From NCBI GenBank assembly GCA_030655955.1, contig JAUSOZ010000271.1:1-32806 (forward strand): a stretch of DNA of 32,806 nucleotides, in the 5' to 3' direction. The position numbers and the translations under genes are program-made. Source of the DNA: Deltaproteobacteria bacterium (GTDB taxonomy: Bacteria > Desulfobacterota > Desulfobaccia > Desulfobaccales > 0-14-0-80-60-11). Below, in pieces: positions 1 to 32,806 of the stretch. Position 1 is the stretch's first letter, and each line of letters begins with the position of its first letter. The notes below the pieces were generated by a model that saw only the letters and a program-made list of their open reading frames with translations, ran no database searches and was not told the origin of the DNA.

Positions 1-86
1 GTCTCCGAGGCGCTCGGGTCGCTCCCCAGCGTTGCCCTATCCTCCCCAGAGACAACTGCATAATATGACGATAGCCCTTAATAATC

Positions 87-137
87 AACCGGACATTTTA
101 TGTGCTATGAAAACCGGACATCTGTTTGTGCTATTGA
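87..137. repeat. Two short direct repeats, possible insertion-sequence end remnant
   Basis: The 10-mer AACCGGACAT occurs at 87-96 and again at 112-121, each followed within a few bases by GTGCTAT. Closely spaced repeats of this look occur at the ends of some insertion sequences. No transposase is visible in the window, so the origin is a guess. Confidence 0.3.
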
Positions 138-195
138 CACCGTTGTTTCCGCGCTATTGCCAGGAAGCGATGGGTATGTTACAAATCACTTTGAT

Positions 196-272
196 GGTGG
201 GCGTAGCTCAGTTGGCAGAGCACCGGGTTGTGGCCCCGGCGGTCGCGGGTTCAAGTCCCGTCGTTCACCCCA
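196..272 (+). tRNA. tRNA-His (GTG anticodon)
   Basis: A complete cloverleaf can be drawn. The acceptor stem is GTGGGCG (197-203) with CGTTCAC (262-268), the anticodon stem CCGGG/CCCGG encloses the GTG anticodon, and the T-arm reads GCGGG-TTCAAGT-CCCGT. The extra 5' G at 196 faces discriminator C269, the identity mark of bacterial tRNA-His. The CCA end is encoded at 270-272. Confidence 0.96.
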
Positions 273-280
273 GAGAATTC

Positions 281-317
281 AAGGGGTTAGGCTCAATGGC
301 TTAACCCCTTATTTTTT
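281..317 (+). terminator. Intrinsic terminator of tRNA-His
   Basis: AAGGGGTTAG (281-290) pairs with TTAACCCCTT (301-310) across a short loop, followed by ATTTTTT. It lies 8 nt after the tRNA CCA end, so the tRNA appears to be a single-gene transcript. Confidence 0.75.
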
Positions 318-639
318 CCATTACTCGCCTGCCCTCAACCAAAAAATTTGGCTAGGGGGAATGCATTCCCCGCCTGACCATGAGGGTATCGGAAGAGCCT
401 CTGGTAAAACTGGTTTTTCTGTCCTCCTGAACGAAGTCCATGATCTCAACCTTTTGAAAATAAGACATTCTTCGTTTCCCTCAGCATGACAATTATTGTC
501 AATGGGGAGTTTTGCCAGAAACTCGGAAGAATAAAAATATCTTCGTCAACCCTGCCAACCCCGCACCCCCTTCCTGATTAATCAATTTTTTTTACTGCGA
601 TAGTGTGTTTCATCCTATTGCCCCTGACGATACCGCTGT
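318..639. other. Noncoding stretch after the tRNA
   Basis: No open frame here has a ribosome-binding site or recognisable product. The only structure seen is the fragment at 467-491 (ATTCTTCG...CAGCATGACA), which resembles the larger repeat near 12979-13064. Confidence 0.4.
467..491. repeat. Dispersed intergenic repeat fragment (ATTCTTCG...CATGACA type)
   Basis: This is a short copy of a sequence also seen at the right end of the repeat at 12979-13064, where GATTCTTC is followed by CAACATGACA. Related GATTCTTCGC...CAGAATGACA repeats are scattered through many bacterial genomes. Function unknown. Confidence 0.35.
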
Positions 640-992
640 GAGGGCTGAGCTTGATCTGAGAGGGCCATCTCAAGTTGGAAAATCGGGGTCCTGGAAGGTT
701 TGGCTTTCGAGTCGCCCACCGCCCGTCGTCAGGAATTGCCGGAGTTTCATCCTAAGCACGTCAGGGCTGGCAAGGTTTTAGGTAGCCCAGGCGCACTTCA
801 CGCCGTTGAACCTCACTCAGGGGAACACCAGTTCCATTTTTCTGGGTTCTTCGGACCACTGTTTCCCGTTGAGAGAACATGGCGCGGCTAGGCGGGGAAA
901 ATATCGAGTCGGACCCTATCTTCCGGCTTCGGCTCGGCATCAGGCCCGCACCGCGGTGAGACAGGCCGGTCAGGCCAGGTGGGCCATTAAAG
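640..992. other. Noncoding, hairpin-rich stretch
   Basis: Short frames exist but none looks like a protein. Several local hairpins can be drawn: CCTAA (752-756) with TTAGG (778-782), GGCG/CGCC around 790-804, and GAAC-A-CCAG (823-831) with CTGGGTTC (842-849). It leads directly into the better-defined folded region at 993-1139 and could be the 5' part of the same RNA. At this GC content some hairpins are expected by chance. Confidence 0.3.
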
Positions 993-1139
993 GTTAGGCG
1001 TAAACTGCCGATGTATGGAGAAGGATATCCGGCTGCGTCTAGGTCTCCGGGGGCGAGGCCCTACGTGGGTCCTGCCCCTGGAGGCAAGTTATGCGAAAAG
1101 CCAAGGTCTGGAGACCAGTTAACCATCCCGGCGCCTAAC
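993..1139 (+). ncRNA. Candidate structured RNA (nested stems), family unknown
   Basis: Four nested complementary segments are visible. GTTAGGCG (993-1000) pairs with CGCCTAAC (1132-1139), and AACT (1003-1006) with AGTT (1117-1120). GGTCTCC (1042-1048) pairs with GGAGACC (1110-1116). Inside lies the strong hairpin GGGGC-G-AGG / CCT-GCCCC capped by CCC-TACGT-GGG. The order fits one multi-stem RNA about 147 nt long, upstream of the signalling genes. I could not match it to RNase P, tmRNA, SRP, 6S, or the c-di-GMP, cobalamin, TPP or Moco riboswitches. The strand is assumed from the downstream gene. Confidence 0.35.
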
Positions 1140-1385
1140 GACAGCCTCATTCTCGGCTAGGTGAACCTGAAGATCGTGGAAGCGAACGAGCGGACTCTTA
1201 CGGCCTCTGGCCATAGCCGTGACGCACCCAGGCAGAGGTCTCGGCGTGATCCGGCGGGACTCGCCAGACCGGCCACACCAGGAGGGGGTGCAGCGCCGCC
1301 GGAAACCAGAGACATCTCTGGTCTGCCGGGCGGTGCGCCAGCGCCTGGAGGAGCGGACTACCCCCCGGGGATTAGGGAATACCTC
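1140..1385 (+). other. Leader region of the histidine kinase gene
   Basis: The kinase frame is open here back to a GTG at 1161. The implied peptide is rich in Gly, Pro and Arg and unlike a kinase N-terminus, so I treat it as untranslated leader. It contains the perfect hairpin ACCAGAGA-CA-TCTCTGGT (1305-1322). AGGG at 1374-1377 lies 8 nt before ATG 1386. Confidence 0.4.
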
Positions 1386-3014
1386 ATGGTAAGTATTACG
1401 GGCCAGTCACCGGAGACATCCTTCCGGCGCGTCGCCATGCTAGGCGGCGCCATGGTAATGATGCTGGGGATTCTCGGTTTGGCGGGCTGGTTGGCCGGGG
1501 CGGGGAAATTGGCCAGAATATCCTGGCGTTACATCCCCATGGCCCAGAGCACGGCCTGGTCCTGCCTGTTTTTGGGTTCCAGCCTGCTCCTGCACCGAAG
1601 CCGGCCCCTGGCCGGCCGGGGCCGTGGCCTGGCGCTGGCGGTGATAACCCTGATCGCGGTCTTTGGGTTTCTCAATTTCCTGGAGTACTTCGTCGGGGTC
1701 GACTTGAGTTTTGAAGAGGTCTGGTTTCCCGCCACCGAACAATTTGGGCGCGTGGTTACCAACCGCATGTCGCCCATGACCGGCGCCGGCATGTGCATCT
1801 CCGGGATTGCCCTGTTCCTGGTCCTGCGGCCCTGCCACCTCACCCGGAACCTGTCGGGAGTCTTGGGCTTGCTGGTGGCTATGCTTGGTCTGGTCGGCAC
1901 TGTGGGCTATCTGTTCGGCACCCCGCTGCTCTATGGCGGGAAGGTCATACCCATGGCGGCCAACACCACTCTTGCTTTCCTGGTGATGGGAGTGGGGCTC
2001 ACGGCGGCGGCAGGCCCGGAGTGCTGGCCCCTGCGGGCGCTGGTGGGCTCTTCGGTCCGGGCCCGGCTGCTCCGGACCTTTTTGCCTATGACGGGGTTCA
2101 TCATTCTCGCCCAGGGGTGGCTGCACCAGATCATTCCCGGCTTATTCTCTAACCCGGCCCTGACGGCAGCCTTGTTGGCTCTGGGCTTCGCCGGGGTTAT
2201 GGTCCTGGTGGTAACCGCGGCGGGGGGCGCCATCTCCAAGGACCTGGACCGGGCCAGGGCGGCCCGCCAACAGGCGGAGGCCGAAATCCGCGCCCTCAAC
2301 CTCGAATTGGAAGGGCGCGTCCGGGAACGCACCGCTCAGCTGGTAGCGGCCAACCGGGAACTGGAGGCGTTCAGTTATTCAGTTTCCCACGACTTGCGGG
2401 CGCCTTTGCGCGGTATTGACGGCTGGACCCTGGCGTTTATGGAAGATTATGCCCACCGGCTGGACGACCAGGGGAGGACGTACCTGGAACGGGTGCGAAC
2501 CGAAACCCAACACATGGGGCAGCTTATTGACGACCTGCTCAGTCTTTCCCGGGTGGGCCGGACCGAGATACAGCGGCAGCCGGTGGACCTCACCGCCCTG
2601 GCCCGGGCCATTACCGGCCGACTGCGGGAAACCGGGCCGAAGCGCCTGGTGGAGTTTGTCATCCAGGAGGGGTTGACCGCGGTGGGCGACCCCCAGTTAC
2701 TATATGTCGCGCTTTCGAACCTGCTGGACAACGCCTGGAAGTTCACCGGCAAGCGCCCCGGGGGGTTAATTGAATTTGGCCGGATGCAACTGGAAGGACA
2801 TCCAGTATTCTTTGTTCGGGATAACGGGGCGGGGTTTGACGAGGCCTATGCGGACAAACTGTTCGGGGCCTTTCAACGCCTGCACAAAGCCTCGGAGTTT
2901 CCGGGCACGGGCATCGGCCTGGCCACGGTCCAGCGCATCGTGCACCGCCACGGCGGCCGGGTCTGGGCCGAGGCGGCAGCGGATCGAGGCGCAACGTTTT
3001 ATTTCACCCTTTAG
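1386..3014 (+). CDS. Membrane sensor histidine kinase (phytochrome-type kinase core)
   Basis: The protein is 542 aa from ATG 1386. The first ~275 residues hold about eight hydrophobic segments with no extracytoplasmic domain of any size, so sensing is probably within the membrane. A short coiled coil follows, then the kinase core. The H-box SHDLRAPLR has His335 as the phospho-acceptor, the N-box is NLLDNAWKF, the G1 box DNGAGFD and the G2 box GTGIGLATV, so all catalytic motifs are intact. The core is the subtype found in bacteriophytochrome-like kinases, whose usual partner is a small stand-alone receiver; exactly such a gene follows 8 nt downstream. An upstream GTG at 1161 is possible but adds an unlikely low-complexity extension. 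The input signal is unknown. Confidence 0.88.
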   Translation: MVSITGQSPETSFRRVAMLGGAMVMMLGILGLAGWLAGAGKLARISWRYIPMAQSTAWSCLFLGSSLLLHRSRPLAGRGRGLALAVITLIAVFGFLNFLEYFVGVDLSFEEVWFPATEQFGRVVTNRMSPMTGAGMCISGIALFLVLRPCHLTRNLSGVLGLLVAMLGLVGTVGYLFGTPLLYGGKVIPMAANTTLAFLVMGVGLTAAAGPECWPLRALVGSSVRARLLRTFLPMTGFIILAQGWLHQIIPGLFSNPALTAALLALGFAGVMVLVVTAAGGAISKDLDRARAARQQAEAEIRALNLELEGRVRERTAQLVAANRELEAFSYSVSHDLRAPLRGIDGWTLAFMEDYAHRLDDQGRTYLERVRTETQHMGQLIDDLLSLSRVGRTEIQRQPVDLTALARAITGRLRETGPKRLVEFVIQEGLTAVGDPQLLYVALSNLLDNAWKFTGKRPGGLIEFGRMQLEGHPVFFVRDNGAGFDEAYADKLFGAFQRLHKASEFPGTGIGLATVQRIVHRHGGRVWAEAAADRGATFYFTL

Positions 3015-3022
3015 GAGACAGC

Positions 3023-3463
3023 ATGCAGAAAAAGGTCATTCTCCTGGTAGAGGACAATCCCAGCGATGTCGGGCTGACTAAACGGGCCTTTGAGAAGCAC
3101 CGCATCCACAACGAGCTGGTGGTCGTGGAGGACGGTCAGGAGGCGCTGGATTATCTGTTCGGCACCGGCGCCTACGCCGGCCGGGACACCAGCGAAATGC
3201 CCGCGGTCATCTTACTGGATTTAAAGCTGCCCAAGATGGATGGCCTGGAGGTCTTGAAACGCATCCGCAGCCATGACCTGACCAAACGCCTGCCGGTGGT
3301 GATCCTCACCTCCTCACGGGAAGAGCAGGATGTGGCCAAGAGTTATGATCTGGGAGCCAACAGCTACATTCGTAAGCCCGTTGATTTTCACCAATTTGCC
3401 GAGGCCGTCAGGGCCTTGGACCTGTATTGGGTGGTCATGAACGAACCGCCGCCGCTCAAGTGA
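3023..3463 (+). CDS. Single-domain response regulator (Rcp1-like receiver)
   Basis: This 146-aa protein is a receiver domain with no output domain. The acidic pair is in LLVEDNPSD near the N-terminus, the phospho-acceptor is Asp66 in ILLDLKLP, the conserved Thr/Ser is in VVILTSS, and the conserved Lys is in IRKPVD. The length and the insertion between beta-2 and beta-3 (YLFGTGAY) are typical of Rcp1-type regulators paired with phytochrome-like kinases. It starts 8 nt after the kinase stop behind AGGAG and ends 7 nt before the next gene, so the three genes are probably one operon. It likely relays phosphate from the kinase at 1386-3014. Confidence 0.92.
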   Translation: MQKKVILLVEDNPSDVGLTKRAFEKHRIHNELVVVEDGQEALDYLFGTGAYAGRDTSEMPAVILLDLKLPKMDGLEVLKRIRSHDLTKRLPVVILTSSREEQDVAKSYDLGANSYIRKPVDFHQFAEAVRALDLYWVVMNEPPPLK

Positions 3464-3470
3464 GGTTGCC

Positions 3471-5966
3471 ATGAACACGCCGCTCCGGGTCTTGATGGTG
3501 GAGGACTCTGAAAGTGATGCGGGACTTATCATCCGCCGGTTGCAAGGGGCGGGCTATGATCTCGTGCATGAACGGGTGGAAACTGCCGGCGACATGCGAA
3601 CCGCCCTGGCGAAACCGGATTGGGACATCGTTCTGGCAGACTATAGAATGCCCCATTTTTCGGCGTCTGCGGCCCTGGAGATCTTAAAGGAAAGCGGCCG
3701 GGATCTGCCGTTTATCATCGTGTCCGGCACCATCGGCGAAGAGAAGGCGGTGGCCCTGATGAAGGCCGGGGCCCACGATTACGTCATGAAGCATAATCTG
3801 GCCCGGCTGGTTCCGGCAGTGGCGCGGGAGCTAAAAGAAGCCGAGGGGCGGCGGGAACGCCGGCGAGCTGAGGAGGCTCTGCTGCAAAGCGAAGCCACCT
3901 TGAGCAGCATCTTGCGGGCTGCGCCCATAGGTATCGGGTTGGTCACCCAGCGGGTGTTCGGCTGGACTAACGAGCACCTCTCCAGGATGACGGGATATTC
4001 CTGCGGGGAGTTGCAAGGGCAGAGCGCCCGGATGCTTTACGACCGCGAGGCTGAGTTTGAGCGGGTCGGGCAGGTCAAATACGCGGGCATAAAACAGCAG
4101 GGAACGGGGTCCTTAGAAACCCGTTGGCGGCGCAAGGATGGCAAGCTCATTGATGTTTTCTTAAGTTCCACCCCCATTGACCCCCTCGATCTTGAGGCCG
4201 GGGTGGTTTTTACGGCCATGGACATTACGCACCGTCAAGAGGCGGAGGTGGCCCTGCGGGAGAGCGAGGAGCGCTACCGCACCCTGGTGGAGAACATTGA
4301 TCTGGGGATCACCTTGATCAGCTCAGATTACCGGGTAATTATGACCAACGCGGCCATGGCCAGGTTACTCCAGAAGCCTACCGGCGAAATGGTGGGCCGG
4401 GAGTGTTTTCGGGAATTTGAGAAGCGGGATGGGGTCTGTGCGCACTGTCCCGGGACCGAGGCCATGGCCACCGGGAGGAAGGCGGTGGTGGAAACCACCG
4501 GCGTCCGGGATGACGGCAGCCGGTTGAACGTGCGCGTCCAGGCTTTTCCGCACCGCGGCCCCGACGGCCGCATAACCGGATTTATCGAGGTAGTCGAAGA
4601 CATCAGCGAACGTAAACGGATGGAGGCGGCGCTCCATGAGAGTGAAAACCTCTATCGTTCTTTGTTCGAGAACATGCTGAACGGATTTGCGTACTTCAAG
4701 ATGCTCTTTGAGGACGGTCAGCCGCAGGACTTCATCTGGCTCAAAGTCAACAAATCCTTCGAGGCCATGACCGGGTTGAAAGATGTGGTGGGGAAAAGAG
4801 TGTCTGAAGTTATTCCGGGCATGCGCGAGTCTGATCCGGAGTTGTTCGAAAGTTTTGGCAGGGTGGCTTCCACCGGCAAACCCGAGAGGTTTGAGATCTA
4901 TGTGAAATCATTGAAGATGTGGTTTTCGATCTCGCTGTACAGCCCCGGAAAAGGATACTTCGTCACCGTATTTGACGTTATTACCGAGCGCAAGCGGGCG
5001 GAAAGCGAACTGAAGTTGAAGGAAAGACTTCTGGATAGCGCCAGCGACTCCATTTTCCTCTATGACCTGGAAGGAAATTTCCTCTATGTAAATGAGGCGG
5101 CCTATATCACCCGGTGGTATGGGAAAGAGGAGTTGCTGAGCCTTGGGGCTTGGGCGCTGAAAACACCTGAGGCCGCGGTATACCAGGACAATGTCCTGAG
5201 AGAATTGTGGGCCAACGGTGAATTGATCTTTGAATCCGAGCACCGGCGCAAGGACGGCTCGGTTATACCGGTGGAGATTTTCGCCCGGATCTTGGCGGTG
5301 GAGGGCCGGGAGTTGATCCTCAGCGTGGCCCGGGACATTACCGAACGGAAGCAGGCGGAGACCCAGGTGAGGCAAGGGCTGGATAACTTGCACCAGGCAT
5401 TGCATGGGACCGTGATGGCTTTAGCCAATACCGTGGAAATCAAAGACCCCTATACCGCCGGGCACCAGCGGCGGGTGGCGCAACTGAGCTGCGCCATGGC
5501 CCGGGAACTGGGGTGGTCGCCGGATCGAATCGAGGGGATACAAGTGCTGTGCTTTCTCCACGATATGGGCAAGATCGCGGTGCCCGCCGAGATCCTCAAT
5601 AAGCCGGGGAAAATCAGCCTGACGGAGTTTAGCCTCATAAAAGTCCACCCCCAGGTGGGATACGATATCCTGAAAGATATCGCCTTTCCCTGGCCCGTGG
5701 CCCAGGGAGTGCTTCAGCACCACGAACGGCAGGATGGTTCCGGCTACCCTTCGGGGTTGACCGCTGGGGAGATTACCCCGGAGGCCAAAATCCTGGCAGT
5801 GGCCGACGTGGTGGAGGCCTTGGCCTCGCACCGTCCCTACCGGCCGGCCCTGGGCATTGACCAGGCCCTGGAGGAGATTACCCAGAATAGGGGTAAACGT
5901 TACGACCCGGACGCAGTGGATGTCTGCGTCCGACTGCTTACCGAGAAAAATTTCCGCTTCGATTGA
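3471..5966 (+). CDS. Receiver-PAS-HD-GYP protein, probable c-di-GMP phosphodiesterase
   Basis: The product is 831 aa. A receiver domain (about 1-125) carries phospho-acceptor Asp57 in VLADYRMP. Four PAS-like segments follow, three of them ending in the usual DITxR/DISER/DITER linker. The second PAS has a CxxCP motif (VCAHCPG), a possible metal or redox site. The C-terminal ~190 residues form an HD-GYP domain with HDMGK (His697, Asp698), the HHERxDGSGYP stretch (Gly758-Tyr759-Pro760) and the later ADVVEAL helix. HD-GYP enzymes hydrolyse cyclic di-GMP. The domain order suggests that phosphorylation plus PAS-sensed cues adjust c-di-GMP. It is the last gene of the kinase/receiver operon. Confidence 0.9.
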   Translation: MNTPLRVLMVEDSESDAGLIIRRLQGAGYDLVHERVETAGDMRTALAKPDWDIVLADYRMPHFSASAALEILKESGRDLPFIIVSGTIGEEKAVALMKAGAHDYVMKHNLARLVPAVARELKEAEGRRERRRAEEALLQSEATLSSILRAAPIGIGLVTQRVFGWTNEHLSRMTGYSCGELQGQSARMLYDREAEFERVGQVKYAGIKQQGTGSLETRWRRKDGKLIDVFLSSTPIDPLDLEAGVVFTAMDITHRQEAEVALRESEERYRTLVENIDLGITLISSDYRVIMTNAAMARLLQKPTGEMVGRECFREFEKRDGVCAHCPGTEAMATGRKAVVETTGVRDDGSRLNVRVQAFPHRGPDGRITGFIEVVEDISERKRMEAALHESENLYRSLFENMLNGFAYFKMLFEDGQPQDFIWLKVNKSFEAMTGLKDVVGKRVSEVIPGMRESDPELFESFGRVASTGKPERFEIYVKSLKMWFSISLYSPGKGYFVTVFDVITERKRAESELKLKERLLDSASDSIFLYDLEGNFLYVNEAAYITRWYGKEELLSLGAWALKTPEAAVYQDNVLRELWANGELIFESEHRRKDGSVIPVEIFARILAVEGRELILSVARDITERKQAETQVRQGLDNLHQALHGTVMALANTVEIKDPYTAGHQRRVAQLSCAMARELGWSPDRIEGIQVLCFLHDMGKIAVPAEILNKPGKISLTEFSLIKVHPQVGYDILKDIAFPWPVAQGVLQHHERQDGSGYPSGLTAGEITPEAKILAVADVVEALASHRPYRPALGIDQALEEITQNRGKRYDPDAVDVCVRLLTEKNFRFD

Positions 5967-6290
5967 TCAGGATGGCGCTAACTCAGGGGGTCCGGCCGGT
6001 GAAAGGAAGTTGATTGAATTCTTCTCCCGCACCCGGATCAGGGGCTCAAGAGATGGGGCCATGGAGCCCGGCAATCCGCCGCTAGCCCCCTTGGTTGCCG
6101 GCTAACGCTCCGGCTCAATTCCCTCGCTCCAGCCGATCCACCCCTCTTACCCAACTTTTGGCTGAGTTTTGGGGGGAGAGGTCCGCACCACTAGCTTTAC
6201 AAATTCTCTAAATCCTGCGAATAATGATACAATTTCTTTATTGACAGGGAACGTCTCTGAATCATCCGAATTCGCCGTTGTCCTCAGATA
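5967..6290. other. Intergenic region between the HD-GYP and MASE3 genes
   Basis: These 324 nt hold no convincing gene. An AT-rich stretch near 6195-6246 contains TTGACA at 6241-6246, but no good -10 hexamer stands at 16-18 nt spacing. A promoter for the next gene probably lies here, but I cannot place it. Confidence 0.35.
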
Positions 6291-8348
6291 ATGCCAGGTG
6301 CGCCTCCGGAGGCGGAGCCCCGATGGGCGCAGAGTAAGCGGGCAATTTTCCTTGATGCGATGAATGAACCATCCGGCCGTTTCGGCACCTACGTGCACTT
6401 TATGATCTGGGTCCTGGCCCTCGTGGGGTTTTATCTGACCAGTCGCTACAGCCTGGCGCTGTTCCACGGTATCGCCGGGATTTTCAGCGTCGTCATTGCC
6501 GCAGGCGTCTTTGCCGTCGCCTGGAATTCCCGGGGCTTCCTGGAAAATAACTACCTGCTCTTCCTGGGGATTGCCTACCTGTTCGTGGGCGCCTTAGACC
6601 TGCTTCACACCCTGGCTTATGGGGGGATGACGGTCTTCCCCGGCTTCGGCCCCGATTTGCCCGTCCAACTAGGGTTTGCGGCCCGGGGCCTCGAGAGCGT
6701 CTCCCTGTGCCTGGCCCCCCTGTGCCTGGGTCGCCGCCTGAAGCCTTATGTGGTTTTTGCCGGTTATGTTCTGGTCTTCGCGGTCATTACCCTGATGATT
6801 TTTGTCTGGCCGATTTTCCCCCTGCGCCAGGCGGCCGGGCCGGGTCTGACCGCGCTGAAGCAAACCGCCGACTGCTTACCCGGCATCATCCTGCTGGGGG
6901 CCCTGGCCCTGCTGTGGCGCCGGCGGGAGGAGTTCGACCCCAAGGTGCTCCGCCTGTTGATGGCTGCCATCGCCCTGGCCGCCGCCTCGGAACTGGCCCG
7001 TACCGTTTTTGCCGGGGCGTCCGACCAGTCCGGTGTGCTGGCCCAACTCCTCAAAATTTTGTCGCTTTTCTTGATTTACCAAGCCTTGATCGAAACGGGG
7101 ATCAGGAGGCCGTATAATCTGTTGTTCCGTAACCTGAGGCTCGGCGAGGCCATGGTGCGGCAAGAGCGGGATTTTGCCGACAGCCTCATGGAGACGGCCC
7201 AGGTTATGGTGCTGGTCCTGGACCGCCAGGGACGTGTTGTCCGCCTGAACCCTGCCGGCGAGAGGCTCACCGGGTATTCCCTGGCTCAGGTACAAGGCCG
7301 CCTTTTCTGGGAAGTTTTTCCGGCTCCCGAAGCAGTTGACACCATGAAAGAGGCGTTTTATCATCTCACTGCCGGGGAGGTGCACCAGGCCGAGGAGATT
7401 GATTGGGTAGCCCAAGACGGCGCCCGCCGCCTGATCGCCTGGTCTGCCACGGCCCACATGGGGGAAGACGGGTTGCTTTCGCACGTGATCGGGACCGGCA
7501 TCGACATAACTGACCGGAGGGGCGCGGAAATTCGCCTCCAACGGCTCCAGGCCGAACTGGCGGGTCAGGTTCAGGGAGATAAGGCGCCAACCGGGGAATT
7601 GGAGGTCATCAAAGGGGAACTGGACCGCGTCACCGCCGCGGTGTCCCGCGATATCAGGTCGCCGCTCCGCTGGATCAGCGGCTTCTGCCAGGCCCTGGAG
7701 GTTGCCAGCGCCCACCGGCTTGACTTTAGGGGGCGCCGGTATCTCCGGCGGCTGCGCCGAATGATCCGGCAGACGGGAGAGCTTACCGAGGCGTTGCTGG
7801 AGCACGCCCGGCTGGCTGGGGCTGCAATGGAGTGGCAAGAAATTGATCTCAGCGACCAGGCCCACACCATCGCCGCAGCTCTCCAGCGCACCGCGCCGGG
7901 GCGCCGGGTGGAATTCATTATCGGGACGAACCTGAGGGCCGAAGGCGATCCCGCCATGCTCCGTTGGCTCCTGTCGAACCTTCTGGGCAATGCCTGGAAA
8001 TTTACCGAGACGGTTCCCCGGGGCAAGATTGAGTTCGAGGCCCTGCCCACCACGGACGGGACTCGGGGTTTCCTGGTCCGGGACAACCGGGCCGGATTGG
8101 CCCCGAACCGCGGCCACGGCTGGTTCAGAACGTTTCACCGATTGCACGCCTACAGGGATTTTTCCAGCCCCGACCCCGGCCTGGCCACGGTTAAGCGTAT
8201 CATTCAACGTCACGGCGGTCGCGTCTGGGCCGAAATTGACCTGAGGCAGGGGGCCACGTTTTATTTCACCCTGCCGCCGATAGGCCCGGGATCAACCGCA
8301 AAACCGTCCGGGGGAGATCAGCCGGACTCTTTAACGGGATCGTCATGA
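6291..8348 (+). CDS. MASE3-PAS histidine-kinase-like protein with degenerate catalytic motifs
   Basis: The product is 685 aa from ATG 6291; ATG 6360 is an alternative, and neither has a clear ribosome-binding site. An N-terminal multi-helix membrane region contains LLFLGIAYLFVGALDLLHT, the hallmark of MASE3 sensors. A PAS domain (about 295-405) and a kinase-like region follow. The kinase motifs are broken. The H-box reads SRDIRSPLR with Arg453 where His is expected, the N-box has NLLGNAWKF (Asp to Gly), the G1 box is DNRAGLAP instead of DNGAGFD, and the G2 box is SPDPGLATV instead of GTGIGLATV. The C-terminal GGRVWAE...GATFYFTL matches the intact kinase at 1386-3014, so the two are paralogues. 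It probably cannot autophosphorylate and may act as a sensing or scaffolding pseudokinase. Its stop overlaps the next start (ATGA). Confidence 0.82.
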   Translation: MPGAPPEAEPRWAQSKRAIFLDAMNEPSGRFGTYVHFMIWVLALVGFYLTSRYSLALFHGIAGIFSVVIAAGVFAVAWNSRGFLENNYLLFLGIAYLFVGALDLLHTLAYGGMTVFPGFGPDLPVQLGFAARGLESVSLCLAPLCLGRRLKPYVVFAGYVLVFAVITLMIFVWPIFPLRQAAGPGLTALKQTADCLPGIILLGALALLWRRREEFDPKVLRLLMAAIALAAASELARTVFAGASDQSGVLAQLLKILSLFLIYQALIETGIRRPYNLLFRNLRLGEAMVRQERDFADSLMETAQVMVLVLDRQGRVVRLNPAGERLTGYSLAQVQGRLFWEVFPAPEAVDTMKEAFYHLTAGEVHQAEEIDWVAQDGARRLIAWSATAHMGEDGLLSHVIGTGIDITDRRGAEIRLQRLQAELAGQVQGDKAPTGELEVIKGELDRVTAAVSRDIRSPLRWISGFCQALEVASAHRLDFRGRRYLRRLRRMIRQTGELTEALLEHARLAGAAMEWQEIDLSDQAHTIAAALQRTAPGRRVEFIIGTNLRAEGDPAMLRWLLSNLLGNAWKFTETVPRGKIEFEALPTTDGTRGFLVRDNRAGLAPNRGHGWFRTFHRLHAYRDFSSPDPGLATVKRIIQRHGGRVWAEIDLRQGATFYFTLPPIGPGSTAKPSGGDQPDSLTGSS

Positions 8349-9622
8349 CCGCAGCCGTGCCTTTCAGCTTTGTGCATTGCGCCGACCTGCACCTGGACAG
8401 CCCCTTCGAGGGGATCCACGCCGCGGCGCCCGCCATTGCCGCCGTGTTGCGGGAGGCGACGTTTACCGCCTTCGACCGGATCATCGACCTGGCCATCGGG
8501 GAGGCGGTGGATTTCATCATCGTGGCCGGGGACGTGCATGACGGGGAGAACCGCAGCCTGCGGGCCCAACTGCGGTTCCGGGATGCCATCCGGAAAGCCG
8601 GTGACGCCGGCCTCCGGTGTTTTGTGGCCCACGGCAACCATGACCCCCTCTCCGGCTGGGAAGCCCACCTGACGATGCCGGCGCAGGCGGAGCGCTTCGG
8701 GGGCCAAAGCGTGGAATGCTTTACCATGCTGCGGCACGGCGCCATCCTGGCCCATATTTACGGCATCAGTTACCCGGTCAAGGAAGTGAACGTCAATCTG
8801 ACACCCGGCTTCCGGCGGGACCCGGAGGCGCCTTTTGCCATCGGGGTGCTCCACTGCAACGTCGGCGGCAACCCCAACCATGACAATTATGCCCCGTGCG
8901 GGGTGGAGGACCTGGCGGCCGCCGGTATGGACTACTGGGCCTTGGGACACATTCACACCCGGCAGATTCTGCGGGGCCAGGAGCCGTGCATCGTTTACCC
9001 CGGCAACCCCCAGGGGCGCAACCGGCGGGAAATGGGTCCCCGGGGCTGCTACCTGGTGCGGGTGGATGGCGCCCGCCGCATCACGCCCACGTTCGTGGCC
9101 ACCGATGTGGTGCGCTGGTTTATCGAGGACCTGGACATCGGCAGGCTTTCGACCTGGGATGACCTGCTGGACGAATTGGTCCGGGTGCGGGAGGAGGTGC
9201 GGGCCGGGGCCGAGGGCCGGGCCGCCATTTTGCGCCTCAACCTGACCGGCAGAGGGGAACTGCACCGGGAACTGGCCCGGAGGATCGACCTGGAGCGGGA
9301 TCTGGCGGAGCCTTTGCGGGAGGGGGAACCGGAGCGCCCTGATTTCGTCTGGGTAGAATCGGTCCAGAACCGGACCCGGCCGCCCCTGGACCTAAACCAG
9401 CGGCGCCTGGTGCAGGATTTCGTCGGGGATTTTCTCAACGCCGCCCAGAACCTGCGCACCCGGGAAAACCCCGGGGCGGGGCTCAGAGAGGTGCTGACGC
9501 AAAGGCCGGAACACCGGGTGATCGCCGCCGGGCTGGAGCAGTTGACCGACGACGAACTCCTGTCGATCCTCAATGACGCCGAGGTCTGGGGGGTGGACCA
9601 GTTGCTGCCCGAGGAAGAATAA
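8345..9622 (+). CDS. yhaO: SbcD/Mre11-type DNA repair exonuclease (YhaO-like)
   Basis: This 425-aa metallophosphoesterase shows the five calcineurin-type metal motifs in order: HCADLHLD (about 9-16), AGDVHD, GNHDP, a His in GVLHCN and GHIHT. YPGNPQGRN, typical of Mre11/SbcD proteins, follows the last. The C-terminal ~150 residues are the family's capping and partner-binding region. The protein should be a two-metal nuclease working with the ATPase encoded 3 nt downstream, as in bacterial yhaO-yhaN pairs related to SbcCD and Rad50-Mre11. The ATG overlaps the stop of the preceding signalling gene, though a functional link to it is not evident. Confidence 0.88.
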   Translation: MTAAVPFSFVHCADLHLDSPFEGIHAAAPAIAAVLREATFTAFDRIIDLAIGEAVDFIIVAGDVHDGENRSLRAQLRFRDAIRKAGDAGLRCFVAHGNHDPLSGWEAHLTMPAQAERFGGQSVECFTMLRHGAILAHIYGISYPVKEVNVNLTPGFRRDPEAPFAIGVLHCNVGGNPNHDNYAPCGVEDLAAAGMDYWALGHIHTRQILRGQEPCIVYPGNPQGRNRREMGPRGCYLVRVDGARRITPTFVATDVVRWFIEDLDIGRLSTWDDLLDELVRVREEVRAGAEGRAAILRLNLTGRGELHRELARRIDLERDLAEPLREGEPERPDFVWVESVQNRTRPPLDLNQRRLVQDFVGDFLNAAQNLRTRENPGAGLREVLTQRPEHRVIAAGLEQLTDDELLSILNDAEVWGVDQLLPEEE

Positions 9623-9625
9623 CCG

Positions 9626-12600
9626 ATGTATATCAGTGGCTTTCACCTCGACGGTTTCGGGATTTACCACGATCAGGGCGTCCAAGACCTGCCGCCCGGT
9701 CTGGTGCTGTTCGTGGGGGACAACGAATCCGGCAAAACCACCTTGATGGAATTTCTGCGCACCCTGCTCTGCGGCTTTCCCCGGCGAGCCCCCAAGCGCA
9801 ATGATTACGAGCCGTTGCGCGGCGGCAACCACGGCGGCCGCCTCCAGGTGGTCATGCATGACGGCCGTCACTGTACCATCGAGCGGGCCGGACGCCACCC
9901 GGCCACCCTGACCCAGGCCGGCGGGACCACGATGCAGGCGGAGCCGGGCCTGACCCTGCTGGGGGGGCTGGACCGGGAGACGTTTAAGCACGTGTTTGCG
10001 GTAGGACTAGACGAATTGCAGGGGCTGGGGGTGCTGTCCCAGGAAGGGGTGCGGGGCCGCCTGTTGGCGGCCGGGACCGGCTTGGGGAGCGCCTCGGTGC
10101 CCGAGGTTATGAAGAACCTGGACAAAGAATCGGACACCCTCTTGAAAAAAGGGGGCCGTACCCAGCGGATCAATCTTCTCCTGAATGATCTGAAAAGAAT
10201 TGAGCACCGGCTCAGGGAGGTCCAGGGTCAGGCTGCCGCCTATGCCGAGGGCCAGCGCCAACGGGAATACCTGGAGGCGCGGGTAGACGGCAACCGTCAG
10301 GAGGTCGAGGGCCGCCGCCGGGAACTGGGGCGGGTGGAGCGGCTGGAGCAGGCCCGAGTGCCCTGGTCGAACCGGAACCTGGCCCGGGAGAAGGCTGTTG
10401 AGGTGGAGTATGCCCAAAATTTTCCGGTGAACGGTCTCGAGCGCCTTGAGGGTCTCCATAAAGAGCTGGACGCGAATCGCCAGAGCCGGAAGCAGCGAGA
10501 GGGGGAGGTCGCGGGCCTTAAAGAGCAGTTGGGCCGGCTCACCCCGGATGAGGCGGTCCTGGCCGGCCGAGATGTCATCGAGGCCCTGGCCGGCGAGCGG
10601 GATAAGCTGGCCCAAGCCCTGGAGGACTATCCCGCCGCCAAGGGTGATCTGGACCAGGCGCAGACGGAGTTCGGGCGCAAACTGCGAGAGCTCGGGCCGG
10701 CCTGGGATGGGCCGCGCTTGGCGGCGGTGGATACCTCGGTGCAGGTGCGCCAGCGGGTGGCCGAGTTCGGCCGGCAGCTCAATGCAGCGGAGCGACGGTT
10801 TGAAGCCGCCCGGGTTCAGGAGCGAGCCCTGGCCGAGGCTGCGGCCGAGACGCAAAAACAGGCCGAAGCCGCCGTCCGGCATTCACAAGACCTTCCAGCC
10901 CCGCGCCTTATTGACAACCAGGAACTGGCGCGGCAGCAGGAGGCGGTGCGGCGGCTGCGGGCCTGGTTGCAGCAGCGGGAGGTTCTAACGGAGAAGCACC
11001 GGGGCCGGGCGAGCGCCCGGGACGAGGCCGGGGCTCGGCTGGCAGCGCTTCAGGGGCAACTGGCGGCGCCAACGGCAGCCCTGTCCGCATGGCTGTGCCT
11101 TCCCTGGCTGCTGGCGGGTCTGGGCCTGGGCGGTTTTTTTCTCTGGCGCCGGGATTACCTGACCGGCGGCCTGATTGCCGGCGTTGGCCTGGTGCTGGCG
11201 GGACTGTTTTTCTGGCTGTCCCGGCGGCAAGCCGCGGTGGAAGGCCAGCGTCGCGCCGCCATGGAGCAAGAATTGGAGCAGGTAGAGGGGAACCGGGCCG
11301 GTCTCTCGGAGGCCATCACCGACCTGGAAGGGCAAATCGAGGCGGCGGAGGCCGAGATTGCCCGGGCGGCGCAGATCATGGACCGGGAACCGCCGGGCGA
11401 CCTCATTGGCCTGGAGGAGATGGCCGGGGAATTGGAGCAGGCCGCGGCGCAGCTTAGGGACTGGCAGGCCCGGGAACAGGAACGGCGCCAGGCCGAGGAC
11501 CATCTGGCCCAGGCCGGGGCGCGGCTTGCCAAGGCGCAGGCGGAAACGAAGCAGGCCTACGAAGACTTGAAGCGCCTTCAGGATGAGTGGGCCGGGTGGC
11601 TCACCGACCGGGGCTTTTCGGAGGCGGTGCGCCCGGAAGGCTTTGAAGCGGTGCTGCAGGCGGTGGAAAATGCCCGGGCCGCAAGTCGGGTCCTGGACCA
11701 CCAAAGCCGCCGCGTGCAGCAAATGTCCGGCTATATCGCTGCGGCTCGAGAGCGCATCGGCCAGGGGCTCAGGGCCTGCGGCCGCACCCCTGTCGCGGCG
11801 GAACCCGGGGTCGGAGAGTTGGACGCCCTCCGCCGGGCTCTGGCCGCGGCCCTGGCGGCCAGCCAACAGCAGCGGGGGCTTACTGAAAAGCTGGCGGCCG
11901 CCACTCAGGCCCTGGATATCCTGAACAGTCGTGGACAGGAACTGGAGCGGGAAGGGGACGACCTGTTGCGCCAGGCCGGGGCGGCCGACGCCGAGGATTT
12001 TAGGCGGCGAGGGGTGGCATATGCGGAATGGCAGAGACATATTCAGCAGATCTCGACCGAAGAGACCGCCCTCTACCGCATGGCCGGCACCCGGGAGGCC
12101 CAGGCGGCCCTGGAAGAGGAACTGAGCCACACTGATCCCCTGGAACTGCAAGAGGAAAAGGAACGCCTCCAGGCTCGCCTCAGTGAGCTTTCGAGCCTCA
12201 TTTCGGCAGATGATCAGGAAATCGGGGATCTCAAGGGCAAGTTGAAATCAATGGAACAGGACGAGCAGTTGAGCGATCTGCTCTTCCAGCAGCGCCTCGT
12301 TCAGGAGCAGTTGACCGACGCCACCCGGCGCTGGGCTACCCTCGTGGTGTGCCGCCATCTCCTGGAGGAGGCCCGGGGCGTGTACGAACGGGAGCGGCAG
12401 CCCCAGGTGATTCGGGAGGCGGACCGGTTTCTCAACACCATGGCCCATGGCCGCTACCGTCTCCTGGCCGCAATGGGCCAGGACGGGGTCCACCTGGAGG
12501 ATAAGTCGCTGGCCCGGAAAGAAGAGGTGGCCTGGAGCGCCGGGTTGGCGGATCAGGTCTACTTATCCATCCGCCTGGGGCTGGCCCGGGAGTTCGGGCG

Positions 12601-12868
12601 CCACTCCGAACCCGTGCCCGTCATCCTGGACGACGTGCTGGTGAAGTTCGACCCGTCCCGGCGCCGGAACGCCGCTCGGGTCATCCTGGATTTCGCCCGG
12701 GAGCAGCAGGTACTCCTGTTTTCCTGCCACCCGGAATTTATCGACCTCATCGCCGCGGTCAGACAAGACCCCGTCCACCAGGAAACCGCCCTGGCCTGCT
12801 TTGCCATCGCCGATGGGGTGATCAGCCGGGTCAGCATGGGGCCGGACGACGCCTTCCCGCGGCAATGA
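9626..12868 (+). CDS. yhaN: SMC/Rad50-like ATPase with central membrane hairpin (YhaN-like)
   Basis: The product is 1080 aa. The N-terminus carries Walker A GDNESGKTT (about 31-39) and a globular ABC half. Long Glu/Arg/Gln/Ala-rich coiled coils occupy roughly 180-480 and 540-940. Between them, near 490-535, two hydrophobic stretches (AWLCLPWLLAGLGLGGFFL and GLIAGVGLVLAGLFFWL) form a probable membrane hairpin where Rad50 has its zinc hook. The C-terminus closes the ATPase with LADQVYLSIRLGLA and Walker B VPVILDDVLVKFD, followed by the switch His in FSCHPE. This layout is that of YhaN proteins, the partner of the nuclease just upstream. The complex is expected to process DNA ends, possibly near the membrane. 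Confidence 0.88.
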   Translation: MYISGFHLDGFGIYHDQGVQDLPPGLVLFVGDNESGKTTLMEFLRTLLCGFPRRAPKRNDYEPLRGGNHGGRLQVVMHDGRHCTIERAGRHPATLTQAGGTTMQAEPGLTLLGGLDRETFKHVFAVGLDELQGLGVLSQEGVRGRLLAAGTGLGSASVPEVMKNLDKESDTLLKKGGRTQRINLLLNDLKRIEHRLREVQGQAAAYAEGQRQREYLEARVDGNRQEVEGRRRELGRVERLEQARVPWSNRNLAREKAVEVEYAQNFPVNGLERLEGLHKELDANRQSRKQREGEVAGLKEQLGRLTPDEAVLAGRDVIEALAGERDKLAQALEDYPAAKGDLDQAQTEFGRKLRELGPAWDGPRLAAVDTSVQVRQRVAEFGRQLNAAERRFEAARVQERALAEAAAETQKQAEAAVRHSQDLPAPRLIDNQELARQQEAVRRLRAWLQQREVLTEKHRGRASARDEAGARLAALQGQLAAPTAALSAWLCLPWLLAGLGLGGFFLWRRDYLTGGLIAGVGLVLAGLFFWLSRRQAAVEGQRRAAMEQELEQVEGNRAGLSEAITDLEGQIEAAEAEIARAAQIMDREPPGDLIGLEEMAGELEQAAAQLRDWQAREQERRQAEDHLAQAGARLAKAQAETKQAYEDLKRLQDEWAGWLTDRGFSEAVRPEGFEAVLQAVENARAASRVLDHQSRRVQQMSGYIAAARERIGQGLRACGRTPVAAEPGVGELDALRRALAAALAASQQQRGLTEKLAAATQALDILNSRGQELEREGDDLLRQAGAADAEDFRRRGVAYAEWQRHIQQISTEETALYRMAGTREAQAALEEELSHTDPLELQEEKERLQARLSELSSLISADDQEIGDLKGKLKSMEQDEQLSDLLFQQRLVQEQLTDATRRWATLVVCRHLLEEARGVYERERQPQVIREADRFLNTMAHGRYRLLAAMGQDGVHLEDKSLARKEEVAWSAGLADQVYLSIRLGLAREFGRHSEPVPVILDDVLVKFDPSRRRNAARVILDFAREQQVLLFSCHPEFIDLIAAVRQDPVHQETALACFAIADGVISRVSMGPDDAFPRQ

Positions 12869-13192
12869 CGGGTAGGACCTTCTATCCGAGATTTTTCCCT
12901 CTTAAAGTTAAATGGTCCCCCAAATTTCAAATGGCTCTGGCGCAGGACAGGCTGAATCCTTATTATTATAGCGACTGCCCAAGAATCTTTCTTGCCACCC
13001 TGAGCGTAGGCGAAAGGTTTCGAAAACCGAGATTCTTCATCGCCGGCGGCGGCTCAACATGACAGGGACAGGAAAATTCTGGGGGCAAGGGATATAAAAA
13101 ATCGGTCGGTTTGGGGCAGGGAGACTCCGATCTTCTCCCGGGGATTTTCCTGACCAGAAGATAACCAAAAATTTAGGAGCAATGATTAGGGT
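12869..13192. other. Intergenic region upstream of the glucanotransferase
   Basis: No gene is seen. The middle is taken up by the dispersed repeat at 12979-13064. The last 40 nt are AT-richer and contain AGGAG at 13175-13179. A five-codon frame (ATG 13182 to TGA 13196) overlaps the next start, without good spacing to that AGGAG. Confidence 0.4.
12979..13064. repeat. Dispersed intergenic repeat (AAGAATCTTTC...GATTCTTC...CATGACA)
   Basis: AAGAATC at the left is answered by GATTCTT about 55 nt later, with CCCTGAGCG and GGCGAAAGG between, then CTCAACATGACA. A shorter relative lies at 467-491. It resembles the CCCTGAGC...GAATGACA repeats scattered in many bacterial genomes. Function unknown. Confidence 0.4.
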
Positions 13193-15418
13193 ATGACCGG
13201 GAAGGACACCCCCAAAAAAATTGCGGTCCTGGGTAGCTTGTGCGGCATTACCTCACAGTACTGGGACAATTTTGGCCGCCGCCACCGCACCTCCCAGGCC
13301 ACCTACCGGGACCTGCTCAGCGCCATGGGCGTGGACTGGGAGGACCCGGAGGGCCTGGACCGGGAGATCGCCCGGCGGCATTTGGGTTCCTGGGGGGCAA
13401 TGCTTTCGCCGGTGCAGCTCATCAAACCGGCGCCGGCTTTGGCCGGGACGACGATGCGGATCTGGTCTCCCGGGCCTGAACCCCCGGCCGCAGTAGACGT
13501 GTTGGCCGAGATGGTCAGCGAAACGGGAGAGCGTTACCGGTGGGAGCGGCGGCTCAAAGTTGCCGGGCGGCTGAAAAGCCAGGCGGTTCCAGGCGGGTTT
13601 CGGGTAGCGGTGCGGTTGCCTCTGCCCGCGGACCTGGAGTTAGGATATTATGATCTGACCCTGAAAGTGCGGAGCGGCGGCCGGTCGGAAAGCGGCCGCA
13701 CCAAGCTGATCGCGGCGCCGACCCAGGCGTATGCGCCGGCCTGGCTGGAGGAGGGCCGCCGGGCCTGGGGTTTCAACCTGCCGCTCTATGCCTTGAGGAG
13801 CCGGGCCAATTGGGGCGTGGGGGATTTTGCCGACCTGATGGAGGTCGTCCGCTGGGCCGGACCCCTGGGGGCGGCGTTTGTGGGGGTTAATCCCCTTCAT
13901 GCGGTCGGGGGGCGAGCCAGCGCCGACCCCAGTCCCTATTCACCCACCAGCCGGATTTTCCTCAATGTTTTGTACCTGAGCCTGGAGACGGCGCCGGAGA
14001 TGGCGGCCTGCCGGAAGGCCCAGGATCTCGTGGCCAGCCCGGAATTTCAGGCGGCTAAAGCCCGCCTGGCCGCGGCTTCCCTGGTATCTTACCGGGAAGT
14101 CCACCATTTAAAGCGCCGGGTCCTGAAGCTCCTGTATGAGACGTTCTGCGAGGCGCACGGCCTCCCGGAGGCTCCCCCCCTCTCGGACCGGGGGCAGGAG
14201 TTCGCCCGATTTGTGGCGGTCGGAGGCGAGTCCCTGGCCAGGTTCGGCCAGTTTTCAGCCCTAACGGATCATCTTCAACAAGGCGACTGGCGCCGCTGGC
14301 CCGGACCCTATCAGCACCCCGAGAACCCCGCCGTGGCAGAGTTCGCCCGGGAGCACGAAAAAGAGGTCCGGTTCCACCAGTATGGGCAATGGCTGGCCGC
14401 GACCCAGCTGGGTCAGGTGGGCCAGGAGGCGAAACAACAGGGCCTGCCGTTCACGCTCTACGAGGACCTGGCCCTGGGGGCGAGTCCCGGGGGTTTCGAC
14501 ACCTGGGCTCACCAGGAGCTCTTTGCCCGGGGGCCGGCCATCGGTGCGCCTCCCGACGCCTTTAATCCCCAGGGGCAGAACTGGGGGCTGCCGCCCCTGA
14601 TCCCGGAGCGCCTCCGGGCTTCGGGCTACCAGTTGTTCATCAACACCCTCCGGGCCAACCTCCCGGCCGGCGGCATGCTGCGGATGGACCACGTCATGGG
14701 ACTGTTTCGCCTCTTGTGGATCCCCCACGGGATGGCGGCGCCCCGGGGGGCCTATGTCAACTACCCGGCCCGGGAACTCCTGGCCATCCTGGCCCTGGAG
14801 AGCGTGCGCCGGCGAGCCCTGATCATCGGGGAGGACCTGGGGACCGTGCCGCCCCGCATTCGGCGGGAACTGGGCAAGTCCGGAGTCTTTTCCTACCGGG
14901 TATTTTATTTTGAACGGGACGGCAATCGCCACTTCCTGGCCCCGGAGGCCTACCCGGCCCGGGCCATGGCCACGGTAACCACCCATGACCTGCCCACCCT
15001 GACGGGATTCTGGCAGGGGCATGACCTGGCGCTGAAGCGAACGCTGAACCTGTACCCCGAGGCCGGCCTGGCGGAGGCCGATGCCGCGGCGCGGGAGCAG
15101 GACCGCCGGATTCTGTTGGAGGACCTGGAATACCGGGGGTTGCTGCCCGATAACGCGGCCTCGAAGCCCGAGGCCGGTGATCCCTGTCCGTTGGAACTGC
15201 GGGAGGCAGTCTTGTCCTATCTGGCCCAGAGCGCGGCCGCCCTCATGGAAGTCCGCCTGGAAGAGGTCTTCGGGGTGCCGGAGCAGCAAAACCTGCCGGG
15301 CACCCAAAAGGAACATCCCAACTGGCGGGTCAAGCTGCCCCTGACCCTGGACCAGATGGAGCAGAGCCCGGAGCCCGCCCGGCTGGCGGCCCGGCTGAAT
15401 AAGGCGCGCAACCAGTAG
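13193..15418 (+). CDS. malQ: 4-alpha-glucanotransferase (amylomaltase, GH77)
   Basis: The product is 741 aa. The first ~190 residues are an N-terminal extension probably containing a beta-sandwich glucan-binding module. The GH77 barrel starts at RRAWGFNLPLYALRS. Catalytic residues are recognisable: nucleophile Asp499 in RMDHVMG, acid/base Glu547 in IGEDLGTVP, and Asp599 in TTHDLPT. The C-terminal NLPGT..EHPNW motif is also conserved. The enzyme moves 1,4-glucan segments between chains in glycogen or maltodextrin metabolism. It is followed by a GH13 enzyme on the same strand. The last codon and stop (CAG TAG) are part of a 7-bp repeat array, so the array defines the end of the gene. Confidence 0.93.
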   Translation: MTGKDTPKKIAVLGSLCGITSQYWDNFGRRHRTSQATYRDLLSAMGVDWEDPEGLDREIARRHLGSWGAMLSPVQLIKPAPALAGTTMRIWSPGPEPPAAVDVLAEMVSETGERYRWERRLKVAGRLKSQAVPGGFRVAVRLPLPADLELGYYDLTLKVRSGGRSESGRTKLIAAPTQAYAPAWLEEGRRAWGFNLPLYALRSRANWGVGDFADLMEVVRWAGPLGAAFVGVNPLHAVGGRASADPSPYSPTSRIFLNVLYLSLETAPEMAACRKAQDLVASPEFQAAKARLAAASLVSYREVHHLKRRVLKLLYETFCEAHGLPEAPPLSDRGQEFARFVAVGGESLARFGQFSALTDHLQQGDWRRWPGPYQHPENPAVAEFAREHEKEVRFHQYGQWLAATQLGQVGQEAKQQGLPFTLYEDLALGASPGGFDTWAHQELFARGPAIGAPPDAFNPQGQNWGLPPLIPERLRASGYQLFINTLRANLPAGGMLRMDHVMGLFRLLWIPHGMAAPRGAYVNYPARELLAILALESVRRRALIIGEDLGTVPPRIRRELGKSGVFSYRVFYFERDGNRHFLAPEAYPARAMATVTTHDLPTLTGFWQGHDLALKRTLNLYPEAGLAEADAAAREQDRRILLEDLEYRGLLPDNAASKPEAGDPCPLELREAVLSYLAQSAAALMEVRLEEVFGVPEQQNLPGTQKEHPNWRVKLPLTLDQMEQSPEPARLAARLNKARNQ

Positions 15419-15457
15419 TCAGTAGTCAGTAGTCAGTAGCCAGTTGTCAGTAGCCAG
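15413..15457. repeat. Heptamer tandem array (CAGTAGT units)
   Basis: About six 7-bp units: CAGTAGT three times, then CAGTAGC, CAGTTGT, CAGTAGC and a partial CAG. The first unit contains the last Gln codon and the stop of the GH77 gene. Units of 7 bp that contain TAG place a stop in every frame within 21 bp. Confidence 0.85.
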
Positions 15458-15460
15458 AAT

Positions 15461-15511
15461 TGTAGGGTGCGTTTTACGCACCATAAAGTGGCGCGGGAGA
15501 CGCGCCCTACA
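15461..15511. repeat. Palindromic repeat, TGTAGGG family
   Basis: TGTAGGGTGCG...CGCACCA is followed by TGGCGCG...CGCGCCCTACA: two hairpins bounded by TGTAGGG and its complement CCCTACA. Related elements lie at 16880, 17675, 24658, 25574, 30101 and 31521. In this spot it could also act as an RNA hairpin between the two glucan genes. Confidence 0.7.
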
Positions 15512-15533
15512 GCGTTATTAAACGAGGTGATGC

Positions 15534-16859
15534 ATGTCTGAACCAGCCTTGATCTACAATCTCTTTCCGCCCCTGGCCGGGACCATCCCCCAGTGGGAGG
15601 AGCACCTGGACCGCATCGCGGCCATGGGCTTCACCTGGATCTTTTTGAACCCCATCAATACCCCCGGCCTGTCCGGCAGCTTATATGCCGTCAAGGATTA
15701 TTACGGCTTCAACCCCCGGTTTGCTCCTGAGTCCGGCCAGGACCCGGAGGCGGCCCTGGCGCACTTTCTGAAAGAGGCCGGGCGCCGGGGCCTGAAGGTG
15801 ATGCTGGACCTGGTAATTAACCACACGGCCATCGACTCGCCTCTGGTCACCCAGCACCCCGAGTGGTACGCCACCGACGATGACGGCCAAATCAAACACC
15901 CCGGTGCCATTGACCCGGCGGATGCTACCAAGGTGACGGTGTGGGGCGATCTGGCGGAGCTGGAGTATTGGCCGCCGCCTGACCCCGAGGGGTTGCTGCA
16001 CTACTTCGATGGGGTGGTGGCCAAATACCTGCGCCTGGGCTTCATGGGGTTTAGGGCCGACGCGGCTTACAAGATCCCGGGCGATTTTTGGGGCCGCCTC
16101 ATCATTGAGGCCAAGAACCTGGAGCCCCGGGTCCAGTTTTTCGCCGAGACCCTGGGGTGCCGCATAGAGGAATGCGCCCAGCTGTCCTCTTCCGGGTTCG
16201 ACTTCCTCTACAACAGCTCCAAGTGGTGGGATTTCCAGGAAGACTGGTGCCTGGAGCAGTACAATGCCTTTCGCCGCATCGCCCCTTCCATCAGCTTTCC
16301 GGAAAGCCACGACACCGAGCGGCTGGCGGCGGCAAGCGGCAGCGCCCCGGAAGTGGCCCGGCTGCGCTACCTCTTCGCGGTTTACTTTTCCACCGGGGTG
16401 ATGATCCCCATGGGCTATGAGTATGGTTTCCAGAAGCGCCTCAACGTGGTGCAGACCCGGCCCCAGGACTGGGAGGCGCCCTCCTACGATCTGAGCCCCT
16501 TCATCAAGGGGGTGAACCGCATGAAAAAGAACTGCCCGGTGCTGCTGGAAGAAGGGCCTCAGGCCCGGGTCAACCCTAAAGGGGAGCCGGTGGCGCTGCT
16601 GCTCAAATCCCGGGAGAGCCGCAAGGGCCGGGTCCTGGCAGTGATCAATACCACCGGCGAGCCCCAGGAGGTCGCCATCCCCGACCTGGCCGAGCTCTTG
16701 GGTAAACCCCGGCGGGCCTGGAAAGACCTGACGCCGGATACCATCCCCTTGAAACTCCTGGGTTCTCTTACGTTCACCTTGCCGCCGGCCCGCATGCGGC
16801 TGTTCTATAATCCCGACGGGGCGCCGTTACCCGAGGAGGCGGTGAAGGCTGCAAAGTGA
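15534..16859 (+). CDS. GH13 alpha-amylase-family enzyme (GlgE-like barrel)
   Basis: A 441-aa protein with a (beta/alpha)8 GH13 barrel and a short C-terminal beta domain (from about 350). The GH13 motifs are present: DLVINHT, nucleophile Asp176 in GFRADAAYK, acid/base Glu205 in FFAETLG, and transition-state Asp260 in PESHDTER. The FRADAAYKIP and FFAE...GCRIEE stretches resemble the catalytic domain of maltosyltransferase GlgE and relatives, but the N- and C-terminal domains of full GlgE (about 650-700 aa) are absent, so the exact substrate is unclear. No signal peptide is visible, which points to cytoplasmic glucan metabolism alongside the upstream GH77 enzyme. Confidence 0.82.
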   Translation: MSEPALIYNLFPPLAGTIPQWEEHLDRIAAMGFTWIFLNPINTPGLSGSLYAVKDYYGFNPRFAPESGQDPEAALAHFLKEAGRRGLKVMLDLVINHTAIDSPLVTQHPEWYATDDDGQIKHPGAIDPADATKVTVWGDLAELEYWPPPDPEGLLHYFDGVVAKYLRLGFMGFRADAAYKIPGDFWGRLIIEAKNLEPRVQFFAETLGCRIEECAQLSSSGFDFLYNSSKWWDFQEDWCLEQYNAFRRIAPSISFPESHDTERLAAASGSAPEVARLRYLFAVYFSTGVMIPMGYEYGFQKRLNVVQTRPQDWEAPSYDLSPFIKGVNRMKKNCPVLLEEGPQARVNPKGEPVALLLKSRESRKGRVLAVINTTGEPQEVAIPDLAELLGKPRRAWKDLTPDTIPLKLLGSLTFTLPPARMRLFYNPDGAPLPEEAVKAAK

Positions 16860-16879
16860 GCCGGCCTTCCCTGTTCTCT

Positions 16880-16950
16880 TGTAGGGGGGGACCTATGTGT
16901 CCCCCCTTCAAGGCGCACACCCAAGGGCGCACACACGGGTGCGCCCCTAC
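16880..16950. repeat. Palindromic repeat, TGTAGGG family
   Basis: TGTAGGGGGGGACC...GTCCCCCC forms one hairpin and GGGCGC...GTGCGCCCCTAC closes the element. The left half is nearly identical to the copy at 24658 (they differ at two bases in about 28). It lies just upstream of the peptidase gene and accounts for the apparent N-terminal extension of that frame. Confidence 0.7.
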
Positions 16951-16986
16951 GGCCAACCCCAAGACTGCTTCCCAAGGAACGAACCC

Positions 16987-17613
16987 ATGACCCAGGCCCT
17001 GGCAGGGTTTAACGAGCACGGCATCGTGTTGGCCACGGACAGCCGGGCCACCCGGTTCGAAGTCGGCGGGCAGCCGGAGATCTTTAACGTCAACAAGCTT
17101 TTTGCCCTGAATCGGCGCTGCGGTATCCTGAGCGGCGGCGCCGGAGTGAGCGTCTCCCTGTCGTTGGCCTTGCGCCGGCAGATCGCCCGGCATCCCGGCC
17201 CCCTGGAACTGGAGGAACTGGAGGAGTTTGCGCTTCCCCTTCTCTCCCAGGGTTACAGCCGACACCTGGAAACCCATGGCCCCGAGGCCGAAGGTTTTCG
17301 CCGCATCTACTTCATCCTGGCCGGCTACGTTCCCGACAGCCCCCCGCCCCACTTCAAAATGATCCTCCTGGGCAGCGAAGAAAACGAGCTTCCCCTGCGG
17401 CGGATGCTGACCGGCAACGTGCTGGTCATGCCCCGGAACCTGGGGATGGAGATGCGCCTGTTCAAGGCCCTGAGCCAGGGGGCGGACCTGGAAGAAGTCC
17501 TGCACCTGAGCCAGGACTTTTTGGAAAAAATGGCCGCGATCAAAGAAGAGGTGGGGCCGCCCTTCCACTATGCCACCATCACTTCCCGGGGTTACCAGCC
17601 GGTAATTTTGTAA
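16987..17613 (+). CDS. Stand-alone proteasome-type Ntn-hydrolase (peptidase-like)
   Basis: A 208-aa protein from ATG 16987, preceded by AAGGA. The open frame reaches back to 16897, but that part is a palindromic repeat. Aligned by eye to proteasome beta subunits and HslV, Met1-Thr2 places Thr as the mature N-terminal nucleophile. LATDSR supplies Asp at mature position 17, and NKLF supplies a Lys matching Lys33 with a three-residue insertion. LSGGAG matches the conserved Gly segment after it. The key triad is therefore present. No alpha subunit, HslU-like ATPase or Anbu-cluster genes are adjacent. It is probably a self-assembling threonine peptidase of a separate subfamily; substrate unknown. 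Confidence 0.75.
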   Translation: MTQALAGFNEHGIVLATDSRATRFEVGGQPEIFNVNKLFALNRRCGILSGGAGVSVSLSLALRRQIARHPGPLELEELEEFALPLLSQGYSRHLETHGPEAEGFRRIYFILAGYVPDSPPPHFKMILLGSEENELPLRRMLTGNVLVMPRNLGMEMRLFKALSQGADLEEVLHLSQDFLEKMAAIKEEVGPPFHYATITSRGYQPVIL

Positions 17614-17674
17614 TGCCGGTCTATGCTTTTCGCCGCTTTTGAGTCATAATCCGGCTGGAAAGGTCCTGATGATA

Positions 17675-17725
17675 TGTAGGACAGCCGCCCCCGGCTGTCC
17701 CGTGCACAGGCTGGAAAGCCTGTGC
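17675..17725. repeat. Palindromic repeats: GGACAGCCG hairpin and CACAGGCT hairpin
   Basis: TGTAGGACAGCCG...CGGCTGTCC (17675-17700) is followed by GCACAGGCT-GGA-AAGCCTGTGC (17704-17725). The first hairpin recurs inside the element at 30101; the second has a relative at 27430. Both seem to be modular units of the same dispersed family. Confidence 0.7.
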
Positions 17726-17803
17726 CACCTGTTTCTTTATGATTTACGGCTGGGCCCACGGCTCATGCGCGACTGCATTGGAGCTGACGGCAAGGAGTAA
17801 CGT

Positions 17804-19027
17804 ATGCATAAAGCCATCCTCGTGGTCATGGACGGTCTCGGCGACCGGCCCGTCAGGGAACTGGGGGGCCTCACCCCCCTGGAGGCGGCGCACACCCCCA
17901 ACCTGGACGCCCTGGCGGCCCGGGGCATCACCGGGCTCATGAATGCCTTGGGGGTGGGGGTGCGCCCCGGCAGCGATACCAGCCATCTGGCCATCCTGGG
18001 CTATGACATCGAGCGCTATTACACCGGCCGGGGCACCATTGAGGTGGCGGGGCTGGGCATGGGCCTGGAGGCGGGGGATGTGGCCCTGCGGGGCAATCTG
18101 GGCACGGTTGACGCCAACCTCATGGTGGTGGACCGGCGGGCCGGGCGCATCACCGACACCGGTCCCTTTGTCAAGGAACTGGACGGCCTTTCCTATGAGG
18201 GCGTTACCCTGATGGTTCGTCCCGGCACCGGCCACCGGGCCGGCATTATCCTCCGGGGGCCGGGACTGAGCTTCCGCATCAGCGACAATGATCCCCACGA
18301 GGTCGGGGTCAAGGTCCACGAGGTTCATCCCCTGGACGATTCTCCGGAAGCGGCCTTCACCGCCAAGGTATTGAATCACTTCCTGGCGGAAGCGCACCTT
18401 CTCCTGGCCCAAAACCCCCTCAACCAGGAACGGGTGGCGCAGGGGTTGCCCCCGGCCAATTATTTGTTAGGGCGGGGAGCCGGCTATTATAAGAAGATTG
18501 AGCCCTTCCCGGCCCGCTACGGCCTCAAGGCCTGCACCCTCGCCGGCGGCGGCCTCTACAAGGGCGTCGGGTCCTTCACCGGCATGGACGTGATCGAGGT
18601 CCCCGGCGCCACCGGGCTTCCCAACACCGACATCGAGGCCAAATTCCGGGCGGCCCTTGCCGCTCTGGCCGGACCCTATGACTTCGCCTTCGTCCACGTC
18701 AAGGCCGCCGACACCTTCGGGGAGGACGGCGACTTCCTGGGCAAGATGAACTTTATCAACAAGATCGACCTGGCCTGCGCGCTCCTCCTGGAGACCCCGC
18801 ACCTTCTGGCGATGACCGCGGACCACTCCACTCCCTGTAATCTCAAGAAACACTCCGGGGACCCGGTGCCCATCATGATGGTGGGCGACGGCCTGGTGCG
18901 CCCCGACGACGTCACCGCCTATAACGAGCGCGCCTGCGGCCGGGGCGCCATGGGCCGCCTCACCGGCCTCATGGTCATGCCGGAGATCATCAATCTGCTG
19001 GGATTGGCGAAGCTGATCGGGGATTAA
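17804..19027 (+). CDS. apgM: 2,3-bisphosphoglycerate-independent phosphoglycerate mutase, archaeal type
   Basis: The 407-aa protein belongs to the alkaline-phosphatase superfamily and interconverts 3- and 2-phosphoglycerate in glycolysis/gluconeogenesis. Family marks are VVMDGLGDRP at the N-terminus (metal-binding Asp), TPLEAAHTPNLD, GSDTSHLAILGYD with the Ser nucleophile region, GNLGTVD, VHVKAADTFGEDGD and TADHSTPC near the C-terminus with metal ligands. The length matches ApgM (about 400 aa), not the ~510-aa GpmI. AAGGAG lies 7 nt before the ATG. It stands alone between repeat-rich spacers. Confidence 0.95.
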   Translation: MHKAILVVMDGLGDRPVRELGGLTPLEAAHTPNLDALAARGITGLMNALGVGVRPGSDTSHLAILGYDIERYYTGRGTIEVAGLGMGLEAGDVALRGNLGTVDANLMVVDRRAGRITDTGPFVKELDGLSYEGVTLMVRPGTGHRAGIILRGPGLSFRISDNDPHEVGVKVHEVHPLDDSPEAAFTAKVLNHFLAEAHLLLAQNPLNQERVAQGLPPANYLLGRGAGYYKKIEPFPARYGLKACTLAGGGLYKGVGSFTGMDVIEVPGATGLPNTDIEAKFRAALAALAGPYDFAFVHVKAADTFGEDGDFLGKMNFINKIDLACALLLETPHLLAMTADHSTPCNLKKHSGDPVPIMMVGDGLVRPDDVTAYNERACGRGAMGRLTGLMVMPEIINLLGLAKLIGD

Positions 19028-19109
19028 AGGAGAGAGGTCGGAGGAGGGCGGGGACCCTTAAAAAATTTGCGTCCTCGCCTACCCAACTCGCCAGAGAGGC
19101 CAGAAAACT

Positions 19110-19409
19110 ATGCCCGTCTATGTCATTATCGATATTACCGTCGTGGATCAGGAATTGTATGAGGAATATGTGGCGCGAGTGCCGGCGGTGGTGGAACAAT
19201 ACCGCGGACGCTACCTGGTGCGGGGCGGCGAGGTGGTGGCCCTGGCCGGCGGCTGGCACCCCGAACGGATCGTGGTGTTGGAATTCGAATCCATCGATCA
19301 GGCGCAGGAATATCTTACCTCGCCGGAGAATCTGGCCTTGGCCCCCCTCCGGGAGAAATCCATCACCTCCCGGGCTGTTATCGTCCAGGGTTATGAATAT
19401 GATCTGTGA
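19110..19409 (+). CDS. DUF1330 family protein
   Basis: This 99-aa protein matches the small ferredoxin-like alpha+beta DUF1330 fold. It starts PVYVIIDITVVD, continues with YEEYVARVPAVVEQYRGRYL and GGEVVALAGGWHPERIVVLE, and ends with a helix-strand containing FESIDQAQEYL. The family's biochemical role is not established; members are cytoplasmic dimers. A purine-rich AGAGAGG lies upstream of the ATG. It sits between apgM and the liv operon with spacers on both sides, so it may be transcribed with apgM. Confidence 0.85.
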   Translation: MPVYVIIDITVVDQELYEEYVARVPAVVEQYRGRYLVRGGEVVALAGGWHPERIVVLEFESIDQAQEYLTSPENLALAPLREKSITSRAVIVQGYEYDL

Positions 19410-19482
19410 GGCTCTCTGGTGACTCATAGAGTAACCGTAGATTTTCTTTGAGTTTTTCCCGCGACCCCTGCGTATTTTTTAG

Positions 19483-19488
19483 TATAAT
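19483..19488 (+). promoter_or_regulatory. -10 element of the liv operon (leaderless start)
   Basis: TATAAT, a perfect consensus -10 hexamer, ends 6 nt before the GTG start of livH at 19495. Transcription would then begin at or next to the start codon. There is no clear -35 hexamer at 17 nt and no Shine-Dalgarno sequence before the GTG, which is what a leaderless mRNA looks like. Confidence 0.55.
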
Positions 19489-19494
19489 ACCCCC

Positions 19495-20391
19495 GTGGAT
19501 TTACTCACCTTCCTCCAGCAGCTCATCAACGGCCTGTCTTTAGGCAGTCTCTATGCCCTCATCGCCATCGGCTACACCCTGGTGTACGGCATCCTCCGGC
19601 TCATCAACTTCGCCCACGGGGACCTGCTGATGGTGGCGGCCTACGTCGCGGTCATGGGGGTGGGGCTGTTTTCCTGGCCCTGGCCGGCGGCCTTCGGTCT
19701 GGCCGTCGGGCTCACCGGCCTCATGGGGGTGCTGCTGGAGCGCGGCGCTTACCGGCCGCTACGCCGGGCCCCACGGATTTCGCTCTTGATCTCGGCCATC
19801 GCCGCCTCCTTTTTGCTGGAGAACCTCGCCCTGGTTATCTATGGGGGCCGGGCTAAGCCTTTTCCCGTCCCCGAGATGTTCACCGGGGCTTTTGTCTGGG
19901 GCGGGCTGTTCGTGCCCCGCTTGAGCCTAATCATCCCCCTGGTCACCGGCGCCCTCCTGGCCGGGCTCTTCCTCATCATCTACCGCACCGCCGTGGGCCG
20001 CGCCATGCGGGCCATCGCTTCGGATCTGGCCACCGTCAGCCTCATGGGCATCGACGTCAACCGGATCATCGCCTTTACCTTTCTCCTGGGGTCGCTCCTG
20101 GCCGGGGCCGGGGGGCTCCTGTGGGCCATGAAGTATCCCCAGGTCAATCCCTTCATGGGAATCCTGCCGGGGCTGAAAGCCTTCATCGCCGCGGTCTTAG
20201 GCGGTATCGGCAACGTCACCGGCGCGGTCTTGGGGGGGCTGCTCCTGGGGTTCCTGGAAGTCATGATCGTCGCTTTCTTCCCGGCCTGGGCCGGTTACCG
20301 GGACGCGGTGGCCTTCACCCTGCTCATCGTGCTTCTGCTGCTGCGGCCCACGGGGCTGTTGGGAGAGGCGTTGGGGGAGGAGAAGCTGTGA
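19495..20391 (+). CDS. livH: Branched-chain amino acid ABC transporter permease LivH
   Basis: A 298-aa integral membrane protein with about eight hydrophobic segments. The N-terminal signature LINGLSLGSLYALIAIGYTL and the following INFAHGDLLM are typical of LivH, as is the EAA-like cytoplasmic loop GRAMRAIASD. It forms the channel with LivM, powered by LivG/LivF downstream. The GTG at 19495 gives the normal LivH N-terminus, yet lacks a ribosome-binding site and lies 6 nt after a TATAAT box, so translation is probably leaderless. The stop (TGA 20389-20391) falls within a 7-bp repeat array. Confidence 0.93.
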   Translation: MDLLTFLQQLINGLSLGSLYALIAIGYTLVYGILRLINFAHGDLLMVAAYVAVMGVGLFSWPWPAAFGLAVGLTGLMGVLLERGAYRPLRRAPRISLLISAIAASFLLENLALVIYGGRAKPFPVPEMFTGAFVWGGLFVPRLSLIIPLVTGALLAGLFLIIYRTAVGRAMRAIASDLATVSLMGIDVNRIIAFTFLLGSLLAGAGGLLWAMKYPQVNPFMGILPGLKAFIAAVLGGIGNVTGAVLGGLLLGFLEVMIVAFFPAWAGYRDAVAFTLLIVLLLLRPTGLLGEALGEEKL

Positions 20392-20455
20392 GCAGTAGTC
20401 AGTGGTCAGAAGTAGCATTGCGCACCATCACCCTGATTACCCATAACTGACCACT
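20386..20455. repeat. Heptamer array plus 9-bp inverted repeat between livH and livM
   Basis: Degenerate units CTGTGAG, CAGTAGT, CAGTGGT, CAGAAGT (20386-20413) start inside the livH stop region. AGTGGTCAG (20401-20409) is the exact complement of CTGACCACT (20447-20455), giving a 9-bp stem with a 37-nt loop in the mRNA before the livM ribosome-binding site. Confidence 0.7.
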
Positions 20456-20476
20456 CAACCCCGAAGGAGAAAAACC

Positions 20477-21532
20477 ATTCGCACCCGCTCTTTCACCCTG
20501 GCCGCCCTGGTCCTGCTGTTTCTACTCCTCCTGGGGGCGGAGCATTGGGCCGACGAGTATCAGGTGCGGCTGTTGAACAACGTGGCTATCTTCATCACCC
20601 TGGCGGTGGCCTACAACCTGATCAACGGGGTCTGCGGCCAGCTGCACCTGGGGCCCAACGCCTTCATCACCCTGGGGGCCTATACCGCGGCGCTCTTGAC
20701 CATGACCCCGGCGGAAAAGACCCTGAACTTCCTGGTCACCCCCCTGTACTGGCCGCTGAGCCAGGCAACCCTGCCGTTTCCCGCCGCCCTGCTGGCCGGG
20801 GGGCTGGTGGCCGTCGCCTTCGCGTTGCTCACCGGGTTTCCGGTCTTCAGGGTGCGGGGGGATTACCTGGCCATCGTCACCCTGGGCTTCGGCGAGGTGG
20901 TGCGGGTCCTGGCCAACAATCTCCAAGGGGTGACCAACGGACCCCTGGGCCTCAAGGGGCTCTACCCTTACACCAACCTCTGGTGGTCCTGGGGGGTGGC
21001 GGTGGCCGCCACGGCGGTGGTCGCTGCCCTGGTCAACTCCAGCTACGGCCGGGCCCTGAACGCCATCCGGGAAGACGAGACCGCGGCGAAGGCTATGGGG
21101 ATCAACACCTTTCGCCATCTGCTCGGCGCTTATCTTCTCAGCGCCTTCTTCTTCGGGGTGGGGGGCGGGCTTTTGGCCCACCTCATCACCACCATATCGC
21201 CGTCGCTCTTCACCTTTTTCCTTACCTTCAATCTCTTGATCATCATTGTGGTGGGGGGCCTGGGCTCTACCACCGGGGCGATTCTGGCCGCAGCCGGCTT
21301 TACCCTGGCCGGGGAGTGGCTGCGGATCGTGGAGGAGCCCACCGCCATCTTCGGGTTCACCATCCCGGGTATCCCGGGGATGCGCATGGTGATCCTCTCC
21401 CTGGCGCTGCTCCTGGTGATCATCTTCTGCCGCCGGGGTCTCATGGGCCGCCGGGAGTTTTCCTGGGCCGGGCTGGGCCGCCTGCTCCGGGGCGGGCTCC
21501 CCGGTTCGGTGCCCGGCGCCGGGAGACCATAA
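20477..21532 (+). CDS. livM: Branched-chain amino acid ABC transporter permease LivM, probable AUU start
   Basis: The product is 351 aa if translation starts at ATT 20477. AAGGAG (20464-20469) stands 7 nt before this ATT. The frame is closed by TAA at 20444, and no ATG, GTG or TTG occurs until GTG 20564, which has no ribosome-binding site and would delete the first membrane helix (FTLAALVLLFLLLLGA). From ATT the protein has the normal LivM layout: TM1, then NLINGVCGQLHLGPNAF, the GFPVFRVRGDYLAIVTLGFG motif and the cytoplasmic loop GRALNAIREDE. A non-AUG start would be unusual; infC is the classic AUU case. A conservative annotation would begin at 20564 (322 aa). Confidence 0.85.
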   Translation: MRTRSFTLAALVLLFLLLLGAEHWADEYQVRLLNNVAIFITLAVAYNLINGVCGQLHLGPNAFITLGAYTAALLTMTPAEKTLNFLVTPLYWPLSQATLPFPAALLAGGLVAVAFALLTGFPVFRVRGDYLAIVTLGFGEVVRVLANNLQGVTNGPLGLKGLYPYTNLWWSWGVAVAATAVVAALVNSSYGRALNAIREDETAAKAMGINTFRHLLGAYLLSAFFFGVGGGLLAHLITTISPSLFTFFLTFNLLIIIVVGGLGSTTGAILAAAGFTLAGEWLRIVEEPTAIFGFTIPGIPGMRMVILSLALLLVIIFCRRGLMGRREFSWAGLGRLLRGGLPGSVPGAGRP

Positions 21533-21539
21533 GGTTCCC

Positions 21540-22298
21540 ATGGCTCTGCTGCACACCGAAAACCTGGACATGCGCTTCGGGGGGCTATCGGCCCTGGAGG
21601 ATTTGAATCTGGCGGTGCCGGCAGGCGGACTCTACGGCCTCATCGGCCCCAACGGGGCGGGCAAGACCACGGTTTTCAATCTCATCAGCGGCTTTCTGAA
21701 ACCCACCGGCGGCCGCATTGTCTGGGATGGCGAAGACGTCACCGGGGAGCCCCCGCACCGCCTCACGGACTGGGGCATCGCCCGTACCTTTCAGAACATC
21801 CGGCTCTTCAGCGATCTCAGCGTCCTGGACAACGTCCTGGTGGGGTTTCACTGCCGCAGCCACGCCACCTGGGGCGAGGCCGTCTTGCGGCTGCCCCGCT
21901 ACCGCCGGGAAGAACTGGACCGCCGGTCCCGGGGGTTGGCGCTGCTTGAAGAAGTAGGCCTGGCCGAGGCCGCGGACCAGCCCGCGGGCAAGCTCCCCTA
22001 CGGCCACCAGCGCCGCCTGGAGATCGCCCGGGCCCTGGCCACGGAGCCCCGCTGCCTCCTCCTGGACGAGCCCGCCGCCGGCCTCAACCCCCAGGAGACC
22101 GGCGATTTGATTTCTTTTATAAGAGGTATCCAGGAACGTTATAATTTGACCATCCTGGTCATCGAACACAACCTGCGTCTGGTCATGGGGCTCTGCCAGC
22201 ACCTCACCGTGCTGGACCACGGCCTCACCATCGCCGCCGGCCCCCCGGCCGACATCCGGAAACACCCGGAGGTAATCCGGGCCTATTTGGGGGAGTAG
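21540..22298 (+). CDS. livG: Branched-chain amino acid ABC transporter ATPase LivG
   Basis: A 252-aa ABC ATPase. Walker A is GPNGAGKTT, the Q-loop lies in ARTFQNIRLF, the signature is the degenerate LivG form LPYGHQRRLEIARAL, Walker B is CLLLDEPAAGLN, and the switch His is in VIEHN. The long insert between Q-loop and signature and the C-terminal IRKHPEVIRAYLGE are typical of LivG. It begins 8 nt after livM and energises uptake together with LivF. A 7-bp repeat array begins 3 nt after its stop. Confidence 0.94.
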   Translation: MALLHTENLDMRFGGLSALEDLNLAVPAGGLYGLIGPNGAGKTTVFNLISGFLKPTGGRIVWDGEDVTGEPPHRLTDWGIARTFQNIRLFSDLSVLDNVLVGFHCRSHATWGEAVLRLPRYRREELDRRSRGLALLEEVGLAEAADQPAGKLPYGHQRRLEIARALATEPRCLLLDEPAAGLNPQETGDLISFIRGIQERYNLTILVIEHNLRLVMGLCQHLTVLDHGLTIAAGPPADIRKHPEVIRAYLGE

Positions 22299-22300
22299 CG

Positions 22301-22337
22301 GGTAGCAGTTAGCCGTTAGCTGTTAGCTATTAGCCAG
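22301..22337. repeat. Heptamer tandem array (GTTAGCT units)
   Basis: Units GTTAGCC, GTTAGCT, GTTAGCT, ATTAGCC (22308-22335) with a partial unit on each side. It begins 3 nt after the livG stop. Same 7-bp period as the other arrays but with a different unit sequence. Confidence 0.8.
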
Positions 22338-22360
22338 AGCCAAGGCGCTTTTTTCCCACT

Positions 22361-22385
22361 CGTTCCCAAGTTGTACTTGGGAACG
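22361..22385. repeat. Perfect hairpin CGTTCCCAAG-TTGTA-CTTGGGAACG
   Basis: A 10-bp perfect inverted repeat with a 5-nt loop. GTTCCCA...TGGGAAC palindromes of this type are common dispersed repeats in Proteobacteria and their relatives. The rest of 22386-22516 shows no gene; it lies inside the livG-livF spacer. Confidence 0.6.
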
Positions 22386-22516
22386 AAAATGGTTGCCAAG
22401 CTTAGATTGGCGGGCACGGGCGTTCCCCAGCCCAGTTCGGAAACGAGCCATAAAAAGAGCCTTTCCGACTTTATGGTGCGTGTATCATAAACAATTTTTT
22501 TTGCTTTTGGTTTTTC

Positions 22517-22544
22517 GCTGAAAGCTGACCGCTGATAGCTCTCA
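22517..22544. repeat. Heptamer tandem array (GCTGANN units)
   Basis: Units GCTGAAA, GCTGACC, GCTGATA, GCTCTCA. The array ends right at the AAGGA ribosome-binding site of livF, 13 nt before its GTG start. Confidence 0.8.
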
Positions 22545-22557
22545 AGGAATTCATACC

Positions 22558-23295
22558 GTGCTGGAAGTCTTCGACCTTCAGGTCTCCTATGGGGCCATCA
22601 AGGCCCTGGATGGGGTCAGCTTTAGCGTCCCCCGGGGACGGATCGTCACCTTGCTGGGAGCCAACGGCTCCGGCAAGACCACCGCGCTCAGGGCCATCAC
22701 CGGGCTGGCGGCGCCCGGTCGCGGGCGCATTGTCTTTGAGGGTCGGGAGCTCCAAGGGCTCCCCACCCACGAGATCATCCGGGCCGGCATCGCCCTGGTG
22801 CCCGAGGGCCGCCGCATCTTCGCCAATCTCACCGTCTACGACAACCTGCTCTTAGGGGCGTACTTCAGGCGGGACCAGCCAGCCCTGGCCCGGGACCTGG
22901 ACCAGATTTACGACACCTTTCCCCGCCTGGCGACCCGGCGCACCCAGGCGGCCGGCACCCTCTCCGGCGGCGAGCAGCAGATGCTGGCCGTGGGCCGGGC
23001 CCTGATGAGCCGGCCGCGTCTCCTGCTTCTGGACGAACCCTCCCTGGGGTTGGCGCCCTTGCTGGTCAAGGAGGTGTTTCACCTCATCACCCGCCTCAAC
23101 CAGCAGGGCGTCACTATCCTCCTGGTGGAGCAGAACGCCGCCGCGGCCTTGAAAATCGCCCACCACGGCTATGTCCTGTCCACCGGCCGGGTGGTGCTGG
23201 AAGGCGCCGGGGCGGAGTTAGCGGCGCACCCCCAGTTGCAGCCGGCCTACCTGGGGGATGAACCTGAGGCGGAGGCGCCGCCGTTCTCTTCCTAA
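22558..23295 (+). CDS. livF: Branched-chain amino acid ABC transporter ATPase LivF
   Basis: A 245-aa ABC ATPase starting at GTG 22558 behind AAGGA. Walker A is GANGSGKTT, the Q-loop region holds VPEGRRIFANLTVYDNL, a LivF hallmark, the signature is LSGGEQQMLAVGRAL, Walker B is LLLLDEPSLGLAP, and the switch motif is LVEQN. It pairs with LivG. It is separated from livG by about 260 nt of repeats, unusual within a liv operon. No substrate-binding protein (LivJ/LivK) is encoded in the window. Confidence 0.94.
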   Translation: MLEVFDLQVSYGAIKALDGVSFSVPRGRIVTLLGANGSGKTTALRAITGLAAPGRGRIVFEGRELQGLPTHEIIRAGIALVPEGRRIFANLTVYDNLLLGAYFRRDQPALARDLDQIYDTFPRLATRRTQAAGTLSGGEQQMLAVGRALMSRPRLLLLDEPSLGLAPLLVKEVFHLITRLNQQGVTILLVEQNAAAALKIAHHGYVLSTGRVVLEGAGAELAAHPQLQPAYLGDEPEAEAPPFSS

Positions 23296-23382
23296 TCCAT
23301 GATTTTTCTGATAAAATTTATCGTTAATGATTGGCTAAGTTTGAGGCGGCATGAAGCGCCCCGGCCGTAACCAGAGGTTTTT

Positions 23383-23413
23383 ACTGAAAGCTGAAAGCTG
23401 ATCGCTGATAGCT
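23383..23413. repeat. Heptamer tandem array (GCTGANN), left of prfB
   Basis: Units ACTGAAA, GCTGAAA, GCTGATC, GCTGATA and a partial GCT, 26 nt before the prfB start. Its 23-nt core matches the reverse complement of the array at 24556-24579 at 21 of 23 positions, so prfB is bracketed by inverted copies. Confidence 0.8.
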
Positions 23414-23439
23414 TTTTCATAACCAACCAGGAGGTCGCC

Positions 23440-24550
23440 ATGTTACCGGACAGCATAGATGTCAAAACCAAATTAAAGGGTTTGCAAGACCGGTTGGAAA
23501 CCCTTCGAGGTCATCTTTGATCTGGCGGGCAAGCAGGTCAGACTGCGTCATTTAGAAGAGTTGATGGCCACCCCGGATTTGTGGGACGACCAGGCCCGGG
23601 CCGCGGACATCCTGAGAGAACGGGCGGGCCTGATCCAGGCGACGGAAGAATATGTGGCCCGGCACCAGCAGTTGGAAGACCTGGAGCTGATGCTGGATAT
23701 GGCCCTGGAGGAAGATGACCCGCAGACCATGAAGGAAGTGGTCCGGGACCTGGCGGCCATGGAGCGGGAATTCTCCGACTGGGAGCTCAAGCTGCTCCTG
23801 GGGGCCGAAGACGACGACAAGAACGCCATCGTCACCATCCACGCCGGGGCCGGCGGCACCGAGGCCCAGGATTGGGCCGAGATTTTACTGCGCATGTACC
23901 TGCGCTACGCCGAGCGCAAGGGTTTCAAGACCGAGACCATCGACCTCTTACCTGGGGACGAGGCCGGGGTCAAGAGCGTTACCTTCACCGTCAGCGGCCC
24001 TTACGCCAATGGTTTTCTGAAGAGCGAAACCGGCATCCACCGCCTGGTGCGCAACTCGCCGTTTGACGCCAGCGGCCGCCGCCACACCTCCTTCGCGGCG
24101 GTGCAGGTGCTGCCGGAGGTGGACGACCGCATCGAGATCGACATCCAGGAGAATGATCTGCGCATCGACACCTTCAGGGCCTCGGGCCCCGGGGGCCAGC
24201 ACGTCAACAAGACCTCCTCGGCGGTGCGCCTCACCCACCTGCCCACGGGCCTGGTGGTTTCCTCCCAGTCCGAGCGCAGCCAGCACCGCAACCGGGAACT
24301 GGCCATGAAGGTGCTCCGGGCTCGCCTCTACAACCTGGAAAAGCGCAAACAGGAAGCCAAGAAGCATGAAATGCAGGAGTCCCAGAAAGAGATCGGTTGG
24401 GGCAGCCAGATCCGCTCCTACACGCTCCAGCCCTATCGCATGATCAAAGACCACCGCACCAAGCATGAAGAGGGCAACGTCGACGCAGTCTTAGACGGCG
24501 ACCTGGACCGCTTCGTAGAGGCCTACCTGCTCAATCCGGGGGAGGAATAA
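23440..24550 (+). CDS. prfB: Peptide chain release factor 2, programmed +1 frameshift
   Basis: RF2 releases finished chains at UGA and UAA. Translation begins at ATG 23440 behind GGAGG. After 26 codons ending LRGHL the frame meets CTT TGA (23515-23520). A +1 slip, skipping T23518, continues with DLAGKQ and runs to 24550, giving 369 aa; as segments, 23440-23517 joined to 23519-24550. The decoding tripeptide SPF is in RNSPFDASG and the catalytic GGQ in GPGGQHVN. The length is normal for RF2. The frameshift is the usual autoregulation: low RF2 favours slipping. The gene is flanked by inverted heptamer arrays, and part of a second 3' end lies at 25462-25540. Confidence 0.95.
23507..23520 (+). promoter_or_regulatory. 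prfB +1 recoding site
   Basis: GAGGT (23507-23511), able to pair with the anti-Shine-Dalgarno end of 16S rRNA, stands 3 nt before the slippery CTT (23515-23517) and the in-frame TGA (23518-23520). E. coli has AGGGGG with the same 3-nt spacing. The base after TGA is T here instead of the usual C. Confidence 0.9.
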
Positions 24551-24555
24551 AAAAA

Positions 24556-24579
24556 GCGGTCAGCTTTCAGCTGTCAGCC
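24556..24579. repeat. Heptamer tandem array (reverse-oriented GCTGANN), right of prfB
   Basis: Units GCGGTCA, GCTTTCA, GCTGTCA and GCC. On the minus strand they read GCTGACA, GCTGAAA, GCTGACC, the same family as the arrays at 22517 and 23383. It lies 5 nt after the prfB stop. Confidence 0.8.
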
Positions 24580-24657
24580 AAGAAACTTATGAAAGCGCCC
24601 CGGTTAAATGCAGCTTTTACGGGGTGTACCCGCCACATACTCATTACATTAATCTCT

Positions 24658-24714
24658 TGTAGGGGGGGACCTGCGTGTCCCCCCTCATAGGGCGCCATGC
24701 ATGTGCTCCTACAA
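24658..24714. repeat. Palindromic repeat, TGTAGGG family
   Basis: TTGTAGGGGGGGACC...GTCCCCCC is followed by GGGCGC...GCTCCTACAA. The left half is nearly identical to the element at 16880. It ends 11 nt before the DUF3786 start codon. Confidence 0.7.
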
Positions 24715-24725
24715 AGGCTGATTCG

Positions 24726-25349
24726 ATGCTCTATAATCGCTGCGCCGAAGTGAATGAGGAGTTTTGGCGGGACTTGGCCCAGGCGGACCCGAAGGACATT
24801 TCTCGCCGTACTGGCATCCGGCGTCATGAAAATGTCTTCCGCTTTCCTTATTTTAATCAGGAAGCGGTGGTGGATTTGGACCGGCAGCGGGTGTTCCGGA
24901 CCGCGGCGGCGGAAGAGGAACCGGGTTTCCGCCTCTGCCTGATTACCGTCCTTTACCTGCTGTTCGTGGATACCGCCGGGTTGGGGCCGCCGGTTAGCCC
25001 CCTGGAACTGCCCGGCGCCACCCTCTTTTTCCAGAGCCGGGGGCCTCATGCGATTCCCAGCGCCCCTCTGGAGGACCGGTTCGGTCGGGATCTGGCCGGT
25101 TTTCTGGAGGTGGGCCGCCGCCTGGGGGCGGAAAGGCGGGCGAAGGGCGATGGCGCCCTGGCCTTCCCGGTCTATCCGGGGCTGAGCGTCGAAGTGATTC
25201 TCTGGGTGGCGGATGACGAGTTCCCGGCCCAGGTGTCTTTCACGGTGCCGTCCGGCCTGGACCGCTTTTGGCAACTGGACGCGGTCTTGGGCCTCATGGG
25301 CCTGGTGGTGAAGGAACTCCTGCGGACGGCGGGACCCGCACTCGGCTAA
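24726..25349 (+). CDS. DUF3786 family protein
   Basis: A 207-aa protein from ATG 24726; an earlier in-frame start at 24675 would lie in a palindromic repeat. The stretches VFRFPYFNQEAVVDL, LYLLFVDTAG and VILWVADDEFPAQVSF are marks of DUF3786, a family found mainly in anaerobes of the Desulfobacterota and Clostridia. In those groups it is often near corrinoid or iron-sulfur proteins. Its activity is unknown. No signal peptide or membrane segment is evident, so it is probably cytoplasmic. Its neighbours, prfB and repeats, give no functional hint. Confidence 0.8.
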   Translation: MLYNRCAEVNEEFWRDLAQADPKDISRRTGIRRHENVFRFPYFNQEAVVDLDRQRVFRTAAAEEEPGFRLCLITVLYLLFVDTAGLGPPVSPLELPGATLFFQSRGPHAIPSAPLEDRFGRDLAGFLEVGRRLGAERRAKGDGALAFPVYPGLSVEVILWVADDEFPAQVSFTVPSGLDRFWQLDAVLGLMGLVVKELLRTAGPALG

Positions 25350-25461
25350 TCAGGATTTGGGGGCCGGGGACGCCAAGTCCCGCGGCCTGAAAATATCCTG
25401 AGAGCATAGGTGGGATGAGCATCGCCCACTAAAATTAATCGCGGGTAGCGCTCCCAACATA

Positions 25462-25540
25462 CTACACGCTCCAGCCCTACCGCATGATCAAAGACCACCG
25501 CACCAAGCACGAAGAGGGCAACGTCGACGCGGTCTTAGAC
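25462..25540 (+). pseudogene. prfB: Fragment of a second prfB 3' region
   Basis: These 79 nt match prfB 24418-24496 at 76 positions, covering the C-terminal [12 protein letters not shown]...NVDAVLD part of RF2. All three differences are third-codon and silent (TAT/TAC, CAT/CAC, GCA/GCG). Similarity stops abruptly on both sides, so no functional protein is made. The silent-only pattern suggests it came from another working prfB rather than decaying in place. Confidence 0.85.
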
Positions 25541-25573
25541 CAAGATGCCGTCAAACGAGTAATAATCCGAATT

Positions 25574-25601
25574 GTAGGGGCGGTTCGCGAACCGCCCCTA
25601 C
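25574..25601. repeat. Perfect 28-nt palindrome, TGTAGGG family
   Basis: GTAGGGGCGGTTCG is followed directly by its exact complement CGAACCGCCCCTAC: 14+14 bp with no spacer. It lies 33 nt after the prfB fragment. Confidence 0.75.
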
Positions 25602-25753
25602 GGCGGGTGCGACCATAAAGCCAGAATTACCTCTATGACGGCAACTTGGTATAAGGAGGCGGGGCAGAGCTAAACCTGTCACCGGCCTTGTCTTAAGACC
25701 TGGAAGTTTGCACCGGGGGCCGGCCAACCCTTCCCAGGAAGTGAGGCCGGAAA

Positions 25754-26437
25754 TTATTTCGCGGCCCGTTCGAAGTACCCTTCCAGCAGGTCCACCAGAG
25801 CCAGATCCATCTGGGCCGCAAAGACGGCCATCTCGGCGTTCTGGGCACTGGTCGCCTGGTGCAGGCCGGCGAGCACCGTCTTGACCGCATCGCGCAGCCC
25901 CTTGTCGCTTACCCGGGGCTCCAGTTCGTGCCAATGGCGGCCCGCGGCTTCGAGGGTCGTTTGAATTGCCGGCCAGTCAGGCGGTGATGCGGCCAGGAGG
26001 ACTTTCAGCTTGAACCCGACGTAATCAAGCTTTGACACCTGGGTAGGCACCACCAGGCCGTTGGGGTCCAAAGACTCGACCAGTACCCGGTAGGCCTCCA
26101 CCGAGTTCAGAGCCACTGCCTGATTATCGCCTTTCGATTCGGCCCGCCTGATTGTGGCAAGCAATGAGGCCATTTCCCGGCGCGCCGGCACGGAGAGGAC
26201 CTTATCTACTGCCGCCGCCTGATCGCCGTATGTCTTCAGGGCCTGTCGCATCCCCTGAGTATCGTTGGCCAGGGCAAACTCCGTTAAATCCTCGAAGGGC
26301 GAGGCCGCCGCCAGCAGCACCTGGTTGGGCCCACTGCCGCCCATCGGCTTGGCCGCACCCGCCACCTGGGGGACAACTGTACAAGCTATCAGGACTGCCA
26401 GCGCTATCAGACTGAGGTGTACCTGTCTTAACTGCAT
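25754..26437 (-). CDS. Exported helical protein of unknown function (possible lipoprotein)
   Basis: A 227-aa protein; GAGGT lies 5 nt before its ATG. The N-terminus is an export signal: short basic start (MQLRQVH), hydrophobic core (LSLIALAVLIACTVV). LIAC (16-19) fits a lipobox, giving a lipoprotein at Cys19; cleavage after VAGA would give a soluble periplasmic protein instead. The mature part is predicted all-helical, with Ala/Leu/Glu-rich stretches such as AVALNSVEAYRVLVESLD and AEMAVFAAQMDLALVDLLEG. I see no Cys beyond the signal region and no catalytic motif, and I do not recognise the family. The next minus-strand gene upstream is the ArsM-like gene, separated by a probable terminator. 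Confidence 0.75.
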   Translation of the reverse strand: MQLRQVHLSLIALAVLIACTVVPQVAGAAKPMGGSGPNQVLLAAASPFEDLTEFALANDTQGMRQALKTYGDQAAAVDKVLSVPARREMASLLATIRRAESKGDNQAVALNSVEAYRVLVESLDPNGLVVPTQVSKLDYVGFKLKVLLAASPPDWPAIQTTLEAAGRHWHELEPRVSDKGLRDAVKTVLAGLHQATSAQNAEMAVFAAQMDLALVDLLEGYFERAAK

Positions 26438-26516
26438 AAATTACCTCGTGAATCTTCGTTGATGCGTTTCGATGGATTGAGCCGAGTAAATTTGTTTGCC
26501 CCAGTACCTTTCGGAA

Positions 26517-26548
26517 AACAAAAATGCGACCCGCCCACACCGGACGGG
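26517..26548 (-). terminator. Probable terminator of the ArsM-like gene
   Basis: On the minus strand CCCGTCC and GGGCGGG form a 7-bp stem (one G-U) around GGTGT. TTTTTG follows five nt later. It lies 14 nt after the stop codon at 26562. The short stem and offset T run make it moderate. Confidence 0.5.
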
Positions 26549-26561
26549 GTTATTTCGGCTT

Positions 26562-27404
26562 TCAAGTCCCGCCGGGTTCGCAGGCCGGGTCTATCAGGGG
26601 GGCCGGCGACGGTTCGGCCTGGGAGGCGACATCCTCCCGGGTCTGGCCGGCCGCGAGCTTTTCAGCATAGAACAAGGCCCCTTCGGTGTAGGGGGAACTC
26701 TTGAAGCCGGTGTAGCGGCGCAGGGCCACCCGGTGGAAACCCACCTTGAGCATGAGGGCCAGGAAATCCTTTCCCGGCATGGCCCCGCCGATTCACTGGA
26801 ACCAGTTTTCCACCTTGCCGGCCTGGTCCGGGGGCAGCGCCGCCACCAGGACCATGTCGGCGAGCATCAGCCTGCCGCCGGGTTTCAGGACTCGGTGCGC
26901 CTCGTGCAGAGCCTTCTCCTTATTAAGGGTCAGGTTGAAGACGCCGTTACTGATGACGGCGTCGAAGCTGGCCTCTGGGAAGGGGAGGGCCTCGGCCTCG
27001 CCCACCTGAAACTTGACGTGGGCCAGACCCAGCCGCGCCAGGTTCGCCCGGGCGCGCTCGACCATGGCGGCGGTGACGTCCAGGCCCACCACTTTCCCGC
27101 CGGCCCCCACCAGATGGGCCGCCACCAGGGAGTCCACCCCGGCGCCGCAGCCGATGTCCAGGACGGCGTCCCCGGGGTTAAGGGGTTCCAGGCTGAAGGG
27201 ATTGCCCACGCCGCAGAACGCGGCCAGGACCTCAGGGGGAAAATTTTTCAACACCTCCGGGGGATAGCCTTGAAGTTCCATGCCGGTCTTGCCGGTGGGA
27301 TATTGGAAATTGCCCCCGGCGCCGGCGGCGGCCACCCGGTCGTACTTCGCCTTGATGCCCTGCTGCACCTGCTGAATTTCCGTTTCGGTCATTTCCCTAC
27401 TCAT
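26562..27404 (-). CDS. ArsM-like SAM-dependent methyltransferase, predicted selenoprotein (Sec204)
   Basis: The product is 280 aa if the in-frame TGA (minus strand, 26795-26793) is read as selenocysteine. The start is ATG 27404 (MSREMTETE) behind AGGA. The Rossmann fold shows SAM motif I VLDIGCGAGVDS, then VVGLDVTAAMVERAR, FDAVISNGVFNL and HRVLKPGGRLMLADMV. This is close to arsenite methyltransferase ArsM, though the CC pair seen in many ArsM proteins is absent. After KVENWFQ comes TGA, then IGGAMPGKDFLALM and TGFKSSPYTEGALF, the usual C-terminal part, where relatives carry Cys before (I/V)GGALP. A SECIS-like hairpin follows. Read as a stop, the protein would lose its last 76 residues. Substrate could be arsenite or another soft metal(loid) or thiol. 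Confidence 0.8.
26758..26778 (-). promoter_or_regulatory. Predicted bacterial SECIS element of the methyltransferase gene
   Basis: On the minus strand GCCGGGAAA pairs with TTTCCTGGC (9 bp, one G-U) around a GGA loop. The loop begins 23 nt after the UGA, inside the 16-37 nt window known for bacterial SECIS, and starts with G as required. It lies within the coding sequence, as bacterial SECIS elements do. Confidence 0.7.
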
Positions 27405-27429
27405 GGCATTATCCTGACGCAGCTTTAAT

Positions 27430-27455
27430 GGCCCAGGCTTTCCAGCCTGTGGGCC
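27430..27455. repeat. Palindrome GGCCCAGGCT...AGCCTGTGGGCC
   Basis: A near-perfect hairpin with a short TTCC centre, related to the CACAGGCT-GGA-AAGCCTGTG unit at 17704. Nearby, GTGCGTAAAACTTACCCTGCA (about 27485-27505) looks like a decayed half of the TGTAGGGTGCG element. Confidence 0.55.
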
Positions 27456-27529
27456 GTTAGGCCGCGTCATCCGTGCCCATTATGGTGCGTAAAACTTACC
27501 CTGCATTGCTTATCCGGCAACCCAAGCGG

Positions 27530-28099
27530 CTACATGAGGTCACGGCCGACGGTGAAGGCCTGGCCCAAAAATTTCCCGATGCCGTGATAGGTGCGAATCT
27601 CGGGGCCGAAGATGATGGGCCGGGCTTTTTCGATGTCCGGGAAGCCTTTGTCGTTCAGGACGTGCTCATCGGCCTTGACGTCCAAAATCTCCCCGATGAA
27701 CAGGGTGTGGAGGCCGATTTCCAGGGTGTGGATCACCCGGCACTCTATGATCAGGGGAAATTCCCCCACATAGGGGGCGTCCACCAGGTCGCTGGCTACC
27801 GCGGTGAGGCGGGTGGCGGCGAACTTGTTCACCTCTTTGCCCGTGGCCATACCCAGGTAGTCGGCTTCCCGGACGTGGGCCTCGGAGGGCACGCTGATGG
27901 TGAAGGCCTGGCGGGCCATGATGTTGCCGTAGGAATAGGTGGCTTTGCGGAGCGACACCCCGATGGCCGGGGGCTTGGAACAGCAAATGGAGGCCCAGGC
28001 TGCGGTCATGGCGTTGGGCTTGCCTTCCTGGTCATAGGTTCCCACCACCCACACCGGGGTGGGGAAGGCCATGGTCCTGGGACCGATGGATTTTTTCAT
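27530..28099 (-). CDS. Flavin reductase family protein (FMN-binding split barrel)
   Basis: A 189-aa protein from ATG 28099 with AGGAGG 6 nt upstream. It is a flavin-binding split barrel: PTPVWVVGTYDQEGKPNAMT near the N-terminus, then AAWASICCSKPPAIGVSLRK and the FTISVPSEAHVREADYLG segment, with HTLFIGEILDVKAD near the C-terminus. Members bind FMN and act as flavin reductases or electron carriers; in strict anaerobes many resemble flavoredoxin. It lies between the two predicted selenoprotein genes on the same strand. Spacing and a strong terminator upstream suggest its own transcript. A second, shorter member is at 32333-32791. Confidence 0.88.
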   Translation of the reverse strand: MKKSIGPRTMAFPTPVWVVGTYDQEGKPNAMTAAWASICCSKPPAIGVSLRKATYSYGNIMARQAFTISVPSEAHVREADYLGMATGKEVNKFAATRLTAVASDLVDAPYVGEFPLIIECRVIHTLEIGLHTLFIGEILDVKADEHVLNDKGFPDIEKARPIIFGPEIRTYHGIGKFLGQAFTVGRDLM

Positions 28100-28186
28100 G
28101 GCGATCCTCCTCTGTCTGGATGTTAAGTCCTGCGGGAGAAAATGCAAGACCGGAGGCCATCAACGACCGAGGCCCGCTTCCTCCAT

Positions 28187-28222
28187 AAAAAGAGCCTGGA
28201 GAACAAAAAGTTCTCCAGGCTC
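28187..28222 (-). terminator. Strong intrinsic terminator of the Fe-S oxidoreductase gene
   Basis: On the minus strand GAGCCTGGAGAAC pairs perfectly over 13 bp with GTTCTCCAGGCTC around a TTTTT loop, and TTTTTATGG follows. It lies 42 nt after the stop codon at 28264. Confidence 0.9.
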
Positions 28223-28263
28223 AGAAGGTGCTTCGACGTGTTGGTACGGTTCAAGCCATCGAC

Positions 28264-29604
28264 TTATTCCTCTTCGTCCAGCTCGACCCCGTCACGCTCA
28301 AACTGGGCGTCGCGGGCGGCGTGGCCTGCTTCGATCTCCGCTTCGTTCCAGGGTTCGAAGTCCAGGCAGAGGGACACCAGTTCCCACAGGTACAGGGTCT
28401 CTTTGTAGTTGGTGCCCATGTCGCAGTGCTTGGGGAGGTCTTTCATGATTTGGTCCCGGCAGTTGTGGCACGGGGCGATAACGATCTCGGCGCCGGTGTT
28501 CTTGATCTGGTCGGCCTTCATACTGCCGTAGGCCCAACGTTCTTTATCGTAGGGCATGGCCCAGGCGCCGCCGCCGGCCCCGCAGCACAGGTTGTTCATG
28601 TAATCTTCACACATTTCCCGGTAGAGGCTGGGGTCGATACACTGCTGGGCGACCCAGCGGGACAGCTCGCCGTAGTTGTCCCCGAAGGAAATCTGGGATT
28701 TGCGCACGTAGTTGCACGGGTCGTGAACCGTGTAGGTTTCGTGAAACTTATGCGTATTAAGCTTGATCCTGCCTTCTTTGATGTATTCCGCCAGCAGGTC
28801 AAAGATGCTGACCACTTTGAATTCGTCGTAGACTTCCGGAAACCAATTTTTGAACCCGAACCGGGTTGCAAAGTAGGCATGCCCTCATTCGGGGTACAAA
28901 ATGGTTTTGGCCTTGAGTCGTCGGGCGTTTTCGATGACCCGGCCGACCTGCTCTTTCATGGACTCGTCGTCCCCGGAGAACAGACCCCAGTTGACCCCTT
29001 CCCAGTTGGTGGACGAAACGGTCCAATCTTCCTTGGCGGCGTAGAAGATCTTCCACCAGAACTTCATGTCGTCCGGCTCGCCGAAGGGCTCCTTGGAGTT
29101 GATGGTGACGATGATGTTGGCCCCTTCTTTGTCCACCGGCACATAGAAGCCGGGAGTGGGCTGCTCCTCGTCGTTTTCCATCTCCACGCCCAGTTCCGCC
29201 AGCAGGAACAAAAAGTCGTCCCTGGGGATCCCGAGGTTGTTGCCGCGCTGGAGGTTCATCATGGTGCCCTTGTGGATGGGGCCGGGGACCTTGTCCCGCT
29301 CCCGGGCGGTGCGGCAGGCCCGGAAAGTCCGCATCAGTTGGATACCCATGGGGCACTGGTACTGGCAGCGGCCGCACAGGGTGCAGACCCAGGGCCATTT
29401 GGAATCAATGACCTCCTGTTCCATTCCCAGAACAATGGCCCGGATGGCCTTCCGGGGGTCCCAGCCGGGAACCAGCCCGGTGGCGGGGCAACCGCCGGCA
29501 CAGGTGCCACAGGTATAGCAGCGATCCGCCAATTCGGGCGCGATATTCCCGATCTTGCGGTGCTTCCTGTCCACCTTGATTTCTTTTACGGCCTCTTCTG
29601 GCAT
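28264..29604 (-). CDS. HdrD/TmcB-like Fe-S oxidoreductase with CCG domain, predicted selenoprotein (Sec240)
   Basis: The product is 446 aa from ATG 29604 (MPEEAVKEIKVD) behind GGAGG, reading the in-frame TGA (28887-28885) as selenocysteine. Two [4Fe-4S] motifs open the protein: CYTCGTCAGGCP and CTLCGRCQYQCP. The C-terminal half is of heterodisulfide-reductase CCG type: DPCNY, LCCGAGGG and PCHNC form the second CCG unit. The UGA falls in ILYPE-U-GHAYFATRFG, where relatives have Cys before GHA. The first CCG unit keeps no other Cys, so Sec240 would be its only soft ligand or redox residue. Such proteins pass electrons between membrane or cytosolic carriers and thiol/disulfide or other acceptors. 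No HdrA-, DsrM- or cytochrome-like partner is adjacent. A SECIS-like hairpin follows the UGA and a strong terminator the stop. Confidence 0.85.
28849..28872 (-). promoter_or_regulatory. Predicted bacterial SECIS element of the Fe-S oxidoreductase gene
   Basis: On the minus strand TTTG-C-AACCCG pairs with CGGGTT-CAAA: 10 bp with one bulged C, apical loop GTT. The loop begins 23 nt after the UGA, the same distance as in the methyltransferase gene. G at the first loop position fits the bacterial consensus. Confidence 0.75.
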
Positions 29605-29967
29605 TTTCCCTCCAAGTAAATTGTGGTTAGTATAATCCCAATCGGCGTCCGGCCCGGGTGTGGTTCGCCCTGAGGCAGATCGCCGGATTAAAGACATCAC
29701 TTAATAATATGAGGCAGTTCTTACCTTTGCCCCTATGGTTTGTATATAAAATTTTTGCCAAAAAATAAAGACTTTTTCCTCCCTGCACTTTGATTTTAGA
29801 GGCCGGGGCGCTCATGTCAAGAAGAAAATACTTTTTTTCACAAAAACCCTCCCGGGGGCACAAGCGTGGGGAAATGGGCAGCTTCTTTGGGAGCTTTGAG
29901 GCCCTGCGTCCCAGTGGCGGTTTTTCTCCGTCACGCCCGGTTTTTGTGGTATTTTAAGAGAAAAAAA

Positions 29968-29998
29968 GCTCTCTGCTTTCAGCGGTCAGCTTGCAGCC
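29968..29998. repeat. Heptamer tandem array (reverse-oriented GCTGANN)
   Basis: Units GCTCTCT, GCTTTCA, GCGGTCA, GCTTGCA and GCC; on the minus strand these read as GCTGANN units like those around prfB. Confidence 0.75.
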
Positions 29999-30100
29999 AA
30001 AACTCTTAATTGACGCGCCAGCGGCCAGTCTGTAGGGCGGGCACTGCGCATATTTTCATGCTTCGTTGGGTACGCAAGGAAATGATCGGTGGTATTAAAG

Positions 30101-30154
30101 TGTAGGGTAGGCGCCCTCGCCTGCCCATGGACAGCCGAGGGCGGCTGTCCTACA
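30101..30154. repeat. Palindromic repeat, TGTAGGG family
   Basis: TGTAGGGTAGGCG...CGCCTGCCC is joined to the hairpin GGACAGCCG-AGGG-CGGCTGTCC and ends in TACA. The second hairpin shares its arms with the unit at 17675, showing that the elements are modular. Confidence 0.7.
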
Positions 30155-30287
30155 TTTCACCGCCGGGGCCGGCTGTTCCAGATTTTTAGGCCTCGTTGTG
30201 TTCGCAAGGAAAGGAAATGACCGTTACTATAAAAACCGGTCGCAGTCAGGCTAAATCAAAGTTGGCCGAGGAGGGGTAGCAATCACG

Positions 30288-31469
30288 ATGTCCGATGAAT
30301 TTGCCGTGCGCCTGGAAATATTACAGCAACTGGCGGACCGTCTGGAGCAACGGCGGGCCGACTTCATGACAGCGGAGGGGGAAGATATCGGCACTCCCTG
30401 CACTGCTGTCGCCATGGAAATGGATATGGCGGTTTCCCATCTGCGCACCATGGAACTGGAGGTGCCTTTGGTTACAGGCAAAGCCCCCTACGGTACGGTG
30501 GCCGCCATCCTGCCCTATGACGCCCCGCCCGTCATGGTGGCCCGGGTCGGCGGCGCCGCCATCCTGGGTGGGAATCAGTTCCGGTTCAGTTGCTCCTCGC
30601 AAACGCCCCGCACGGCGCAGCTCTTTGCCGAAGTGGTGGCGGGGTTGCCGGGCTTCACCGCGGTGAAGGGTATGGACAACCGGGAGTTCGGCCGCAGCTG
30701 TGTCGAGGACCCCGAAGTAAGGGTCTTCTTTATCTCCGGCGGGGGCCAAGTGGGGGCCGCCTACGAGAGAGAAGCCCTTCACTTCGACAAGCTCTTTTTC
30801 GCCGGGCCCAGCGGCCTGCCGCCGGCAATCCTGTTTAAGGATGCCCCCCTGGAGGCGGCGGTCAAATTTGTAGTGGGGCGGGCCTTTATCAACGGCGGCC
30901 AGTACTGCACCACCCTGAAGCGGGCCTATATCCACCGGGAGATTTACGAGCCGGTGAAGAAGATGATCCTGGAGCGCATGCCCGAGGTGCAGGTGGGGGA
31001 CCCCCGGGACCCCAAAACCCGGATCGGCCCCATCAAGGTGGAGCGCACCCGCAAACTCCTGGACCGGGCCCTGGCGGCCTTGAAAGAGCCGCACTTCCTG
31101 GTCCCGCCCCGCCGGGACGGGGAGTGGCAGGGGCCGTTCCTCCTGGAGACCTTTGATCCCCCGGATACCGAGATGTTCGGCCCCTTCCTGGCCCTGGTGC
31201 CGGTGGAGAGTGATACGGTGGCGGTGGACCAGGTGCTCCCCAGCCGCTACCCGTTTCTGGTGGCCTGGTTCGGCACCCCGCCCCCAGGCGCCCAGGACGC
31301 CCTGACCCAAAAATTCGGCATGACCTACGACAACCCGGAGTTCATTTTCACCCCCCTGCGCCTGCCCTTCGGTGGCAAAGGCGACAGCGGCTGGATCATC
31401 GAAAACCGGGACGGGAAATTGGTTAAACGGGACGGGGCGTTTATTTATAGCGCCGAGTTGGTGCGATGA
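30288..31469 (+). CDS. Divergent aldehyde dehydrogenase-like protein
   Basis: A 393-aa protein of the ALDH superfamily, about 90 residues shorter than typical members, lacking most of the N-terminal region. The catalytic Cys207 is present in GGQYCTTLKRAYIH, and EMFGPFLALVPVE (the cofactor-binding Glu-x-Phe) and LPFGGKGDSG near the C-terminus are normal. Other key sites differ: PWN is PYDAPP, the KPSE Lys region is FRFSCSSQTP, the FTGS loop is FFISGGGQVG, and the ELGGK general-base segment is AGPSGLPPA. The oxyanion Asn, the cofactor-binding Lys and the general-base Glu thus seem missing. It may act as a thioester- or acyl-transfer enzyme, or bind a different cofactor. AGGAGG lies 13 nt before the ATG, rather far. 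Confidence 0.75.
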   Translation: MSDEFAVRLEILQQLADRLEQRRADFMTAEGEDIGTPCTAVAMEMDMAVSHLRTMELEVPLVTGKAPYGTVAAILPYDAPPVMVARVGGAAILGGNQFRFSCSSQTPRTAQLFAEVVAGLPGFTAVKGMDNREFGRSCVEDPEVRVFFISGGGQVGAAYEREALHFDKLFFAGPSGLPPAILFKDAPLEAAVKFVVGRAFINGGQYCTTLKRAYIHREIYEPVKKMILERMPEVQVGDPRDPKTRIGPIKVERTRKLLDRALAALKEPHFLVPPRRDGEWQGPFLLETFDPPDTEMFGPFLALVPVESDTVAVDQVLPSRYPFLVAWFGTPPPGAQDALTQKFGMTYDNPEFIFTPLRLPFGGKGDSGWIIENRDGKLVKRDGAFIYSAELVR

Positions 31470-31470
31470 G

Positions 31471-31494
31471 TGAGCAGTGAGCAGTAAGCAGTTA
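31471..31494. repeat. Heptamer tandem array (TGAGCAG units)
   Basis: Units TGAGCAG, TGAGCAG, TAAGCAG and a partial TTA, starting 1 nt after the ALDH-like stop codon (TGA 31467-31469). Units carry TGA or TAA. Confidence 0.75.
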
Positions 31495-31520
31495 TTGTAG
31501 CGCCATTAATTCTGTATGCA

Positions 31521-31600
31521 TGTAGGGTGGGCATGGCCCACCCCTTTCATTTTTATCAATTATCATGGATAGATTGATGCTAGGCGGTGCCCACCCTACA
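31521..31600. repeat. 80-nt element with 13-bp terminal inverted repeats, TGTAGGG family
   Basis: TGTAGGGTGGGCA at the left is the exact complement of TGCCCACCCTACA at the right. The left end also has an inner palindrome (GTGGGCATGGCCCAC). The centre is AT-rich. This is the clearest copy with terminal inverted repeats and resembles a small non-autonomous element. Confidence 0.75.
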
Positions 31601-31924
31601 TCAGATTGGGCCCAAAACTTATCGGGAGGCGGTGGCCCTCCATGAAGAGTTGCGCCACCGGGTGGGGCTGGCGCCGCCGGTCCGGATAGGAGGAGGCCGC
31701 ACAGGAACCGGACCTGGAGGCTTGGTCATGTAAGGTATTAATCGGAAAGGAAAACAGGTAGGATTGCGCCTGCGGACCCCAAAGAGTATAACAATCCCTT
31801 CGGTTGCCCCCGGACACCGCAGCACTTGGCCGGAATGTCTGGAGACCACCCTGGGTTGTCTCACCCCATACCGGCTCCCCCTGCCGGTGCGGCAGGCGAA
31901 TCGCTTGAGCCGGCGCCTGCGAGC
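31601..31924. other. Intergenic, possible coding remnant
   Basis: No intact gene. In the plus frame from about 31604 to 31733 the reading TYREAVALHEELRHRVGLA looks protein-like but has no start codon and runs into the flanking repeat, so it may be a gene remnant. The remainder shows nothing I can name. Confidence 0.3.
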
Positions 31925-32128
31925 CTAGACCCTGGGCCAGATGCTCTGGGGCGCCACGCCGGCGGCGGTGGCGTCGAAGAGCCGCTCCCGGTACAACGGG
32001 CAGACGCTGTAGCACGAGTTACTGCACCGTTGCTGCCGAGAATCCCACTCCCACCAAAGGCAATTCTCGCAAACTCCCCGGATCTCCTGGTTGAGGCATA
32101 TTCGTCCCACATCCCCGAAATTGACCAT
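31925..32128 (-). CDS. Small Cys-rich protein of unknown function
   Basis: A 67-aa protein (MVNFGDVGRIC...) with GGGGGAG 8 nt before its ATG; a start at 32155 would add 9 residues. It has seven Cys: GRICLNQ, then VCENCLWWEW, then RCSNSCYSVCPLY. The CxxC and CxxxCxxxC spacing suggests a zinc or iron-sulfur site. There is no signal peptide or membrane segment. I do not recognise the family. The ordered Cys spacing, the ribosome-binding site and a possible promoter support a real gene. Confidence 0.5.
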   Translation of the reverse strand: MVNFGDVGRICLNQEIRGVCENCLWWEWDSRQQRCSNSCYSVCPLYRERLFDATAAGVAPQSIWPRV

Positions 32129-32195
32129 CAACCCATCTCCCCCTGAGGTTCCCATTCTGGAAGCATGTTGAGGCTACTTCGATAATCGAGAACCC

Positions 32196-32223
32196 TTACT
32201 AATCATCAATAAACTAAAGTCAA
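32196..32223 (-). promoter_or_regulatory. Possible promoter of the small Cys-rich gene
   Basis: On the minus strand TTGACT (32223-32218) and TAGTAA (32201-32196) are separated by 16 nt in an AT-rich patch about 70 nt upstream of the start codon. The -10 match is weak. Confidence 0.25.
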
Positions 32224-32332
32224 GGCAAATGCAACTATTTTTTATTGCTCATAAAATACTTAACTCGGAGGGAGCTACCAGGGGGGCTGGGGCTGAGGTC
32301 AGGAGGCGTTAACGTTACCAAGGGGTTCCGGA

Positions 32333-32791
32333 TTAAAAGAAATCGCTTTTTTTAAAGATCAGGGGCCGGCTCTCGGGATGGAGGATTTTGGCCTCCACGA
32401 CCTCACCCACAAACAGGGTATGGTCGCCGGCGGCGAAGGTATGCACCAGCTTCAGGTCAAGGTAGGCATACGCCTGGGGCAAAACCGGGGCGCTGCTCGG
32501 CGCCGTGAGGGTATCCAGGCCGGCGAGTTTGTCGATAGTGCGGCCGCTTTTATAGCCGAACCGTTTGGCCAGTTCCACCTGGTCGCTGGCCAGCACGTTG
32601 ATGACAAAGTTGCCGCTCTCCAGGATCAGGGTGTGGGTATAGCGGGGCGGGGCTATGGACACCATGACCAGCAGGGGCTTCAGGGACACCTGGGACACCC
32701 AGGCCGCGGTCATGCCGTTGATTTTCTCGCCCACCCGGGTAGTGACCACGTAAACCCCGTGGACCAGGGCCGCAAAGGCTACATCTTGCAT
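32333..32791 (-). CDS. Flavin reductase family protein (short, flavoredoxin-like)
   Basis: A complete 152-aa protein with AAGGAGG 6 nt before ATG 32791. It is an FMN-binding split barrel: LVHGVYVVTTRVGEKINGMT, AAWVSQVSLKPLLVMVSIAP with the flavin-contact region, then FVINVLASDQVELAKRFG and the C-terminal HTLFVGEVVEAK. The small size and the GVYVVTT start are typical of the short NADH:FMN reductase or flavoredoxin-like proteins of anaerobes. It shares the fold but only modest sequence with the protein at 27530-28099, so the two are distant relatives rather than a recent duplication. Confidence 0.88.
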   Translation of the reverse strand: MQDVAFAALVHGVYVVTTRVGEKINGMTAAWVSQVSLKPLLVMVSIAPPRYTHTLILESGNFVINVLASDQVELAKRFGYKSGRTIDKLAGLDTLTAPSSAPVLPQAYAYLDLKLVHTFAAGDHTLFVGEVVEAKILHPESRPLIFKKSDFF

Positions 32792-32806
32792 CGCCGGCCT
32801 CCTTGG

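Follow-up and report, generated by a model that had tools for sequence, protein, structure and literature searches.

A minus-strand gene in the window, the 32,806-nucleotide stretch of contig JAUSOZ010000271.1 of a Deltaproteobacteria bacterium that was analyzed as a whole, raises two questions: whether its in-frame UGA is read as selenocysteine (Sec), and what selenium would do in the Fe-S oxidoreductase that it encodes. The frame, opened by the ATG at 29604 and closed by the stop at 28264, comprises 446 residues including residue 240, the length that a sequence-only reading of the locus had given, and the TGA that it had placed at 28887-28885 inside ILYPE-U-GHAYFATRFG matches the sequence exactly. 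The gene encodes a genuine selenoprotein, and we regard the Sec reading as secure. Sec240 is probably the active-site residue of a two-part Fe-S electron-transfer protein of sulfate-reducer-type bacteria.

Table 1. Features of the selenoprotein gene in window coordinates.
Feature	Position	Strand	Basis
Sec-containing HdrD-like (fused HdrC-HdrB) Fe-S oxidoreductase, 446 aa, UGA read as Sec	28264..29604	-	
Probable ribosome-binding site GGAGGG for the ATG at 29604	29608..29613	-	By inspection
HdrC-like ferredoxin domain, two [4Fe-4S]; C29, C32, C35, C39, C74, C77, C80, and C84 invariant	29341..29529	-	
Sec240 codon, in-frame UGA, motif PE-U-GH	28885..28887	-	Conserved in relatives
SECIS-like hairpin with a 10-bp stem, one bulged C, and GUU as the apical loop, 23 nt from UGA to loop	28849..28872	-	RNAfold
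Second CCG unit, invariant C297, C340, C341, C379, and C382, noncubane [4Fe-4S] ligand set	28459..28716	-	

The conservation of the UGA was followed through two locus collections, same-family and wider, which are partly redundant in that they share some genomes. The UGA at codon 240 is common to about 20 genomes of the same family and to dozens of wider Desulfobacterota loci, and each close orthologue spanning the site in the same-family set (22 genomes) has exactly one internal TGA. Across the wide Desulfobacterota loci, nearly all have TGA as codon 240 and 11 have TGC; the latter are two close relatives with the motif PECGHAY and nine more distant Cys forms with the motif PDCGG, including a paralogue in the window's own genome. 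A sample of the phylum gave a strong relative in 91 of 395 genomes, and the top-scoring relatives almost all carried one in-frame TGA. The conservation of the UGA at one codon exceeds chance. The proposal that Sec takes the place of a conserved Cys before Gly-His also held, as the DsrK of the same genome has ECGH, the paralogue DCGG, and rare relatives ECGH; all paralogues and a few relatives carry Cys at the Sec column.

To estimate selection on the two parts of the gene, dN/dS was taken from codon-aligned sequences, which replaced an earlier fixed-offset estimate that had ignored indels. The values were 0.06-0.10 upstream of the UGA and 0.18-0.42 downstream; dN/dS past the UGA exceeds that ahead of it, yet is still below 1, and purifying selection acts on either side of the UGA. 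The sequence-only reading had listed three observations that would speak against Sec, namely conservation ending at the UGA, a Cys codon in the raw reads, and a genome lacking Sec machinery. Conservation extends downstream of the UGA, and a single-read error is unlikely given that the UGA is present in independent genomes.

The Sec machinery was located by a family search of the window's genome. The results showed a tRNA-Sec with anticodon UCA (74.7 bits), SelB (359 bits), SelA (313 bits, truncated at a contig end), and SelD (375 bits). The SelD gene (G000:C210:18178-19098, locus L143) itself has one in-frame TGA, suggesting that selenophosphate synthesis is probably Sec-dependent in its own right. 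Among the matches to FlpD/MvhD (PF02662) in this genome, 5 of 15 have an in-frame TGA (G000 contigs C311, C91, C251, C298, and C312; loci L135, L137, L138, L140, and L141), pointing to a large selenoproteome.

The hairpin described after the UGA, with its stem, single bulge, loop, and spacing, was reproduced by RNAfold. Compared with synonymous-codon shuffles, the 30-nt hairpin region was more stable over 59 distinct UGA sequences (mean z -3.1), and the same comparison gave a mean z of -1.2 in 11 Cys sequences. The hairpin region was weak in the PDCGG-type paralogues (z about -2.0 to 0.1), and both PECGHAY Cys relatives retain the hairpin. The stem is present in two registers with compensatory changes, the pairs changing from CG to TA in 13 and 10 sequences and from GC to AT in 18 and 5. 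In a Syntrophobacteraceae MAG (L108, 6001-7203), the Sec codon is UGC for Cys and a strong hairpin still follows it (z -4.7), as expected from a recent Sec-to-Cys change. Bacterial SECIS elements vary by gene, and general models cover them poorly; therefore, the Rfam search of the window, which gave no SECIS match, was not counted against a SECIS element.

In the window gene alone, the hairpin region ranked no higher than third in strength among 437 scanned windows, so that conservation and not single-sequence stability is the strong evidence. This rank is in keeping with a UGA that is a true stop or that reflects a pseudogene or a sequencing error, leaving a truncated protein of 239 residues, but the UGA occurs at the same codon in many independent genomes with Cys in the homologues, the hairpin is conserved, purifying selection acts downstream, and the Sec machinery is complete, which makes a truncated product highly improbable. 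Decoding of the UGA as Cys or Trp is hardly credible either: the Cys of the paralogues at the UGA column would fit it, whereas a SECIS-like hairpin that is kept after the UGA and mostly absent in the Cys paralogues, together with a genome that has SelB and a tRNA-Sec with a UCA anticodon, argues for Sec.

With the UGA read as Sec, the domain architecture of the product was analyzed. Pfam placed a 4Fe-4S dicluster domain at residues 26-88 and one CCG domain at residues 291-386. Across 47 sequences (L114, whose reading holds a further stop, was left out of the multiple alignment), the eight ferredoxin Cys and the five noncubane Cys of the second CCG unit are invariant, completing the set C-Xn-CC-Xn-CxxC in the second unit. 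The first CCG unit does not have the HdrB-like five-Cys set; residue 240 alone is invariant there, and His242 is present in 46 of the 47 sequences. The claim that the first CCG unit has no other Cys was correct for this protein, in which residues 98 to 296 contain none but position 240, and did not extend to the relatives, which often have a non-invariant Cys232 (32 of 47). The best solved matches of an AlphaFold model built from the 47-sequence alignment (mean pLDDT 88.8, pTM 0.88) were mycobacterial EtfD, HdrB, and HdrC. Therefore, the protein joins HdrC and HdrB in one chain of the HdrD type, and it is probably a soluble electron-transfer subunit.

The best NCBIfam models were HmcF, TmcB, and DsrK, all of which scored far under their cut-offs. 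An identity as HmcF (182.3 bits against a cut-off of 750 for NF045711), TmcB (152.6 bits against 735 for NF045724), or DsrK (129 bits against 400 for NF045796) was rejected, and the true DsrK of the genome lies elsewhere, with a score of 686.7. The protein shares the fused HdrC-HdrB layout with DsrK, TmcB, and HmcF, and the ECGH of the own-genome DsrK falls at the Sec column; however, identity to DsrK is about 25%, and that DsrK has Cys where the window gene has Sec.

The selenoprotein family is not new and has been in the literature since 2006. Fe-S oxidoreductase (GlpC) was described as a selenoprotein family of five members by Zhang et al. 2006, with operons that contain hdrA, frhD, frhG, and frhA (PMC1794560). 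A 2026 review lists an "Fe-S oxidoreductase-like protein" (PTHR43551, motif UGH) with WP_174406253.1 as its reference protein and states that how these selenoproteins interact is still unclear (PMC13188914). The window gene belongs to this catalogued GlpC/UGH family, in which it was placed by motif, lineage, and the operons of its relatives. It shares with the family the UGH motif, a SECIS hairpin directly after the UGA, occurrence in Deltaproteobacteria, and, in many relatives, hdrA, frhG, and frhA as operon partners. HdrD4 of Desulfobacterium autotrophicum HRM2 is similar by its description, namely a soluble selenoprotein of the HdrD type that combines HdrC and HdrB domains (PMC2702500).

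With regard to the gene location, many relatives have HdrA, a protease for hydrogenase maturation, and hydrogenase subunits resembling VhuG and VhuA next to the gene, and others have HdrA with ShyB- and ShyC-like subunits of the NAD(P)H type. The window gene differs from the described family in this respect. In its genus, the gene lies between an aldehyde-dehydrogenase-like gene and, past a flavin-reductase-like gene, a methyltransferase; no donor genes (hdrA, hydrogenase) flank it, and it has left the hydrogenase operon. The methyltransferase (window 26550-27470, minus strand) has in-frame UGAs of its own at 26795-26793 (NWFQ-U-IGGAM) and 26564-26562 (C-terminal GGT-U-KPK), both also present in L057, and its score of 485.6 bits exceeds the cut-off of 460 for the NCBIfam model NF047649, "methyltransferase/UXPK-star double selenoprotein". 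The Cys paralogue of the window's genome (PDCGGAS; G000:C53, locus L002) lies after two FlpD/MvhD-like genes and before a gene that by inspection is 2-hydroxyacyl-CoA dehydratase-like.

To place the selenium within the fold, the protein was compared with mycobacterial EtfD (9ojn) and archaeal HdrB/HdrC (5odc). They have in common the fold and the ligand set of the second CCG unit, whereas the first unit here has only Sec and His, and there is no membrane part. In EtfD, Cys503, 538, 581, and 584 of the first CCG unit ligate a linear [3Fe-4S] cluster, and Cys637, 672, 673, 709, and 712 of the second unit together with His583 ligate a noncubane [4Fe-4S] cluster; in HdrB, the disulfide is cleaved between two noncubane clusters (PMC13083937). 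A profile alignment to EtfD, weak at 46 bits, set U240 opposite C581, H242 opposite H583, and the five second-unit CCG Cys opposite C637, C672, C673, C709, and C712. A two-residue gap falls just before the Sec position, and the C and H still match by identity. The EtfD first-unit ligands C503, C538, and C584 have no conserved counterpart in the Sec protein.

These results change the picture of selenium as the only soft ligand in a first-unit cluster, at a site unlike the noncubane site of classical HdrB/HdrD. Further along the chain, a complete five-Cys noncubane site is present in the second unit, and Sec240 stands two residues before His242, which is aligned with the noncubane-ligand His of EtfD; Sec240 is probably not the sole soft ligand of a first-unit cluster. 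From the EtfD alignment and the missing first-unit ligands, we infer that the first cluster may have been lost, that His242 would reach the second unit's noncubane cluster, and that Sec240 would lie against the same cluster. In the literature, no description was found of a hybrid site in which a selenolate faces one noncubane [4Fe-4S] cluster, and a search for a DsrK noncubane-cluster structure returned nothing directly usable.

Known Sec sites are mostly catalytic, and Sec as a simple ligand is uncommon. This speaks against a different role for Sec240, in which its selenolate would permanently ligate an Fe-S cluster, be it the second unit's noncubane cluster or a small one in the first unit, and would tune the potential for electron transfer but would not react with a substrate. 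Such a role would resemble that of the aligned Cys581 of EtfD, which ligates the linear [3Fe-4S] cluster in a protein that is purely an electron wire (PMC13083937), but the other three first-unit ligands of EtfD are not conserved here, and we consider it rather unlikely.

We lean toward an HdrD-like subunit in which Sec240, beside the noncubane cluster, would cleave a sulfur-sulfur substrate, a proposal whose substrate and catalysis we infer entirely. Electrons would enter via the two [4Fe-4S] clusters of the HdrC-like part; in the relatives, they would presumably come from an HdrA-type flavoprotein together with MvhD and either a hydrogenase or a module of the NAD(P)H type. From the two clusters, the electrons would reach the one noncubane [4Fe-4S] cluster on C297, C340, C341, C379, and C382, and His242 would probably be near this cluster or also ligate it. 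Sec240 would sit on the first-unit loop beside the cluster, at the place of the other cluster of HdrB. A disulfide-, persulfide-, or trisulfide-type substrate could be split so that one half stays on Sec240 as Se-S and the other half on the iron of the noncubane cluster, or the reaction could run in reverse. More tentatively, selenium might replace the second noncubane cluster of HdrB in a hybrid site of an Hdr-type complex, where a disulfide or polysulfide would be split between Se and Fe.

For a family listed since 2006 without a reaction, what is added here is a structural hypothesis that puts Sec240 and His242 opposite Cys581 and His583 of EtfD. If true, it would give selenium a testable role in how sulfate reducers and syntrophs carry out electron transfer of the Hdr type, and it would suggest a reason for the retention of Sec at position 240 across many genomes.
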